Assembly (NCBI GenBank): GCA_029260165.1
Contig: JAJDDT010000052.1
Coordinates: forward strand, 1-64,000
Reading direction: 5' to 3'
DNA: 64,000 bases
Source: Phycisphaerae bacterium
GTDB taxonomy: Bacteria > Planctomycetota > Phycisphaerae > UBA1845
Shown here: positions 1 to 64,000 of the stretch, piece by piece
Position numbering within the stretch: the first letter of the stretch is position 1
Layout of the letters: the number at the start of each line of letters is the position of its first letter
Translations under genes and position numbers: made by a program
Notes under the pieces: model-generated
What the model was told of the DNA's origin: nothing
What the model saw: the letters and a program-made list of their open reading frames with translations, nothing else
Database searches by the model: none

Positions 1-1968
<1,968 letters not shown>

Positions 1969-2205
1969 CATTAATGAGAAGCTGAGACAAAACCCAAAAC
2001 GCGGGTTCTGCACACTGCTCTTCAACGCGACAAAGCCGCTCGTAAACGTTAAACTCTACTTGCTGACACGTTGCAGGATACATTACGCAAACGGTTGCCC
2101 GTCCACGTCGCGTACCCAGCGCTCATTGTCCACGATACCTTAACAGACCTCATCGCAACCGTACGCGAACGCACGATACGCAACGAGGCCACATCCGCCT
2201 ATTCA

Positions 2206-2219
2206 TTTGTCAAAGAGCA
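2206..2219 (-). promoter_or_regulatory. boxA-like rRNA antitermination element
   Basis: Read on the minus strand this is TGCTCTTTGACAAA, very close to the bacterial rrn boxA consensus TGCTCTTTAACAA. It lies about 50 nt downstream of the predicted start of transcription and about 240 nt upstream of the mature 23S 5' end, as expected for a Nus-dependent antitermination signal in an rRNA leader. Confidence 0.65.
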
Positions 2220-2269
2220 CAGCAGCAACGTGTGCGACACTTTGTTGCCCACCCTGCTGCGAGTGGGGG

Positions 2270-2297
2270 AAGGTACCACAGCCACTACGGGCGTCAA
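2270..2297 (-). promoter_or_regulatory. Predicted promoter of the 23S transcription unit
   Basis: On the minus strand a -35-like TTGACG (2292-2297) is followed after 16 nt by a -10-like TACCTT (2270-2275). Transcription would start near 2262, just upstream of the boxA-like element. The -10 match is only moderate, so the call rests mainly on the ordered series promoter, boxA, 23S. Confidence 0.45.
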
Positions 2298-2442
2298 GAG
2301 CGCCTGGGTAGATTTTCCGGCAAAAAAATGCGTGGAACGCAAACTCTTGTCTGAACAGTACTTCCGGTCGATCGCAGAGGTGGCTGGCCAGGTTTCCCCA
2401 CCCGGGTGAACCTGGTGTTTTGTTGCTTGTCGTTTGGTGGTT

Positions 2443-2525
2443 GGGTGGCCTATGGATTTGGCCCTGGGGGGACTCGAATCCAAACCAGGAATCGAGTCCC
2501 TCACCTCTAAAGAGGTGGGCCACCC
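2443..2525. repeat. REP3 head-to-head palindromic repeat, decayed copy
   Basis: This is an inverted pair of the REP3 family (GGTGGCCCA, variable stem, TTTA loop, TGGG). The right unit (2498-2525) is intact, with arms CACCTC/GAGGTG around a TAAA loop and outer CCCA/TGGG. The left unit carries changes that break its stem. It aligns over the whole length with the better preserved copy at 13764-13845, including the central GAATCCAAACC segment. Confidence 0.8.
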
Positions 2526-2563
2526 AAGTGGGGGTGAGGCGTCATATCATCTGTCATGAAGCT

Positions 2564-3952
2564 CTAGTTCAGGGACCTTGGTATCCATTGGCCGTGGCCG
2601 TTTTGGCCGACGAAATTGTAGTTTTTGACGATTTGGGTTCCACGTGAGAAGGTTTGTTCGGCGAATCCTGCGAGACTCCAACCCTGGAACGGGCTCCAGT
2701 CGCAGTTGGTTTCCATTTTTCGCCAATCGACCTTTTTGGTTTTGGTTGGGTGGATGATGGCGATGTCGGCGTCTGAGCCGACGCGGATGGTGCCTTTTTT
2801 CGGGAACATGCCCATGAGTTTGGCGGGGTTGGTGGAGCATTTGTCGACGAACTGATTGATGGTGATGCGACGCTTGCGGACGCCATGGGTGTAGACGGTG
2901 GGCAGAAGGGTTTCGAGACCCGGCATGCCCATCGGGATTTTGGTGAAGTCGCCTTTCCACATAGATTTCTGCTTCGTGGTGAAGGTGCAGGTGTCGGTGG
3001 AGACGTTGCAGACCTCGCCATCCTGAATTCCCTTCCACAGTCGGTTGATGTCTTTCGGGCGCTTGAGTTGCGGGCAGGTGGCGTACATGTGGCCATCTTT
3101 TTTCCTGAAATTTGAATCGTCGAGAACGAGGTATTGGGCGCAGGTTTCTGCGACGATGTCGACACCGTCGGCTTGTGCTTTTTTGATGAGGTCTGCGCCT
3201 TCTCCGGTGGACATGTGGACGACGAACGTCTTGCCGCCGGTGACTCTTGTCCAGTGGATGACGCGTTCGATGGCTTCTGCTTCGACGAAGTTTGGTCGGG
3301 TGATGGTGTGGAGGTAGGCGCCGTGTTTTTTCATATCGGGTTTGTTGTGGTGTCGATCGATGAGCAGGTCCAGGACGCGTGATGACTCAGCGTGGACGAG
3401 GAGCATGCCGCCGTGCTGTTTGAGGGTTTCGAGGGCGGCGTACATGGCTGCGTCGTCGGACTGCCAGCCCTGGCTCTCATAGATCATGAATTGCTTGAAG
3501 GTCGGGTACCCTTTGTCGATGAATTTTTTGATGTCCCTGCCGTGCTTTTCCCATTTGGTGATGGCAACGTGAAAGGCGTAGTCGATGCAGGCTTTTCCTT
3601 CGGCTTTTGCGTGCCAGTTGTCGACGGCTTGCTGGAGCGATTCGTTGCCGTAGGGGATGGCGAAATCGATGAGACTTGTGACACCACCGCAGGCGGCTGC
3701 CCTGGTTCCGGAGTCGTAGTCGTCGGAGGAGGTTGTTCCGCAGAATGGGAGGGCGAGGTGGACGTGGACGTCGATGCCCCCCGGGATGACGTATCTGCCT
3801 TTGGCGTCGATGATTTTTGCGTCGTTTTTGTTTTCGGCGGTGAGGTTTTTGGCGATGGCGACGACCTTTTCGCCACGGATGCCGACGTCGGTGAGGGTGG
3901 TGTCGTTGGCGGTTACGACCTTTCCGCCTTTGATGATGGTGTCGAGTTTCAT
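2564..3952 (-). CDS. hydA: Dihydropyrimidinase/hydantoinase-family amidohydrolase
   Basis: The 462-residue product belongs to the cyclic amidohydrolases that open dihydropyrimidine or hydantoin rings using a two-zinc centre. The expected metal ligands are visible: DVHVH near residue 61, the lysine of FKQFMIYES (the carboxylated Lys position) near 153, histidines in LLVHAES and FVVHMST, and the aspartate in STDTC. Length is normal for the family. The ATG is preceded by GGAGG at a 7-nt spacing, which supports this start. There is no neighbouring pyrimidine-degradation gene, so the substrate (dihydrouracil, a hydantoin, or another cyclic imide) is not fixed by context. The family is secure; pathway assignment is an inference. 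Confidence 0.9.
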   Translation of the reverse strand: MKLDTIIKGGKVVTANDTTLTDVGIRGEKVVAIAKNLTAENKNDAKIIDAKGRYVIPGGIDVHVHLALPFCGTTSSDDYDSGTRAAACGGVTSLIDFAIPYGNESLQQAVDNWHAKAEGKACIDYAFHVAITKWEKHGRDIKKFIDKGYPTFKQFMIYESQGWQSDDAAMYAALETLKQHGGMLLVHAESSRVLDLLIDRHHNKPDMKKHGAYLHTITRPNFVEAEAIERVIHWTRVTGGKTFVVHMSTGEGADLIKKAQADGVDIVAETCAQYLVLDDSNFRKKDGHMYATCPQLKRPKDINRLWKGIQDGEVCNVSTDTCTFTTKQKSMWKGDFTKIPMGMPGLETLLPTVYTHGVRKRRITINQFVDKCSTNPAKLMGMFPKKGTIRVGSDADIAIIHPTKTKKVDWRKMETNCDWSPFQGWSLAGFAEQTFSRGTQIVKNYNFVGQNGHGQWIPRSLN

Positions 3953-4167
3953 GGTGGGGCCTCCGCTTTCGTGACGGGTTATCTGTTGATTCGGTGATGA
4001 TCGGTTTGGGACGTGTGGACGTCAAGGGGGACGGGTTTGCGCGTGCCAACGCGGTGTGCAGAGCAGCGCACGTCCCCGGGTGCCGCTGCAGTCCCCGGCA
4101 CCACGGATGCGGGGGTCCCCGATGAAAGGCCAACCGGGCATGTGACCCCCTGTGCTTTCGGTGCTTT

Positions 4168-6018
4168 CTATACCTTTTGGAGCACCGGAAGACGGACGAT
4201 CGGCAGGTTCAGGTCCGGCGTGGGTTCTTTTTCGATCGCCCAACTGATTTCCCTGCCGGTGTCGAGGCTGATCATCGGTATTCGGGCACGCTCCAATCCT
4301 TCGTATGGTTCGATCGGACCGTTTTTGAGCTTTCTCGACCACGCCCACAAATGCGGAATGGTAATGAGAAGCCCGATTTGCCCGACGATTTGGCAGATGA
4401 GCCGTGGCACCTTGAACGCCTTGCGATCGAAGAGAATGCGCAGCGTTTTCAGTGGGTTGTAGAATCTCCCATAGGCGCGAAGAATATTGACCTGCCGTTC
4501 CCATGGCGATTCGTTGACGGAAGCTACCACATGGTTTCCGTCGAAATAGGCTTCGGGAACCATCTCACCTGCCACCTTGCGAAACAGGACGCCGTCCTTT
4601 GCGGCGGGTTCGATATTGCGCGTGCCGACGGCAGGTCCGAGATAGGTGCATTGATAGCTGACGGCTCCGTGGTCGAACAGGTGGTCGGCCTGGTTGAGCA
4701 ATCCCGCAAGATCGCCTGCCGGAGATTTGAGCGGTTGCTCGTCGCTGTGGATCATCATGACCATCGGATGGACGCCGACTTCATGCATGGTTTTGAACAA
4801 TTCGGTTGTCTTGCCAGGTGTCTGCCCCTTGTTGATCAAACCGGCGGTGATATCCTCGATTCCGAACCAAATCGCCTGCAACCCTGCCTTGCGACAAAGC
4901 GGCAGGATATCCTGGTTGGCATGCACGTCGAATTCGGTGGCTTCGGTGTAAAAGCTGATTTGTTTGCCGAGCGGTTTGCCCTTTGACGTCGTTTGAGCCA
5001 TCCCGCTCATGAGATCGATGACGGTTTGGCGATCGTTGAAGAAGTTGTCGTCTGTGCTGAAAAAGTGACGAATACCGAAATTCTCGAAAATATGCTTGAT
5101 TTCAGCTGATATTCGCTCCGGACTCTTGTGTCGCCATGTTCGTTGATTGGCAGCGGGTATCGGACAGAACGAGCAATTGAATTTGCAGCCATGGGTGGTC
5201 ACGACAGACGCAATCGGCGTCCGCCACGCGACCTTTTTGGCCGGCAGGGGATGAGGCTTCAAGCCCGGACCACTGTGCGGTGGTTCCAACAGTCGATAGC
5301 CCGCATCGGGCATCGGCACTTCGTCGAGATCCCGCAATAGCCGTTGTATACCGGTGTTGACAGCGATCGGTTGATCCGGCGCGCTGTCCGGCGAGAGATA
5401 GACAAGCCCCGGCGTCTTGTCGAGTGCGCCATTGAACCGGCAGCGCTCGAACCCGGAGCGCATCGAACCGGAACCGTGTTGTTCAGCCACAATGGTTTCG
5501 AGAAGATCGAGCAGCACGAAGGATTCACCCGTGACCACGCAATCCGCTCCAACACCCGGTTCGGGACCGAGTTCGAAAAAATCGGCTGGTTCGTAGATCG
5601 CCTTGGGTCCGCCGACGAGAATCAGCGGTCGGTTTTCACCAAGCGTGCAGGCTTCGCGAATCAATTCGTACGATTTTTCGGCGTGGACCTGCATCGACGA
5701 AATGAGCAGGACGTCGAGCGGGCGACCATCCAGAACGGCCTGACTCGGTCGGAAGTTGCGATTCCACTGTTGCAAGATGATGCGAAGGTGCTCAAAACCG
5801 CTCGCATGCAGAACATCCGCGAGCGTGCGAACCGAGCAGGGGGCCATCCGGCTGTCGGCGTACCAAAACGGCATGATGTGCGTGCGGTAGTCGAAAGCGT
5901 AGACGATGCCGATACGGACGTCATGGGCCGACGTCTGAGTACGAAGTCTTTCGATCGCGGCGGTGTAGACGCCGTCTGCGAGATATTTGTCGTCTGGTTT
6001 GCGTATTGGTAATTCCAA
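4168..6018 (-). CDS. B12-binding domain/radical SAM protein
   Basis: This product of about 616 residues has the layout of cobalamin-dependent radical SAM enzymes. An N-terminal Rossmann-like region (DVLLISSMQVHAEKSYELI...PLILVGGPKAIYEP) resembles the B12-binding domain. It is followed by a radical SAM core with the cluster motif GCKFNCSFCPIP (CxxxCxxC) and a C-terminal region of unknown role. The frame stays open far upstream, to about 6477, but that part is low-complexity and unlike a protein. I chose the TTG at 6018 because GAGG lies about 6 nt upstream and recognisable protein sequence (LELPIRKPDDKYLADG) begins there. No canonical ATG exists near this point. The substrate is unknown; methyltransferase or other carbon-skeleton chemistry would fit the family. 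Confidence 0.8.
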   Translation of the reverse strand: MELPIRKPDDKYLADGVYTAAIERLRTQTSAHDVRIGIVYAFDYRTHIMPFWYADSRMAPCSVRTLADVLHASGFEHLRIILQQWNRNFRPSQAVLDGRPLDVLLISSMQVHAEKSYELIREACTLGENRPLILVGGPKAIYEPADFFELGPEPGVGADCVVTGESFVLLDLLETIVAEQHGSGSMRSGFERCRFNGALDKTPGLVYLSPDSAPDQPIAVNTGIQRLLRDLDEVPMPDAGYRLLEPPHSGPGLKPHPLPAKKVAWRTPIASVVTTHGCKFNCSFCPIPAANQRTWRHKSPERISAEIKHIFENFGIRHFFSTDDNFFNDRQTVIDLMSGMAQTTSKGKPLGKQISFYTEATEFDVHANQDILPLCRKAGLQAIWFGIEDITAGLINKGQTPGKTTELFKTMHEVGVHPMVMMIHSDEQPLKSPAGDLAGLLNQADHLFDHGAVSYQCTYLGPAVGTRNIEPAAKDGVLFRKVAGEMVPEAYFDGNHVVASVNESPWERQVNILRAYGRFYNPLKTLRILFDRKAFKVPRLICQIVGQIGLLITIPHLWAWSRKLKNGPIEPYEGLERARIPMISLDTGREISWAIEKEPTPDLNLPIVRLPVLQKV

Positions 6019-6265
6019 GTCGGCCTCACAGTGGTTAGAGAAAGATCGTTGCGCTTCGCCACACGCGGCGGGTGAACGGTGGCTGCACGCGCGCCAAAGC
6101 GTGACGACACCGTTCCATGATAGTCCCCGACCCGCGCGTAAGCCTACCGGGTCCCCCCTTATCGTCAAGAAAATCTTCCTCTTACGAGGGATCGCTGATG
6201 CCCGGGGGGCACCCGAATGTGGCTTTGCCGCCTCCTGTTCGAGGGATTCGGTGTTTGATGCGAGA

Positions 6266-9200
6266 TTACTCGATTGACCAAATCGGCAATCGCCCCGGGG
6301 TCCAGGGCGCGTTTGCAGATTCGAGCCTGGATTCCAGAGCCATGAGTTCGGACCGCAGTTTTTTGAGATTGGCAAGCTCGTCCTCGAACAGTCGTCCGGC
6401 GTCGCGGTAGGCATCGCGTTGGGTTCGGGTTGGGGCTGACGTGACGCGCCAGTCCGCGGCGACACCGATGCGGGCATTGATGGACAGCGGTGTCGGCTCC
6501 TGATGCTTCAAACGCGTACGATCGCCGCTCAACTCCGTCTTGATGCGTTGGAGACGGTTTTTCAATGCACGCGCTTCCGTCAGAGTGGAGCGGTCGATGG
6601 ATGGGGTGTCGATGATGGCTTTGGTGATGTGGTCGAGGCGGGTCTGGAATTCGCCGGTGATTTTGACCGCACCTTTGATCGCTCGCTGTAGACGAGCGAC
6701 CTTGCGGTTGAAGCCCATGACGTCTTCGCGATCCGCAGCGGCAAACGTCGCCAACTCGAGCGGTGTCACCTCGAATGGAATCTGCCCGGTGATTTCGGTC
6801 ACTTGGCCATCAATCTCCGTCGCGAGCGCGACCGTGTAGTTTCCCGGAAGCGCGAGCGGTCCGACGGGTGGCAGGTCCCAGGGCATTCGGTCTTTGGGTT
6901 CGGTGAGTCGGGTCGGCAGCATGGACGGATCTCGCAAATCCCACGCGACACGGCGCATCCCTTTTTCGCGTGATCCCGTGATCCGACGAATGACCTCGTC
7001 GGCTTCGTTGCGGACGACGAGCAGGATCTGCGGTTCCTTTTCCTCATCTTCGGCGCGAAGCTCTTCGATGGACGGGTAGGGAGACGGTTGATCGTTCTTG
7101 CCCGCCTCTTTTTCGGCGGCCCGACGTTTTTCGATTCGGGTTTGAATTTTTTCCCTGAGGTAGTATGTGAAGATAGCACCGAACGGTGGATTCGGAGCGA
7201 CGAAATAGGACGCGCCTTGCGAACCCTTGCCCGTGACGCCGCCAAGGCGATCGTACTGGATGTAGCGCAGGGCGGGCTTGATCGGGAAAAGATGCTGTGC
7301 GTGCTCGAGCAGTTCCTCGGAAACAGCCCGAAGCGGTGAATAGTCGTCAAGGATGTAGAACCCGCGTCCAAACGTTCCAAGAACGAGATCGTTTTCGCGA
7401 CGCTGAATGGCCAGGTCGCGAACGGCGATGACGGGGAGTCCGCCCTTGAGTTGCACCCATTTCTGACCACCATCGACGGTAAAGAACACCCCGAATTCGG
7501 TGCCGACAAACAGCAACCCGGGGTTCTGATGATCCTGCTGGACCGAATAGATGATCTGTCGGTCGGGCAGATCACCGGCGATGGATGTCCACGTCTTGCC
7601 ACGGTCGTTGCTGCGCAACAGGTATGGCTTGAAATCGCCCATCTTGTGGTTGTCGAACGCGGCGAAAACGACATCCGGATCGAGTTGTGAGGCTGTCAGG
7701 CAACTGACGTAGGTGCGTTCGGGGACGTCCGGGAACGACTCGACGCGGTGCCATTCCTGCCCACCATTCCCGGTGATGCTGACCACGCCGTCATCGGTGC
7801 CGACGTAGAGCAAGCCCTCAACGAGCGGGGATTCATCGAGCGAGACGGCGTTGCCGTAGATGGATGTGGAGCGGTTTTTGGAGACGGCGTCCACACTTTG
7901 GATCTTGCCCATCACCTCGAGGGCGTTTCGGTCGAGCCCCCGCGTGAGATCGGGGCTGATGACTTTCCAACTGTCGCCGCGATCGCCCGAACGAAACAGT
8001 TTGTTGGCGGCGAAATAGACGCGTTTATGATCATGCGGGCTTAGGATCAGCGGCGAGTCCCAGTTCCAGACGTAGGGTTCCTCGCCGGGTGCTTCGCGCG
8101 GCTTGATATCGACGATTTCACCACTGCGACGATCGTGCCTGACAAGCCCGCCATACTGCCATTGGCTGTAGACGATGTTGGGGTCGGTCGGATCGACGCG
8201 TGTTTCGTAACCATCACCACCGACGGTGACGAACCAGTCGGCGTTGGTGATGCCACCGGGGTTGGTGGTGCGCGACGGTCCACCCTGCGAATTGTTGTCC
8301 TGGGTACCGCCGTAGACGTAGTAGAAGGGTTCGGAGTTGTCCACGGAGACGCGGTAGAACTGCGTCACGGGGAGGTTGTCCTTGTAGTGCCAGTTGCTTG
8401 CGAGGTCGAACGATTCATAGATTCCGCCATCGCAGCCAACCAGCAGGTGGTTTGTGTCGTTCGGGTCGATCCACAGCGCGTGGTCATCGACGTGTCGGAA
8501 TTTTCGCGGGGCGCGTTTGAAATTCTTTCCGCCGTCGTTGGTGACGTGCATGATCGTGTCGAGGGCGTAGACGCGATCAACGTCCTGCGGATCGCAGACG
8601 AGTTCGTTGTAGTATTGCGGGCTGCCAGCCACATAATCGCCACGTTTTTCCCAGGATTCGCCGCGGTTGGTGGAGCGGAAGACGCCGCCTTTTTTCCGAG
8701 CGGCTTCGACGATCGCGTAGACAACATCCGGGTTGGCGGGCGAAACGCACAGGCCTATGCGACCCTTGTCCACCTTGGGCAAACCACTTTCGACTTTTCG
8801 CCACGTTGCACCGGCGTCCGTCGATTTGTGGATTCCGGATTCCGGGCCACCATTGATCAACGTCCAGACGTGTCGTCGTCGCTGGTAGGCGGAGGCGTAG
8901 AGAACGTCGGGATTTCGCGGGTCCATGTGGATTTCGTTGACGCCGGTGTCGTCACTGATGTGAAGGATGCGTTCCCAGTTTTGTCCGCCATCGGTGGTCT
9001 TGTACAGGCCGCGGTCACCGCCGGATCGCCACAGCGGTCCCTGGGCAGCCACATAAACGACGTCTGAATCGCGCGGGTCGACAACAATCATCCCGATGTG
9101 CTCGGATTCCTTCAGGCCTAGGTTTTTCCAGGATTTTCCACCGTCGCGCGAGCGGTAGACACCATCGCCGAAGGAGACGCTGCGCTGGCTGTTGTTCTCG

Positions 9201-9556
9201 CCGGTACCGACCCAAACGGTGTTTGGGTTGTTGGGGTCGAGCGTGACGCAACCGATGGAGTAGGAGCCTTCGCCATCGAAAACGGGTTCGTAGGTCGTCC
9301 CCGCGTTGTCCGTTTTCCAGACACCGCCGGAGCAGACAGCCACATAGTATTGCGACGGCTTTCCCGGATTAACCGCGAAATCGCAGATGCGTCCGGACAT
9401 GAGGGCCGGTCCTATGGAGCGAAATTTGAGCCCGCTGAGGGTGTCAGCGCTCAATCCACCGACGGATTCCTCGTCGGCAACCTCCGTCTCAGCCAACAAT
9501 GCCGGCGTGCACAACAGGATTCCAAGAATGGTGAGAGCAAGAAGCTGCCTGAGCAT
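6266..9556 (-). CDS. Secreted sortilin/BNR-repeat (YVTN-like) protein
   Basis: The 1096-residue exported protein begins with a clear signal peptide (MLRQLLALTILGILLCTPALLA). About 700 residues of beta-propeller repeats follow, with Asp-box/BNR motifs such as SRDGGKSWKNLG, TTDGGQNWERI, STDAGATWRKV and STNRGESWEKRG. This is the VPS10/sortilin-like fold often annotated as glycosyl hydrolase or WD40/YVTN/BNR-like protein. The C-terminal 350 residues contain a charged linker and a region typical of the large bacterial members. The ATG at 9556 is preferred over the upstream extension because AGGA precedes it at a good distance and the signal peptide starts there. No catalytic residues can be assigned, so the enzymatic label used for homologues is unproven. 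It reads divergently from the sulfatase-like gene. Confidence 0.85.
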   Translation of the reverse strand: MLRQLLALTILGILLCTPALLAETEVADEESVGGLSADTLSGLKFRSIGPALMSGRICDFAVNPGKPSQYYVAVCSGGVWKTDNAGTTYEPVFDGEGSYSIGCVTLDPNNPNTVWVGTGENNSQRSVSFGDGVYRSRDGGKSWKNLGLKESEHIGMIVVDPRDSDVVYVAAQGPLWRSGGDRGLYKTTDGGQNWERILHISDDTGVNEIHMDPRNPDVLYASAYQRRRHVWTLINGGPESGIHKSTDAGATWRKVESGLPKVDKGRIGLCVSPANPDVVYAIVEAARKKGGVFRSTNRGESWEKRGDYVAGSPQYYNELVCDPQDVDRVYALDTIMHVTNDGGKNFKRAPRKFRHVDDHALWIDPNDTNHLLVGCDGGIYESFDLASNWHYKDNLPVTQFYRVSVDNSEPFYYVYGGTQDNNSQGGPSRTTNPGGITNADWFVTVGGDGYETRVDPTDPNIVYSQWQYGGLVRHDRRSGEIVDIKPREAPGEEPYVWNWDSPLILSPHDHKRVYFAANKLFRSGDRGDSWKVISPDLTRGLDRNALEVMGKIQSVDAVSKNRSTSIYGNAVSLDESPLVEGLLYVGTDDGVVSITGNGGQEWHRVESFPDVPERTYVSCLTASQLDPDVVFAAFDNHKMGDFKPYLLRSNDRGKTWTSIAGDLPDRQIIYSVQQDHQNPGLLFVGTEFGVFFTVDGGQKWVQLKGGLPVIAVRDLAIQRRENDLVLGTFGRGFYILDDYSPLRAVSEELLEHAQHLFPIKPALRYIQYDRLGGVTGKGSQGASYFVAPNPPFGAIFTYYLREKIQTRIEKRRAAEKEAGKNDQPSPYPSIEELRAEDEEKEPQILLVVRNEADEVIRRITGSREKGMRRVAWDLRDPSMLPTRLTEPKDRMPWDLPPVGPLALPGNYTVALATEIDGQVTEITGQIPFEVTPLELATFAAADREDVMGFNRKVARLQRAIKGAVKITGEFQTRLDHITKAIIDTPSIDRSTLTEARALKNRLQRIKTELSGDRTRLKHQEPTPLSINARIGVAADWRVTSAPTRTQRDAYRDAGRLFEDELANLKKLRSELMALESRLESANAPWTPGRLPIWSIE

Positions 9557-9781
9557 GATGTTTCCTTTCGCATCGATCGTCCAACCCGGTTTCCCGGTTC
9601 CGGCGGGTCGGCGGGGTTCCACTTGAGGAGCGTAGTCTAGCCGAAAGGACGGGGATTGATCGAGTCCGCCAGGAGGGCAGCGACGAAATCATACGTTTTC
9701 ACGACATCGATTGATATTCGCGCTGCCGACCGCGGACGGTACTTGTTTCCAGCCGATTCGAACGCATTTAGGATACGGGAC

Positions 9782-11284
9782 ATGTTGGAACGGACTGGCG
9801 TGCTAACGATTGGGTTGATTGCGGTGATTGGCGCCAGCGGTTGTCGCCGCGGCCACACCGATGCGCATGGCGCGACTCCAACAACTGCCAAACGCCCCAA
9901 CGTGATTTTTCTAACCGTTGACACGCTGCGAGCGGATCACCTGGGACTGTATGGCTACGATCGCCCGACGATGCCGTGGCTGGACGAGTTTGCCACAGAA
10001 GCCGTTGTTTTCGATAACGCGGTGGTCCCCAGGGGGTCTACGCGGGCGAGTTATGCGTCGATGCTGACCGGGTTGTATCCGTATCGACACGGCGCTCGAA
10101 GCAACCGACTTGTGTTGCACGAAGACAATCGAACGCTGGCGGAGGTGTTGAAAACAGCCGGGTATCGAACGGGGGCCTTTGTGAGCAATTTCGTGCTGGT
10201 TGCGGAATTGAGCGGGTGCGATCAGGGGTTTGATGTCTACGACGATCGACTGACGGACAAGGAGCTATTCCGCACCAATTACGAACGGTCGGCCAATCAG
10301 ACGGCGGACGCGATTTTGAGCTGGCTGGAGAACGATCCGCCGCAACCGTTTTTCCTGTTCACGAATTTCATCGATCCCCATGGCCCCTACCTGCCGCCTG
10401 ACAAGTATCGCAAACAATTCCAATCCGGAAAAACGAAATCGTTGGACCCCGGGGTGATTCCGGATTATCAGTCCAGGGCTGGTGAACGGGCGGACCTGTA
10501 CGATTTCATCGATCGGTATGACGCAGAGATTCGGTATACAAACGATGCGATCGAACGCGTCGTTGCCGGTTTGAAATCAAAGGGAATCTGGGAAAACTCG
10601 ATTGTCGTTTTCACGGCGGACCATGGTGAGTCGTTGGGGATGCATGGCCTGTACTTCGAACACCATTTTCACGTCTGGGAAGAAACTACCCGCGTCCCGC
10701 TGGCGATCAAACTGCCTGGAGACTGGACCATGGAAGGCAGGCGTGTGACCGAGGCTGTGTCGCCGATGGACCTGATGCCGACGGTTTTGGGCAATGGTAG
10801 CGGATGGGTCGGGATTGATCCGCCAACCGGGATGGACGGGGTCGATCTAACACCGCTGATGAAAGGGGTTGATGTCCCAGCCCGATCCATGTTTGTGGAA
10901 TTCCCATCCGTCGCATCGCCGGCGCGCAATCCGTTTCCGGATGTCTGGGCGATCCGGACCGCCACGCATAAATTGATCATGGTGACGGATATTGAATCCG
11001 GCGCGACGCAGCAGAAGGCGTTGTACAATTTGCGCGACGATCCGAACGAGCAACACCCGCTGCCGCTGGACGGACGACACGGCGAGTTGAAACAACTGAC
11101 AACGGACCTCGCGGACCATGTGTCTCGCGTTCGCAGGCACAAGCTCCCGTTTGTTGTGACCGAGTATGAGGTGCCGATCAAGGATCGGCCGGAATTCGTC
11201 AGACGCAGCAACAAACGTGTGCGGACAAGAACCTTGACGGATGAGCAAGTTGATCGTCTTCGTGGGCTTGGCTATGTCAAATAA
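9782..11284 (+). CDS. Sulfatase-superfamily lipoprotein with non-canonical active-site motif
   Basis: The 500-residue protein starts with a lipoprotein-type signal (hydrophobic stretch then IGASGC, Cys21), so it is probably anchored in an envelope membrane. The alkaline-phosphatase/sulfatase fold is shown by NVIFLTVDTLRADHLGLYGY near residue 40, STRASYASMLTGLYPYRHG near 86-104, and VVFTADHGESLGMHG further on. At the place where sulfatases carry the formylglycine motif (C/S)xPxR, this protein reads TRASY. It therefore lacks the Cys/Ser to be modified and the motif arginine. A Thr-nucleophile hydrolase or phosphodiesterase activity is possible. ATG 9782 was chosen over upstream in-frame codons because it begins the signal peptide. 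Confidence 0.82.
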   Translation: MLERTGVLTIGLIAVIGASGCRRGHTDAHGATPTTAKRPNVIFLTVDTLRADHLGLYGYDRPTMPWLDEFATEAVVFDNAVVPRGSTRASYASMLTGLYPYRHGARSNRLVLHEDNRTLAEVLKTAGYRTGAFVSNFVLVAELSGCDQGFDVYDDRLTDKELFRTNYERSANQTADAILSWLENDPPQPFFLFTNFIDPHGPYLPPDKYRKQFQSGKTKSLDPGVIPDYQSRAGERADLYDFIDRYDAEIRYTNDAIERVVAGLKSKGIWENSIVVFTADHGESLGMHGLYFEHHFHVWEETTRVPLAIKLPGDWTMEGRRVTEAVSPMDLMPTVLGNGSGWVGIDPPTGMDGVDLTPLMKGVDVPARSMFVEFPSVASPARNPFPDVWAIRTATHKLIMVTDIESGATQQKALYNLRDDPNEQHPLPLDGRHGELKQLTTDLADHVSRVRRHKLPFVVTEYEVPIKDRPEFVRRSNKRVRTRTLTDEQVDRLRGLGYVK

Positions 11285-11302
11285 TCCAGCGGGGACAATA
11301 TA

Positions 11303-12619
11303 ATGTCGGCGATCACGTTTGAACCGATGCGAACGCCGCTGGATGCGACGGTGCGACTTCCAGGGTCAAAAAGCATGACCAACCGCGCGTTGATCCTGGC
11401 TGCGCTGGCGCGAGGAAAATCCAGACTGACCGGTGCGTTGTTTTCCGAAGATACCGAGCGAATGCTCGACGCGCTATCGACGCTTGGGTTCACCATCGAG
11501 ACGGACTCGTCTCGCGCGATCATTTCAATCACCGGACATGGTGGGCACGTCCCGAAACCCGAGGGAAACATCCATTGCGGGAATTCCGGAACAACGATTC
11601 GGTTTTGCACCGCCCTGGCAGCGCTTGGTCATGGTGATGTACGGCTCGATGGTATCGCGCGGATGCGCCAACGACCGATCGGTGCCTTGGTGGAAGCGCT
11701 GCGACGTCTTGGCGGGTTGTTCGAGTATGAGAATATCGACGGGTATCCCCCCCTTGTCGTTCATGGACGAGGACTGACCGGCGGAGAGACGCAATTCACG
11801 CGACCGGAATCGAGTCAGTTTGTCTCAGCCATCATGATGGTCGCGCCGTCATCGTTTCAGGACACCTATATCGACGTTGTCGGAGGGCTTGTGAGTCAGC
11901 CCTATGTGACCATGACAGCCAACATGATGAAACAATTCGGCGTTGATGCGATCGTGCACATCGACGGGGAGGATGCAAAGATCGTCATCCCCGCACCGCA
12001 GAATTATCAGGCGCGAGAATACGCCATCGAACCCGATGCGTCGAACGCGTCGTATTTTCTGGCTGCACCCGCCATCGTCGGTGGGCGAGTGACCGCAGTG
12101 GGGATCGGAACCGGGAGCCTGCAAGGCGATGCGCGGTTCGTGGACGCGTTGGAACGGATGGGGTGCACCATCGAGCGGTCAGCCGATCGCCTGACCGTCA
12201 CCGGTCCTGCCGGTGATTCCCGACCGAGAGGCATTGACATCGACCTGAACGACATGCCCGACATGGTTCAGACGCTGGCGGTCGTCGCACTGTTCGCGGA
12301 CGGTTCGACGCACCTCCGCAATGTTGGCAATCTTCGGGTGAAGGAGACGGACCGGTTGGCTGCGCTGGCGACCGAATTGAGGAAGCTCGGGGCTGACGTT
12401 GTGGAACGCGAGGACGGCATCTCAATCACACCGCCCGATAATATTCTACCTGCCAGCGTGGCTACCTACGACGATCACCGAATGGCCATGAGCTTCGCGT
12501 TGGCAACACTGGGGGCGGGGAATATCGCGATCGAGAATCCCGCGTGCGTTTCCAAGACATTTCCCCGCTTTTTTGATCTGTGGGCGCAACTTGTGCGCGG
12601 CCAATCGTCGATATCGTAA
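11303..12619 (+). CDS. aroA: 3-phosphoshikimate 1-carboxyvinyltransferase (EPSP synthase)
   Basis: This is the sixth enzyme of the shikimate pathway, joining phosphoenolpyruvate to shikimate-3-phosphate in the cytoplasm. The 438-residue length is normal. Family signatures include LPGSKSMTNRALILAALARG near residue 19 (the lysine and serine bind substrate), NSGTTIRF near residue 95, and the C-terminal RVKETDR and DDHRMAMSF motifs. It starts 18 nt after the sulfatase-like gene and is probably co-transcribed with it. A moderate GGGGA lies upstream of the ATG. Confidence 0.97.
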   Translation: MSAITFEPMRTPLDATVRLPGSKSMTNRALILAALARGKSRLTGALFSEDTERMLDALSTLGFTIETDSSRAIISITGHGGHVPKPEGNIHCGNSGTTIRFCTALAALGHGDVRLDGIARMRQRPIGALVEALRRLGGLFEYENIDGYPPLVVHGRGLTGGETQFTRPESSQFVSAIMMVAPSSFQDTYIDVVGGLVSQPYVTMTANMMKQFGVDAIVHIDGEDAKIVIPAPQNYQAREYAIEPDASNASYFLAAPAIVGGRVTAVGIGTGSLQGDARFVDALERMGCTIERSADRLTVTGPAGDSRPRGIDIDLNDMPDMVQTLAVVALFADGSTHLRNVGNLRVKETDRLAALATELRKLGADVVEREDGISITPPDNILPASVATYDDHRMAMSFALATLGAGNIAIENPACVSKTFPRFFDLWAQLVRGQSSIS

Positions 12620-12727
12620 GGTAGTTTGGGACGTCTCTGCCCCGCACGCGTTCAAGCCCGGGGATGGGTTTGTCCGATAAACAGGAGCGTTCCTGCATTC
12701 CAATGGTAATATCTGGCGGCGAGAATC

Positions 12728-13735
12728 GTGGCTGACGTTCTGGAACAATCCGAAGTTGATTCCCTTCTGCAAGCGGTCGAAGCCGGCACGCTTGAGGAGG
12801 ACCATTCCGCAACTTTTGCGCGACTGGAAGACGAGCGCCACCGCGATATTCAGACCTACGATTTCAAGCGCCCCGAGCGTGTCAGCAAGGACCAGATGCG
12901 GGCGTTGGAAAGTCTTCACGAAAGCTTCGCACGAAATTTTGGAGCAGCTTTGTCGGGTTTCCTGCGAACCATCATCGAGGTGCGCGTCGCGACGGCTGAG
13001 CAGTTGACCTACAGCGAATTTATTCACTCGCTACCGAATCCGACCAACTTCAATCTCGTCTCAGCCGAACCGCTTGAAGGGCAGATGTGCCTCGAACTCA
13101 GTCCGCTGATCATTTTCCCCATCATCGATCGTCTTCTGGGAGGGTCGAGCAATGAGACCTTCGTCCCTCAACGACCCTTGACGATGATCGAGTTGAGACT
13201 GGTGCGTCGGATCACCGACCGCGCGTTGCTCAACCTCACCGAGGTCTGGTCGTCCCTCGTCGAGGCGAATTTCAAGCTCGAAGAGGTTGAGAACAACCCG
13301 CACCTCGTCCAAATCGTCGCGCCGAATGAAGTCGTCGTCGTGCTTGGTTTCGAGATCAAGATGGGCAACCGTTCCGGCACGATGAGTTTTTGCATACCAT
13401 TCAACGTCATCGAACCCGTGATGAGCAAATTGGCGACCCAGGGTTGGCTCGCCTACAAGCGTCGCGCGAGCGCTGAAGCCAAAAACGACGAAATCGCCGG
13501 TGAAATCGTTCAAACACAGGTAGACATGACCGCAGTCCTGGCAGAGACGGACATCAATGTTCAGGAACTGCTCAATCTGCAGGTCGGCGACATCATTCAA
13601 ACAAGCAAACCCGCCAACTCGCCGCTGCTGTTGAAGGTCGCCGGCAGACAAGGCTACGCCTGCTCACACGGAAAATACAAAGACCACCGCGCGATAAAAA
13701 TCCTCCGCGAAGCCAAACCCAACGAACGGTTTTAG
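12728..13735 (+). CDS. fliM: Flagellar motor switch protein FliM
   Basis: FliM is a C-ring component that binds phosphorylated CheY and sets the direction of flagellar rotation. The 335-residue product begins at a GTG with the conserved N-terminal LEQSEVDSLL motif (CheY-binding segment). The CheC-like middle domain follows (PLIIFPIIDRLLGGSS) and then the SpoA/FliN-like C-terminal domain, with LLNLQVGDIIQTSKP and VAGRQGYACSHGKYKDHRAIKI. No other flagellar or chemotaxis gene is seen in this window, so the gene stands alone among metabolic genes. It is full length with no sign of decay. Confidence 0.95.
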   Translation: MADVLEQSEVDSLLQAVEAGTLEEDHSATFARLEDERHRDIQTYDFKRPERVSKDQMRALESLHESFARNFGAALSGFLRTIIEVRVATAEQLTYSEFIHSLPNPTNFNLVSAEPLEGQMCLELSPLIIFPIIDRLLGGSSNETFVPQRPLTMIELRLVRRITDRALLNLTEVWSSLVEANFKLEEVENNPHLVQIVAPNEVVVVLGFEIKMGNRSGTMSFCIPFNVIEPVMSKLATQGWLAYKRRASAEAKNDEIAGEIVQTQVDMTAVLAETDINVQELLNLQVGDIIQTSKPANSPLLLKVAGRQGYACSHGKYKDHRAIKILREAKPNERF

Positions 13736-13763
13736 TGCTTCGTCACTCGTCGTTTGATGGTTT

Positions 13764-13845
13764 GGGTGGCCCATGGCTTTAGCCGTGGGGGAGTCGAATC
13801 CAAACCCGGAAACGAGTCCCCCACCTCTAAAGAGGTGGGCCACCC
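13764..13845. repeat. REP3 head-to-head palindromic repeat, intact copy
   Basis: Two REP3 units face each other. The left unit (13764-13790) has GGGTGGCCCA, stem halves ATGGC/GCCGT and a TTTA loop. The right unit (13818-13845) is on the opposite strand, with stem CACCTC/GAGGTG and a TAAA loop. Between them are GAGTCGAATCC and its partial complement. The whole block can fold as one long cruciform. It aligns with 2443-2525 and, for its left half, with 20366-20402. Confidence 0.85.
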
Positions 13846-13934
13846 ATGTGCTGATAATGTCAAACCATCTGTCATGGCGCACCAGGATGCTCCGTCCGAT
13901 GAAACGTCGCCACTTGTGGCACGGCGGGATCAAT

Positions 13935-13959
13935 GTAGCGTCACCCCTCGTGGGTGACG
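13935..13959 (+). repeat. REP1 element (left half of inverted pair)
   Basis: This element has GTAG, then arms CGTCACCC and GGGTGACG around a CTCGT loop. It is paired with an inverted copy at 13990-14014, giving a BIME-like arrangement between fliM and the next gene. Confidence 0.85.
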
Positions 13960-13989
13960 AAAGCACAAGACGACGTCAGCCTGCGATCG

Positions 13990-14014
13990 CGCCGCCCACA
14001 AGGGGCGACGCTAC
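13990..14014 (-). repeat. REP1 element (right half of inverted pair)
   Basis: On the minus strand it reads GTAG, then arms CGTCGCCC and GGGCGGCG around CTTGT. Compared with the standard arm pair, the fourth base of the left arm is unchanged while changes on both sides keep the stem paired (one G-T pair). Confidence 0.83.
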
Positions 14015-14072
14015 AAAAGACGCGACAAAACAGGTGCATGTATAACATCGGCGATTGTGCTACCCTGTGCAC

Positions 14073-15035
14073 ATGGATTGGACGCTCAAGAAGGAACAGC
14101 CGTGGATCAGGTTGGCAGCTGCGTTTCTGATTGTCCGCGGGACGCATGATCTGATCATCACAATTCTTTGGTTACGGGCGAACTCGTCACCCGTATTTGG
14201 GGACCTGTGGTTGGCGGAGAATTGGGCCACTCTCGAAACACTACTATTCGTACTGAGTATCTTCGTGCCGGTATTGACGCTCATCCCTGGCATCCTGGTT
14301 TTTATATATCGACAACATGCCAAGAACATTATTATCATCGCATGCGCGGCGATAGGCTTGTCTTATTCTGTCAAGCAACTGCTGGCTTTTCTCGTCTACA
14401 GCAGGCTACTGTCGCTCACCTATGTCAATGCGGTGATTGAATCCTTCATTTTTCAAAGCATCCATATCCCTGTCGCCTGCGTGGCTGTTGGGCTGGTTGT
14501 CGCGCGGCGCAACTTGTCGGGACGACGATTCCTCGAATTAACCGCGATATTTCTGATCGCTGATTGGGGATGCGTGGTTTTCGGCATCACATTCCATGTG
14601 GCCAGGGGACTGATTCTGGAAGGATCGAGCAGCCTGGGACTCTATGCCAACTTGCACACGACCCTTATTGTCGGACTAGCGTTTGCCATCTTCCTTGCCT
14701 CGATCCTCTTGTTGTTCAATCAGCATCGCGGGGTTTTCTGGACGTCTGTCATCGCGGCCTGCGCCATTGTTAGAGGGATGGCTTTTTTCTACGCGCTGCA
14801 TGGTAACTCATGGCGATTTCTGGTGCCCCGCTTTGAAAACCTCGTAAATTCCTCCAGGGTCTACGCAACCATTTTGATGTACCCTGGATTGGTGTGGTTC
14901 GTCTTCAGGCACATCAGGACGGCATCCGATATGAACTGTTGCTCCAACTGCGACTACAACCTCACCGGCAATCTTTCGGGGGTTTGCCCGGAATGCGGAA
15001 CAACCATCGAAGCCACCGCCGCATCCACCGCTTGA
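14073..15035 (+). CDS. Polytopic membrane protein with C-terminal zinc ribbon
   Basis: I do not recognise a named family. The 320-residue product has about seven to eight hydrophobic segments spread over residues 10-290. It ends in a cytoplasmic-looking zinc ribbon, CSNCDYNLTG...GVCPECG, whose CxxC...CxxC cysteines would bind one metal. This kind of C-terminal ribbon on membrane proteins is frequent in planctomycetes. The ATG at 14073 is chosen; in-frame TTG (14055) and GTG (14067) codons lie just upstream and none has a clear Shine-Dalgarno sequence. The gene follows an intergenic block of REP repeats. Confidence 0.75.
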   Translation: MDWTLKKEQPWIRLAAAFLIVRGTHDLIITILWLRANSSPVFGDLWLAENWATLETLLFVLSIFVPVLTLIPGILVFIYRQHAKNIIIIACAAIGLSYSVKQLLAFLVYSRLLSLTYVNAVIESFIFQSIHIPVACVAVGLVVARRNLSGRRFLELTAIFLIADWGCVVFGITFHVARGLILEGSSSLGLYANLHTTLIVGLAFAIFLASILLLFNQHRGVFWTSVIAACAIVRGMAFFYALHGNSWRFLVPRFENLVNSSRVYATILMYPGLVWFVFRHIRTASDMNCCSNCDYNLTGNLSGVCPECGTTIEATAASTA

Positions 15036-15068
15036 TCGAACCTCGCAAATCGCGAAGATGTGCGGACC

Positions 15069-15521
15069 ATGAGCAATGAGACAGACATCACGATATACAC
15101 CGACGGTGCGTGCAGCGGAAACCCCGGACCCGGAGGCTGGGCGTACCTGCTGCGGCACGAGTCCACCGGGCAGGAAAAAAGAGGCTCCGGCGGCGATCCG
15201 TACACAACCAACAACAAGATGGAGCTGATGGCCGCCATCGAGGGACTGCGATCGCTGACCGAGCGATGCCGTGTCAACGTCGTGACCGACAGCCAATACG
15301 TCAGCAAGGGGATGACCGAGTGGGTGACGGGCTGGATTCGCAAGGGATGGAAACGCGGCAACAAACCCGTCAAGAACGTGGAACTTTGGAAACAGCTCGT
15401 CGCCCTTTGCGAACAACACGACGTGACGTTCGAGCATGTGTTCGGACACGCTGGGCATCGCGAAAACGAGGAATGTGACCGGATGGCCGTCGCCGCCGCC
15501 AGGGAAGCAGCGCACAGATAG
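15069..15521 (+). CDS. rnhA: Ribonuclease HI
   Basis: RNase HI cleaves the RNA strand of RNA-DNA hybrids. The 150-residue product has all four catalytic acidic residues of the family: Asp in YTDGACSGNPGPGGWA, Glu in NNKMELMA, Asp in VVTDSQYV and Asp in NEECDRMA. It also has the flexible-loop histidine in HVFGHAGH and the basic-protrusion-like KGWKRGNKPVKN. Start ATG 15069 is preferred; an in-frame GTG lies three codons upstream. It sits 33 nt after the membrane-protein gene and 9 nt before the Memo-family gene, so it is probably in one transcript with them. Confidence 0.96.
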   Translation: MSNETDITIYTDGACSGNPGPGGWAYLLRHESTGQEKRGSGGDPYTTNNKMELMAAIEGLRSLTERCRVNVVTDSQYVSKGMTEWVTGWIRKGWKRGNKPVKNVELWKQLVALCEQHDVTFEHVFGHAGHRENEECDRMAVAAAREAAHR

Positions 15522-15530
15522 CCTGATCCC

Positions 15531-16754
15531 ATGAACGACGCCATGCAACAAAAACCAAAACTCCGATTCGTCGAAGCCTTTCCATTGGGAGAGGGTCAGC
15601 CCGGAATGTACGCCTTGCGCGATCCGAGCGAATTGGCCAACGACGGGTTGACCGTATCCGAAGCAGCGTTGTTCCTGCTGTCGCAATTCGACGGCGAACG
15701 GACGCTGGCGACGATGGCGGAGGCGTTTGAAAATCGCTATGGCCAACCCGTCGCCGACGAGACGCTTCTGGAACTGGTCGAACGACTTGAGCAATCGCGA
15801 CTCCTCGACAGTCCCACTTTTGACGCCTTTCTGAAATCACTCCACGACGAGTATCGACAGGCCCCGGTTCGCGAGTCCACCTGCGCCGACCTTTGGACAA
15901 GCGCCGACGAAGCCCGCAACTACATGGCCAACATGCTTCCGAACACCAATGGCCAAGTTGCCACAGATCGCGTTGTCGGATTGATCGCACCCCATCTGGA
16001 TTTTCCGCGAGGGTTTCCATGCTACCGGGAAGCGTATGGCGTGTTGACGGGACGCGATTGTCCCGAACGTGTCGTGATCCTCGGTACCAACCATTTCGGG
16101 CAGGCGACGTCGGTTGTTGCAACAACCAGGGCGTTCCAGACACCGTTCGGAACAACCGCGGTGGACGAATCGTTCCTTCGCGATGTTGAGCAACGCTGCG
16201 GGCAAAATCTGTGCACCCACGAGTTCGACCACAAACGCGAGCATTCGGTTGAATTACAGGTGATGTGCCTGCAGCACCTGTTCGGAGCCGACCGCTTCAA
16301 AATCGTCCCGTTCCTGTGCCCAAACCCCTGCGGACCGTCCGGGATGAAACCCTATGACGGAAACGGCGTGGATCTGGACGCGTTCGCCAACGCCATCGGC
16401 GACACCTTACGGGCGGGTGGGGGAGATACACTGTTGGTGGCTGGTGCGGACCTGAGTCACATCGGTGGACAATTCGGCGACGCGTTTCAAATCGGTGAAG
16501 AGTTTCTATCGACCGTCGAATCACGCGACCGAAAAGCATTGGAACGACTCATCGATCGCGAGCCGACGTCGTTCGTCGAATCAGTCGCCCGCGATGAAAA
16601 CCCAACCCGAATCTGCAGCGCCGGGTGCATGTACGTCGTGGCCGAAGCGTTGTCTGACGCAAAACCCGAACTGCTTGGTTATCATCAAGCCTTCGACGAC
16701 GAGCAGCAGATCTGCGTGACGTGTTCTGCCATCGCGTACACAATACCTGCGTGA
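15531..16754 (+). CDS. Memo-family (AmmeMemoRadiSam B-like) protein with N-terminal extension
   Basis: Residues from about 130 onward match the Memo family, with the conserved histidines in GLIAPHLDFPRG, ILGTNHFG and KREHSVELQ and a late cysteine region (RICSAGCMYVVAEA). Memo proteins resemble class III extradiol dioxygenases and are often encoded with an AMMECR1 protein and a radical SAM enzyme; neither partner is next door here. The first 110 residues form a separate small domain (ALRDPSELANDGLTVSEAALFLLSQFDG...LLELVERLEQSRLL). It looks like a winged-helix PqqD-type peptide-binding domain; this reading is an inference from pattern. The stop overlaps the lpxK start (TGATG). Confidence 0.82.
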   Translation: MNDAMQQKPKLRFVEAFPLGEGQPGMYALRDPSELANDGLTVSEAALFLLSQFDGERTLATMAEAFENRYGQPVADETLLELVERLEQSRLLDSPTFDAFLKSLHDEYRQAPVRESTCADLWTSADEARNYMANMLPNTNGQVATDRVVGLIAPHLDFPRGFPCYREAYGVLTGRDCPERVVILGTNHFGQATSVVATTRAFQTPFGTTAVDESFLRDVEQRCGQNLCTHEFDHKREHSVELQVMCLQHLFGADRFKIVPFLCPNPCGPSGMKPYDGNGVDLDAFANAIGDTLRAGGGDTLLVAGADLSHIGGQFGDAFQIGEEFLSTVESRDRKALERLIDREPTSFVESVARDENPTRICSAGCMYVVAEALSDAKPELLGYHQAFDDEQQICVTCSAIAYTIPA

Positions 16755-17809
16755 TGGATTTTCACGCTGTATATTTGAATATCATCGCCGGTCGTGGCGG
16801 AATGCTCGCGTCAGCCGCAAGAGGCGCGCTCACCGCGATGTCGATACCCTACGGAATCGCCGTCGATTGGCGAAACCGGCGTTTCGATTCCGGTGCTCAC
16901 GAAATCTTCGACCTCCCCGTACCGGTCATCAGTGTCGGCAACATCACCACCGGCGGAACGGGCAAAACACCGTTGGTCATGAACCTCGCCAGGCGTCTGA
17001 CGGATCGCAACCTGCGACCCGCCATCGTGTCTCGCGGATACAAATCTGCCCACGACCATCTCGGTGACGAACTGACCATGATCTCGCAGCGACTGCCAAA
17101 CGTACAATGCATCGCCAATCCGAATCGGGCTGACGGCGCACACGCCGCCATCGCAACCGGCGCGAATGTCATCCTTCTGGACGACGGGTTTCAACATCGG
17201 CAGCTCGCCCGTGACCTGAACATCGTCGTCATCGACGCGACCAATCCGTTCGGGTTCGGGCACCTGCTCCCACGCGGGTTGCTCCGCGAACGCCAAACGT
17301 CATTGATCCGCGCAGATCTCGTGCTGATTTCCCGATCGGACCTCGTCGACAACGATGCGACAAGTGCCCTCGTTGATCATGTCGCCCAATTGGCACCAGC
17401 CTCAACGATCATCCGTTGTGTCCATCAACCCACGGGTTTGTACACGTTGGAGACGCGCGAGAAGGCAGAAAAACCAACGCGCGCAATCCTGTTTGCCGCG
17501 ATCGGAAACCCGACCTCCTTTGAAAAAACCATCCGAAACACGGGCATCGATGTTGTGCAAACCAGGTGGTGGCCCGATCATCACAACTATGATGGTCGCG
17601 ACATCGCCGAACTACGCCGACTGGCATCAGGAGTCGAACACGACGCGCTACTAACCACCGAAAAAGACGCGGTAAAAATAGGGGAATTGGATTTGTCCGG
17701 ACTCGCACCCATTCTGGTCCAGCCCATCGACATCGCCTATCCGGACAATGGCGAAAACGTGCTAAACGAACATCTTGATCGAGTATTGATGCAATTTATC
17801 CATGATTGA
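16754..17809 (+). CDS. lpxK: Tetraacyldisaccharide 4'-kinase
   Basis: LpxK phosphorylates the 4' position of the lipid A disaccharide at the inner membrane. It therefore implies that this organism makes lipopolysaccharide. The 351-residue protein has the P-loop VGNITTGGTGKTP near residue 56 and the family motif VSRGYKS, followed by DDGFQHRQLARDLNIVVID. The N-terminal hydrophobic segment is present. ATG 16754 overlaps the Memo-family stop codon as TGATG, which decides the start over an in-frame ATG 33 nt upstream. Confidence 0.95.
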   Translation: MDFHAVYLNIIAGRGGMLASAARGALTAMSIPYGIAVDWRNRRFDSGAHEIFDLPVPVISVGNITTGGTGKTPLVMNLARRLTDRNLRPAIVSRGYKSAHDHLGDELTMISQRLPNVQCIANPNRADGAHAAIATGANVILLDDGFQHRQLARDLNIVVIDATNPFGFGHLLPRGLLRERQTSLIRADLVLISRSDLVDNDATSALVDHVAQLAPASTIIRCVHQPTGLYTLETREKAEKPTRAILFAAIGNPTSFEKTIRNTGIDVVQTRWWPDHHNYDGRDIAELRRLASGVEHDALLTTEKDAVKIGELDLSGLAPILVQPIDIAYPDNGENVLNEHLDRVLMQFIHD

Positions 17810-18995
17810 ACGACGATTAGATGTACTGATTGTCGGGGGCGGAGGAGCCGGGCTGTGGCTGCTCGACCGCGTCCGTCGCCACGGGTTCTCAACCCTGCTC
17901 GTCGAAAAAACCGCGCTCGGATCGGGTCAGACGATCGCGTCCCAGGGGATCATCCATGGTGGGTTGAAATACACGCTTTCCGGAATGCTAAACACGTCCG
18001 CCCGCGCCATTCGCGACATGCCCGAACTGTGGCGAAAGTGTCTGGCAGGCCAATCCGAGCCTGACCTCCGCGACGCCGTCGTCCGCTCGCCGCAATGCTA
18101 TCTGTGGCGGTCCCAATCGATCCGCTCACGCGTCGCAATGTTGGGCGCGCAGAAAGGCCTGCGCTCCGCCGCCGCGAAAATGACCAACGCCGACCGACCG
18201 ACCATCCTTCGCGACTGCCCCGGTGATGTTTTCAGTGTGGCTGAGCAAGTGCTCGATGTCGCGTCCCTCCTGAAAACCCTATCCATCCGAAACAAACGAC
18301 ACATCATCCTGGGCGAAATACGATTCGCACCCGAATCCACAAACGCGCCAATCACCTACACCGTTACCGAACCCCAAACCAACCGATCAATCAACATCCA
18401 AGCCGACCACGTCGTTCTGACCGCTGGCGCGGGCAACGCAACCCTCATCGATCAACCCGGTCTCTCAACCCATACCATGCAACGTCGCCCCCTCCACATG
18501 GTCATGGCTCGAGGAGACCTGCCGGAACTATACGGACATTGCGTCGACTGGGACAAAACCCGCGCCACCATCACGTCCGCCACCGATTCCAACGGACGAA
18601 ACACCTGGTACATCGGCGGGCAGATTTCCGAAGACGGCGTCAAAATGAAGCCCGACGAATTGGTCCGGCACGCCCGAAACGAGCTAACCGAAATCATCCC
18701 CAACTGGTGCAACAAGGGACTCGAATGGGCCACCTTTCGCGTCGACCGCGCAGAAGCCAAAACCACCACCGGATTCCGACCAACAGGACCGGAGATCCGA
18801 CAAAAAGGCCCCATCATCACCGCTTGGCCGACGAAACTCGCACTCGTCCCCGAATTGTCCAACATGATCACGCGCACCATCAAGCAGGAACCCGAACACG
18901 ACGACTCCTGGATCGACGAACTGGCCGACTGGTCCAAACCCAAAGTCGCACGCTATCCATGGGAGGAGGTCAAACAGTGGCGGCAGATCAACTAA
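17802..18995 (+). CDS. FAD-dependent oxidoreductase (DAO fold)
   Basis: The 397-residue protein begins with a dinucleotide-binding motif (VLIVGGGGAGLWLLDRVRRHGFSTLLVEK) and a flavin-domain segment (GSGQTIASQGIIHGGLKY) as in the DAO/glycerol-3-phosphate dehydrogenase group. A second nucleotide-contact region is seen around DHVVLTAGAGNATLI. The C-terminal part contains GFRPTGPEI, which resembles the last FAD-contact segment of the fold. The substrate is unknown. The gene overlaps the end of lpxK by 8 nt and the start of the following aldo/keto reductase, so three redox and envelope genes are translationally coupled. Confidence 0.85.
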   Translation: MIERRLDVLIVGGGGAGLWLLDRVRRHGFSTLLVEKTALGSGQTIASQGIIHGGLKYTLSGMLNTSARAIRDMPELWRKCLAGQSEPDLRDAVVRSPQCYLWRSQSIRSRVAMLGAQKGLRSAAAKMTNADRPTILRDCPGDVFSVAEQVLDVASLLKTLSIRNKRHIILGEIRFAPESTNAPITYTVTEPQTNRSINIQADHVVLTAGAGNATLIDQPGLSTHTMQRRPLHMVMARGDLPELYGHCVDWDKTRATITSATDSNGRNTWYIGGQISEDGVKMKPDELVRHARNELTEIIPNWCNKGLEWATFRVDRAEAKTTTGFRPTGPEIRQKGPIITAWPTKLALVPELSNMITRTIKQEPEHDDSWIDELADWSKPKVARYPWEEVKQWRQIN

Positions 18996-19744
18996 ACATC
19001 TCGCCCATCGGATTCGGCGCGTTCAAAATCGGACGCAACGCACAAATCAAGTACCCAACCGCGTTCGATCTCCCGGACGATGAGTCATCAACCAACCTTC
19101 TGAACACCGTGCTCGACATGGGCATCAATTTCATCGACACCGCCCCCGCCTACGGAATCAGCGAACAACGCATAGGCCAGGCGCTGTCACATCGCCGCAG
19201 TGAATTCACCCTGGCGACGAAAGTCGGCGAGACATTCTCCGACGGAAAATCAGCCTACGCATTCGACCAAAAATCCGTCCGCCGTTCCGTCGAGCAAAGC
19301 CTGAAACGACTTCGCACCGACACGATCGACCTCCTGTTCATCCACGCCCCGCGTGACGACCTCCGGACCCTCACCCAGACCGACATCGTCGAAACAATGC
19401 AAAAACTTCGCGACGAGGGAAAAACGAAAAAAATCGGGTTCTCCGGATACACCGAAGCTGCCTTCCAATCCGCCCTCGATTGGGCAGACGCCATCATGGT
19501 CGAATACCATCTCAACGACCGATCCCTCGCGTCCGTCATCGCCGACGCAGGCAAACGAAGCCTGTCCGTCATCGTCAAGAAGGGTCTCGCCTCGGGAAAT
19601 CTCGACGCCAATTCCGCCACCACCTTCGTCCTTCAAAATCCGAACGTGACAAGCCTGGTCATTGGAAGCTTGAATTCCGACCATTTGCACGCGAACATAC
19701 AGTCAGCCAGGAACGTTCGACCCAACGCTTTCGCAGGAAAATAA
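18977..19744 (+). CDS. Aldo/keto reductase
   Basis: This is an NADPH-dependent carbonyl reductase of the AKR family, here 255 residues and thus shorter than the usual 280-330. The catalytic tetrad is complete: Asp and Tyr in INFIDTAPAYG, Lys in LATKVGE and His in LLFIHAP. The C-terminal cofactor region is abbreviated but includes NVTSLVIGSLNSDHL, the usual phosphate-binding segment. I chose the GTG at 18977 because GGGAGGAGG lies just upstream at a good spacing and the family fold begins (LNISPIGFGAFKIG). It overlaps the end of the FAD oxidoreductase by 19 nt. Confidence 0.87.
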   Translation: MAADQLNISPIGFGAFKIGRNAQIKYPTAFDLPDDESSTNLLNTVLDMGINFIDTAPAYGISEQRIGQALSHRRSEFTLATKVGETFSDGKSAYAFDQKSVRRSVEQSLKRLRTDTIDLLFIHAPRDDLRTLTQTDIVETMQKLRDEGKTKKIGFSGYTEAAFQSALDWADAIMVEYHLNDRSLASVIADAGKRSLSVIVKKGLASGNLDANSATTFVLQNPNVTSLVIGSLNSDHLHANIQSARNVRPNAFAGK

Positions 19745-19772
19745 CATCACCCCATCAACAAACGGTTTCACC

Positions 19773-20342
19773 ATGGGACATCCAACCATCTTTCTCGATC
19801 GCGACGGAACGCTGGTGATCGATCCCGGGTTCATCGACCACCCCGACAAGGTCCAACTCGTCCCCGATGCCTGCCAAGCCGTTAAACGATTCCGAAAAGC
19901 CGGCTTCAAAATCGTGATCGCCTCAAATCAGTCCGGCGTCGCTCGCGGATTCTTCGACGAAGACCAACTCGCCAGAATCCACGACCGCTTGACCAAACTC
20001 CTCGCCGAAGGCGACGCAACCATCGACGCCATCTACTACTGTCCCTACCTCGACGGACCTGAAGCAAAGATCGACGCCTACCGACGCAACAGCGACTTGC
20101 GCAAGCCCGCCCCAGGTATGTTGCTCAGCGCTGCCACCGACCTGAACCTCGACCTGTCACGATCATGGATGATCGGCGATGCGACACGCGACATCCAGGC
20201 AGGCCAAGCCGCCGGTTGCCGAACCATCCTGATCACCTCATCAAACACCGCAATCAGCCACACCCCCATCAAACCCAACTTCCACGTCCCAAATATCCTC
20301 GACGCCGCCAAAATCATCGAACGACAAACATCAGAAATGTAG
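19773..20342 (+). CDS. HAD-IIIA phosphatase, GmhB-like
   Basis: The 189-residue product resembles D-glycero-D-manno-heptose-1,7-bisphosphate 7-phosphatase and histidinol-phosphatase-type HAD enzymes. It has FLDRDGTL (nucleophile and acid Asp), IASNQSGVARGFF, LRKPAPGML and MIGDATRDIQAGQAAG. The zinc loop of true GmhB (CxH...CxC) is not present; only one Cys (YYCPYLDG) remains and the second pair is replaced by NSDLRKP. A role in heptose or other sugar phosphate metabolism is possible, next to lpxK and envelope genes. The stop codon TAG is the TAG inside the GTAG foot of a REP1 element. Confidence 0.85.
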   Translation: MGHPTIFLDRDGTLVIDPGFIDHPDKVQLVPDACQAVKRFRKAGFKIVIASNQSGVARGFFDEDQLARIHDRLTKLLAEGDATIDAIYYCPYLDGPEAKIDAYRRNSDLRKPAPGMLLSAATDLNLDLSRSWMIGDATRDIQAGQAAGCRTILITSSNTAISHTPIKPNFHVPNILDAAKIIERQTSEM

Positions 20343-20363
20343 CGTCACCCCTTGTGGGTGACG
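20339..20363 (+). repeat. REP1 element overlapping a stop codon
   Basis: This is a standard copy: GTAG, arms CGTCACCC/GGGTGACG and loop CTTGT. Bases 20340-20342 of the GTAG foot form the stop codon of the upstream phosphatase gene. Confidence 0.88.
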
Positions 20364-20365
20364 TC

Positions 20366-20394
20366 GGGTGCCCCATCGCCTTTAGCGGTGGGGG
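20366..20394 (+). repeat. REP3 half element
   Basis: It reads GGGTGCCCCA, stem CATCGC/GCGGTG, TTTA loop and GGGG, followed by GAGTCGAATC as in the left half of the 13764 copy. The right-hand inverted unit is missing. It lies 2 nt downstream of the REP1 element at 20339. Confidence 0.8.
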
Positions 20395-20531
20395 AGTCGA
20401 ATCGTTGTGCTCGCGTCATGCCCACCGACTCAATCACAACCCCAGGACTCACCACAGTTTGACGACCACCAACCACAAAACTAGCATCCATCAGCGTCGC
20501 CCGAACCCGTACCACGCAGGAGAGCAACACC

Positions 20532-21944
20532 GTGAGCAGACCAGGCACCGTCGGAGAATTAAAAGCCACAGGTTACAAACCACGCTCAGTCAAGCAGGAA
20601 CTGCGCCAAAACACCATCGCCAGACTCCGCACCAACCAACCCCTGTTCCCCGACATCATCGGATTCGACGACACCGTCATCCCACAAATCGCCAACGCGC
20701 TCCTAAGCCAACACGACATTCTCTTCCTCGGACTCCGCGGACAAGCCAAGACCCGCATTATCCGAGCATTACCGCAACTCCTCGACGAATACATCCCAAC
20801 CGTCGCAGGCGTCGACCTGCCCGACGACCCGGTCGCCCCACAATTCAGGCAAACCAAAATGATCCTCGCCGAGCGAGGCGACGACACCGAACTCCACTGG
20901 ATCCACCGCGACGATCGCTTCGCCGAAAAACTCGCCACCCCCGACGTCACCATCGCCGACCTCATCGGCGAAATCGACCTCGTCAAACACGCCGAAGGAC
21001 GACACCTCGCCGACGAATCCGTCCTGCACTACGGACTCATCCCACGCACAAACCGAGGCATCTTCGCCATCAACGAACTACCCGACCTCGCCCCACGCAT
21101 CCAGGTAGGCCTGTTCAACGTCCTCGAAGAGCGCGATGTGCAAATCCGAGGATTCAACATCCGACTCAACCTCGACCTCTGCGTCGTCTTCAGCGCCAAC
21201 CCGGAGGATTACACCAACCGCGGACGCATCGTCACCCCGCTCAAGGACCGCATAGGCTCCGTCATCCGCACGCACTATCCCCTGCGCACCGAAGACGCCG
21301 TCAACATCACCCGCCAAAACGCCAAACTCGACCGTGACCCCAACTGCCCCATCGACGTCCCGCACTACATGCACGAAATCATCGAGGAAACCATCCGACT
21401 CGCCCGCACCAGTACCCACATCAACCAACAATCAGGCGTCTCCGTCCGCGCCTCCATCTCGTGCGCGGAAACAATGGCCTCCAACGCGGAACGACGCGCC
21501 ATCGTCGCCGGTGAACCCCGCGCCGTACCACGCGTCAGCGACCTGCCCAACATCGCGGCAAGCTGCCGAGGCAAACTCGAACTCATGCTGGCAGACGATG
21601 AAAAATCAGAGGACAAACTCATCGTCGCCCTCATCGGAGAAGCCGTCCAAAACGTCGCGGCCAATTACACCGACGCTGACGAACTCGAGACCATCGTCCA
21701 ACAATTCTCCGACGGCAAAACACACATCGAAATCGGCGACGACGTTCCGGGAAGCGACCTCGCTGCCGCCATCGAAAACATCAAAGGACTCAAACCCGTC
21801 GCAGAGCGCATCTGCATCGCCCTCGAACGTCCCACCGACCCCCCAAATCTCGCCAGCGCTGCCGAGTTCGTCCTCGAATCACTCTACGTCTCAAACCGCC
21901 TGACAAAATACGCCTACCACGGACAAACCTTCTACAAACGTTAG
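20532..21944 (+). CDS. AAA+ ATPase, magnesium-chelatase ChlI-like
   Basis: The 470-residue product has an AAA+ core most like the ChlI/MoxR branch. An altered P-loop, GLRGQAKTR, sits at residues 67-75. The Walker B region is GIFAINELPDL (about 176-186), with Asn-Glu in place of Asp-Glu, and a sensor-1 stretch follows (CVVFSANPEDYTNRG). The C-terminal 150 residues are helical and rich in charged positions. A GTG start at 20532 follows GGAG. It is the first gene after the REP1/REP3 block and precedes moxR by about 200 nt, so it may supply a second ATPase to the same VWA-protein system. Function is inferred from family and context only. Confidence 0.8.
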   Translation: MSRPGTVGELKATGYKPRSVKQELRQNTIARLRTNQPLFPDIIGFDDTVIPQIANALLSQHDILFLGLRGQAKTRIIRALPQLLDEYIPTVAGVDLPDDPVAPQFRQTKMILAERGDDTELHWIHRDDRFAEKLATPDVTIADLIGEIDLVKHAEGRHLADESVLHYGLIPRTNRGIFAINELPDLAPRIQVGLFNVLEERDVQIRGFNIRLNLDLCVVFSANPEDYTNRGRIVTPLKDRIGSVIRTHYPLRTEDAVNITRQNAKLDRDPNCPIDVPHYMHEIIEETIRLARTSTHINQQSGVSVRASISCAETMASNAERRAIVAGEPRAVPRVSDLPNIAASCRGKLELMLADDEKSEDKLIVALIGEAVQNVAANYTDADELETIVQQFSDGKTHIEIGDDVPGSDLAAAIENIKGLKPVAERICIALERPTDPPNLASAAEFVLESLYVSNRLTKYAYHGQTFYKR

Positions 21945-22149
21945 GGCGATTGTTACACGCCTGTTAAACAACAATGAAAATTCCCCGCGATCGACACAAA
22001 AACACACGTCACGCCCTTGCACTCACCCGCGTCAATTGCCAGAATATCCGTCGTCGCGTCTCCCGCTGGGCAGCCTCCAAAGCGATGGGTGATGCACGCG
22101 AGTAGGCCGACGAATGACAATATCGACATCCCAAAAAGAGACAGACCCA

Positions 22150-23148
22150 ATGACCACCACACAACTGGACGTCAAACAAATCTCAGAAGCTGTTACCGCC
22201 GCAAGCGAACCCTTCCGAAACCTCCTCGAACAAATGCACCGCGTCATCATCGGACAGGAAGACCTCCTCAATAAAATGCTCGTCGGTCTCCTCTCCAACG
22301 GACACATCCTCATCGAAGGCGTGCCCGGACTCGCCAAAACCACCGCCGTCTCATCCCTCGCCAAGGGCATCAACGCCAAATTCCAGCGAATCCAGTTCAC
22401 CCCGGACCTCCTCCCAGCCGACCTCATCGGAACCCTCATCTACAAACCACAGGACGGACAATTCACCGTTCAGAAAGGCCCCATCTTCGCCAACTTCATC
22501 CTCGCCGACGAAATCAACCGCGCCCCCGCCAAGGTCCAGTCCGCACTCCTCGAAGCCATGCAGGAACGACAGGTCACCATCGGAAAAGACACCTTCAAAC
22601 TCGACGAACCCTTCCTCGTCCTCGCCACCCAAAACCCCATCGAACAGGAAGGAACCTATCCCCTCCCCGAAGCACAAATCGACCGCTTTATGCTCAAACT
22701 CGTCGTCAACTACCCAACGCGCGACGAAGAACGACAAATCCTCGACCGGATGGCCAACACCACCACCAACATCGATATCGACGTCGCCATGCAACCCGCC
22801 GACATCGCCACCGCCCGCAAACTCGTCGACGACATCTACATCGACGACAAAATCAAGGACTACATCGTCGACCTTGTCCAGGCCACACGCGACCCCGCCG
22901 CCGCCAACATCCCCATCGAAAACCTCATCCAATACGGAGCATCACCACGAGCCACCATCAACCTCACCATCGCCGCCAAAGCGGTCGCCTTCCTCGCGAG
23001 TCGAGGATTCGTCACCCCGCAAGACGTGAAAACCGTCGCCATGGACATCCTCAGGCACCGCGTCATCATCACCTACGAAGCAGAAGCCGAAGAAAAAACC
23101 TCCGAAAACGTCGTCCAGACCATCCTCGATCACGTTCCCGTACCATAG
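22150..23148 (+). CDS. moxR: MoxR-family AAA+ ATPase
   Basis: MoxR ATPases act as chaperones with von Willebrand factor A (VWA) proteins. This 332-residue protein has Walker A GVPGLAKT (57-64), Walker B ILADEINRAP (117-126) and the conserved ATQNPIEQEGTYPLPEAQIDRF arginine-finger region. I chose ATG 22150, after a weak AAAAGAGA, because MoxR homologues begin close to TTTQLDVKQISEA; an in-frame ATG 36 nt upstream is an alternative. It is followed by the DUF58 gene and the bat genes, the classical partner set for MoxR. Confidence 0.92.
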   Translation: MTTTQLDVKQISEAVTAASEPFRNLLEQMHRVIIGQEDLLNKMLVGLLSNGHILIEGVPGLAKTTAVSSLAKGINAKFQRIQFTPDLLPADLIGTLIYKPQDGQFTVQKGPIFANFILADEINRAPAKVQSALLEAMQERQVTIGKDTFKLDEPFLVLATQNPIEQEGTYPLPEAQIDRFMLKLVVNYPTRDEERQILDRMANTTTNIDIDVAMQPADIATARKLVDDIYIDDKIKDYIVDLVQATRDPAAANIPIENLIQYGASPRATINLTIAAKAVAFLASRGFVTPQDVKTVAMDILRHRVIITYEAEAEEKTSENVVQTILDHVPVP

Positions 23149-23188
23149 ACAGAATCCGACAACATTTTGGACACGCTCCACAAGACCC

Positions 23189-24064
23189 ATGATCCCCAAA
23201 GAACTGCTCAAGAAAATACGACGCATCGAAATCCGCACGTCGCACATGGTCAACGACGTGCTCGCCGGTCAATACCACTCCGCCTTCAAGGGTCGCGGAA
23301 TGGAATTCGAGGAGGTCCGCACCTACCAACCAGGCGACGACGTCCGAACCATCGAATGGAACGTCTCCGCACGCTACGGACATCCCTTCGTTAAAATCTT
23401 CAAGGAAGAACGCGAACTCACCGTCATGCTGCTCGTCGATCTCTCACGATCGCACAGCTTCGGAACCGCCGACCAACTCAAACGCGAAGTCGCCGCCGAA
23501 ATCTGCGCAACCCTCGCCTTCTCCGCCATCCGAAACAACGACAACATCGGACTGATCACCTTCACCGACCAAATCGAACAGTTCGTTCCACCAAAGAAAG
23601 GCTCACGACACGTCCTCCGTATCATCCGCGACCTGCTCTACTTCGAACCCGAAGGCCAACACACCGACATAAGCCTCGCCTTCCAGCACCTCGACCGCGT
23701 GACCACCCGAAAATGCGTCGTCTTCGTCGTCAGCGATTTCCAGGACACCAACTACGAACAACCCATGCGCATCGCCAGAAGACGACACGACGTCATCCCC
23801 ATCACCATCACCGATCCACGCGAGGTCAATCTGCCAAACGTGGGCATCATCGAACTTGTCGATGCAGAAACCGGAAAAACCGTCGTCGTCGACACCGCCA
23901 ACAAACGACTCCGCGAACAATTCACCACCGCGGCCATCACCACCGCCGACACCCGCACCGAACAGTTCCGCCGATCCAACATCGACGCCATCGACGTCAC
24001 CGCAGGCCAATCCTTCATCGACCCGCTCCAAAAATTCTTCCGAAAGAGAAAAGCCAAACGATGA
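23189..24064 (+). CDS. DUF58 (VWA-like) protein
   Basis: The 291-residue cytoplasmic protein has the DUF58 signature GRGMEFEEVRTYQPGDDVRTIEWNVSARYG near residue 32 and a VWA-like fold with VDLSRSHSFG in the position of the metal-binding loop. Such proteins are encoded directly after MoxR in Bat (Bacteroides aerotolerance) clusters and are thought to link the ATPase to the membrane VWA proteins. Its stop overlaps the ATG of the next reading frame (ATGA, 24061-24064), which points to translational coupling. Confidence 0.92.
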   Translation: MIPKELLKKIRRIEIRTSHMVNDVLAGQYHSAFKGRGMEFEEVRTYQPGDDVRTIEWNVSARYGHPFVKIFKEERELTVMLLVDLSRSHSFGTADQLKREVAAEICATLAFSAIRNNDNIGLITFTDQIEQFVPPKKGSRHVLRIIRDLLYFEPEGQHTDISLAFQHLDRVTTRKCVVFVVSDFQDTNYEQPMRIARRRHDVIPITITDPREVNLPNVGIIELVDAETGKTVVVDTANKRLREQFTTAAITTADTRTEQFRRSNIDAIDVTAGQSFIDPLQKFFRKRKAKR

Positions 24065-25173
24065 CAAGCAGGCCAACCCATTTCGCCACATCGGGTGGCC
24101 CACGTCTTCAGACGTGGGGAACAGACGGTAGGGCAGGTGCTCGCACCTGCCGTCACCATCAAATGTTCTTCATTCCAACGCTGCTCCTCACGCTATGCAC
24201 CCTCCCCGCCTGCAACAACGCCCTGCCCCAACCCGACGACAACAACCCCATCACCAAAACAACAACCAAAGGCCCCACCACCCTCACCATCACCACCGAC
24301 AAATCCCAAATGTCCGTCGCCGAAAGACTCGACCTCACCCTCACTATCACCACCGAACCCAACGTTACCATCCATCCGCCCGCCCTCGGAAACGACGTTG
24401 GACCATTCACCATCCACCACCAAAGCCAATTCAAAAAACGACCCGAACCCGACGACAATAACAAATCTGTCTACACACAAACCCACACCCTCGAAACCTT
24501 CACCGCCGACACCCACACCATCCCACCTGTCACCGTCGAATTCACCGACAACCGCGACCCCGACAACCCCGTCCAATCCTCCATCTCATCCGTCCCCTTC
24601 GACATCGAAGTCACCGCACCCACAGAAGCCGACACCGACCCGACCCAATTCCGCGACGTCAAGAACCCCGTGGACCTTCCCACGACCATCAACCTCACAA
24701 TCCTCTACTATGTGCTCGCAGGCCTCGCCATCGCCGCCATCCTCATTTTCGCTCTTTACAAACTCATCAACCGCAAGCGCAAACCCCACCTCGCCCCAAC
24801 CATCCCCGCACACGAGTGGGCCTTCAAACAACTCCGCCTACTCAACAACGCCTGCCTCGTCGAACAAAACCAGACCCACGAGTTCTACTTCCGACTCAGC
24901 ATGATCCTTCGCCAATACATCGAACGACGCTTCGATTTAAACGCCCCCGAACGCACCACCGAAGAATTCCTCGAAGAAATGCGAACCACCGACAAGCTCT
25001 CCCCACAACACAAACGCACCCTCGAACAATTCCTCGCTGCCTGTGACAGGGTCAAGTACGCCCTCTACGAACCACCATCCGACGAAATCGAAAGCGCCTT
25101 CACGGCCGCCGAGGATTTCGTCACCCAAACCATCCCACAACCCACCGACCGATCATCAAGGGAAGCCGCATGA
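24061..25173 (+). CDS. DUF4381-like membrane lipoprotein of the Bat cluster
   Basis: The frame is open from ATG 24061, which overlaps the DUF58 stop. Residues 1-34 are encoded by REP3 and REP2 repeats. They are followed by a lipoprotein-type signal (MFFIPTLLLTLCTLPAC), so ATG 24163 is the alternative start (336 instead of 370 residues). No Shine-Dalgarno sequence precedes 24163. A beta-rich extracytoplasmic domain (TTLTITTDKSQMSVAERLDLTLTI...) comes next, then a transmembrane segment (ILYYVLAGLAIAAILIFALY). The cytoplasmic helical tail (HEWAFKQLRLLNNAC...FYFRLSMILRQYIERRF) resembles DUF4381 proteins, which occur between DUF58 and BatA in these operons. Its stop overlaps the batA start (ATGA). 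The codons are extremely C-rich. Confidence 0.8.
   Translation: MTSRPTHFATSGGPRLQTWGTDGRAGARTCRHHQMFFIPTLLLTLCTLPACNNALPQPDDNNPITKTTTKGPTTLTITTDKSQMSVAERLDLTLTITTEPNVTIHPPALGNDVGPFTIHHQSQFKKRPEPDDNNKSVYTQTHTLETFTADTHTIPPVTVEFTDNRDPDNPVQSSISSVPFDIEVTAPTEADTDPTQFRDVKNPVDLPTTINLTILYYVLAGLAIAAILIFALYKLINRKRKPHLAPTIPAHEWAFKQLRLLNNACLVEQNQTHEFYFRLSMILRQYIERRFDLNAPERTTEEFLEEMRTTDKLSPQHKRTLEQFLAACDRVKYALYEPPSDEIESAFTAAEDFVTQTIPQPTDRSSREAA
24093..24119 (+). repeat. REP3 unit inside 5' end of a bat gene
   Basis: It has GGGTGGCCCA, stem ACGTC/GACGT, a TTCA loop and TGGGG. It lies in frame within the open reading frame that starts at 24061, 8 nt before a REP2 element. Confidence 0.83.
24128..24151 (+). 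repeat. REP2 element inside 5' end of a bat gene
   Basis: GTAG is followed by perfect arms GGCAGGTG/CACCTGCC with loop CTCG. The flank ACCATCAAA after the hairpin is shared with the copy at 28337, so the repeated unit is longer than the hairpin. Confidence 0.87.
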
Positions 25174-26264
25174 CCCTCCACGCACCATGGATGCTCACCC
25201 TCCTCGTCCTTCTGCCGCTCATCTGGTGGCAATGGCTGCGACGTCACCCACACGCTGCCATCCGCTTCTCCTCCATCGATTGGCTCAAACGCAACAACCA
25301 ATCCCTGCGAGTCTCCGCCCGTATCCTCCTCCCCCTGCTCCGCACCCTCGCCGTCGCCATCCTCATCCTCTGCATCGCCCGACCGCAAAAGGGCAACGAA
25401 GAAACCCGTATCTACTCCGAAGGCATCGCCATCCAGCTCATCGTCGACCGCTCCAGCAGCATGCTCGCCGAAGATTTTACCAACAATCAGGGACAACCCA
25501 TCAACCGGCTCGCCGTTGTCAAATCCGTCGTCGAGGAATTCGTCCTGGGCTCAGACGACCTCAAAGGCAGGCCCGACGACCTCGTCGGACTCGTCTCCTT
25601 CGCCGGTTTCGCCGACAGCAAATGCCCCCTCACTCTCGACCACGAATTCCTCGCAAAAACCCTCCGGCAAACAAACATCGTCCAACCCGAAGAAGGCCGC
25701 GAAGAGGATGGAACCGCCATCGGAGACGCACTCGCCCTCGCCGTCGAAAAACTCCGCGACCTCGACCGCAGACGCGATGTCTCAGAAGCCAACCGCATCA
25801 AGAGCAGAATCGCCATCCTGCTCACCGACGGCGAAAACAACCGCGGTGACATCGAACCCGAGAAAGCCGCCGAAATCGCCCAGGCTTTCGACATCAAGGT
25901 CTACACCATCGGCGCGGGAACCGACGGATACGCAAACATGCCCGTCCGCGACGTGTTCGGCTCCGTCTTCAGAAGACAAGCCCGCGTCTTCATCGACGAG
26001 GAAACCCTCAAGAGCATCGCATCCGTCACCGGAGGCCAATACTTCCGCGCCAAAGACTCCGCCTCTCTCAAAAACATCTACAAGGAAATCAACGAACTCG
26101 AAAAAACCAAAACCGAAGAAAAACGTTTCATGCAATACACCGAACTCGCCACCCATGCCGTCACCCTCGACGGTTTCAAACTACCACCCCTGCTCGCCAT
26201 CGCGTTATCATTGCTCGCAACAGAAATTCTGCTCACCAACACCGCACTAAGAAAGATACCCTGA
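25170..26264 (+). CDS. batA: BatA-type VWA membrane protein
   Basis: The 364-residue inner-membrane protein has an N-terminal hairpin of two hydrophobic segments (residues 5-22 and 50-70), a VWA domain with metal-binding motif DRSSS at residues 93-97, and a C-terminal transmembrane segment. Later VWA motifs are visible in DDLVGLVSFAG and ILLTDGENNRGD. It begins in an ATGA overlap with the preceding gene, with AAGGGAAG upstream. MoxR-DUF58-BatA-BatB order is the hallmark of Bat clusters, whose role in envelope stress or maturation of complexes is only partly understood. Confidence 0.92.
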   Translation: MTLHAPWMLTLLVLLPLIWWQWLRRHPHAAIRFSSIDWLKRNNQSLRVSARILLPLLRTLAVAILILCIARPQKGNEETRIYSEGIAIQLIVDRSSSMLAEDFTNNQGQPINRLAVVKSVVEEFVLGSDDLKGRPDDLVGLVSFAGFADSKCPLTLDHEFLAKTLRQTNIVQPEEGREEDGTAIGDALALAVEKLRDLDRRRDVSEANRIKSRIAILLTDGENNRGDIEPEKAAEIAQAFDIKVYTIGAGTDGYANMPVRDVFGSVFRRQARVFIDEETLKSIASVTGGQYFRAKDSASLKNIYKEINELEKTKTEEKRFMQYTELATHAVTLDGFKLPPLLAIALSLLATEILLTNTALRKIP

Positions 26265-26277
26265 CACCCGAAACACC

Positions 26278-27279
26278 ATGAACCTCGCATTCGACCATCC
26301 CAACCTCCTCCACCTCCTCTGGCTCACGCCCCTCCTCGCGGGTCTCTACCTCCACGGATTTGCCCAAAAACGAAAAGCACTCCACCGCTTCGCCACCCTC
26401 AACCTGCTCAACACTCTCGTCCCGCGCGTCAGCCACACCCGCCAAAAAATCAGGTCCATCTGCGTCATCCTCGCAACCATCGCCCTCATTTTCGCCCTCA
26501 CCGGACCGCGATGGGGAAAACACTGGGAAAAACTCGAACGCAAAGGCATCGACATCATCTTCGTCCTCGACGTCTCCAATTCCATGCTCGCCGAAGACGT
26601 CGCTCCCTCAAGACTCGAACGCGCCAAGCTCGACGTCGCCGACCTCATCACCATCCTCCCAGGCGACCGCGTCGGACTCGTCACCTTCGCCGGACAAGCC
26701 GCCGTCGCCTGCCCGCTCACCATCAACTACAGCGCCTTCCGCATCGCCCTCCAAAACGTCACCACCCGATCATCACAAAGAGGCGGAACACAAATCGGAG
26801 ACGCCATCCGACTCGCCGCCGCCAGCTTCACCGACAAAGTCAAAGACCACAAAGCCATCATCGTCATCTCAGACGGCGAAGAAACCGACGACAGCTACGC
26901 CGCCCAGGCCGCACACATCGCCTTCGACGAAAAAGGCATCCGCCTGTTCACCATTGGCACCGGCGACGCCCGGCAAGGCGGACGCATCCCCATCGTCCAA
27001 AACAACCAACGCCTCTACCTCACCCACCAAGGCCGGGAAATCTGGACCAAACTCCATCCCCAGCTCCTTCAGGAAATTGCCTTCTCCGCAGACGGCGGAT
27101 ACTTCGCACACACCGACCTTCGAGAGGTCTACGACCGCATCGCCGACAAAATCCAGCAACGAACCTACGAGTCACAACGAAAGGAACTCCGCTACCCACG
27201 ATTCCAATGGTTCGCCGCATTGGCACTATCATTACTCATGATCGAAACCCTGATGACCGACCGAAAGACAACATCATGA
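26278..27279 (+). CDS. batB: BatB-type VWA membrane protein
   Basis: The 333-residue paralogue of BatA has the same layout: hydrophobic segments near 8-25 and 58-76, a VWA metal site DVSNS at residues 98-102, ILPGDRVGLVTFAGQAA, IVISDGEETDD and a C-terminal membrane segment. It starts 13 nt after batA and ends in an ATGA overlap with the next frame. It is intact and carries no repeat insertion. Confidence 0.92.
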   Translation: MNLAFDHPNLLHLLWLTPLLAGLYLHGFAQKRKALHRFATLNLLNTLVPRVSHTRQKIRSICVILATIALIFALTGPRWGKHWEKLERKGIDIIFVLDVSNSMLAEDVAPSRLERAKLDVADLITILPGDRVGLVTFAGQAAVACPLTINYSAFRIALQNVTTRSSQRGGTQIGDAIRLAAASFTDKVKDHKAIIVISDGEETDDSYAAQAAHIAFDEKGIRLFTIGTGDARQGGRIPIVQNNQRLYLTHQGREIWTKLHPQLLQEIAFSADGGYFAHTDLREVYDRIADKIQQRTYESQRKELRYPRFQWFAALALSLLMIETLMTDRKTTS

Positions 27280-28286
27280 AATGCAGGAAAGACCTCGAAA
27301 ACGTCGCGACCAATGTAGCGTCACCCCGTCATTCTTCTGTAGCGTCACCCCTTGTGGGTGACGAGAAGGCAACAAGACCGCCGGTCAACCAAACCCAACA
27401 TGAGGCAATGAATGTAGGGCAGGTCGCGACCTGCCGTATTCAAACACTCATCGCGATACTCGCGCTGACAATCTCCATCCACCCGGCCATCGCCCAATCC
27501 CCAAACCCACACACCCTCGTCAAACAAGCCAACCAACTCTACAAAACCCAAGACTACCAATCCGCCCTCAATTCCTACAACCAAGCCAACCTCGCCAAAC
27601 CCGATTCCCCGGAAATCGCCTACAACCGCGCACTCGCCCATTACAAACTCAACCAACTCACACAGGCCAACAACCTCCTCAACCAGGCCCTTTCCACCCG
27701 CGACAAATCCCTCGAAGCCAAAATCAAGTACAACCTCGGAAATGTCGCCTACGCCCAGGCCCTGGAAAACCAGGAAAACCCCAAGCAAGCCATCAACCAC
27801 CTCAAAACCGCCATCACCCGCTACCGCGACGCTCGCGACATCAACCCGACCGACGAGGACGCCCTCGCCAACATCAACTCCGCCCAGTCCCTCATCAAAA
27901 GACTCATCCAGCAACAAAACCAGGAACAGCAGCAAGACCAAAACAAAGACCAGGAACAAGACCAAAAAGACGAGCAGGAACAGGAACAATCAAAAGACGG
28001 CGACCAGGAGAAACAGGATCAAAAACAACAAGACCAACAACAGGAAAACCAGGACCAGCAAAAAGACCAGGAAGGAAAAAAGCAGGAACAAAGCGACCAA
28101 CAAAACCAGCAGTCATCAGAAGAACAGGATCAGCCACCCCAACAAGCAGAACCCCGCGAAGTCAAAATGACCCCCGAACAGGCCGAAAGACTCCTCCAGG
28201 CTGTCCGCGACAAGGAACGAAATCGCCAAGACGAAAAAACCAGACTCAGACGCGTCGGCCGTCGCCCGGTCCTCAAGGATTGGTAA
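27276..28286 (+). CDS. batC: BatC-type TPR protein with Gln/Glu/Asp-rich tail
   Basis: From ATG 27276, which overlaps the batB stop (ATGA), the frame gives 336 residues. Residues 1-44 are encoded largely by REP1 repeats. A Met at 27408 then begins a signal peptide (MNVGQVATCRIQTLIAILALTISIHPAIA) whose first residues come from a REP2 element. If translation starts at 27408 the product has 292 residues. The mature part has about three tetratricopeptide repeats (LYKTQDYQSALNSYNQANLAKP...). A roughly 90-residue stretch of Gln, Asp, Glu and Lys follows and a basic end (RLRRVGRRPVLKDW). TPR proteins of this type sit between BatB and BatD and are thought to be periplasmic partners. Confidence 0.83.
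   Translation: MKCRKDLENVATNVASPRHSSVASPLVGDEKATRPPVNQTQHEAMNVGQVATCRIQTLIAILALTISIHPAIAQSPNPHTLVKQANQLYKTQDYQSALNSYNQANLAKPDSPEIAYNRALAHYKLNQLTQANNLLNQALSTRDKSLEAKIKYNLGNVAYAQALENQENPKQAINHLKTAITRYRDARDINPTDEDALANINSAQSLIKRLIQQQNQEQQQDQNKDQEQDQKDEQEQEQSKDGDQEKQDQKQQDQQQENQDQQKDQEGKKQEQSDQQNQQSSEEQDQPPQQAEPREVKMTPEQAERLLQAVRDKERNRQDEKTRLRRVGRRPVLKDW
27315..27363 (+). repeat. REP1 composite: truncated unit plus full unit
   Basis: A truncated REP1 (GTAGCGTCACCCC then GTCATTCTTCT, no right arm) is followed directly by a full REP1 at 27339-27363. The same composite, with four differences, recurs at 30198-30246. Both are read in the same phase by the enclosing frames. Confidence 0.85.
27414..27435 (+). 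repeat. REP2 variant inside the batC signal peptide
   Basis: GTAG is followed by arms GGCAGGT/ACCTGCC with loop CGCG, two bases shorter than the other copies. It encodes the residues Val-Gly-Gln-Val-Ala-Thr-Cys of the signal-peptide amino-terminal region. Confidence 0.8.
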
Positions 28287-28287
28287 A

Positions 28288-30159
28288 ATGCGACAAACCA
28301 TGACCAGGACGACAAGATCAGGCAACAGAGCAAACGGTAGGGCAGGTGCTCGCGCCTGCCGCGACCATCAAACGCCATCAACGAAACACCCCCAATGTAG
28401 CGCCACCCCTTGTGTGTGGCGGGAACACCAGACGATACCAACAAGCTCCAACCGCCACATGTGCGTCAAAACCGCATTGCTCATCGCCACAATGCTCACC
28501 GCCTGCACCCAGGCAGCCAATGTCTCCTTCACCATCTCGAAAAAGAAATCCTACGTCGGCGTCCCCGTCCAGCTCCAGATCAGCATCGAAAACGCAGAAG
28601 ACCACACCCCACCATCCTTCCCCGACATCCCCAACGCCGACGTCCGCACGGCCCCCCCCTCATCCTCACACATGACCACCATCGTCAATGGCCAAATGGA
28701 ACGAAAATCAACGACAACCTACACCTCCCAGCCACAAACCATCACCGTCAAAAAATCCGACAACAACGACCTCCTCTCCGTCGAACTCACAGGACAGAAA
28801 AACTCCGTCTACATCGGCGAATCCATCAACGTCACACTCGAAATCCGGCTCAAACAATTCAACAAAAACCGCGTCAAACTCGACTTCAGAGATATGTGGT
28901 CCACCATCAACCAAAACGCCAGCACATGGGGACAGTTCGCAAGCCTCGTCAACACAAGAAACAACAACATCAAAGTCCGCACCACAAGACGCAACACCAA
29001 CGGACAACAACACACCTACTTCGTCTATTCGGTCGAAAACCAGTTCTGGCCCGAACGACCCGGAAAACTCGAAGGTGGAAACATCACCATCGTCGCCAAC
29101 TACCCCCTGAGCGTCTCACGAAACCGCTTCTCCATCCTGAGAAGACTCTCCATCGACCGCGCCAAACCCGTCTCCGCCACCGTCAAAGACCCCGACATCA
29201 CCGTCAAATCACCACCCACCCAAAACCAACCCGCCATCTTCCGTAGCGCCGTCGGAAACTACACCATCGCAACCACCGCAACACCCACCGTCGCCAACGT
29301 CGGCGACCCCATCACCATCACCCTGAGCATCACCGGCAATGGCCGACTAGACCTCCTCCAACCCCCACCCCTCACCGATCAACCAAGCCTCACCAACGAC
29401 TTCCGAGTCCCCGACGAACCGCTCGCCGGAGTCGTCAATGGACAAACCAAAACCTTCACCCAATCCATCCGCGCCACCCGCGACGACATCACCGAAATCC
29501 CGCCCATCAAATTCGCCTACTTTGATCCTGACATCGAACAATACGTCACCATACAATCCGACCCCATCCCCATCTCCATCAAACAACAAACCCAACTCCC
29601 CGTCACCCAAATGGTCGAAGGATCACTCACCCCCTCCATCACCAACCTCACCGCAAGAACCGACGGACTTCTCGCCAACATCGACGACCCAGGCCTCCTG
29701 CTAACCACCCAAACCGTCACCATCACCCCGACCACACTCACCATCCTCGGCAGCCTCCCCATCCTCTACACCGCCACCCTCCTCTTCCAGTCCAACCGCC
29801 GAAAACTCAAAAACAACATCGCCCTCGCCCGCAGAAAATCCGCCAAACGAATCGCCAACCACAAACTCGCTAACGCAATCAACACCACCGACCCAACCGC
29901 CGCAGCCAACCTCGCCGCAAGCACCCTCACCACCTACATCGCCGACCGCTGCAATCTCCCCGCCGCAGGCCTCACCCGCACCGACGCCGTCACCCATCTC
30001 CAAAACCGATTCGTGACCGAATCCCTCATCACCGACATCGACCAGCTATTGGAAGAATGCGAACACATCCAGTACGCCCCCTCCACTTCCGCCGCCCAAA
30101 ACATCACCACCCGCACCCAACAATGCATCACCCGCCTCGAAAAGGAATACCTCAAATGA
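28288..30159 (+). CDS. batD: BatD-like (oxygen tolerance) membrane protein
   Basis: The frame starts at ATG 28288, which has AAGGA at an 8-nt spacing, just after batC. Residues 1-57 cover REP2 and REP1 repeats. The signal peptide (MCVKTALLIATMLTACTQA) begins at residue 58 (ATG 28459, no Shine-Dalgarno sequence). The mature protein has three or more beta-sandwich repeats typical of BatD (VSFTISKKKSYVGVPVQLQISIENAED; VELTGQKNSVYIGESINVTLEI; YTIATTATPTVANVGDPITITLSITG). A transmembrane segment lies near residue 485 (TILGSLPILYTATLLF), then a helical cytoplasmic tail. Total 623 residues, normal for the family. Composition is very rich in C-ending codons and Thr, Asn and Pro. Confidence 0.87.
   Translation: MRQTMTRTTRSGNRANGRAGARACRDHQTPSTKHPQCSATPCVWREHQTIPTSSNRHMCVKTALLIATMLTACTQAANVSFTISKKKSYVGVPVQLQISIENAEDHTPPSFPDIPNADVRTAPPSSSHMTTIVNGQMERKSTTTYTSQPQTITVKKSDNNDLLSVELTGQKNSVYIGESINVTLEIRLKQFNKNRVKLDFRDMWSTINQNASTWGQFASLVNTRNNNIKVRTTRRNTNGQQHTYFVYSVENQFWPERPGKLEGGNITIVANYPLSVSRNRFSILRRLSIDRAKPVSATVKDPDITVKSPPTQNQPAIFRSAVGNYTIATTATPTVANVGDPITITLSITGNGRLDLLQPPPLTDQPSLTNDFRVPDEPLAGVVNGQTKTFTQSIRATRDDITEIPPIKFAYFDPDIEQYVTIQSDPIPISIKQQTQLPVTQMVEGSLTPSITNLTARTDGLLANIDDPGLLLTTQTVTITPTTLTILGSLPILYTATLLFQSNRRKLKNNIALARRKSAKRIANHKLANAINTTDPTAAANLAASTLTTYIADRCNLPAAGLTRTDAVTHLQNRFVTESLITDIDQLLEECEHIQYAPSTSAAQNITTRTQQCITRLEKEYLK
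28337..28360 (+). repeat. REP2 element inside the batD 5' region
   Basis: GTAG is followed by arms GGCAGGTG/CGCCTGCC (one G-T pair) and loop CTCG. The translated phase is the same as in the copy at 24128 (Gly-Arg-Ala-Gly-Ala-Arg). Confidence 0.86.
28397..28421 (+). repeat. REP1 variant inside the batD 5' region
   Basis: GTAG is followed by arms CGCCACCC/GTGTGGCG around CTTGT. The third base of the left arm and its partner both differ from the standard copy (C-G in place of T-A), keeping the stem; one mismatch lies near the loop. Confidence 0.8.
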
Positions 30160-31127
30160 CGCCATCAACAATACATCCAGGATCGCACCAACCCAATGTC
30201 GCGCCACCCCGTCACTCTTCTGTAGCGTCACCCCTTGTGGGTGACGAGAAAACCAACCACGCCAATCAAAGCCAACCCGTAGGGCCTGGGTGCCCCACGT
30301 CTTTAGACGTGGGGTATGGATTCGCACGACCAACGACCGTCATCCAATCAATCATCATCCTCACGCTCTTCACCACCCACCTGTCCGCCAACACCCCCGA
30401 CCCCCAACAAACCCTCGCCAACGCACTCACCCAATTCGACAACGCCACCGAACTGATGCGCACCGACCCCGACAAAGCCCAAACCGCCTTCAACAACGCC
30501 GCCAGGGAATTCCAATCCCTCATCGACAACGGACACCGAAACACCCACCTCTACTACAACCTCGCAAACACCCACCTCAGACTCGGGCAACTCGGACCCG
30601 CCATCGCCAACTACCGCCGCGCCCTCAAGATCAACCCCGCCAACGAACGCGCAAAAGCCAACCTCAACTTCACAAGAACACTCACGCGAGATCAGTTCAA
30701 AACCACAGGAACCCACGCACTAAAACAAACACTCCTCTTCTGGCACTACAACACCACCGCCCAATCCCGACGCAACTTCGCCATCATCCTCTACGCCTCA
30801 TTCTGGCTCATCCTCGCCACCAAAACCATCCGCCCCAAAACCCGCATCACCTACCCCGCCACCATCACGGGACTCGTCACCCTCGCACTCGCCATCTCAC
30901 TTTCCATCTCCATCCCAAACCAGTCACGACTCACCGGCGGCGTCATCACCGCAAACCAGGTCACCGTCCGAAAGGGCAATGGGCAATCCTACGCACCGCA
31001 ATTCGATCAGCCACTCCACGAAGGCACCGAATTCGCCATCCTCGAACAACGCAGCAATTGGCTCCACATCCAACTCCCCGACAACAACACCGGCTGGATC
31101 CAGTCAAAACACACCGAACTCTTCTGA
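30156..31127 (+). CDS. batE: BatE-type TPR/SH3 membrane protein
   Basis: ATG 30156 overlaps the batD stop and has AAGGA at a 9-nt spacing. It opens a frame of 323 residues whose first 51 codons run through REP1 and REP3 repeats. The likely signal segment follows (ARPTTVIQSIIILTLFTTHLSA). The only canonical closer start is a GTG at 30309, inside the REP3 hairpin. The mature protein has TPR motifs (LYYNLANTHLRLGQLGPAIANYRRALKINPANERA), two membrane segments (RRNFAIILYASFWLIL and TITGLVTLALAISLSI), and a C-terminal SH3-like domain (VTVRKGNGQSYAPQF...WLHIQLPDNNTGWIQ). This order is typical of BatE. It is the last gene of the operon. Confidence 0.85.
   Translation: MTPSTIHPGSHQPNVAPPRHSSVASPLVGDEKTNHANQSQPVGPGCPTSLDVGYGFARPTTVIQSIIILTLFTTHLSANTPDPQQTLANALTQFDNATELMRTDPDKAQTAFNNAAREFQSLIDNGHRNTHLYYNLANTHLRLGQLGPAIANYRRALKINPANERAKANLNFTRTLTRDQFKTTGTHALKQTLLFWHYNTTAQSRRNFAIILYASFWLILATKTIRPKTRITYPATITGLVTLALAISLSISIPNQSRLTGGVITANQVTVRKGNGQSYAPQFDQPLHEGTEFAILEQRSNWLHIQLPDNNTGWIQSKHTELF
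30198..30246 (+). repeat. REP1 composite: truncated unit plus full unit
   Basis: A second copy of the composite at 27315-27363. The truncated part begins GTCG in place of GTAG and has CGCCACCCC; the full REP1 is at 30222-30246. It is read in the same phase as the 27315 copy. Confidence 0.85.
30288..30314 (+). repeat. REP3 unit inside the batE 5' region
   Basis: It has GGGTGCCCCA, stem ACGTC/GACGT, a TTTA loop and GGGG. It is preceded by GTAGGGCCT (30279-30287), which looks like the foot of a REP2 element joined to REP3. Confidence 0.82.
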
Positions 31128-31161
31128 CCTGCGTCCGGTCCAATGGACCACTGCCCGCGAT

Positions 31162-32967
31162 TCAATTCTTCCTCTCCTCCAACTGTTCCCAACGAGCGTA
31201 GAGCCTTTCCACATGTTGCCTTGCGGACTCAAGCTCTTCCCAACGTTTCTGGGCCTCGATATGGTCCCCAGCCACCTCCGGATCCTCCGTAGCTTTGACG
31301 CATTGTTCCACACGGTCCTCCGCTTCGAGAATCGTCTCCTCCATTTCCTGGAGTTCCTTTTTTTCACTCGCAGTCAACCCACCATCATCCACCCTCGTTT
31401 TCGATTTCCCCGACTTGTTGCGGCTGGGCTTAACCTCTTTCCCGGAAGCGATACGGGCCTGAGCAGCCTGCCACTGAGCACAATTGACATACCGACCCAC
31501 ACGCCCGGAACCATCCAGACCCAATATCTCCGTGCAAACGCGATCCAGCATGAACCGGTCGTGCGTCACCAGAACAATCGCCCCCGCAAAATCAGTCAGG
31601 CTGTCCTCCAGAACATCAAGAGACGCGATGTCCAGGTCGTTGGTCGGCTCATCCAGAACAAGAACGTCAGCCGGTCGCAACATCAAACGAGCAATCAGAA
31701 CGCGCGCCTGTTCGCCACCCGATAATTCCCCCACAGGCAACTCAAGCTGACGCGACGAAAACAAAAACTGCCCAGCCCATGCACTAATGTGAATATTTCG
31801 ACCACGAAAATCCACACTCTCATTGTCTCCCGCAAGCGCCCACCGAAGCGTTACATCCTGCGGCAGTTCCTCGCGATTCTGATCGAACACAACAATCTGC
31901 AAATCCTCTGCCAGCTCAACCGAACCCGTATCAGGCGACAACGCGCCGGTCAGAACGCGAATCAACGTCGTTTTTCCACTTCCGTTGGCACCCAGCAACC
32001 CGACGCGCGTACCCGGAGACAACAGCAGCGAAACATCCTCGAACAACAACTTCCCGCCAAGCGTTTTGGACAGCCCCCCGGCGTCCAGCAACTTCTTCGA
32101 CCTGCGACCCGTGCTATCGAAATCGATACCCGCCACAGTCGTTCGAGCGTTGCGCTGCGACAGTTCGCGAAGCTCATCCTTGAGGCGATAAGCGTCCTCG
32201 ATGCGCGATTTCGATTTCGTCCGCTGCGCCTTTGAATTCGACTTGAGAAACGCAACCTCACGCCTGACGATGTTCGCCAGCGTCGCCTGCTGAGCTTTCT
32301 GTGCCTCCAGAAAATCCGACCGCTTTTCCAGAAACACGCTGTAGCTACCGCTCACACTGAAGTATCCATCCGGGTAAACCGGGTTCAACTCCACCACGCG
32401 ATTGGTCACATTCTCCAGAAAATACCGATCATGACTCACCGCAACAAACGCAAACGAAACCCCGGAAAGCATCTTCTCAAGCCACGCAATCCCCTCAAGG
32501 TCCAGGTGGTTCGTCGGCTCATCCATCAGAAGCAGGTCAGGCTGTTGAATGATCTCGCGCGCGACCGCCAACCGCTTCCGCCAACCACCCGACAACTCAG
32601 CCACCCCACCATCGGGATGCTCGAAACCAAACCTGCTCAGGATGATCGCCACCTGAGTATCACGCTCGTACGACTCCATGGGATGATCCGCCAGCGCGTC
32701 CCCCAACACCGACGCAACCGTATCCCCATCCGAAAACCGATCCTCCTGCGGGAGAAAACCGATTCGCGCCGATCGACGACGATTCACCTCGCCGCCGTCA
32801 GCCTGCTCCAAACCCGCCAGTATCTTCAAAAACGTCGTCTTCCCCGACCCATTGGGGCCGACGAACCCCACGCGCTCATCATCAACGAACCCGATGGACA
32901 GGCCATCGAAAAGCGTGCGTGTCCCAAAATGCTTCGAGACCGCGCGACATGTCACCAGTGTTCCCAT
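31162..32967 (-). CDS. ABC-F family ATPase (Uup-like)
   Basis: This is a soluble protein of about 601 residues with two ABC nucleotide-binding domains and no membrane segment. Domain 1 has GPNGSGKTTF, signature ELSGGWRKR and DEPTNHLD; domain 2 has GANGSGKTTL, GELSGGEQAR and DEPTNDLD. The linker between them is basic and helical (RREVAFLKSNSKAQRTKSKSRIEDAYRLKDEL). The end is a coiled coil (ASEKKELQEMEETILEAEDRVEQC...). This matches Uup, which acts on ribosomes or branched DNA. ATG 32967 is preferred because family similarity begins at once (GTLVTCRAVSKHFG). It converges on batE. Confidence 0.93.
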   Translation of the reverse strand: MGTLVTCRAVSKHFGTRTLFDGLSIGFVDDERVGFVGPNGSGKTTFLKILAGLEQADGGEVNRRRSARIGFLPQEDRFSDGDTVASVLGDALADHPMESYERDTQVAIILSRFGFEHPDGGVAELSGGWRKRLAVAREIIQQPDLLLMDEPTNHLDLEGIAWLEKMLSGVSFAFVAVSHDRYFLENVTNRVVELNPVYPDGYFSVSGSYSVFLEKRSDFLEAQKAQQATLANIVRREVAFLKSNSKAQRTKSKSRIEDAYRLKDELRELSQRNARTTVAGIDFDSTGRRSKKLLDAGGLSKTLGGKLLFEDVSLLLSPGTRVGLLGANGSGKTTLIRVLTGALSPDTGSVELAEDLQIVVFDQNREELPQDVTLRWALAGDNESVDFRGRNIHISAWAGQFLFSSRQLELPVGELSGGEQARVLIARLMLRPADVLVLDEPTNDLDIASLDVLEDSLTDFAGAIVLVTHDRFMLDRVCTEILGLDGSGRVGRYVNCAQWQAAQARIASGKEVKPSRNKSGKSKTRVDDGGLTASEKKELQEMEETILEAEDRVEQCVKATEDPEVAGDHIEAQKRWEELESARQHVERLYARWEQLEERKN

Positions 32968-33032
32968 CGTTCCCGCCAATCGCAGCAACCTGCGCTCCAA
33001 CACCCACGCAGATCATTGCCAACCATGGAACA

Positions 33033-33299
33033 CTACGTCGTCGGAAGCCGATAAAGCCCCTGACCCGTGTACTCGAGTCTGCCTTGTTCCACCAGTTTGT
33101 CCCAGATGGCTTTTCGATACTGATTCGGCGCCATGATAGCCACGATGCCCGAAGACCTCCCACCCGAAGTCGCCCCGTGTCCAAGCCCGGACTCGTCATC
33201 AAGACGGGCAAGCTTGAGCCGCTTCTTAAACGCCTTAAGCGCCTTGCGAAGCTCCTCCGGTGTAGGCTCTGACGACGCTGACGACTCGTGCTCAGACAT
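33033..33299 (-). CDS. Small hypothetical protein
   Basis: The 88-residue product is not recognised. The N-terminus is Ser/Glu-rich, followed by a basic helix (PEELRKALKAFKKRLKLARLDDES) and a C-terminal region (AIMAPNQYRKAIWDKLVEQGRLEYTGQGLYRL). The latter looks like a short winged-helix wing segment. ATG 33299 is chosen because GGAG lies about 9 nt upstream; the frame stays open for 20 more codons without support. It lies 66 nt upstream of the ABC-F gene in the same direction and may be in its transcript. Confidence 0.65.
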   Translation of the reverse strand: MSEHESSASSEPTPEELRKALKAFKKRLKLARLDDESGLGHGATSGGRSSGIVAIMAPNQYRKAIWDKLVEQGRLEYTGQGLYRLPTT

Positions 33300-33448
33300 A
33301 ATCTGTCGCTCCAATGAGTTGAATTGGTACCTCGGCGAGTATACACCACGAATCGGCAACGACCAGTCCGTCGCAGCGAACGCAGTTAATCAGAAAGAAG
33401 GAATCCGCCACCGAAAGAACGATCCAACACCCGTTTCACGAATAAATC

Positions 33449-33472
33449 GTAGGGCAGGTGCTCGCACCTGCC
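33449..33472 (+). repeat. REP2 element
   Basis: GTAG is followed by perfect arms GGCAGGTG/CACCTGCC with loop CTCG, identical in the hairpin to the copy at 24128. It lies in the 283-base spacer between two minus-strand genes, which otherwise shows only a run of nine or so cytosines (33481-33490). Confidence 0.87.
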
Positions 33473-33582
33473 GCCACTATCCCCCCCCCACCGCAAACTC
33501 GGCGAACACCAACGACGACCATTGTCGCCATCGCCAGCCGTCCTCCCGATGACAAAAAGCCTGGCTGACAGCCCGCCCGGTA

Positions 33583-34362
33583 CTAACCGAGGAGTGCGTC
33601 CTCAGGGACTGGAACATGGTTCGGACCGATCACCGCACCTGTCAGCACTCGTCTCAAAAATTCGAGTTTCTGACGCGCACCTGCAAGTTCGATCGCCTTC
33701 TCGTCGTACCCCGCTGACAGATACACGAAAAAGGCGTCCAATGTTGCATCAATTTGTGCAAGATCAAGGCGGTGCGTACTCTCAACAAATGTCTTGTCTG
33801 ACCAGGGAGATCGTGGACGCAACACGTCGACGAACCCCGGGCGAACCCGATAGTAAACGGTGTTCGTAACCTTCGACATCGCAATCAACGCGAATCCGAG
33901 AAGCATGGCATACACAATAAACGGAATATCGAACGGTACCGCCCAACTCAACACCATACCTGCAAGGAATATCCCAACAAGTATCAACGGGGGTATCCGC
34001 TTCGCCCACGGCGAGCACCGAACAATGAACGGCTCAAACAACTCGACGGGCGTATTCGCAAGCGATTCAATCTCATCACGAGTACCCGCGTACACGAGAC
34101 GACCATCGCCGCACGTCGAAATCGTCAGTCCGGCAAGTTTTCGCTTTTCACCCTTGGTTTTGAAGAGGCCGTAGAACGTCCAGGCCGCAAAGGCAGTCAT
34201 CGCAACGGAGAAAACTGACAATCCGCCGGACACAAATAAATAGATTGCTAAAGGAAGAACGATCAAACGCCAAGTTGTCAGCTTCGGCCAGTTCGGGTAC
34301 GGCTGACACGCAAAACAAACATGGTCACAAAGCAGGGACTTCGCAAACGTACGCTCGATCAT
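33583..34362 (-). CDS. Hypothetical membrane protein
   Basis: The 259-residue product is not recognised. It has two pairs of hydrophobic segments, near residues 32-66 (RLIVLPLAIYLFVSGGLSVFSVAMTAFAAWTF) and 122-160 (PPLILVGIFLAGMVLSWAVPFDIPFIVYAMLLGFALIAM), with soluble parts between and after. The N-terminus carries three Cys (LLCDHVCFAC) that could bind metal. Its start overlaps the stop of the next upstream gene (34359-34362, ATGA on the minus strand), so the two are probably translated together and may act together. Confidence 0.7.
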   Translation of the reverse strand: MIERTFAKSLLCDHVCFACQPYPNWPKLTTWRLIVLPLAIYLFVSGGLSVFSVAMTAFAAWTFYGLFKTKGEKRKLAGLTISTCGDGRLVYAGTRDEIESLANTPVELFEPFIVRCSPWAKRIPPLILVGIFLAGMVLSWAVPFDIPFIVYAMLLGFALIAMSKVTNTVYYRVRPGFVDVLRPRSPWSDKTFVESTHRLDLAQIDATLDAFFVYLSAGYDEKAIELAGARQKLEFLRRVLTGAVIGPNHVPVPEDALLG

Positions 34363-35009
34363 TCACTTTCCTGCCCCCCATCGCCGGACGTCTTCGACAC
34401 GGATTCCATCACCGAAACCCCATCCACCTCAACGTCGTCAATCTCGGGCGTGAACGATCCATCGAATCCGACGGTCACCGACACACGGGCGGAGCCATTC
34501 ACAAACTTGCCGTCGTAGTTGAATTTGAAACGATCACCGGCCTGATCCACCATGGGGTTCGCCTGCCGAATCTGTTGCAGCGGTCCGTGCGTCTCGACGA
34601 CACCCTCAAGCCACGCCCGAAACGCAGCCTCATCCACGTTGACCCGCAATCTCGGTGAAGCATATGTTTCGTAAAACGCCTCAGTGCTCTCAGCCACGCG
34701 AACCTGGCTGGCCTTCAACACCGCCATCGATCGCCGACTGGCTTGGCCCGCCGCGTAAAACATGTACCCGACGCCAACCATCCCCGCGACCACCACACTG
34801 ACAACCAACCCGATCGGAATAGCGGCGATAGAAAGCCCCATCCCCTTCCGCTTGCCACCGGACGTGTGAAAAATCCCGATGATACCCAACAACACGCCCA
34901 ACGGAGCGATCAGAAACGCCGTGACAAACGCGGTGATCGCAACGCCACTCCAGCGTATCGGTTGGGCGTACAAGGATTCCTGTGTATCAATATGTGATGT
35001 GTTGCTCAT
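34359..35009 (-). CDS. Hypothetical membrane-anchored protein
   Basis: This 216-residue product has two transmembrane segments (residues about 21-45 and 58-85; the first ends in LLGIIGIFHTSGGKRKG, a pattern seen in DUF4190-type proteins). An extracytoplasmic domain of about 120 residues follows, predicted as alpha/beta and including RVSVTVGFDGSFTPEIDDVEVDG. The arrangement suggests a small membrane sensor or anchor, with no known function. It is coupled to the downstream gene by a 4-nt overlap. Confidence 0.72.
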   Translation of the reverse strand: MSNTSHIDTQESLYAQPIRWSGVAITAFVTAFLIAPLGVLLGIIGIFHTSGGKRKGMGLSIAAIPIGLVVSVVVAGMVGVGYMFYAAGQASRRSMAVLKASQVRVAESTEAFYETYASPRLRVNVDEAAFRAWLEGVVETHGPLQQIRQANPMVDQAGDRFKFNYDGKFVNGSARVSVTVGFDGSFTPEIDDVEVDGVSVMESVSKTSGDGGQESE

Positions 35010-35049
35010 AACGCGGAATTACAACAGCATTCCCGCGTCATGACAAGCG

Positions 35050-37059
35050 TTACGCAGGAGAAGCCACCATCCCATACGCAAGCCCGGTCGCGTCGGGCAC
35101 ATGAGGCGTCATTTCCTCACCGAAGCGAACCAGTCGAGCACTGTTGAAAATCACAACCGCACTCGCAACCGTATGCAACACCGCCGCCGGGATAGCCGTC
35201 AATGTCCCCGCAGCCGTCAACGGCATCACCACCAGAATGAACACCACCCCGAAGATCAGATTCTGAGCAATGACCCGCGTCGCCTGTCGCGACAGTTTCA
35301 CCAAAAACGGCAAACGATTCAGGTCGTTGTTCATCAACGCGATCGATGCGGAATTGATGGCTACGTCACTACCCGCAGCCCCCATCGCAATACCAAGATC
35401 ACCCGCCGCCAGCGCCGGCGCGTCATTCACGCCGTCACCAATCACACAAACCCGATGACCACGCGATTTCAAATCCTCAACCAAACGCAGCTTCTCTTCC
35501 GGAAGAACCTCCGCCTGCACCTCGGTACAACCCATCTCCGAAGCTACACGCTTGGCGACCGACCATTTGTCACCGGTCACCATCGTCAGATTCCTGATAC
35601 CAAGTTCGCGCAACGCATCAATGGCTTCGCGCGCTTCCGAACGCGTCTTGTCCTCCAGACCGATCCACCCCAGACACTTCCCGTTCCGCGTGACGTACAA
35701 CATGCTCAGGCCCTCAGCCTCCTGGTAGTCCGGATTCTCCAACAGGCCCATGTCCGCCCCGTTATCCGTCAGCCAACTGCTCCGGCCGACCATCACATCA
35801 TCCGATCCAACCTTCGCCTTCACACCACGCCCGAGCACCTCCTCAAAATTCGTCGGATGAACAAGGTCCACCTTCGCATCCCGGGCAATATTGACCATCG
35901 CGCGAGCCGCCGGATGCTTGCTCAACTGCTCCGCAGAAGCAGCCGCCAGCAACAGTTCAGCCCCATCAACACCCGGCGCGGGCTTCATCTGCGTCACCGA
36001 CAATTCACCCGTCGTCAGCGTACCGGTCTTGTCGAACACGATCGCGGTCAGCGACCGGGCGTATTCCAGATTCACCACATTTTTCACCAGAATCCCCAAC
36101 CGCGCAGCGCAACTCAACGCAGCCACCATCGCCGTCGGCGTCGCCAGAACCAGCGCACAAGGACAACCCGCGACCAACATCGCGATCGCCCGCTTCATTC
36201 CCTCACCCCGGTCCTCCGCAAAGAACAGCACAATCGCAGCCAGCATCAAAATCGTCGGCGTGTACCAACCCGCATAACGATCAATCAACCGCATCAGCGG
36301 AATCCTGGTTCGTTCCGCCTCGAAAATCAGCTTCTGAACACGACCCAGCGTCGTGTCCTCACCGATCTTCAACACTCGAATATCAAGTGCCCCTGTCAAA
36401 TTGCTTGTGCCGCCGAAAACCTCTTCACCAACGATTTTGTCCACCGCCAACGATTCACCGGTCACATTGGCCTGGTTGACCGACGATTCGCCCGAGATAA
36501 TCTCACCGTCGGCTGGAATATTGTCACCAGGACGCACGCGAATCACGTCGCCCGGTTTCAAGGCTGACACCGGAACCAACTCCTCCGAACCGTCCGGCGA
36601 CATCCGATGCGCCTCCTGCGGAGTAAATCGGAGTAATCCAGCGATCGACTGACGAGCGCCGAGGGCGGTCCGCGTCTCGATCAGATTCGCAACAATCATG
36701 AAAAACGCAACGATGCCCGCCATCTGGTAGTATTCCAGCGCGATGGCGGCAATAACCGCCAACGCAACCAACTCGTCCATATGACTTTCGCCGCGATAGA
36801 GATGCACCAGCGACTGCCACACCAGTGGCAAACCGAGCATGATCGCGCCAATCAGGGCAATCGCGTCCGCCCGTGGATTGCGCATGATGCCTGCGCTGTC
36901 ACGGATCGTCCGTTCAAAGAAAATCTCCGCCAGAAACGACGCCAGAATCAACGTGCCGCCCACCAGCGTCGCAATCAGCAGAAAACTGACGCGCCCTGTC
37001 TGGGCTTCGACCGTCTCGGCTGTCTCCTGAACCGCCCGAGGTGCAACTTCCGCAGCCAT
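35050..37059 (-). CDS. P1B-type heavy-metal-transporting ATPase
   Basis: The 669-residue membrane pump has all the P-type hallmarks: TGES (actuator), CPC in VAGCPCALVLATP (metal site in the membrane), DKTGTLT (phosphorylated Asp), SKHPA (the HP motif of P1B pumps), MVTGD and GDGVNDAPALAAGDLGIAMG. There is no N-terminal HMA or CXXC metal-binding domain; the protein starts with a short cytosolic stretch and goes directly into the membrane. The CPC motif together with VASAVVIFNSARL near the end suggests Zn/Cd/Pb or Cu-type specificity, but not which. ATG 37059 has GGAG 6 nt upstream; the frame continues to TTG 37071. No metal-responsive regulator is seen next to it. Confidence 0.92.
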   Translation of the reverse strand: MAAEVAPRAVQETAETVEAQTGRVSFLLIATLVGGTLILASFLAEIFFERTIRDSAGIMRNPRADAIALIGAIMLGLPLVWQSLVHLYRGESHMDELVALAVIAAIALEYYQMAGIVAFFMIVANLIETRTALGARQSIAGLLRFTPQEAHRMSPDGSEELVPVSALKPGDVIRVRPGDNIPADGEIISGESSVNQANVTGESLAVDKIVGEEVFGGTSNLTGALDIRVLKIGEDTTLGRVQKLIFEAERTRIPLMRLIDRYAGWYTPTILMLAAIVLFFAEDRGEGMKRAIAMLVAGCPCALVLATPTAMVAALSCAARLGILVKNVVNLEYARSLTAIVFDKTGTLTTGELSVTQMKPAPGVDGAELLLAAASAEQLSKHPAARAMVNIARDAKVDLVHPTNFEEVLGRGVKAKVGSDDVMVGRSSWLTDNGADMGLLENPDYQEAEGLSMLYVTRNGKCLGWIGLEDKTRSEAREAIDALRELGIRNLTMVTGDKWSVAKRVASEMGCTEVQAEVLPEEKLRLVEDLKSRGHRVCVIGDGVNDAPALAAGDLGIAMGAAGSDVAINSASIALMNNDLNRLPFLVKLSRQATRVIAQNLIFGVVFILVVMPLTAAGTLTAIPAAVLHTVASAVVIFNSARLVRFGEEMTPHVPDATGLAYGMVASPA

Positions 37060-37250
37060 CATCATCTCCAAAAATCACCCCAAACCCCTGGGGCGCCAGT
37101 GTTTCCTTGCAAAGACATACCACAGGCAACCGCGCGCGGCAACACCGCGCCGGAACCGGCTTTACAGTTCGCTGGTATTGGTACGGTTCGGGAATCCTGA
37201 CGGTTCGCCGGAAAGAAAATCACTATCTTCAACTGCCCACCGGACACGCG

Positions 37251-40200
37251 TTAGCGACCGATGTTGTTGCCATAGATGACGTACGCATCACCCTGATCCG
37301 GCCTTCTTCCGGTCGAATTGGGATCACCATCACCCTGCGGGAACGTATCGTCGAGGAGATCCGCCCGCGTGACGCCAATGGCGATGTCCTCAAACCCATC
37401 GTTGTTGATATCACCCAGTGAACCGACAAACTCGGTCGGGGCTTCATCGGGCGCACCGGTCGGATACGGGGTCAGAAAGACGATACCGGGGATCCGGTCC
37501 CCAATCTCGGATAGTTCGATTGGCGCTTCCTGATTCTGGAGGTGCGGACCGCCGAAAATGAGATAGGTGACACCCATTCGCTCGCGAGCATTGCTGTCTT
37601 CGCGAACTTCGCCCGGCGCGGAGATCAGCAGATCCCCGAATCCGTCGCGGTCGAAATCTCCGGCGGACGTGATGTCGAATCCAGCCAGATCACCGGGAGA
37701 GGTCCCGTAGAAAATAACGCCCGGCAGATCACTCGTGCCGATTTGGCTGATCGTGCGGTCCCCCTGCCGATCAACCCCGCCGAAGACAACCGCGATGAAC
37801 CCGTTGTCGACCGGACAGCAATCGCTGCCATTGCCCTCTTCGAGACAGTCGAACACAAGCTCATCCTGACCATCAACGATTCGATCGTTGTTGAAGTCGA
37901 ATGGTTTGCAAAGATCATCGAAGTCGAAAAAGGTCTCACGCCCGCGACACGCGTTGAACGAACCACGATCCAGGCCGACTCTCTGAACCTCGATGTCGCA
38001 TTCGGGTTTGGCGACGATAAAATCGGTGTGCGGCGAACTGATCAAGACGTCGTCAATGCGATCGCCGTTGACATCCCGCACTGATTCCTGCCGAAATCCG
38101 ATCTGATCGCCCGGAACCTCCCCACGAATACGAAGTGACGGAGGACGGGTCAACGGGTCGTTCATGCTTGCTAATTCAATATCCCCGATCGGTGATCGGC
38201 CATAGACAATGTAAACAGCCCCGGTGTCCTCGAGTGCCGCCGTTCGGTCATTCATCTTCGCACCACAGAGAATGTCGGGAACCGAATCGAGATTGAAGTC
38301 ACCCGCGGTAGTCCCACCCGCAAGGAAGTCGGTCATGTCCTCGGCGAAAATCTCGAACGCCGCATTCGGAACCAGCGGCCCACAGCGGGGAACAGGCATC
38401 CGCGGATTGCAACTTCCGGGGTCGGTGCAACCGCCCGGTGTTTCATCGCCGGGCACGGGAATACATGACGTACCATCCGTTCCAGCGCGATCCCGCCAGA
38501 AGTCGATATCATAGTCCCCACCAGGAATGACAACGATGCTGCCGGTAAAGGCCCGTGCAGCAAAATGCGTCGAGTTAAGACCGAAATTCAACTGCGAATT
38601 CATGTTGTCCAATTCGTTCGTGGGTGCCGAAATAATAATCTCCGGCGCGCCATCAAGGGCGAGGTCTTCCATCCACGAAACGTTGTAGCCAAACAATCCA
38701 TTGAGCGGAGGCTGACCCAGTTGAAGATGGTCGATCGAATCGTACCAACCCGCCTGAAAACGCATGCCCGGAATGCGATTTGCCTCATCACCCTCCGCCA
38801 ACGCGGTAACACCTCCAGGCAACGGGGGGGTCGGTCGCTGACCGGCCAATTCCAACGCGACAACGGTGCTGTCCAGTCGATTCGGATTGACCGCGCCAAG
38901 GTTGTCACGTGTCTCGCTGTTGATCAGTGCAACGAATCCATTCGCCTCAAATTTCGACTCGTTGACACCACCGAAGGTATTCCCGTCGTCCGAGAAGTTG
39001 TTCGGAAGACCGTCGGGATAGCAACCCGTCGGGCCGCCGTCCAGTTCACGATTGTAGTTGATCGTCATCCGAGGCCTCTGACGCGTATCGGAAAACTCGC
39101 TCGACGCAAAACGGGCATTGTCATCCGCGTCCGCATCATCCGCATCAGGAACGATGATGAACCGCAACTCATTTCCGGGGAGATCGCCGATCAACAATCG
39201 TTGAAGCAATTGATCAATCTGAATGGTCACTGTGGCACCAACGTTGTTGGGATTGACGTTGGCAAGCTCTTCCTCTTCATAGTGCTCGCCCGCGACCGGA
39301 CCCCCGCCTCCCGCGATGAAATTATTGAACGTCACGGTGCTCGCGTCGAAATCCTCAAACAACTCGTGGATCGTCGCCCGACCACCACCGTTCAACACGT
39401 TTAACCGGATCGCCCCCGCCGTGCCGTTGATGCGCTCGGGGGTATCGATGGCGGGGAATTGAAGAAGAATGTCAGAAAACTTGATCAGTATGAAGGTCTG
39501 ATCATTGGCGTCCCGACTCACATATTCCAGGTCGGATGATCGGAAATTCTCGTTCGGATCCGCGCTTGAGATAATGGTGTCATCAACGCCGAAATAACTC
39601 GAAACCGGCAACCCCTCGTCATTCACCTCAAGCTCAAGACCATCAGGCCCCTGACGAACCATGATCTGCACCATCACCTCTTCGTCGGTATCGGGGGGAT
39701 TGTCGTCGGGATCGTCATCACGCGCCTGAAACTGTCCTTCGCAATGCGCGAGACCAATCAGCAACTCAGGACGACCGTCACCACTGATGTCGGGAATCGA
39801 CGAAACATCCGTGATCCCCATGGTGACCGGCTCGACGATACCAAGCTGCGGACCGCGAAGGGGCGGGGCTTCCATGATGAACCCGGGAAGCGTTCGGGCG
39901 GTGCTGTTGACATTGATCACGCCGCCGAACCGCAAACCATCCTGCCCGTATATCCCGTAGGCCTCACCGATGTTTCCGAAGTTTCTCGGGTTTCCGAACT
40001 GAGAGGTCAGGACAAAATCGTCAACGCCGTCCTGATCGAAATCGTCGATCCCGCACATCGTCGTCCCCAGTCGCGAACCCGGGTTGAACCCGCGGAATGT
40101 CACACCACTGATGGTCCGACCGATCTGCCCAAGATCGACAAACCCCGTGGCAGCGCGAACAATATTGATCGTGCCGGTCGCGTAAGCGTGTACTTCCTGG

Positions 40201-41072
40201 TTTTGACCGTCGGTGATGGTCGCCCGAATGAAATACGGCTTTCCGTCGGAACGGATCGGGATAGTCTCCAGGTCGATTTCGACCGGGAATGTCTTTTGTT
40301 CAAAATCGCCCACCGGAATCTCGAGTGGGTCAGCCACCGAGATAATGCGCGACGGATCCGGTGCGACGACGTTGTCATTCAGGGGATCGTTGTCGAGATC
40401 CAGCACAAGATACAGCGTCGTGGTGCTGTCGGGGTCAAACGGGGTCTGATCCATTTGATCCGGGGCGACAAACGCGTCCACCACGCGCGTCGGCTGAACC
40501 AGAACGACCAGTGTATCATCCTGCGAAACCGACCGATTGAAGCTCGGTTCGGAAACAAAGACGAGCGGTGGTTGATTGACCGTCACCGTCGTTCCAGGCT
40601 CGACGATGGTAACCAAAACAGGCCCCAACCCACTGGTACGATTGTTGGCAACGGTGGTAACCGGCTGATTGACACCATCGGCGATTTGCCCACGAAGTGT
40701 GTAGGTGCCGATGGGGACAAACGTCGTCGAGGCGGTAAATCGGTCGCTGCTGCCATCGTTGTTTTCGCCCAAACCGCTCACCAGCGGAATCACCAACGTG
40801 GCGTCGTCCTCGTTGACAAGCGAGTACGAAATCGTTGCGTCGTTGTCCCGATCGGTATCGAGCCACTCGATCACCAGGCCCTGTCCCTGGCTGATTGAGA
40901 AATTCAAGTCAGGCCTGACCACGCGCAAGGTGGGAATCTCATTTCCGGAGACTCTTCCACCCTCGATTGGGATGGGCAACAACGGGTTCACGTCGCAGTG
41001 CATCGCGGTCAGCGCGCACAGACAAATGGATACTTGAGTCACGCGACGAATGGCAGCCTGTTTGAGGGGCAT
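37251..41072 (-). CDS. Large FG-GAP/VCBS-repeat lipoprotein with dockerin-like motif
   Basis: The 1273-residue exported protein starts with a signal sequence ending in LCALTAMHC, a possible lipobox. Its N-terminal 320 residues are beta-sandwich-like. From residue 320 on there are at least seven FG-GAP repeats with calcium-binding loops: DFDQDGVDDFVL, DISGDGRPELLIG, DLALDGAPEIIIS, DFNLDSVPDILCG, DVNGDRIDDVLIS, DFDRDGFGDLLIS and DINNDGFEDIAIG. These are the blades of an integrin-alpha-type propeller. Within the C-terminal part lies a dockerin-like EF loop (DFNNDRIVDGQDELVFDC) next to paired cysteines. The ATG is preceded by GGAGGA at a 6-nt spacing. It is probably a cell-surface protein; ligand unknown. 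Confidence 0.87.
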   Translation of the reverse strand: MPLKQAAIRRVTQVSICLCALTAMHCDVNPLLPIPIEGGRVSGNEIPTLRVVRPDLNFSISQGQGLVIEWLDTDRDNDATISYSLVNEDDATLVIPLVSGLGENNDGSSDRFTASTTFVPIGTYTLRGQIADGVNQPVTTVANNRTSGLGPVLVTIVEPGTTVTVNQPPLVFVSEPSFNRSVSQDDTLVVLVQPTRVVDAFVAPDQMDQTPFDPDSTTTLYLVLDLDNDPLNDNVVAPDPSRIISVADPLEIPVGDFEQKTFPVEIDLETIPIRSDGKPYFIRATITDGQNQEVHAYATGTINIVRAATGFVDLGQIGRTISGVTFRGFNPGSRLGTTMCGIDDFDQDGVDDFVLTSQFGNPRNFGNIGEAYGIYGQDGLRFGGVINVNSTARTLPGFIMEAPPLRGPQLGIVEPVTMGITDVSSIPDISGDGRPELLIGLAHCEGQFQARDDDPDDNPPDTDEEVMVQIMVRQGPDGLELEVNDEGLPVSSYFGVDDTIISSADPNENFRSSDLEYVSRDANDQTFILIKFSDILLQFPAIDTPERINGTAGAIRLNVLNGGGRATIHELFEDFDASTVTFNNFIAGGGGPVAGEHYEEEELANVNPNNVGATVTIQIDQLLQRLLIGDLPGNELRFIIVPDADDADADDNARFASSEFSDTRQRPRMTINYNRELDGGPTGCYPDGLPNNFSDDGNTFGGVNESKFEANGFVALINSETRDNLGAVNPNRLDSTVVALELAGQRPTPPLPGGVTALAEGDEANRIPGMRFQAGWYDSIDHLQLGQPPLNGLFGYNVSWMEDLALDGAPEIIISAPTNELDNMNSQLNFGLNSTHFAARAFTGSIVVIPGGDYDIDFWRDRAGTDGTSCIPVPGDETPGGCTDPGSCNPRMPVPRCGPLVPNAAFEIFAEDMTDFLAGGTTAGDFNLDSVPDILCGAKMNDRTAALEDTGAVYIVYGRSPIGDIELASMNDPLTRPPSLRIRGEVPGDQIGFRQESVRDVNGDRIDDVLISSPHTDFIVAKPECDIEVQRVGLDRGSFNACRGRETFFDFDDLCKPFDFNNDRIVDGQDELVFDCLEEGNGSDCCPVDNGFIAVVFGGVDRQGDRTISQIGTSDLPGVIFYGTSPGDLAGFDITSAGDFDRDGFGDLLISAPGEVREDSNARERMGVTYLIFGGPHLQNQEAPIELSEIGDRIPGIVFLTPYPTGAPDEAPTEFVGSLGDINNDGFEDIAIGVTRADLLDDTFPQGDGDPNSTGRRPDQGDAYVIYGNNIGR

Positions 41073-41368
41073 TCAGATCCTCCGTAGACAAATTAAAGTA
41101 CCGCTTTGGTCGCGGTGACGTCTCCATGGTAGACGTCGCGGTTGGAAGCCGAATCTTACACGGCCTGCGGACCGGTGACAAAGCGTCGGTGAAAAACCGG
41201 CCAACCCCGGTGCAGACCGCTCCCGACATTTTCCTCCCATATCGTACGCCCGCCCCGATTGTCCGGTCAATATGCCCGTTGGAGCGTAGCACGCACCTCC
41301 GGCTGGGTCCGGAAACCAAACTGGACGGTGACGCTCCTGCCGGACGTATTGGCTGCATCGGAAACGCT
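41073..41368. other. Spacer upstream of the FG-GAP gene
   Basis: About 296 bases lie between the FG-GAP gene start (minus strand) and the stop of the phosphatase gene. I see a Shine-Dalgarno GGAGGA for the FG-GAP gene at its start side and no convincing ORF, repeat or RNA. Confidence 0.4.
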
Positions 41369-43030
41369 CTAATCACCGGCGTGAGTTTGAGCCTGTGGAC
41401 CGATGCGAACCGCGACCATCGTCAGGTCATCGGACGCGGGTGCATTGCCTCGGTAGGCGGCGACGGCTTTTCTCATCCGCCGGATGACCATGGCGGGATC
41501 ATCCTGCAAACACTCTTTGAGCACGTCGATCATCCGATCCTCACCGAACAATTCCTCCTCGGGGTTCATGGCTTCGTACACGCCGTCGGTGTACGCGAAA
41601 ATCGTCACCGGCGTGTCGGAAAGATCGATGTCAGCCGCTTGATAGGTTGCGTCATCCGCCACCCCCAACGGCAGCCACGCTTCCGCCGAAAAGGGTTTCA
41701 CTTCACCCGAATTATGGAAGACGCCATAAGCAGGCGGATGACCCGCCAACACGACGGACATTTTCAAGGCCTTCGGATCAATGATCGCAACCAGGCAGGT
41801 CACGAATTTTGACGCATCGGTATTGTCGTACAGCAGTCGGTTCCACTCGGTCAGTAACCGGCTCACATCATCGCTCTGTCCCATGGTCAGCCGCACCGCG
41901 CCCTGGAGATTCGCCATGAGCAACGAAGCAGCCACCCCTTCGCCGGTCACATCGGCGATCAGGAATCCGATCCGTCCGTCCCCGAATTCAATCACGTCAT
42001 AGTAGTCGCCACTAACCCCACGCCCCGGCTCGTTCAACACGGCAATCCGGAGATTCTCGCGTTGCGGCAGATCACGCGGAAACAACATCTGTTGAATCTC
42101 CCGGGCGACGGCGAGTTCCGCCTCGTACTCCAGTTTGGCTTTCTGCTCCTCGAGAAGCCTGGCGTTGATCAGTCCGATGGAGACCTGCCGCGCGATTCCC
42201 GCCAGAAAATCGACATCTTCCTTGCTGTAGGTCGTGCCCGTTGTCGTTCGATCGCCGTAGAGAACACCCAGGATGTTTTTCTCGTGCTCGAGCGGAACGC
42301 ACATGGCTGATCGAATTCCATGCTGCACCATGCTGACGGTCGGGTCGATTTTCTGGTTGCCGACGTCGGTGATGACCGCCCTCTCACCATGGTCCATCGC
42401 CCTGCCGAGGATGGAACGACTGATCGTCAACTCACCGGTGGTGGCACGCAGGTTGCGAACGACGGGCCACTCCACGCCCCGACCGTCGCGATGTCGCAAT
42501 CCGATCGCACCGCGTTCAAATCGGAGCATGTCGAAACAAATGTCCATCGCGTCTTCAAGCAACTCCTGACGATCCCGAAGTCTGGTGAGTCGCTCGCTGA
42601 GGTCGTAAATCATCTGCAGACGACGCTCGTTGAGTTGCAGCGACGTGCTTTGCGACCGATAGCTCGCAGCCGTGTTCAAGGGTTCATCCGAAACAACGAC
42701 CGTGCTCTTGCGATCGACCGTCTGATCGTCGGCGACGAAGCGAACCTCGACCGAGCCAATCGAAATCAGATCCATGTGCGAAAGCTGGTGGAACTGCACC
42801 CGCTGGTCGTTAACCAGCGTGCCATTCTTGCTGCCGAGGTCCTGAACAAAAAACTGACCGTTGTCGCATCGAAGCATGGCGTGTCGGCGCGAAGCGCTGG
42901 GATCGTCGAGAAGAATACCGCACATGGGATCACGCCCGAGGACATGCGCACCGGAACTGATGACGTGCTGCTGAGAACGACCGTCGGCGTATTGGACATC
43001 TAACCGGGGCACTACGTTTTCGTGGTGCAT
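41369..43030 (-). CDS. FHA-GAF-SpoIIE protein serine phosphatase
   Basis: The 553-residue protein has three modules. An N-terminal FHA domain that would bind phosphothreonine shows LGRD (31-34), SRRH (47-50) and GSKNGT (66-71). A central GAF domain follows (LRDRQELLEDAMDICFDMLRFERGAIGL...). The C-terminal PP2C/SpoIIE phosphatase domain shows SGDYYDVIEFGDGRIGFLIADVTGEGVAASLLMANLQGAVRL and FAYTDGVYEAMNPEEELFG, whose aspartates bind metal. It would act in a partner-switching or Ser/Thr phosphorylation circuit, but no anti-sigma or kinase gene is nearby. The start overlaps the end of the MazG-like gene; a GTG at 43012 (TAGTG overlap) is the alternative. Confidence 0.9.
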   Translation of the reverse strand: MHHENVVPRLDVQYADGRSQQHVISSGAHVLGRDPMCGILLDDPSASRRHAMLRCDNGQFFVQDLGSKNGTLVNDQRVQFHQLSHMDLISIGSVEVRFVADDQTVDRKSTVVVSDEPLNTAASYRSQSTSLQLNERRLQMIYDLSERLTRLRDRQELLEDAMDICFDMLRFERGAIGLRHRDGRGVEWPVVRNLRATTGELTISRSILGRAMDHGERAVITDVGNQKIDPTVSMVQHGIRSAMCVPLEHEKNILGVLYGDRTTTGTTYSKEDVDFLAGIARQVSIGLINARLLEEQKAKLEYEAELAVAREIQQMLFPRDLPQRENLRIAVLNEPGRGVSGDYYDVIEFGDGRIGFLIADVTGEGVAASLLMANLQGAVRLTMGQSDDVSRLLTEWNRLLYDNTDASKFVTCLVAIIDPKALKMSVVLAGHPPAYGVFHNSGEVKPFSAEAWLPLGVADDATYQAADIDLSDTPVTIFAYTDGVYEAMNPEEELFGEDRMIDVLKECLQDDPAMVIRRMRKAVAAYRGNAPASDDLTMVAVRIGPQAQTHAGD

Positions 43031-43305
43031 GTACAGGCGTAAAGACCGCAGCCCGGGCACCCTTCTCCATACTTCTTGTGCAATGCTTCGGTCAGGTTGA
43101 TGCCTTCGACGTTGGCGAGTGTGACCACCCACGCAAGAACGTCCGCGAATTCCCCCTCCAGCTCTTCCTTGTCGCCCCCTGCGATCGCGGCAGCCAACTC
43201 ACCAATTTCCTCGCTCAGCCAGAGAAACGTCCTGGCTGACCCCCGTTCGCGGTCTTTGGCAGAATACATTTTTTCGATCAGAGCCTGCAAATCGTTGATG
43301 GTCAT
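43012..43305 (-). CDS. MazG-like nucleotide pyrophosphohydrolase with Cys tail
   Basis: The 97-residue product has the MazG-fold metal motif EEIGELAAA...EGEFADVLAW, as in small dNTP or house-cleaning pyrophosphohydrolases. After the catalytic fold comes GEGCPGCGLYACTCTTKT. This tail has five Cys in a short space and looks like a metal-binding or zinc-finger-like element that simple MazG proteins lack. The gene overlaps the following phosphatase gene. Confidence 0.85.
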   Translation of the reverse strand: MTINDLQALIEKMYSAKDRERGSARTFLWLSEEIGELAAAIAGGDKEELEGEFADVLAWVVTLANVEGINLTEALHKKYGEGCPGCGLYACTCTTKT

Positions 43306-43354
43306 GGCGTCGAGTATAGCAAACGGACCGATTGACGGATACGGCGGCGCCTGA

Positions 43355-45073
43355 CTACCCGATTTCGATCAACGCATACCTGCCGTTGAACCAGGTCGAC
43401 ACTGGCCGGATGGCGGAAAGTGCGGCGTGAATCCGGGCTTCGGACGTGCCCTCGGGCGCGTGCTCTGTGATGTCAATGAAAATCCACGATATTTGCCGTT
43501 CCCGACAGAACAACGCAATTTTGCCCAGCGTCGTCGCACGCTCTGTCAGCTCACAGTATCGCGCGTACCACTCGCGAGCAGCCACAGATTTGAACGGGAA
43601 ACACTTCCATCCGAAGAACGGAGTCCGATGTGCATGGGCACGAAAACCCCGAACGGTGGGCGAAACGAGAACCATGTCGCCAGGGTCAACCACGTCCCGA
43701 ACATGGTCATACGCCTCGTCGAGCTCAGAATCGATTGGTGTCCATTGAGTTGCGGTAAGCCGTCGTCCGACCTGCAGCGTGTCGTTGAAAACGAACAGCA
43801 GCGCGGCGCAACCCATTGCAGCGATCAATGCCAATGACCGCACACGACGCGTCACGCCTGAAACAAGGCTGAATCCCGTCCACGCGACCAGCGCGCCCCC
43901 AACCTGCCACACCAACGACGCGATGCCCGGATGAACAATCCAGAGAAAACCAGCGGTCCCGAGCATCGCCGTCAATGCGATGAGTCGAGCCGGACGTAGC
44001 TCAAGTGGAGATTGCCGTCCAACCAGTAGCTCTGCGAATGCAGCGGCAACACACAGCGTGCCAATAACATTGAAAAAAACCAGACAACGGTAGGGATAGG
44101 TCACCGCCGCCAACCTGAGCTGCATGTGCTCGATTCCCACATAACCACCAATCGAGATAACTGCCAGCGCCGCCAGAAACACGAGCAGTTTCCTGCCGAT
44201 TTCCCTGCATCTCACCTCACCGCTGAGTGCCAACCAGGCCGCTCCCGACACACCGAGCACGATGTTCAGCACCAAACGCATCACGCGCAAAAACCCCCAT
44301 GTGCTGATCATCGTGTGATGAGGATGCCGCGTCCTGCAGAATATTTCCACGAATTCAGAACCGCCCATCTCGCCCGACGGCTGTGACATCGCGAACCACA
44401 TTAACGGAATCGCACCGACGACAAACGCGACGACCAGCGGCAGAACCCGCATTAGCCTTCGATGGATATGTCCCACACGTCCATCGAACAGGACGATCGC
44501 AAATACCCCAAACAACGTATGACAGGCAACAATCGGATGAAACAGTGTGCCAACCGTCAATGCCACCGAAGCAGCCCTCGGTCGATTATCGACAACAAGC
44601 AGCAAGGAAAGGAAACAGGCCGGCCAGGCAAGACCAACGGGCGTGCCAAACGGCGACAGAAAATGATACCCGCTCGCAGACGCAAAAACCCGCTCGCCAA
44701 GCAGCAGCGTCAATAGAACGAAAATCACGACGGAGCGTCCAGTCAGAATGCGACACGCCACGAGCAGAACAGACATTGCCGCAAGGACTGAAACAACGCG
44801 GACGCCATACATCACGTTCTGAATTCCGATGTGTCTGCCGATCGCGGCGACAGCATGAACAAAGACAACGTGCTGCGACCCGCCCTCTACAAACGGGTCG
44901 TCTGGCAGAAAATCGGCGTCCATCAGACGGTGGATGTGCGGAAGCAGCGCTTCCTGATCAGAGAAACCGAACTCGGTGGGGTATCTGATAATCCAACAGG
45001 CGGAGACGATCAGAACCAGAACAAGGCAGACCCGATAGCTTCGATCAGTCGTCCCGGGTTCTGCCATGCTCAT
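43355..45073 (-). CDS. Polytopic membrane protein (DUF6798-like)
   Basis: The roughly 572-residue protein has about 10-12 hydrophobic segments between residues 15 and 435. It ends in a soluble domain of about 130 residues (DELDEAYDHVRDVVDPGDMVLVSPTVRGFRAHAHRTPFFGWKCFPF...). The loop after the first segment (YPTEFGFSDQEALLPHIHRLMDADFLPDDPF) resembles glycosyltransferase-like membrane proteins of the GT-C type. I place it near DUF6798 proteins, found mostly in planctomycetes. ATG 45073 is chosen; the frame runs on to TTG 45169 but no better start is visible. Function unknown. Confidence 0.7.
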   Translation of the reverse strand: MSMAEPGTTDRSYRVCLVLVLIVSACWIIRYPTEFGFSDQEALLPHIHRLMDADFLPDDPFVEGGSQHVVFVHAVAAIGRHIGIQNVMYGVRVVSVLAAMSVLLVACRILTGRSVVIFVLLTLLLGERVFASASGYHFLSPFGTPVGLAWPACFLSLLLVVDNRPRAASVALTVGTLFHPIVACHTLFGVFAIVLFDGRVGHIHRRLMRVLPLVVAFVVGAIPLMWFAMSQPSGEMGGSEFVEIFCRTRHPHHTMISTWGFLRVMRLVLNIVLGVSGAAWLALSGEVRCREIGRKLLVFLAALAVISIGGYVGIEHMQLRLAAVTYPYRCLVFFNVIGTLCVAAAFAELLVGRQSPLELRPARLIALTAMLGTAGFLWIVHPGIASLVWQVGGALVAWTGFSLVSGVTRRVRSLALIAAMGCAALLFVFNDTLQVGRRLTATQWTPIDSELDEAYDHVRDVVDPGDMVLVSPTVRGFRAHAHRTPFFGWKCFPFKSVAAREWYARYCELTERATTLGKIALFCRERQISWIFIDITEHAPEGTSEARIHAALSAIRPVSTWFNGRYALIEIG

Positions 45074-45189
45074 GCATCGATCCGCGTCGGGGTGGAGTGC
45101 AGGGTCGTCGCCAACAACGTTGGTTGTATATGTACAATAATAGCCACCGAAAAGAGCACGTTTCTCCAACGAATCAATTGTCCGCGAGA

Positions 45190-46542
45190 TTATGTTGGTG
45201 ATTGGCCCAGACCGAATTCGTCGTGAATCGCGCGAACCGCGCCCGGACCATCATCGCTGCCAACGACGAGACACACGCTCAGTTCGCTCGATCCCTGCGC
45301 GATGGCGTCGATGTTGATGTTATTGGCTGACAACGCGCCGAAAATTCGAGCTGCCACCCCGACAGCACCGCGCATCCCCGATCCAACAGCGGCCACGACA
45401 GCCACATCCTCGTTCACCTCGATGCGCTTGGCTGCGTTGGTACGCAGAAGCTGTCCCTCCAGGGCTGCTCGAGCGCGCGGTAATTGCGAATCAGCCACAA
45501 CCAACGAAATGCCCGCCTCCGAGACCGTTTGCGAAATCATTTGAACGTTGACATCCACCTCCGCCAACGCTGCGAACACCCTGGCAGCCGTCCCGGGACG
45601 GCCGACCATCGCCGCCCCCGCCACGTTGATCAGCGACACGTTCTTGAGCAACAACACTGAGCGCATTGTTTGCGACGTCGGTGCGAAATCGGTGACCAGC
45701 GTGCCCGCACAATCGGTGTTGAACGAGCTGCGGACGCGAACCGGAATTTTGTGCTCCGCCGCAGGTTCCAACGCACGCGGGTGCATTGATTTGGCACCGA
45801 ACTGCCCCATTTCAATCGACTCGGCGAACGTGATTTGGTCAAGAAGGCGCGCATTGGATACGTTGCGCGGGTCTGCTGTCATCAACCCGTCCACATCGCT
45901 GCAAATCCATATCTCGTCTGCCTTGATGGCGGCACCGAGCAGGGTGGCTGTGTAATCCGATCCGCCCCGACCGATCGTGGAGGTCACACCATGTTGCGTT
46001 GCAGCCAGAAATCCCGTGACGACGATCCGCTCTTTCCTGGCAAGGAGCGGTTCGAGCGTTTCACGAATCTGGTACAGCGACAGGTTCATCAACGGTTCAG
46101 CTTCGCCGTAATTCTCGTCCGTGACGATACCCACTTCCTGCCCGGTCATCGCAACACCTTCGAGCGCAGCCGCGGTCAGAATGGCGGACAATTGCTCACC
46201 ATGCGAAACGACGGCGTCACGCGATCGCGGGGTCAGTTCCCCCACGGCCACAATCCCCGCAACGAGCGTTTCAAGATTGGTGAGCAGCGCGTCGATCTTC
46301 TCCGACGCGCCGAGTTCAATGGCGGCGGTTTCGTGACGCTTGCGGATTTCCGCGAACAACGTGTACTTGACCGAACGATTGCCCGCACCGGCTGCGTCCG
46401 CCAACTCGAGCAGCATGTCCGTCACACCACCCATCGCGGAGACGACCGTCACAACATCGTGTTGCTCCTGCTGAGCGCGTACAACACCCGCACAGCGGCG
46501 AATGCGCTCCGCATCCGCCACCGACGAACCACCGAATTTCAT
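45190..46542 (-). CDS. lysC: Aspartate kinase
   Basis: Aspartokinase makes aspartyl phosphate, the first step toward lysine, threonine and methionine. The 450-residue product starts MKFGGSSVADAERI (the KFGGSS nucleotide motif). It has the catalytic-domain signatures GRGGSDYTATLLGAAIKADEIWICSDVDG and two C-terminal ACT domains (VNVQMISQTVSEAGISLVVAD; NNINIDAIAQGSSELSVCLVV). These are the usual site of feedback inhibition by lysine or threonine. ATG 46542 is 8 nt after the hom stop. It is the last gene of the thrB-thrC-hom-lysC run. Confidence 0.96.
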   Translation of the reverse strand: MKFGGSSVADAERIRRCAGVVRAQQEQHDVVTVVSAMGGVTDMLLELADAAGAGNRSVKYTLFAEIRKRHETAAIELGASEKIDALLTNLETLVAGIVAVGELTPRSRDAVVSHGEQLSAILTAAALEGVAMTGQEVGIVTDENYGEAEPLMNLSLYQIRETLEPLLARKERIVVTGFLAATQHGVTSTIGRGGSDYTATLLGAAIKADEIWICSDVDGLMTADPRNVSNARLLDQITFAESIEMGQFGAKSMHPRALEPAAEHKIPVRVRSSFNTDCAGTLVTDFAPTSQTMRSVLLLKNVSLINVAGAAMVGRPGTAARVFAALAEVDVNVQMISQTVSEAGISLVVADSQLPRARAALEGQLLRTNAAKRIEVNEDVAVVAAVGSGMRGAVGVAARIFGALSANNINIDAIAQGSSELSVCLVVGSDDGPGAVRAIHDEFGLGQSPT

Positions 46543-46550
46543 GATGAATC

Positions 46551-47570
46551 TCAAGGTTGACCCCCGATCGCATTCCAAATGTCCAACAAATCCCGCATGA
46601 CCGACGTAGCCGTTTCAATTCCGCCCGCGCCGCGACCGATCAGCGTAACATCCGCACTCGCCTTCAACGTCAGCGTGATCGCGTTCAAACTGGATGGGAC
46701 GTCCAACGGATCACCCGCAGGCACCTCCTGAGGCGAAACCGACAGCGTCTCACCAATCTCACCAATCAGTTTCAGACGATGGCCTCGAGCGGCGGCTTGC
46801 TCGATTCGCTCACGCGGCAACCCACGGATACCCTCGACCCGGACGTCGTCAATCGTACAAGGCCTTCCCAAAACGTAGTTGGCGAGGATGACGACCTTGG
46901 AGGCTGCATCGATACCGTCAATATCGGCGCTCGGGTCCGTCTCGGCGTATCCGAGATCGATCGCCTCAGCCAGAACCGTATCGAAATCAAGCCCCTCCTC
47001 GTGCATTTTCCACAGAATGAAATTGGTCGTCCCGTTGAAAATACCACGAACGCTTTTCACCTTGTCACCCCGTGCACACTCCCGCGCCACGTTCAACACC
47101 GGCGTTCCACCGCCAACGGTCCCGCTGAAACGAAACTGCACGTTGTTGAAACTCGCGAGTTCCATCATGGCGGGCATGGCTGCCGCGAGCGGGGCTTTGT
47201 TCACGCTGATCGCATGTTTGCCCGTCCGAAACGCCGCCTTGAGATTCTCGATCGCACGGGCGGGTGCGGACATCTGACTCGGTGATGCCTCGACGACGAC
47301 ATCCGCGTCGCATTCGGCAATGAGCTGCGGGACGTTCGCATTTCGCACACCATGCCCCGCAACACCCGAAACCGAGCCGGTCGATTCCCTGGCAGCCTTG
47401 AGATCATCCACGATCAACCCGCGCTCCGACACAGCCGCACCTTTGGAATCGCACACGCCGATCAGTCGCGGCGACAGACCATGTTGGCTGTAGAGAATCG
47501 GTTGCTGTGACTCCAACAGCTCCACAAACGATCGTGCCACCACGCCAAAACCCACGACAAAAATTCGCAT
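46551..47570 (-). CDS. hom: Homoserine dehydrogenase
   Basis: This enzyme reduces aspartate semialdehyde to homoserine. The 339-residue protein has an N-terminal Rossmann fold (MRIFVVGFGVVARSFVELL) and the catalytic-domain signature (SGTVGGGTPVLNVARECARGDKVKSVRGIFNGTTNFILWKM...LGYAETDPSADIDGIDAASKVVILAN). There is no ACT domain at the C-terminus, so threonine feedback would have to act through aspartate kinase. The start overlaps the thrC stop (TGATG). Confidence 0.96.
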   Translation of the reverse strand: MRIFVVGFGVVARSFVELLESQQPILYSQHGLSPRLIGVCDSKGAAVSERGLIVDDLKAARESTGSVSGVAGHGVRNANVPQLIAECDADVVVEASPSQMSAPARAIENLKAAFRTGKHAISVNKAPLAAAMPAMMELASFNNVQFRFSGTVGGGTPVLNVARECARGDKVKSVRGIFNGTTNFILWKMHEEGLDFDTVLAEAIDLGYAETDPSADIDGIDAASKVVILANYVLGRPCTIDDVRVEGIRGLPRERIEQAAARGHRLKLIGEIGETLSVSPQEVPAGDPLDVPSSLNAITLTLKASADVTLIGRGAGGIETATSVMRDLLDIWNAIGGQP

Positions 47571-48757
47571 CAGAGTTTCAACGCCTCCCGCAACGACGAC
47601 ACGGTCGGTTTCACCTGAACAATGGGCGGTGCGACCCGAAGAACGGCGTCGGGGTCTTTCAATCCATGACCCGTCGTCACGCAAACGACCGTGCCCGCGT
47701 CGATACCGTGTTTTTTCAAATACGCGATGGGGGCAGCCGACGCGGGTTCGACGAACAGTCCTTCGCGTTGGGCAAGTTCACGCTGGGCAGCCAGAATTTC
47801 GTCATCACTGACCGTCGCAGCCAATCCCCCGGAGTCGCGTATCGCAGCCACCGCTTTTTGCCAATTAACGGGCGCGCCGATGCGAATCGCGGTCGCCACC
47901 GTCTCCGGGTTGGCGACGTAACAGTCCGACGCACCCTCGTTGACAACGTTGGCGATCGGAGCCGCCCCCTCCGCCTGCACACCAATCATCCGTGGCAGCT
48001 TCGTTGTAAACCCCGCCTCCTTGAATTCACGAAATCCCTTCCAGATGGCACTGATATTCCCCGCGTTGCCCATCGGCAGAACCAACGCATCCGGCGCATC
48101 GCCAAGGGCTTCGCAAACCTCAAACGCGAGCGTTTTCTGCCCTTCCAGCCGAAACGGGTTGATCGAGTTCAGCAGGTAAACGCTGCCGGTATCGGCGGAT
48201 AATTCCTGCACCACGCGCATGGCATCGTCGAAATTCCCCTCGACCTGCGCGATCTGCGCGATCTGCGCTCCGTGAACGACCGATTGCGCGATCTTTCCCA
48301 TCGCCACCTTGCCGCCCGGAACGAGCACGATCGCCTTCAACCCCGCCCGTCCCGCGTACGCAGCCAACGAAGCCGCCGTGTTTCCCGTCGACGCGCACGC
48401 GACCGCCACCGCGTTCATCTCGATCGCTTTGGTCACACCAACCGTCATCCCGCGATCCTTGAACGAACAGGTCGGATTCTCCCCTTCATTCTTAACGAAA
48501 AGCCGATCAATCCCGAACGCTTTTCCAAGCGTGGGGCAATCGTGGAATCCGGTACCACCCTCGTCCAGCGAAACGCGATGCTTCACATCGACCGGCAGGA
48601 ATGGCGCGTATCGCCAAACACCGCGTCCGGACAACTTCACCCCGGAAAGCGACGCAGCGTCAACCGCGATCTCCAAAACGCATTGACACCGCTCACAGGT
48701 GAAGATCACCTGATCCAGCGGGTACGTCGTATCACATTGGATGCAGCGCTGAATCAC
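47570..48757 (-). CDS. thrC: Threonine synthase
   Basis: This PLP enzyme converts O-phosphohomoserine to threonine. The 395-residue protein has a zinc-ribbon-like start (CIQCDTTYPLDQVIFTCERCQC). The PLP lysine lies in TCSFKDRGMTVG, with the family motifs CASTGNTAASLAAYAG and PMGNAGNISAIWKGF. The GTG start at 48757 is set by GGAGGAGG just upstream, which lies inside the end of thrB, and by the GTGA overlap with the thrB stop. Confidence 0.96.
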   Translation of the reverse strand: MIQRCIQCDTTYPLDQVIFTCERCQCVLEIAVDAASLSGVKLSGRGVWRYAPFLPVDVKHRVSLDEGGTGFHDCPTLGKAFGIDRLFVKNEGENPTCSFKDRGMTVGVTKAIEMNAVAVACASTGNTAASLAAYAGRAGLKAIVLVPGGKVAMGKIAQSVVHGAQIAQIAQVEGNFDDAMRVVQELSADTGSVYLLNSINPFRLEGQKTLAFEVCEALGDAPDALVLPMGNAGNISAIWKGFREFKEAGFTTKLPRMIGVQAEGAAPIANVVNEGASDCYVANPETVATAIRIGAPVNWQKAVAAIRDSGGLAATVSDDEILAAQRELAQREGLFVEPASAAPIAYLKKHGIDAGTVVCVTTGHGLKDPDAVLRVAPPIVQVKPTVSSLREALKL

Positions 48758-49686
48758 GCGTCCTCCTCCATCACACAAGCCGGCGGCCCAACAGACGCCA
48801 CACACACCTCGCTCTCCAAACCAGCCTTCTTGAATCCTCTTTTCATCGCCACCACAACATCCTCACCATCATCAACCACCACAGCCGCCACCGTTGGACC
48901 CGCCCCACTGATCGTCACCCCCAACGCACCAGCCTCCCTGGCCGACCGCGATACCTCGTCGAATCCCGGTATCAAACCCGCCCTTGCACGATCGACAAAC
49001 GAGCCTTCAATCGCCCGTCCCAACGCTTCCGCATCACCCGCCAAAAGCGCAGCCACGATCATGCCCGCCCGTGCGCACCCGGTCGCATAGACATTCAATC
49101 CAACCTCGGTCGGCAACGATTTCCGCGACATTTCCGTCGACACTTCCACGTCTGGTGTCGCGACGACAAAACGAATCCCCCGCGCAACCGGCAGCGAGAC
49201 CAGCCTCAGCCTATCGCTTTGGTCAACAATCGTGAACCCTCCGCAAACCGCAGCAGCCACGTTGTCCGCGTGGGCGGTTCCCGCAGCCGCCTTCTCCCCC
49301 TCAGCCGCGTATCCGACAAGCGCGGTCTGCGACAAATCCAGATCAAACAGGTCATTGGCAGCCACCACCCCCGCAGCCGCACTGGCCGCACTCGAACCCA
49401 ACCCACTCCCCGGGCGAATGCCCTTCTCGATCCGCATACGCACCGGTCGGTCAATCTTCTGATCGACCATCAGCGCCCGCACCGCCAACCCCGCCGTATT
49501 CCGCTCCCACTCCCCCGGAATGCCCTTCCCGCAATTCCCGACAACCTCGATATCTGAAAATCCGTCAGAAAACCCCAACGTCACCACGTCGCAGGCTGCG
49601 CCAAGACACAGCCCGAACGCGTCAAACCCATACCCCAGGTTCGCAATGGATGTGTACGCTTTGGCTCGCACGATCTTTTCGCCCAT
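48754..49686 (-). CDS. thrB: Homoserine kinase
   Basis: This GHMP-family kinase phosphorylates homoserine for threonine synthase. The 310-residue product has the GHMP motif GIRPGSGLGSSAASAAAGVVAAN, an N-terminal ANLGYGFDAFG and a C-terminal glycine-rich ALGVTISGAGPTVAAV. It is the first gene of the four-gene threonine operon, in which every junction overlaps or is within 8 nt, so the enzymes of the pathway are made together. Confidence 0.96.
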   Translation of the reverse strand: MGEKIVRAKAYTSIANLGYGFDAFGLCLGAACDVVTLGFSDGFSDIEVVGNCGKGIPGEWERNTAGLAVRALMVDQKIDRPVRMRIEKGIRPGSGLGSSAASAAAGVVAANDLFDLDLSQTALVGYAAEGEKAAAGTAHADNVAAAVCGGFTIVDQSDRLRLVSLPVARGIRFVVATPDVEVSTEMSRKSLPTEVGLNVYATGCARAGMIVAALLAGDAEALGRAIEGSFVDRARAGLIPGFDEVSRSAREAGALGVTISGAGPTVAAVVVDDGEDVVVAMKRGFKKAGLESEVCVASVGPPACVMEEDA

Positions 49687-49840
49687 CCCGCCATCCTAGC
49701 TTGGAAACGGGTGAATCAAAAGTGCAGACTCGCCCGACTTTGCTCCGATAACCGGGTCATGGCCGGCCCGGAATCAACGCCGAGACCTACGTTCGTCGAA
49801 CGGGCACAGGACCGATAATCAGTCAAACAAGGAGCAAGCG

Positions 49841-49930
49841 ATGCTTTTCGACACAATCTTCACCGACCTGGTGTTCCAGTTGCTCAACCTGTTTCTCAGC
49901 GTGATCCTTGGCGGTTTTCTACCTGCCTGA
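49841..49930 (+). CDS. 29-residue hydrophobic microprotein
   Basis: The ATG at 49841 is preceded by AAGGAG at an 8-nt spacing, one of the best ribosome-binding sites in the window. The product has 29 residues. It starts with Met-Leu-Phe-Asp and has a hydrophobic stretch (VFQLLNLFLSVILGGFL) that would span a membrane once, ending in Pro-Ala. It ends 5 nt before the stop of the convergent glutaredoxin-like gene. No homologue is known to me. It could be a membrane-acting regulator or toxin-like peptide, or an expressed leader; only its ribosome-binding site and hydrophobicity support it. Confidence 0.5.
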   Translation: MLFDTIFTDLVFQLLNLFLSVILGGFLPA

Positions 49931-49934
49931 CCTC

Positions 49935-50201
49935 TCAGGTATTCTCAATCCCCTGCGCAAGGACATCGAGGTGTTCCCGTAGCGCACGTTCGTTGACGCG
50001 ATGCCTGCAGAATTCAGAACCATTGACATACACGACGGGAATGTCGTGGCAGTAGAGATTGTACGCCTTCTCCTGACCCGGACTGGCAATATCCACCCGC
50101 TCGAGCGTAAATCCATATCGCGATTGCAGCTTCTTTAGGACGAACCACGCCGACTCACAAAGCCTGCATCCCGCCTTCGTGTAAAACGTGACACGCGTCA
50201 T
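49935..50201 (-). CDS. Glutaredoxin-like protein (DUF836 type)
   Basis: The 88-residue thioredoxin-fold protein has the redox motif CRLC (residues 12-15) in YTKAGCRLCESAW, and the cis-proline region DIPVVYVNG. It overlaps the dehydrogenase gene by 4 nt (ATGA), so the two are co-translated. A role in thiol reduction or in supporting the dehydrogenase is possible. Confidence 0.88.
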   Translation of the reverse strand: MTRVTFYTKAGCRLCESAWFVLKKLQSRYGFTLERVDIASPGQEKAYNLYCHDIPVVYVNGSEFCRHRVNERALREHLDVLAQGIENT

Positions 50202-51295
50202 CGTTTGGGATCGATCAGCGCTTTGACGACCCTGCCACTTGCCACCGCCGCCAACGCATCATTCGCCTGCGACAAGCCATAGCGGTCGAGCTTCATCGAC
50301 CCCCAAGGCCTGCTACGCACGGGGTCCATCATGATCTGTGCCCCGCGATAAAAATGCGAAAAATCCGAGCCCCAACAACCACGAACATCCAGGTGCTTTT
50401 TGTTGAGATCGACATGGGGATTGAACGCAACCTCGCCATGATCGGTGTATTGTCCGACGACGACTGTTCGCCCCGCGTCCCGCGTGCACCGCATCGCCTG
50501 CACAACCGCCACCGGCGCGCCGGTGGCTTCGATCGTCACGTCAGCGCCACGTCCGTTTGTATGTTGACGCACCCAATCCTCCCGGGCTGACTCATCGTGC
50601 GATTCGATGTTCAACGTCGCGTCGGCACCCATCGTCCGGGCGGTTTCAAGGCGATTTTCAGGCGCTCCGATGCACAACACGCGTAGTGCCCCAACCATTT
50701 TGGCAAAAACCACACACGCCAATCCCACCGGACCACTGCCGAGTACCAGGACTGTATCGCCGATCGCGATACCAGCCCGATCGACCGCGTGCAACGCCGT
50801 CGGCAGCGCGCAACCACCAGCCATGTACGTTTCAAAATCCACATCGCCAAGACGAATGCACAGGGTGCCGGGCTTGATGTAGATTTTCTCCGACCAGCCA
50901 CCGCAAAGTCCGTCTTCAAGGCCGTAAGTGATGCCGTAAACCTTACGATGCGGACAACGCGTGCTCGCCCTTGCGACAAGACATTGGTAACACGCGTTGC
51001 ACGTCTTGTGCACGTCGAGAAACGTGACGCGATCGCCCTCGGCGAATGGCTGGCCCTCAACGTCGAGCAGTGTGCCACGGATTCTGCCCAATCTGCCGAC
51101 CGAAACGTGTCCAGGAATCAAGGGGTAAGGCACACCGGCGAGCCGACCCTGCTGAAGGTAAATATCAGTCCCGCAAACCTCGGACAGCTCGACGTCCAGC
51201 AGCGCGGAATCAGGTTCGAGGTCCGGCTCGGGGACATCGCGGACCTCGACGTCAGCGTCGGGTCGTGGAATTATTGCAGTGCGAACGGTCGGCAT
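50198..51295 (-). CDS. Zinc-dependent alcohol/sorbitol-type dehydrogenase
   Basis: The 365-residue medium-chain dehydrogenase has the catalytic zinc region EVCGTDIYLQQGR and PGHVSVGRLG. The structural zinc cysteines are in TCNACYQCLVARASTRC and the NAD(P) site is VLVLGSGPVGLACVVFAK. In the catalytic loop the usual GHE(F/V) is GHV, an altered position next to the catalytic histidine that could change activity. The substrate is not identifiable. It is coupled to the downstream glutaredoxin-like gene. Confidence 0.9.
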   Translation of the reverse strand: MPTVRTAIIPRPDADVEVRDVPEPDLEPDSALLDVELSEVCGTDIYLQQGRLAGVPYPLIPGHVSVGRLGRIRGTLLDVEGQPFAEGDRVTFLDVHKTCNACYQCLVARASTRCPHRKVYGITYGLEDGLCGGWSEKIYIKPGTLCIRLGDVDFETYMAGGCALPTALHAVDRAGIAIGDTVLVLGSGPVGLACVVFAKMVGALRVLCIGAPENRLETARTMGADATLNIESHDESAREDWVRQHTNGRGADVTIEATGAPVAVVQAMRCTRDAGRTVVVGQYTDHGEVAFNPHVDLNKKHLDVRGCWGSDFSHFYRGAQIMMDPVRSRPWGSMKLDRYGLSQANDALAAVASGRVVKALIDPKR

Positions 51296-51356
51296 CGGGA
51301 AGCTTCCTAAACACGGATCGCGACGACCATCCTTCTACATGGCGATCCTCGGCGAC

Positions 51357-52094
51357 CTACCACTGCGCCTCTTCAAAAGCACCGAGCTTTGGCACCTTCT
51401 TGTGCGGACGGGACTTGATGATCGCGTTGGCCAGCGAAATGTCTGATTTTCGCGTGATTTTCAGATTCGTCGCGTCCGAAACCACGATCGACACCGGATG
51501 GCCTGCCAATTCGAACAATTGCGCATCGTCGGTGATATCTTCCGGTTTGGCGGGCGGATTCTCGTACAACTCGGCCATTAGCCTGCGATCAAACACCTGC
51601 GGCGTTTGCGCCTCATACAACCCCGCCCGGTCGATCGTCTTGTCAATAACCCTGGATTCCCCCACTTTTTTGATTGTCCCATGCAACGGTGAAGCCAGTA
51701 TGGCTGCCCCGGTTTTCGCCACCTCTGCGAAGACCGCGTCGATCATGTCCTGACTCACGCAGGGCCTGACCGCGTCATGGATTGCGACAAAATCCGCTTC
51801 GTCGGGAACTTCCTTCAGCCCAGCCGCGACGGAATCCATGCGAAACGCCCCACCTTCGACGAGTTTGACACCCATGAACGCGAGATTGGGAGCGTATTTG
51901 GACTTGATCTCGTCGAAATCGCGACCGGAAACCACGAGAATCGTCGCGCAGACGTCATCACGGTTCATGAAATGCTCGACGGATCGCAGGAAAATCGCCC
52001 TGCCATCGATCTTGGCGAGGGTCTTGTTTTCACCCCCGCCGAACCGCTCACCCTTGCCTGCGGCGGGAATGATGACCGCGAACCTGGCTGCCAT
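51357..52094 (-). CDS. ispD: 2-C-methyl-D-erythritol 4-phosphate cytidylyltransferase
   Basis: IspD adds CMP to MEP in the non-mevalonate isoprenoid pathway. The 245-residue protein has the nucleotide-binding start IIPAAGKGERFGGGENKTLAKIDG, and VAIHDAVRPCVS and YEAQTPQVF, both conserved in the family. It lies 33 nt downstream of the PIN-TRAM gene, an arrangement also seen in Gram-positive bacteria. Confidence 0.95.
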   Translation of the reverse strand: MAARFAVIIPAAGKGERFGGGENKTLAKIDGRAIFLRSVEHFMNRDDVCATILVVSGRDFDEIKSKYAPNLAFMGVKLVEGGAFRMDSVAAGLKEVPDEADFVAIHDAVRPCVSQDMIDAVFAEVAKTGAAILASPLHGTIKKVGESRVIDKTIDRAGLYEAQTPQVFDRRLMAELYENPPAKPEDITDDAQLFELAGHPVSIVVSDATNLKITRKSDISLANAIIKSRPHKKVPKLGAFEEAQW

Positions 52095-52127
52095 GGAAAC
52101 CTCTCCTGATCAAACGCGTTTGAATAC

Positions 52128-53396
52128 CTATGCCTTCGCTCCCGGAGTCGCCCCGGGCTTTCGCGCCTGCTGCACGCTCACACCGTCCGCCCGACCGAAA
52201 ATCATGCGCCCCGCCGACGTCTGCAACGAACTGGTGACCGCCACATCCACGGTTTGTCCGATGCGGGACTTGCCACCCTCCACGACGACCATCGTTCCAT
52301 CCTCAAGGTAGCCTATGCCCTGACCATCACCCTCGCCTGGTTTGATGATCCTGACCGCGACACCTTCACCCGGCAGCAACACCGGCTTTAGTGCGTTGGC
52401 GATGTCGTTGATGTTGATCACATCGACGCCACGCACCCGCGCCACCTGGTTCAGATTGTAGTCATTTGTCACAATCCGGCCATTGAGGTTCTTGGCGAGG
52501 TCCACGAGTCGTTCATCCACGGCGACCGGATCGCCAAGCTCGGATTTGACGTCGTGAACAACAATCTCCACGCCCTTGGTCGATTGCAGCTTGTTGAGGA
52601 CGTCCAAGCCCCGTCGCCCCCGGTTGCGTTTCAATTTGTCGGCGCTGTCTGCCACCATTTGCAATTCAGCCAGCACGAATCGCGGTACGATGAATTCAGA
52701 CTCGAATACCTTCGTTTGCGCCAAGTCAACAATTCGGCCATCGATAATCACCGACGTGTCGATCAGCAGCGGCCTGCCACCCTTTTGCTGCCTGGTAAAC
52801 TCGACATAGGGGACGACGAACCGGATGTCGTCCTTGGTCTGTACGATGAAACTGACCGTCAGGTAGCAGCACACCACGCCGATCATGAGCTTGATCGTGG
52901 AAACGAACGGATGGTCCTGATAGCCAATCTGGCGACTGCGAAGCTTGGTCACCGATTCGCGACGCGGCACACCGGTGACCGGATCCTCGACAATAATTTC
53001 CTCGTCAATCGGAACATCCGCGTAAACCGGACTGCGCAACTGGGGGAATGTCCGCGAGAGCGAATTGACCGCGAGATCAACGATCATGGACAAGCCAAAC
53101 GCGATCACCATACCCACGACCAATCCGAAAAACACGCCCGAGATGGCTTTGAGCGATTTTTGCGGAATGAAAATGTCCACCGCGATGAAAATCATCGCGA
53201 TCCCCAGACAACTGATGAGCAGCAGATCCGCGTACTGGGTAAACCAGAAAATCTTGCTGGCCTGCTCGTTTTCGCCGGCGATGAACGTGATGGCCACGAC
53301 CCCCAGCGCGAGGACGAACAAGGCTCTCAGAATGATTAACACAAATTCGGCTCCAAACCGGTGCGCGAAGACGCCATCGCCGTATGGTACGTCCAT
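52128..53396 (-). CDS. PIN-TRAM domain membrane protein (YacL-like)
   Basis: The 422-residue protein has four hydrophobic segments in its first 190 residues, a PIN nuclease-like domain (LLIDTSVIIDGRIVDLAQTKVF...ERLVDLAKNLNGRIVTNDYNLNQVA) and a C-terminal TRAM RNA-binding domain (VAVRIIKPGEGDGQGIGYLEDGTMVVVEGGKSRIGQTVDVAVTSSLQTSAGRMIF). The acidic residues of the PIN site are present. This matches YacL-type proteins. ATG 53396 is preferred; the frame extends to TTG 53417. It is likely in one transcript with ispD. Confidence 0.92.
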   Translation of the reverse strand: MDVPYGDGVFAHRFGAEFVLIILRALFVLALGVVAITFIAGENEQASKIFWFTQYADLLLISCLGIAMIFIAVDIFIPQKSLKAISGVFFGLVVGMVIAFGLSMIVDLAVNSLSRTFPQLRSPVYADVPIDEEIIVEDPVTGVPRRESVTKLRSRQIGYQDHPFVSTIKLMIGVVCCYLTVSFIVQTKDDIRFVVPYVEFTRQQKGGRPLLIDTSVIIDGRIVDLAQTKVFESEFIVPRFVLAELQMVADSADKLKRNRGRRGLDVLNKLQSTKGVEIVVHDVKSELGDPVAVDERLVDLAKNLNGRIVTNDYNLNQVARVRGVDVININDIANALKPVLLPGEGVAVRIIKPGEGDGQGIGYLEDGTMVVVEGGKSRIGQTVDVAVTSSLQTSAGRMIFGRADGVSVQQARKPGATPGAKA

Positions 53397-53473
53397 TGTC
53401 CCGGCAGGTGTCGGCAAATCCTCTTCTAAAGTATAACCGCGACATAACCGCGATCAATCAACCGGCAACCCGA

Positions 53474-54886
53474 ATGGTCCAATCAGACAGATCATCCACC
53501 CCCGCCCGCGAAGAGACCGTACCCAAACTGTCAATCGCCAACCGCGGCAGCGTGCGTAAAACCGTTTTCCTTTTGTCCATGCCGGTCCTCGGTGAGCAAC
53601 TTCTGAACACCACCGTCGGCCTGGCGGACGTCTTCCTGGCCGGCACCATCAGCGTCCACGCCACCTCCGCGATCGGGCTGGCTGCCTACGTTGGCTGGCT
53701 TATGTCGATGATTTTCATGCTGGCGGGCATCGGCGCGACCGCTTTGATCTCCCGAACAATCGGCGCGGGGAAACCTGACCAGGCCAACCATTTCGCCAAC
53801 CAGGCATTGGGATTGGCTGCGGGAATGGGCATCGCGGGCTGCGTTTTCATCTACGTTCTCGCACCCACCCTGGCGGAATTGCAATCGATGCGGGGCGACA
53901 CCTACCTTGTCGTTGTTCGCTATCTCCGCATCGACGCGGTCGGACATCTTTTTACAAGTTTCACGCTCGTCGGAGCTGCTTCCCTTCGCGGTGCAGCGGA
54001 CATGCGCACCCCACTGAAAATCCTCGCCGTCGTCAACATCGTCAACCTCATCGCGTCCTGTTCGCTTGTTTTCGGTTTCGGATTCATTCCGTCCATCGGG
54101 ATCGACGGCATCGTCGTTGGAACGGTGATCGGACGATTCGTCGGCGGCATCCTGATGATTCTGGTCCTCGCACGCGGTCGCAGCGGGCTGAGAATTCGAC
54201 TGGCGTGGATGCGACCCCAATGGTCCTCACTGCGACGAATCCTGAACATCGGCGGGCCGGCGGCGCTCGACGGGATCGTGATGTGGTCGGGACATTTCAT
54301 ATTTTTGATGATCATTGGACGTCTCAAACCCGAATCGCTTCGCGGCGTTTACTACGCGGCTCATATCATTGGAATCCGCATCGAGGCGTTGACCTATCTT
54401 CCCGCTGTCGCGTTCGGTGCGGCAGCAGCCACCATGGTCGGACAGGCGTTGGGTGCCGGAGACGCGGTCCGTGCACGGCGCGTCGGTCATGAGGCGGTGC
54501 TTCAATGTGGCCTGCTCGGACTGGGGTTGAGCTTCTTTTACTATTTCGGTGCCCACGACATCTACTGTTGGATGCAGAAAACCGACGACCTGGTGCGCAT
54601 CGCAGGACCGCCCGCACTGCGAATGGCTGCGTTTTTTCAAATTTTTCTCACGACGGCCATCATCTACATCAATGCGCTGCGTGGGGCAGGGGACACGCGC
54701 TATCCGCTTCTGATTACGCTGGTCAGCGTGTATGTGGTCCGGCTTCCGCTCGGATACCTGCTTGGTATCCACCTCGAACTCGGTCTCATGGGCGTGTGGA
54801 TCGGCATGTGCGGCGACATGGTCCTGCGCGGTATTCTCGCAACCGTACGGTTCACGCGTGGACGCTGGATCACCACCACGGTTTGA
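53474..54886 (+). CDS. MATE-family multidrug efflux transporter
   Basis: This 470-residue protein has twelve predicted membrane segments arranged as two similar halves, starting FLLSMPVLGEQLLNTTVGLADVFLAG and, in the second half, LNIGGPAALDGIVMWSGHFIFLMII. It fits the NorM/DinF type, with a Na+ or H+ antiport role inferred from family. ATG 53474 is chosen; the frame is open upstream but has no better start. It is divergent from the PIN-TRAM gene and convergent with the Arg/Ser-rich gene. Confidence 0.92.
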   Translation: MVQSDRSSTPAREETVPKLSIANRGSVRKTVFLLSMPVLGEQLLNTTVGLADVFLAGTISVHATSAIGLAAYVGWLMSMIFMLAGIGATALISRTIGAGKPDQANHFANQALGLAAGMGIAGCVFIYVLAPTLAELQSMRGDTYLVVVRYLRIDAVGHLFTSFTLVGAASLRGAADMRTPLKILAVVNIVNLIASCSLVFGFGFIPSIGIDGIVVGTVIGRFVGGILMILVLARGRSGLRIRLAWMRPQWSSLRRILNIGGPAALDGIVMWSGHFIFLMIIGRLKPESLRGVYYAAHIIGIRIEALTYLPAVAFGAAAATMVGQALGAGDAVRARRVGHEAVLQCGLLGLGLSFFYYFGAHDIYCWMQKTDDLVRIAGPPALRMAAFFQIFLTTAIIYINALRGAGDTRYPLLITLVSVYVVRLPLGYLLGIHLELGLMGVWIGMCGDMVLRGILATVRFTRGRWITTTV

Positions 54887-54917
54887 CCCATCCGAAACGC
54901 AATGACGACACCGGCGG

Positions 54918-56906
54918 CTATTCGTCCGCGACAGGCTCGTTCCCTGAATCCACCACAATCCTGGCTGCGTCTCTCATAATCGCACTGACCGGATTCGCAG
55001 AATCAATCTGAGCGGATCGATCGAACGCGCGAACGGCTCCTTCCGGATCACCGCTGGAATAAAGGACGTAACCCAGCACCAGCCACGCGTCCGCATCGGA
55101 CGGCTCGGCCGCAACATGCAGCCGGAGCTGCTGGATGTGCGACTCAAGACTGTCCTGATCGCCATACATTCGTGCGGCATCGACAGGCCTGTCGATAACG
55201 TCGGGCACCAGGGAAATTCCACGGCGAATCGCGCCGGCAGAAGCGGTGTATTGCCCCTCGGCAAACAAGGCCAACGCATAGGACAACTCGCCAAACCCGT
55301 TCTGAGGTGCGTCCAGGACGGAGTAGGAGAATAATTTTCGCGCGGCTTTGTAGTCACCCTTGCGAAAGGCTTCGACGCCGTCGGCGAGGAAGCTGTTGTT
55401 TACCGGAATGCGGTCCTGCGGAGCAATTTCGATCGGGCGGGTCGGACCGACCGACTGGGGAGCAACATCAGGGTAACCACCCGTTCGGTTCTCGGCGGAA
55501 TCGACGTACACCGTGGTCGGTGATTCGACATAAACCGTATCAGGATAGGGATCGACCTCCCATAGCGGAGAATACCCCGCCGAAACGTAACGGTATGGAT
55601 AGCGGTGGAAATAGCTGTCGAAGACGCTTGCGTATCCATACGGATAGTACAACCCACCGTAATAGTGGCCATAATGCGACACGCCCGTGTGGTAATCGTG
55701 GCGTCCGAATCCCAGGCCGTGGCGATTATGGTGTCCGCGATGACCATGGTGATCGTCGTGGTGACCACCGTGATGGCCATCGAACCCGCGACGATGGTAA
55801 TACGCGGTCAGCGAACCGTCGCCGATGTGCAATCCTGTTCGCAGCGAACTGTCATGATCGTGATTGGCGTACGACAGTCCGATCGAATTCGCCTGGCTTC
55901 GCCCCCGGTAGCCGTCGTATCTGGGCGTGTCGAAACGCGTCCTCGATTGGCCTTGACGCGAACTACCCACGAACGCCTTTCTCTCGGGAACGCCCCGCGA
56001 AACCCGCGAGCGTGACGCGATTCCTGTTGACAGCCTCTGGCTCGGGCTGGTGTTGATCCCGTTCGAGAAACTGTTGCCCGTTCGGCTAAACGTGCGTGGC
56101 GAATTGCCGGACATCCGGTTGGTGGATCGTGTCGAGATTCCCGCGCTGCGGCGCGTTGATCGCGGAATGATTGACTCGTTTATGACAGACCTGCGTCGGG
56201 CTGGCGAGCCGCTCGACGGGCGCAAACCGGTCGACGACGATCGTGTAGTTGCCACGGAAGATCGCGTGGTTCCAATGGCTGAACGCGGTGACACCCCGGC
56301 ACGACTGCTGCGCGATGGCTGCAAGGTGTTCGGCGATCGACCGCTGCGGGAGAACGAACGGGTTACGCCACCGAGATTTGAACCGTTGGACGAGCGTGCC
56401 ACCGACCGCCTCGTTGTTGCACTCCGATTGGATGTTGTCGGACGTCTGGCTACCGAGGATCGACGGCTTGAAACGCCGACGCCGGCTGATCGCTGTGATG
56501 GACGCGAGGACATGATCGGCGAGCGTGACGAACGCCTTGACGTCGCCCCGCTGGAACGCGTTCGCGTGGTGCGCGAACGCGATGCGGACGATCCCGCCGA
56601 TGAACGCGACGTGCGCGATCGTGAGGCAGATGCACTCGACCTCGTAGGCCTCGACCTGGTAGCGCTCGATCTTCTCGTGACCGATCGCCCCGCCGATCGC
56701 CTCGCACTTGAACGCGAACCGCGCGAGCGAGCACCGGACGACCTTGACGACCGCGCGCCCGAGGACCGGGGACGACTCTTTGCCGATGGAGAACTCCGCG
56801 CCGAGCGCCGCGCTCGTTGCGAATACACCTCGGGCGTGCCGGTCAGCACGAAAATCGACGCCAACGAAATGATCCACCACCGACGTGCTCGTAGATTTGC
56901 GATCAT
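54918..56906 (-). CDS. Exported Arg/Ser-rich, His-rich TPR protein
   Basis: The 662-residue protein starts with a signal peptide (hydrophobic to about residue 20, then VYSQ). Residues 31 to about 310 are low complexity; in residues 31-130, 29 Arg and 38 Ser make up 67 percent. A His-rich stretch follows (about 371-415: HHGGHHDDHHGHRGHHNRH), then a Tyr-rich stretch (412-447) and a Pro-rich linker. The end has tetratricopeptide repeats (about 505-650: NNSFLADGVEAFRKGDYKAARKLFSYSVLDAPQNGFGELSYALALFAEGQYTASAGAI). The TPR part is well known in planctomycetes behind His/Tyr-rich segments. The Arg/Ser domain is unusual for an exported bacterial protein. No function is known. Confidence 0.85.
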   Translation of the reverse strand: MIANLRARRWWIISLASIFVLTGTPEVYSQRARRSARSSPSAKSRPRSSGARSSRSSGARSRGSRSSARRSAGRSVTRRSSATRSRPTRSSASASRSRTSRSSAGSSASRSRTTRTRSSGATSRRSSRSPIMSSRPSQRSAGVGVSSRRSSVARRPTTSNRSATTRRSVARSSNGSNLGGVTRSFSRSGRSPNTLQPSRSSRAGVSPRSAIGTTRSSVATTRSSSTGLRPSSGSPARRRSVINESIIPRSTRRSAGISTRSTNRMSGNSPRTFSRTGNSFSNGINTSPSQRLSTGIASRSRVSRGVPERKAFVGSSRQGQSRTRFDTPRYDGYRGRSQANSIGLSYANHDHDSSLRTGLHIGDGSLTAYYHRRGFDGHHGGHHDDHHGHRGHHNRHGLGFGRHDYHTGVSHYGHYYGGLYYPYGYASVFDSYFHRYPYRYVSAGYSPLWEVDPYPDTVYVESPTTVYVDSAENRTGGYPDVAPQSVGPTRPIEIAPQDRIPVNNSFLADGVEAFRKGDYKAARKLFSYSVLDAPQNGFGELSYALALFAEGQYTASAGAIRRGISLVPDVIDRPVDAARMYGDQDSLESHIQQLRLHVAAEPSDADAWLVLGYVLYSSGDPEGAVRAFDRSAQIDSANPVSAIMRDAARIVVDSGNEPVADE

Positions 56907-57071
56907 GTCCCGTGTCTCCTTATTTGAATCCGCCTCGCCGACGTTCCCTCGTTACTTCGGATCAATAGTTTCTCACTGTTAAATAATAGCACCCGGATGA
57001 TAAACGGGCAAGGGAATTATCGGCTTCCCAGGAAACGGCCGATATTCCGTAATCCCTTATTTGACAACCAG

Positions 57072-57791
57072 TTAAGGAATAAAACGGGCTGGGACGGGTG
57101 CCTGCAGCAACTCGGAAATCTGGTCCAGGCTGCTGATTTTGTAATCAGGATGGGCGTTTCCGATGTCGTGAATGCGGCGATCGCGGCAAATCCAGGCGGC
57201 TGCGATACCAAAATTCCGGGCACCTTCAATGTCGCTGTGCAACGAATCGCCGACGTGCAACACATCGCGCGGGCTTACACCCATGAGGTTGCACGCCTGC
57301 TCAAAAATGGACGCGTCAGGCTTGTAACACCGGGCTTGCTCACTGGACAGAACAGCATCGAATTCGAGGTTGTGCTTTTCGATGGCGGCCAGGAGATGAT
57401 CCGTGTCGGCATTGGACACACAGCAGACGGGCAAATCGAGCGCTATGATGGCAGACTCAGCTTCCTTGTGCAAACACGGATCGCACCAATAGGCATAGAG
57501 TCGATCGGCGTACGGATGGGGATCGATCTCGCCGACGACCGGCTTGAGGGTCTCGACAAGGCTTTGGCACTCACAATTGTGAAGCGTCTTGAACCGGTCG
57601 TGATTGCACGTCTCAATCATCCGAAAAAAACGATTTCCCCACGCAACGGTCAGTTCCCCGGCTGACATCTCCAAACCGAGATCGGCGACGATGTCCTGGC
57701 AGACAGATTCGACCGCTTCAACATCGCCCGCAGCCACCGTTCCGTAGAAATCCAGAAAAACCGCTTTGTATTCGTAATCTGAATCAGCCAC
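57072..57791 (-). CDS. HAD-superfamily hydrolase (YjjG/haloacid dehalogenase type)
   Basis: The 239-residue protein has the HAD motifs in order: nucleophile FLDFYGT near residue 13, VCCVSNAD (motif II), SSEQARCYKPDASIF (motif III lysine) and HVGDSLHSDIEGARNFGI (motif IV). A helical cap domain lies between motifs I and II. This layout fits small-molecule phosphatases; the substrate is unknown. Confidence 0.9.
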   Translation of the reverse strand: MADSDYEYKAVFLDFYGTVAAGDVEAVESVCQDIVADLGLEMSAGELTVAWGNRFFRMIETCNHDRFKTLHNCECQSLVETLKPVVGEIDPHPYADRLYAYWCDPCLHKEAESAIIALDLPVCCVSNADTDHLLAAIEKHNLEFDAVLSSEQARCYKPDASIFEQACNLMGVSPRDVLHVGDSLHSDIEGARNFGIAAAWICRDRRIHDIGNAHPDYKISSLDQISELLQAPVPARFIP

Positions 57792-57854
57792 GAACGAATC
57801 ATAGCGTAGCGTTCGACCACTTCCAAGATGGATTCTTAATTTTGGATTTCTACG

Positions 57855-58277
57855 TCAGGCGAGCTGTTCCTTGATCTTCGCGATCAACGCGTCCGCTTCG
57901 CCGGTTGCGTAGGTTCCCGCGCTCCAGCGAAAACCCAATCCGTCTTTGTCGAAGCGGGGGATGATGTGAAAATGCACATGGTTGACGACCTGACCCGCGA
58001 CGCTGCCGTTGTTCTGAAGGACATTGGTGCCCTCTGCGCCAACGGCTGTCGTCACAGCGCGAGCAAGCTCCGGCAGGTGCCTTGTCACCTCCGCCATCGC
58101 GTCGGGCGACAAATCGGAAATCTGCTTGTGATGAGACCTGGGAACGAGCAATGTGTGGCCTGGTGCGAGGGGTGCAACGTCCAGGAACGCCAACGCGCCC
58201 GGCGTGTCGAGTACGACATTGGCTGGTATTTCGCCTGCGACTATTTTGCAGAAAATACAGTCGGTGTTCGTCGTCAT
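57855..58277 (-). CDS. HIT-family nucleotide hydrolase
   Basis: The 140-residue protein has the histidine triad HVHFHIIPR, IFCKIVAGEIPANVV at the start and a Zn-type pair of cysteines (CIFC). Such proteins cleave AMP from nucleotide conjugates (HinT type). ATG 58277 is preferred to the GTG at 58292, which lies 7 nt from the rplQ stop. It is the last gene read in the ribosomal transcription direction. Confidence 0.92.
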   Translation of the reverse strand: MTTNTDCIFCKIVAGEIPANVVLDTPGALAFLDVAPLAPGHTLLVPRSHHKQISDLSPDAMAEVTRHLPELARAVTTAVGAEGTNVLQNNGSVAGQVVNHVHFHIIPRFDKDGLGFRWSAGTYATGEADALIAKIKEQLA

Positions 58278-58298
58278 TCCAGGGTCGACCACCCGCGA

Positions 58299-58997
58299 CT
58301 ATTCCTGCGAACCCGACTCTTTCGCATCGGCCTGGTCGGTCACATTCTCGGCTGGCGCTTCCGCAGCAGGAGACTTCGCCTTTTGAGAAGCCTTCCCGAA
58401 CGACTTTCCTGCCTTGACGGCGGCAGCGTAACGGGCATCGGCACGACGACGACGAGCGCTTGTGGCAGGCTTGGTCACACTGCCGGGGTGCTCCTCGTTA
58501 CCGACGAGTTCGAGCACCGCCAAAAAAGATTGATCACCCACGCGACGTTTGGCCAACTTGATCAGCCGGGTGTATCCACCATTGCGATCGGCAAAATCTC
58601 CGGCGACACGCTGAATCAACCGGTGCGTAATGGACTCAGCCGTAAACTCCAGCCGCCCCTTTGGCTGACCCGTGCGGTGCCGCCGACCGGTCCTGGCAGC
58701 AATCACCTGCGAGCGGGCAGCATCGGACATTTGCTCATAAGCATTGCGGTGCTCTGCGGGAATCAACGAACGCTCACCCATCAACCGATGAATCTGACGA
58801 CGCGCGATCAAATCTCCACCGCGCGCACGCTTGGCCAACGTGATCAAACGCTCAGCAAATGGTTTCACGTCCTTCGCCTTGGGAAGCGTGGTGGTAATCC
58901 TGCCATGCTCAAAAAGCGATTGGGCAAGGTTTCGACGCAACGCCTTGCGGTGCGACGTCGTCCTGTTCAGTTTACGTTGTGATACGCGATGGTTCAT
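58299..58997 (-). CDS. rplQ: Ribosomal protein L17 with C-terminal extension
   Basis: The 232-residue product begins with the conserved L17 core (NHRVSQRKLNRTTSHRKALRRNLAQSLFEHGRITTT...AKDVKPFAERLITLAKR). Typical L17 has about 120 residues; here an extra 100 residues follow. The extension starts with a part that still resembles the longer L17 proteins and ends in an Ala/Lys/Glu-rich tail (AAAVKAGKSFGKASQKAKSPAAEAPAENVTDQ). It sits directly after rpoA, the standard place in the alpha operon. Confidence 0.96.
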   Translation of the reverse strand: MNHRVSQRKLNRTTSHRKALRRNLAQSLFEHGRITTTLPKAKDVKPFAERLITLAKRARGGDLIARRQIHRLMGERSLIPAEHRNAYEQMSDAARSQVIAARTGRRHRTGQPKGRLEFTAESITHRLIQRVAGDFADRNGGYTRLIKLAKRRVGDQSFLAVLELVGNEEHPGSVTKPATSARRRRADARYAAAVKAGKSFGKASQKAKSPAAEAPAENVTDQADAKESGSQE

Positions 58998-59018
58998 GTG
59001 TCACCTGGAATGCGATTC

Positions 59019-60137
59019 TTATGATGGGTCCGCAGGAACGGACATTTCAGTTTCTGTGGTACCAGTTGACGATTCACCTGGTGATTCTGATGACGCGAAG
59101 GCGTCCGAGCTGTAATGCTCGACCGGGGCAGGAGACGCATCACCGGGTGCATCCCGCTCGACATTGATGCCCAACGACAAGCCCAGATCAGCCAGTTTCC
59201 GACGCACCTCGCGAAGCGATGTCTTGCCAAAACTACGAAGCCTGAGCAGGTCGGCTTCGGTCTTGCTCGCCAACTCGCCGACCGTTGCAATGCGTGCCGC
59301 CTCAAGACAATTGCTTGAACGCACGGACAATTCCAACTCCGAAATCGGTTTGCGAAAAACCTCCTGCATTTCATCGTTGACCTGCGGCGACTGCACCTGC
59401 GATGGTGCGGAAGACTGAACGTAGTCCGAACCGATGTCGTAGTACTGCACGAATGGATTCAGATGCTTGCGCAGAATCTTCGACGCTTCGACAACCGCGT
59501 CCTCCGGAGTGACCGTACCGTTGGTCCAGACTTCCAGGAGCAGGCGATCGTAGTTCGTCCGCTGCCCCACGCGGGTATCCTCCGTACGATACCGAACACG
59601 CGATACGGGAGAATAGATCGAATCGACCGCAATCACACCAACTTCCTGCTCAGCCGCACGATTGTCCGCCGCCGTGGCGTATCCACGACCACTCGACACA
59701 ACCATTTCCATCTGAAAATCAACGTCGTCGGTAAGCGTGGTCAGAACATGACCCGGGTCAAGAATATCGATAGCGGCGTCCGCTTCAATATCTCCCGCAA
59801 CCACCGGGCCTTTGGTATTCTTCTGTACCTTCATCGTTTTGGGCTCGTCGGACTCGGAGGACACAATCAGTCCCTTGACGTTCAGGATGATATTCGTCAC
59901 ATCCTCCAACACGCCCGGAATCGACATGAACTCGTGCTGAGCTCCGGCGATCTTCACCGAGCTGACGGCCGACCCTTCGAGGCTTGACAACAGCACACGA
60001 CGGAGAGAGTTCCCGACCGTAACGCCGAAACCGCGCTCAAAAGGCTCGATCCGAAACAACCCGTATGTGCTCGTGCTGACGGATTCATCCCGAACAACCT
60101 CACTCGGCAACTCCAAACCACGCCATCTAATCCGCAT
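59019..60137 (-). CDS. rpoA: RNA polymerase alpha subunit
   Basis: The 372-residue protein has the N-terminal dimerisation domain (YGLFRIEPFERGFGVTVGNSLRRVLLSSLEGSAVSSVKI) and the C-terminal DNA-binding domain with helix-hairpin-helix (LELSVRSSNCLEAARIATVGELASKTEADLLRLRSFGKTSLREVRRKLADLGLSLG). About 35 extra residues, rich in Ser, Glu and Thr, follow the alpha-CTD. It lies 59 nt downstream of rpsD and 21 nt before rplQ. Confidence 0.98.
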   Translation of the reverse strand: MRIRWRGLELPSEVVRDESVSTSTYGLFRIEPFERGFGVTVGNSLRRVLLSSLEGSAVSSVKIAGAQHEFMSIPGVLEDVTNIILNVKGLIVSSESDEPKTMKVQKNTKGPVVAGDIEADAAIDILDPGHVLTTLTDDVDFQMEMVVSSGRGYATAADNRAAEQEVGVIAVDSIYSPVSRVRYRTEDTRVGQRTNYDRLLLEVWTNGTVTPEDAVVEASKILRKHLNPFVQYYDIGSDYVQSSAPSQVQSPQVNDEMQEVFRKPISELELSVRSSNCLEAARIATVGELASKTEADLLRLRSFGKTSLREVRRKLADLGLSLGINVERDAPGDASPAPVEHYSSDAFASSESPGESSTGTTETEMSVPADPS

Positions 60138-60196
60138 TCAACACCTCTCCTGCAGCCCAAAAAGACTCACGCTCACACACAAGCCGCCGCAATAAT

Positions 60197-60826
60197 CTAG
60201 CGACTGCACATTTCGACGATGAGCAACTCTTCGACCGGAATCTGTACATGCTCCCGCGTCGGTAAGGACACAACCCGCCCCTCGAGCTTGTCGGGGTCCA
60301 ACTCCAACCAGGGCTGAACCGGAGCGCCGCTTTCACCAAGCAACGCTTTCACAAAATTCTTGCTCTTCTCATTATCCCGCACGGTGATGGAATCCCCCGC
60401 ACCGATCTGGAAACCGGGCCTGTCAACTTTTCTTCCATTGACCTTGAGATGCCCGTGAACGATCAGTTGGCGCGCCGCCCGATGGGACGGGGCGAAACCA
60501 AGCTTCCACACGGCATTGTCAAGCCGACGTTCGAGAAGCTGGAGCAACTCCTGACCCGTATTGCCGGAAAGTTTTGTCGCACGCTCAAAATAGTGCAGGA
60601 ATTGTTTTTCAAACAATCCGTAATATCGTTTAACCTTCTGCTTTTCGCGAAGACGAACGCCATAATTACTGACTTTGCCCCGACGCCACCGATGCATCCC
60701 GGGCGGATTGCTCCGCCACTGACGCTCCATGGGACATTTTGCCGACTCGCAGCGAATGCCCTTGAGCATCAGCTTGATGCCCTCGCGACGACAAAGCCTG
60801 CAGACTGGTCCGATGTATCGACCCAT
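60197..60826 (-). CDS. rpsD: Ribosomal protein S4
   Basis: The 209-residue primary 16S-binding protein of the small subunit. It keeps the four cysteines of the zinc-binding (C+) form of S4 in its first 35 residues (CRLCRREG and CESAKC) and has the S4 RNA-binding fold (ERRLDNAVWKLGFAPSHRAARQLIVHGHLKVNGRKVDRPGF). It follows rpsK by 30 nt. Confidence 0.98.
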   Translation of the reverse strand: MGRYIGPVCRLCRREGIKLMLKGIRCESAKCPMERQWRSNPPGMHRWRRGKVSNYGVRLREKQKVKRYYGLFEKQFLHYFERATKLSGNTGQELLQLLERRLDNAVWKLGFAPSHRAARQLIVHGHLKVNGRKVDRPGFQIGAGDSITVRDNEKSKNFVKALLGESGAPVQPWLELDPDKLEGRVVSLPTREHVQIPVEELLIVEMCSR

Positions 60827-60856
60827 GATACTTGCTACCTTCCGAAAACGCTGATT

Positions 60857-61240
60857 CTAAACTCGCCTCTTTTTCGCAGGCCGACAACCATTGTGCGGAA
60901 TCGGCGTCACATCCTCAATCGACTGGATTCTCATCCCCGCAGCCTGAAGAGCGGTGACGGCGGACTCGCGACCCGAACCCGGTCCCTTCACACGAACTTC
61001 CAGTTCCATCACACCATACTTTTTGGCGGCGTGGGCAGCCTGTTCTGCTGCTCGCTGCGCCGCGAATGGCGTACTCTTTCGCGTCCCCTTGAAACCAACA
61101 GTGCCCGCGGATGACCATGAAAGAACCTCACCGTTGATATCCGTGATGGTCACCATCGTGTTGTTAAACGTCGCCTTGATGTGGGCAATTCCACGAGCAA
61201 CATTCCGACGCGTTCGCTTCTTACCTGGACCCTTAGCCAC
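60857..61240 (-). CDS. rpsK: Ribosomal protein S11
   Basis: The 127-residue small-subunit protein is of usual length and has [49 protein letters not shown] and the C-terminal [15 protein letters not shown]. Its start overlaps the rpsM stop by 8 nt. Confidence 0.98.
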
Positions 61241-61622
61241 GATGCAACTCCTTGATACCCTTCTTGCCGGCTACTGTTTTCTTCGGACCCTTGCGCGTTC
61301 GAGCGTTGCACCGGGTTCGCTGACCCCGCGTCGGTAACCCGACACGATGACGCATACCCCGGTAGCAGCCAATATCACGAAGACGCGCGATACATGCTGT
61401 GACATGGCGCCTCGCCTGCCCCTCCACCGTGTAGTTACGATCGATGATTCCAGCGATACGCGAAACCTCATCCTCGCTCAGATCCTTTGACTTGAGGGTA
61501 AAATCGATCCCCGCTTCCTTCAGAATCTCGCGCGCATGGTGAGGTCCAACGCCATAAATGTAGCGAAGCGAATATTGAACTTGTTTGTTCGGCGGCACAT
61601 CGACGCCCGAAATACGAGGCAT
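61233..61622 (-). CDS. rpsM: Ribosomal protein S13
   Basis: The 129-residue protein contacts the large subunit and P-site tRNA. It shows [25 protein letters not shown] at the start and [34 protein letters not shown] at the basic end. It begins 12 nt after the rpmJ stop. Confidence 0.98.
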
Positions 61623-61634
61623 GCAATCGCTCCT

Positions 61635-61751
61635 TTAGCCTTGGCGCTGCTTGTGACGAGGGTTCGACGTACACACAACACGCACGACCCCCTTGCGTTT
61701 TACAATTTTGCAATTCTCACAGATTCGTCTGACACTGGCACGGACTTTCAT
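61635..61751 (-). CDS. rpmJ: Ribosomal protein L36
   Basis: A 38-residue product read directly from the sequence, starting [20 protein letters not shown] and ending NPRHKQRQG. It has the zinc ligands of L36 (CENC, then Cys in VVCTSNPRH and the final His). It lies in its usual place before rpsM. The infA gene that often precedes it is absent. Confidence 0.96.
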
Positions 61752-61850
61752 CCTTCAACTCCTGTTCAAGGCGGACATCCCACCTGTCTGATCAACGCAA
61801 CAAAACCTGTTCGGCCCCGTCAACAAGACTCACCGCAATCAACAAAAAAC

Positions 61851-62699
61851 CTACGGTCCGGTCAAAACAGCCACGCCACTCTCCGTGACCGCCAGCGTGT
61901 GCTCAAAATGGGCCGCCCAACTGCCGTCACGCGTGACAACCACCCAGCGGTCCGGATCACGATAACTCACCTCGAACGAACCGGCATTCACCATTGGTTC
62001 AACCGCAATCACCATGTTCGGGCGCAAACAAAAATCCGACTTCGCCTGCTTGCGATCGTGATAATTCGGAACCTTCGGCTCCTCATGCATCTGCCGGCCA
62101 ATACCATGACCCACAAAATCGCGAACCACGGAAAACCCGTTCCGCTCCACGAACTCCTGCATCTGAGTCGCAACCTCGCTCCACATCCGCCCGGGAGCAA
62201 TCTCATTTATTGCGAGTTTCAGCACGTTTTCCGTGACGTCAAGGAGTTTTTTTGCATTTTCGTCGATTTTGCCGACCGGAAGCGTTCTGGCAGCGTCTCC
62301 GCAGTACCCTTCAAGTCTCACACCACAATCGACACTCACAACGTCACCGTCCTGCAGCACCCGATCACCCGGAATACCGTGAACAATCTCTTCATTCACA
62401 CTGATGCACAACGCAGCCGGAAACGCAATCCTCGCCTGAGGATTGACCACGCCCTTGAACAGCGCCGTCGCACCCGCATCCGCGATCCGTTTCTCCGCCA
62501 ATTCGTTCAACTCGCCGGTCGTCACACCAGGCTTGACGGTTTCGCGGACCTCTTCGTGGACATCATACACGAGCCGGCCGGCCTTCTTCATCAGCCCGAT
62601 TTCGCGCGCACTCTTGAGAATAATGCCACGCTGCCCCATGGCTGACCGCTTCTCCTTCTCGTCCTTGTTCAATGACTTCTTCACTGCCTGTTCGCCCAT
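61851..62699 (-). CDS. map: Methionine aminopeptidase, type I
   Basis: The 282-residue enzyme removes the initiator methionine. Metal ligands are visible in SVDCGVRLEGYCGDAARTLPVG (two Asp), GHGIGRQMHEEP (His) and VIAVEPMV (Glu). The ATG at 62699 lies 3 nt after the secY stop; an internal Met (62639) begins closer to the core of other MetAPs and is an alternative start. No adk gene lies between secY and map. Confidence 0.95.
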   Translation of the reverse strand: MGEQAVKKSLNKDEKEKRSAMGQRGIILKSAREIGLMKKAGRLVYDVHEEVRETVKPGVTTGELNELAEKRIADAGATALFKGVVNPQARIAFPAALCISVNEEIVHGIPGDRVLQDGDVVSVDCGVRLEGYCGDAARTLPVGKIDENAKKLLDVTENVLKLAINEIAPGRMWSEVATQMQEFVERNGFSVVRDFVGHGIGRQMHEEPKVPNYHDRKQAKSDFCLRPNMVIAVEPMVNAGSFEVSYRDPDRWVVVTRDGSWAAHFEHTLAVTESGVAVLTGP

Positions 62700-62702
62700 T
62701 CT

Positions 62703-64000
62703 CTAGGACATTCGTCCACGAATCGGGCCTTCACCGCCCAGGAAACCTTCGTAGTTTCGCATGATCAGGCTCGCTTCAACCCGCTGGACAACGTCAAGCG
62801 CGACACTGACAACAATAAGCAAACCCGTTCCACCAAGAAACGCCGACACAAAGAACGGAATCTGCAACCAGGAGGCAATCATCGTCGGGATGATGGCGAT
62901 CAACGCGAGGAACGCCGCACCGACGTAGGTAATTCGACCCATCACTTTTTCAAGATAGTCTGCCGTACGTTTTCCCGGTCGAAGACCCGGAATAAAACTT
63001 CCGTAATCCCGGAGGTTGTTGGCCATCTCCTTGGGCTGAAACTGCACGGTCGTCCAGAAATACGCGAAGAAAAACACCATTCCTATATATGTGATGATGT
63101 ACAAATAGCCGCCCGTGGAAAAAGCGCTGGCCAGAAACCCCCATGGTCCACCGGGGAATCCACCCGCAAGCTGTGCGAACAGGACGCTCGGGAATATCAA
63201 AAGCGAACTCGCAAAAATGATCGGCATCACACCGCCGTGATTTACACGCAAAGGCAGGTATTGACGCTGACCACCGTAAACCCGTCGTCCTCGTGTTTGC
63301 TTGGCCTGCTGGATCGGAATCCGTCGCTGGCCCTGGGTGATGAGAATCGACCCTGCCACCACGCTGACGAACGCAACGATCAGGAACAGGATCTTCGATG
63401 GTCCCAGCGCGTCGCTGGAGACCCCGGACACTGTGAGGTCAGCGTTATCGACGACATAGATCAGCGCCTGCGGCATCTGAGAAATGATCCCCGCCATGAT
63501 GATCAACGACACACCGTTGCCCACACCGTACTTATCGATCTGCTCACCAAGCCACATCAGAAAGACTGTCCCCGTCGTAAGCGACAGCAGGCCCATCATC
63601 CAGTAGAAAATCGAGCCGTTAAAATCTGCGAAGATAAACTGATTATTGTGCAGGTAGCGCATCCAGATCGTACCCTGCACCAGACACAACAGAACCGTTG
63701 CGTACCTCGTGTATTCCGTGATCTTCTTTCGACCCGCTTCGCCTTCTTTTGAAAGCTTTTCCAACGCGGGCACCACCGTGACCAGCAACTGAAAGATGAT
63801 GGACGCAGAGATGTACGGCATGATTCCCAGGCCGAAGATCGTACTCTGGCCCAGATCGCCACCCGTGAACATCGAGAAAATCTGGCCCAGGTCTCCCAGA
63901 CCCTGCGACTGTCCCATCGCCTCCTGATCCACACCGGGAATCGGGACGTAGAACCCCAACCGGTAGATGGCCAACATCCCCACGGTGAACATCAGTTTGT
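62703..64000 (-). CDS. secY: Preprotein translocase subunit SecY (N-terminus outside window)
   Basis: SecY forms the protein-conducting channel of the inner membrane. The visible 432 residues contain TM1 (LMFTVGMLAIYRLGFYVPIPGVD) through TM10 and the cytosolic tail. The plug/TM2 region (GLGIMPYISASIIFQLL), the GQRRIPIQQAK loop region and FIPGLRPGKRTADYLEKVMGRITYVGA are conserved. The frame stays open to the last base, and typical SecY has about 10-25 residues before TM1. The true start is therefore outside the window, and the ATG at 63992 is internal. Confidence 0.96.
   Translation of the reverse strand, partial: KLMFTVGMLAIYRLGFYVPIPGVDQEAMGQSQGLGDLGQIFSMFTGGDLGQSTIFGLGIMPYISASIIFQLLVTVVPALEKLSKEGEAGRKKITEYTRYATVLLCLVQGTIWMRYLHNNQFIFADFNGSIFYWMMGLLSLTTGTVFLMWLGEQIDKYGVGNGVSLIIMAGIISQMPQALIYVVDNADLTVSGVSSDALGPSKILFLIVAFVSVVAGSILITQGQRRIPIQQAKQTRGRRVYGGQRQYLPLRVNHGGVMPIIFASSLLIFPSVLFAQLAGGFPGGPWGFLASAFSTGGYLYIITYIGMVFFFAYFWTTVQFQPKEMANNLRDYGSFIPGLRPGKRTADYLEKVMGRITYVGAAFLALIAIIPTMIASWLQIPFFVSAFLGGTGLLIVVSVALDVVQRVEASLIMRNYEGFLGGEGPIRGRMS

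Follow-up and report, generated by a model that had tools for sequence, protein, structure and literature searches.

A REP3 REPIN inside a 148-bp element with IS630-like arms, beside a separate REP1 REPIN, behind fliM in a Phycisphaerae genome

The window analysed here, a stretch of 64,000 nucleotides, belongs to a Phycisphaerae genome of 4.43 Mb in 119 contigs. Between fliM and a membrane-protein-like gene, it contains a block of inverted repeats with the following features.

12728..13735, + strand: fliM, an open reading frame matching Pfam FliM (220 bits) and FliMN_C, with its TAG stop at 13733-13735
13735..13882, + strand: 148-bp palindromic element with IS630-like arms, a putative MITE, delimited by own-genome copies and by comparison of its arms with an IS630 end
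13735..13763, + strand: left outer arm of the 148-bp element, with 15 genome matches at no more than 3 mismatches, none of them farther than about 60 bp from a REP3 arm
13764..13845, no strand assigned: REP3 REPIN, a head-to-head pair including its palindromic edges, from arm search and folding
13766..13789, + strand: REP3 arm A, foot GTGG followed by a hairpin, from pattern scan
13820..13843, - strand: REP3 arm B, foot GTGG, 8-bp stem and loop of 4, from pattern scan and folding
13846..13882, + strand: right outer arm of the 148-bp element, from the flanks of own-genome REP3 pairs
13935..14014, no strand assigned: REP1 REPIN of 80 bp, outside the 148-bp element, from pattern scan and folding
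13935..13959, + strand: REP1 arm, foot GTAG, 8-bp stem and loop of 5, from pattern scan and folding
13990..14014, - strand: REP1 arm, foot GTAG, 8-bp stem and loop of 5, from pattern scan and folding
14073..15035, + strand: membrane-protein-like gene downstream of the block, an open reading frame whose match in the congener G001 starts at 14073; it has no Pfam or NCBIfam match
2415..2564, + strand: second copy of the 148-bp element in the window, 150 bp, from repeat search

The dinucleotides flanking the 148-bp element are TA on the left (13733-13734) and CA on the right (13883-13884). Within-window scans with two patterns gave four matches each, against 0.00 expected. The initial annotation had placed a head-to-head REP3 pair (13764-13845) and an inverted REP1 pair (13935-13959 and 13990-14014) between fliM and a membrane-protein gene, and both pairs were recovered at that position, with the REP3 arms at 13766-13789 (+) and 13820-13843 (-) and GTAG outermost on both REP1 arms. 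It missed the outward continuation of the repeat from the REP3 pair to 13735 and 13882. Its description of the layout as BIME-like holds insofar as two REPINs of two REP families are present; it was incomplete, as the REP3 pair forms the core of a larger, IS630-armed element. The block is a mosaic of two mobile repeats, both of known kinds.

REP3 and REP1 are each found in many copies in the genome. Strict patterns matched 91 REP3 arms and 146 REP1 arms genome-wide, and neither pattern had a match when read backwards. Of these strict sites, the own-genome loci analysed include 89 of 91 for REP3 (distinct contexts being counted) and 57 of 146 for REP1. A looser search of these loci listed 146 elements in total: for REP3, 35 pairs (77–79 bp), 41 singles and 5 other arrangements; for REP1, 5 pairs (80 bp), 55 singles and 5 elements in direct order. 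Paired blocks, whose absence from the genome would by the initial annotation's own account have spoken against it, therefore recur. Most REP1s in the genome are single, so that a REP1 pair such as the one in the window is uncommon. Every one of the 35 REP3 pairs combines an A arm of the CATGG type with a B arm of the CCTC type, and in all five REP1 pairs a TCACCCC arm is combined with a TCGCCCC arm. By a simple gene model, called genes contain 7 of the 146 listed elements, and no position relative to genes could be assigned to 12 others at the edges of loci; the repeats are mostly intergenic.

Each REP consists of a GTRG foot followed by a hairpin. In both pairs of the block the REPs are inverted with the foot outermost, and both are REPINs, or BIME units. 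Single-stranded DNA folds of the two pairs are more stable than those of 200 shuffled sequences (z −7.36 for REP3 and −3.83 for REP1). Folded singly, REP3 arm B and both REP1 arms form an 8-bp stem behind the 4-nt foot, with a loop of 4 or 5, and either pair taken whole also forms a single long hairpin. In 160 of the 163 distinct REP3 arms drawn from all genomes compared, the three variable inner stem pairs are all complementary, against a mean of 53 and a maximum of 72 after shuffling. Complementarity holds for 14 of the 17 REP3 stem types, and the variable stem pairs covary. This indicates that the single-arm hairpin is conserved, as expected of RAYT substrates.

Several further REP sets were seen. 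A third REP-like family, GTAGGGCAGGTGCTCGCACCTGCC, occurs in the window at 24119-24163, 28328-28372 and 33440-33484, and also near one of the RAYT genes described below (RAYT-B). At other junctions in the window, the genes of G001 are kept at 71–85% DNA identity and the repeats at several junctions differ; at 27268-27528, 28291-28495 and 30164-30400, the REP sets between conserved genes differ from those of G001, a sign of rapid turnover. Another relative, G023, carries many REP1 pairs (L350) built from the same two arm types, which measure 63 bp instead of 80 because their spacer is shorter. An exact REP3 stretch also lies at the edge of a 5.2-kb contig binned as Mariprofundaceae (L318; JAUZQS010000090.1), possibly through a binning error.

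A BLAST search of the block against its own genome gave matches of up to about 150 bp, and the flanks of own-genome REP3 pairs contain outer arms on both sides. Calling thresholds for arms were set at the 99% level obtained with 400 reversed controls. On this basis, 32 of the 35 REP3 pairs carry one or two arms: both in 16, the left alone in 9 and the right alone in 7; the remaining 3 have none. Arms were called at 14 of the 41 single REP3s, leaving 27 without, and at none of the five REP1 pairs and 3 of the 55 REP1 singles, the five direct-order REP1 sites being left out of the scoring. The element is short, non-coding and multi-copy, as MITEs are, with 18 listed rows (one locus twice) of 99–229 bp. 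In these 18 rows, the left flank has T at −2 in 14 and A at −1 in 9, the right flank has T at +1 in 13 and A at +2 in 12, and the adjoining base pairs are mostly TA or TG/CA on either side. No target duplication was detected at the outer ends of 17 copies by a test that is blind to TA. Rfam gave five matches at E-values up to 1, all to microRNA precursors and none at the gathering score. At five loci (L210, L228, L233, L226 and L008), locus-specific tandem units of about 16–20 bp lie between REP3 arm B and the right outer arm.

The outer arms appear to be similar to an end of an IS630-family transposon that this genome also contains. Only two IS630 matches were found in this genome, one of them with two internal stops. 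The partial product at L010 scores 60.2 bits against the NCBIfam IS630 model, below its cut-off of 100, and 48.4 bits against Pfam DDE_3, above its cut-off of 28.6. L331 holds the 3' end of this transposase gene, and both copies end in GTGACAAAGC[A/T]CTAG. Compared by eye with the one end of this IS630 that was seen, that of L331, the element behind fliM matches 13 of 15 bases on its left side and 9 of 15 on its right. By eye, the inverted ends of the second IS630, L257, are bounded by CTAG but differ from these in sequence. The pattern CTAGTGCTYYGTYA has 60 matches in 13 of 40 genomes, the window's own included, and is most frequent in G005 (19) and G022 (14); its backward-read control has 17, so single matches in a genome may be due to chance. 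IS630-family elements reportedly prefer the TA within CTAG, according to the title of one paper. The TA before the element is part of the fliM stop codon. Insertion at TA with duplication of the TA is described for this family (PMC2170065).

In the relatives, arms and REP core appear by eye to be separable. A survey of cores comprised 28 rows, 15 with a partner end and 13 without one. Automatic core labels were crude ('none' in 9 rows, 'GTGS' in 6), some of the 'none' rows holding REP-like hairpins by eye, and core types were therefore assigned by eye. On this basis, G011 has a 65-bp copy without a core and a 153-bp copy with one, their arms being nearly the same; G023 has a 79-bp copy without a REP; and in G005, G019, G020 and G021 the core belongs to another or a related type of REP. 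An exact REP3 stretch was found at 25 sites, 23 of them from Phycisphaerae MAG OFTM250, with a left arm at 4 of 25 and a right arm at 5 of 24; the null rate is 1.2% for a 50-nt window, and is higher for the right arm, whose window is longer.

These observations bear on two alternative accounts of the arms. The arms could be part of the REP3 unit itself, a larger REPIN moved whole by a RAYT, with the likeness to IS630 due to chance or to functionless shared descent. The genome does contain RAYT genes, no target duplication was detected, and the own-genome arm matches always lie beside REP3. This account is nevertheless unlikely, given relatives that have arms with no REP core or with other cores, REP3s that are often armless, and an IS630 gene that ends in the same CTAGTGC sequence. 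Alternatively, the REP core could have been born from the central palindrome of a MITE and adopted later by RAYTs. By eye, the centre of the 65-bp core-free copy, GGGTGCCACCC, is near to two collapsed REP feet, and several cores have common GGTG...CACC edges. Yet that copy may be a deletion product, armless REP3s are common, and the REP3-class repeats flanking RAYT genes lack recognised arms, and we consider such an origin very unlikely.

Five Y1_Tnp matches were found in the genome. One of the genes, RAYT-B (L011), lies beside a ruvC-like gene and scores 93.6 bits against NCBIfam REP_Tyr_transpos (cut-off 80). REP3-class repeats bound it on both sides, having the foot, the outer stem and the following bases in common with REP3. 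Their inner stem differs from that of REP3, and RAYT-B is thus a candidate partner of REP3 by likeness only. In G001, RAYT-B is found at the same place with similar flanks. A fragment at L012:1390-1714 (G000:C40) holds a 79-codon open reading frame between a REP3 and an inverted REP3, like an internal deletion product; by eye, the frame resembles the start of RAYT-B.

RAYT-A (L009, G000:C98:61427-61768) is bounded by REP1 on both sides, as is its counterpart in G001, L160. Movement of this REP1-flanked RAYT between the two congeners was considered and ruled out by flank comparison, as both copies sit between the same two genes. L160 is an open frame that scores 76.5 bits against REP_Tyr_transpos, just below the cut-off of 80. 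RAYT-A contains an internal TAG before its C-terminal part and looks broken, so REP1 may be orphaned in the window's genome. REPtrons are reported not to appear to move as a unit (PMC6006769), and the retention of both RAYTs at their places in G001 agrees with that statement.

The first base of the 148-bp element is the last base of the fliM TAG stop. The FliM orthologue in G001 is 92% identical over residues 1-335, has the same length and ends in TGA; that FliM has not changed in length favours insertion at the native stop. In G001, the intergenic DNA behind fliM has no alignment to the window and holds an extra gene. Among the relatives, 35 had a FliM match and 29 a locus, one of which was too short and was dropped; in all 28 examined, REP3, REP1 and the arms are absent from the 600 nt after fliM (one locus has 458 bases in all). 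Genes called with a simple hexamer model end on the element's first base at 13 of 49 distinct own-genome element ends (11 TAG and 2 TAA). One further gene ends a base further into the element, and no other offset between −10 and +60 is seen more than once. The element ends read YTAG, and one in three frames entering an element is closed by this stop. Part of the excess may therefore stem from stops that the element itself provides, and not from targeting of stop codons.

A selected role for the block, as a terminator or a stabiliser of the 3' end of fliM mRNA, must also be weighed. Immediately behind the stop codon, the RNA forms a very stable fold (z −6.94), and REP3 pairs lie closer to gene stops than to starts (median 58 versus 130 nt). 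The stability of the fold makes an effect on fliM mRNA possible, and the data give no sign of selection for one. Termination, one of the roles named by the initial annotation, gains no support: between 13600 and 14200, no intrinsic terminator with a GC-rich stem and a T tract was found (0 sites versus 0.6 in shuffled sequences), and no sigma-70-like promoter. The block is also missing behind fliM in all of the relatives examined. Codirectional, convergent and divergent gaps hold 21, 8 and 6 of the 35 REP3 pairs, against 67, 18 and 27 of 112 background gaps, so that placement relative to genes is only weakly tilted. Selection for such a role thus has a low probability.

Taken together, 13735-13882 is probably an IS630-type MITE carrying a REP3 REPIN, and 13935-14014 a separate, plain REP1 REPIN. 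The fixed length and arm types of the pairs, the association of arms with REP3 pairs (32/35) and not with REP1 pairs (0/5), the IS630-like ends, the separability of arms and core and the fliM locus empty in 28/28 relatives argue for this reading. Against it stand the 9/15 match of the right end, TA and CA flanks that are not a clean duplication, and the position of all 15 own-genome arm matches beside REP3. An IS630-family DDE transposase would have inserted the 148-bp element at the TA of the fliM stop. The first base of the element, G, would then complete the TAG, so FliM would keep its length. By analogy with published RAYTs, the RAYTs would act on the REPs as single-stranded hairpins, and a change in fliM mRNA, should there be one, is presumed to be incidental.

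More tentatively, the element may belong to two systems at once. An IS630 transposase would move the 148 bp as double-stranded DNA via its ends, and a RAYT would act on the core as single-stranded DNA hairpins. Stop codons would offer a harmless niche, because the first base of the element restores TAG, and several REPIN cores would hitchhike in IS630 MITEs of this bacterial family. We regard this fuller scheme as possible but doubtful.

Because RAYT genes stay in place, the spread of REPs calls for an explanation. If REPINs ride in IS630-type MITEs, a second and better understood transposase would explain part of REP dispersal. In addition, placement at stop codons would explain why many of these repeats begin exactly at gene ends. 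What is unusual about the locus is that a REPIN is nested in an element which has IS630-like arms and starts on a stop codon. Within the limited literature collection searched, no title or abstract opening dealt with REPs inside IS630 MITEs.

Three known systems are comparable. The REPINs or BIMEs of E. coli, Pseudomonas and Stenotrophomonas, with their RAYTs, have the same GT(A/G)G foot and palindrome, the same inverted pairs and probably also, in common with this genome, a positionally stable RAYT gene flanked by matching REPs. In contrast, the REP3 pair described here usually lies inside arms resembling an IS630 end, and the inner stems of REP3-class repeats differ between RAYT flanks and dispersed copies. 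The IS630-derived MITEs Correia and RUP (PMC2817692) are likewise short palindromic units, with IS630-type ends and a TA target that the present element probably shares. The present element differs in having a REPIN core, and no close core-free copy was found in its own genome. The closest precedent for the nesting appears to be the GTAG-15 dimers of Anabaena variabilis, which are REP dimers inserted within longer palindromes (PMC3733652). As reported for Anabaena, the palindrome is not linked to an insertion sequence and is not found without REPs, whereas the arms behind fliM resemble an IS630 end, and some relatives have such arms with no REP core.

Follow-up and report, generated by a model that had tools for sequence, protein, structure and literature searches.

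Short palindromic REP elements stand between the coupled ATG and the hydrophobic core of all four signal-peptide genes (DUF4381, batC, batD and batE) of a bat operon in a Phycisphaerae bacterium, and on the evidence of the sequence these GTAG-type REPs have probably been captured in frame as extensions of the signal-peptide n-region, with their translation deduced and their frame kept by purifying selection. The elements share position, frame and openness, are absent from batA and batB, and differ between sister species at the same places; this preserved reading-through suggests genuine translation of the REPs, as signal-peptide tails that can be thrown away. The window, that is the whole stretch of 64,000 nucleotides that was analysed, corresponds to contig C67 of a genome of 4.43 Mb (G000). 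Pfam names the neighbouring genes as DUF58, BatA, BatB, TPR proteins and BatD, and gives for the DUF4381-like gene a match (E 2.7e-5) that lies under the curated cut-off. The operon and its repeats are arranged as follows.

24061..25173, + strand: DUF4381-like gene, from an ATG overlapping the upstream DUF58 stop (ATGA)
24094..24118, + strand: REP3 in the DUF4381 leader, read GGPRLQTWG
24128..24153, + strand: REP2 in the DUF4381 leader, read GRAGARTCR
25170..26264, + strand: batA, membrane-anchored VWA protein; control, 5′ junction without REP
26278..27279, + strand: batB, membrane-anchored VWA protein; control, 5′ junction without REP
27276..28286, + strand: batC, TPR protein, from an ATG overlapping the batB stop
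27313..27367, + strand: REP1 composite (truncated plus full) in the batC leader, covering 27315-27363
27414..27437, + strand: REP2 variant GTAGGGCAGGTCGCGACCTGCCGT in the batC leader, read VGQVATCR and adjoining the h-region
28288..30159, + strand: batD, ATG one base past the batC stop, with a Shine-Dalgarno-like AAGGA
28337..28362, + strand: REP2 in the batD leader, read GRAGARACR
28397..28423, + strand: degenerate REP1 in the batD leader, read CSATPCVWREH
30156..31127, + strand: batE, TPR plus SH3-like, ATG overlapping the batD stop, with a Shine-Dalgarno-like AAGGA
30196..30250, + strand: REP1 composite in the batE leader, covering 30198-30246
30289..30313, + strand: REP3 in the batE leader, read GCPTSLDVG

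The leaders of the four signal-peptide genes run for 34-61 codons, all in frame and stop-free: 34 codons in the DUF4381-like gene, ahead of a lipoprotein-like core MFFIPTLLLTLCTLPAC, 54 in batC (core IQTLIAILALTISIHPAIAQ), 57 in batD (followed by MCVKTALLIATMLTACTQA) and 61 in batE (core VIQSIIILTLFTTHLSA), with cores and signal peptides judged by a simple hydropathy rule and not by a trained predictor. The products of batA and batB, which have uncleaved membrane anchors, show short leaders and no REP, both here and in the sister species G001. In G001, REPs are found at the same four places, largely belonging to other families and in other arrangements, and the four leaders, of 40-67 codons, are again in frame and open. 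Taken over both species, 8/8 leaders are free of stops in the gene frame, versus 3/16 in the other frames (Fisher p 2e-4, for eight leaders that are related by descent and hence not fully independent).

This openness extends to about 40 Phycisphaerales genomes, in which leaders of 60-400 nt ahead of the same signal-peptide genes, some of the long ones possibly natural n-regions without repeats, are open in 35 of 39 gene frames versus 20 of 78 other frames (p 3e-11); with the two focal species removed, 27 of 31 are open in the gene frame (p 4e-8). In relatives, the ATG or GTG start of DUF4381, batC, batD and batE mostly overlaps or adjoins the stop of the preceding gene, and the signal peptide follows at once. 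Most relatives have bat junctions without repeats, and in repeat-free Phycisphaerales the bat gene starts at −4 or −1. At the batA junctions of 30 genomes the leaders measure 8-84 nt, and no palindrome was flagged in those over 60 nt. Elsewhere, a REP3 dimer lies in frame in batE of another genus (G071), palindromes occupy the same leader position in batC of G035 and of G006, and the batE leader of G028 carries a three-fold tandem repeat. As a side observation, unrelated repeats of the AAGRLRSRFGS tandem, FVIRNSSFVIRN and EGTKGRRDEG types occur at bat junctions in other genera (L316 in G028, L285 in G053 and L278 in G020), in frame ahead of the hydrophobic core.

The original prediction started from two sites, 27315-27363 and 30198-30246, where a truncated and a full REP1 are joined; both are confirmed, and the differences between them number three, not about four (46/49 identical). 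Aligned as a wider unit, the batC and batE composites are 52/55 identical and have the flanking ends AAT/GAGAA in common. They are translated in the same phase, as had been claimed, both giving SSVASPLVGDEK, and the peptide of the composite, RHSSVASPLVGDEK, is identical in the two translations. REP2 does read as GRAGAR in the DUF4381-like gene and in batD, and this is not its general phase, the batC copy being read in another.

The shared phase of REP1 is ordinary, a consequence of its single stop-free sense frame. Six-frame translation of the consensus leaves one sense frame open (VASPLVGDE); of the other two, one starts with the TAG contained in the GTAG tag (the second frame) and one closes with a TGA from GGGTGA (the third). 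Because these two frames are closed, an intact sense REP1 in an open gene reads VASPLVG unless its stop codons are mutated, and the second phase is open in the batD copy only because the TGA is mutated there. The suggestion that only one phase is tolerated thus holds, trivially, for REP1 and fails for the other families: REP2 has two open sense frames, both in use, and REP3 is read in three phases across the window species, G001 and G071. Among 24 REP1 dimer readings scanned on both strands, 22 are stop-free in the VASPLVG frame, genic or not, and coding compatibility is therefore intrinsic to the element. Phase memory or gene-to-gene copying was rejected as the cause of the agreement, the other REP1 frames being closed and composites elsewhere about as similar. 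A trivial source of phase agreement, one open frame, can in this way be told apart from a real constraint, a frame held at overlapping starts.

The reading of the leaders as translated extensions has to be set against the choice of start codon. The repeats could instead lie in untranslated spacers, with later in-frame starts in use and the upstream open frame a product of chance and over-long ORF calling. In the window, the DUF4381-like gene (24163), batC and batD (28459) offer in-frame ATGs, inside or beyond their repeats, that would yield normal signal peptides; a coding-potential scan detects no coding signal in the leaders and finds it past the repeats only (from 27444 in batC); Di Nocera et al. 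2013 (PMC3733652) deemed many NH2-terminal REPs extragenic on account of such later starts; and no significant frame preference exists genome-wide. Set against these points are the frames themselves, open in every one of the eight leaders of two species, the use of the coupled start in relatives, and the pairing with the anti-Shine-Dalgarno sequence, which averages −4.7 kcal/mol at the coupled ATG versus −0.9 kcal/mol at the first post-repeat start and reaches −5.8 kcal/mol or better at five of the eight coupled ATGs. For batD and batE in both species, and for batC of G001, the coupled ATG has the stronger Shine-Dalgarno pairing; the pairing is weak at both starts of the window's batC and is better at the later ATG in DUF4381 of G001. 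In the window's batE and in batC of G001 the coupled ATG is the sole ATG before the core, the repeats being followed by none and containing just GTG codons. On balance, untranslated spacers appear a rather unlikely explanation.

Two further explanations bear on what the repeats do and where they came from. Hairpins acting on the bat mRNA, through stability or cistron coupling, with an open frame that merely carries coupled ribosomes through, would account for the stable hairpins, for REPs at every signal-peptide-gene junction of the operon in two species, and for an open frame combined with a Shine-Dalgarno sequence at the coupled ATG. Most relatives, however, are repeat-free at those junctions, the hairpin families differ from one sister species to the other, and the batA and batB junctions have none, so that we regard a purely mRNA-level role as quite improbable. 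Even less credible, and in our view very improbable, is the copying of the composite from batC to batE or the reverse, by gene conversion or transposition with the phase carried along. The two copies do agree in their truncated-plus-full structure, in sequence and in flanks, but they belong to a subfamily of about eight, with at least six further composite-like copies in the genome, of which an intergenic one on contig C51 (51/55 identical) and one on contig C20 (50/55) match the batC copy almost as well as batE does. REP1 is, moreover, already present in batE of G001, so that the batE copy may be ancestral, and the transfer of inserts together with their phase, one of the two alternatives originally offered, is not needed when REP1 has a single open frame.

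The tag, the hairpin, the copy number and the distribution all identify REP1 and REP2 as GTAG-tagged REPs; the REP3 hairpins form a related family. In the genome the REP1 core occurs in 153 copies (at most 2 mismatches), REP2 in 54 and REP3 in 58, with 0 matches to the reversed control pattern in each case, and the repeats are thus no product of chance; named records with REP1 come mostly from Phycisphaerae or Phycisphaerales. REP1 and REP2 each have an unpaired GTAG and an 8-bp stem (hairpin z −5.8 and −3.4), whereas REP3 has a hairpin without the GTAG tag and begins GGTGGCCCAC. As in GTAG REPs generally, REP1 and REP2 combine high copy number with a location mainly in co-directional or convergent spacers; the 130 REP1 neighbourhoods sampled include 65 co-directional, 36 convergent and 25 divergent ones. 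REP1 also has a cognate RAYT gene between inverted copies: a Y1_Tnp match at G000:C98:61427-61768 has inverted REP1 on either side (L290, positions 1398-2000). This gene, which holds one in-frame TAG and may be decayed, is probably what mobilises REP1. A truncated Y1_Tnp fragment was also noticed between inverted REP3 copies (L293, G000:C40:38386-38562). REP3 may accordingly be suggested to have a mobiliser of its own despite the missing GTAG tag.

Across the genome, REPs are overwhelmingly intergenic. About 0.97 Mb was read, in stretches around about 240 REP copies (for REP1, 130 of about 153, at a slightly different threshold), with genes called by a simple coding-potential caller. REPs score as non-coding in such calling, which lost all intragenic copies when run with 240-nt flanks and regained two mid-gene cases when run by segments. 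At 103 co-directional REP junctions, tested for read-through of the REP from a start codon close to the preceding stop, no significant frame preference is seen: the gene frame is read through in 18 cases and the two others in 11 and 12. Over the REP itself the frames are open in 72 versus 58 and 51 cases. Neither count supports a general rule by which REPs close to genes hold the frame. The non-random reading phase anticipated for copies throughout the genome is thus not found, being near random at junctions, and the idea that insertion is constrained by translation stands for the bat operon and falls for the genome's junctions. Much the same applies to a shared position of the enclosing genes relative to signal peptides, which is evident in the four bat-operon genes; signal-peptide-like genes with an upstream REP do not stand out genome-wide, with read-through in only 8 of 35. 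One bat-like arrangement was noticed outside the bat operon (L074 at 3501, G000:C43:5282), where REP1 lies in the VASPLVGDE phase between a stop-adjacent start and a lipoprotein-like core ILLLVLICSVIIPITGC; a Met that follows the repeat could serve as the start instead.

Two copies are true mid-gene insertions, in a permease-like gene (C52:38999-40312) and in a membrane protein gene (C50:37614-39398).

L083, about 9305 (G000:C52:39569): REP1 dimer in the permease-like gene
L079, about 3445-3524 (G000:C50): REP1 dimer in the membrane protein gene

Both are head-to-head REP1 dimers read VASPLVG...PPTRGDAT within a hydrophilic stretch, and the G001 orthologues of both genes align on both flanks and lack the insert. 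In-frame insertion where relatives lack the insert, as is characteristic of Rickettsia palindromic elements (RPEs), is therefore seen both in these two dimers and in the bat leaders when compared with the short leaders of relatives. A head-to-head REP1 dimer open in the same frame as the mid-gene inserts also lies in a spacer of the window, at 13935-14014.

How the bat operon came to differ from the rest of the genome may be pictured as follows. In most of the genome REPs lie between genes, where frame is of no consequence. In the packed bat operon the ATGs overlap or abut the previous stops, which leaves no neutral spacer, and the surviving elements would be those directly behind the start of the four genes with cleavable or lipoprotein-type signal peptides only, in an open frame. 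Translation initiated at the coupled ATG would run on across the REPs to the hydrophobic core, the extension would presumably be discarded along with the signal peptide, and selection after insertion would maintain the frame. The RAYT gene with its flanking inverted REP1 copies is a pointer to the mobilising enzyme.

The arrangement is best read as a variant of known protein-coding palindromes. Earlier work on GTAG-tagged REPs with RAYT transposases (PMC3733652) already placed some of them within ORFs or at NH2 termini and recorded GTAG repeats from Planctomycetes; the elements here resemble them in the GTAG and 8-bp stem, the high copy number, the mostly intergenic location, the head-to-head dimers and the RAYT gene with inverted REP1. 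They depart from those systems in the in-frame TAG of the REP1-flanked RAYT gene and in REP3, which lacks GTAG, and, where many NH2-terminal copies were treated as extragenic in that work, four consecutive signal-peptide genes in two species here keep frame. RPEs (Ogata et al. 2000, 2002) are likewise palindromic repeats found in frame in unrelated protein genes, a likeness that follows the descriptions in PMC10969869 and PMC2996958 and implies no kinship; as described there, they are about 150 bp long and sit at sites along many genes, whereas the bat-operon repeats measure about 25-80 bp and lie only behind start codons. For YPO1552, an enterobacterial RU-2 element is reported within the signal peptide (Delihas 2007, PMC2759123), a single case involving a different element; here the pattern spans four genes in two species and draws on several families of repeats. 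A literature search found nothing on REPs in signal-peptide n-regions in Planctomycetes. REPs in ORFs and a repeat in a signal peptide being already known, what is new is that the pattern recurs across four adjacent genes in two species, together with the evidence of frame keeping.

A removable signal-peptide tail would be about the most forgiving entry point for palindromes, and the operon, with different elements at the same spots in sister species, offers a place to watch selfish palindromes become protein. For annotation, REP-bearing N-termini should not automatically be taken as wrong starts. A tentative and somewhat doubtful generalisation is that the coupled junctions of Phycisphaerales make the n-region of Sec signal peptides a general landing pad for unrelated repeat families, captured there in frame time and again and translated; if so, long, fast-changing and lineage-specific signal-peptide tails would be expected, with hairpins possibly tuning cistron coupling. 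As a minor observation on the operon itself, G001 (C32, L270) carries an extra gene of ~1.3 kb between DUF58 and DUF4381 that by eye is peptidyl-prolyl isomerase-like.
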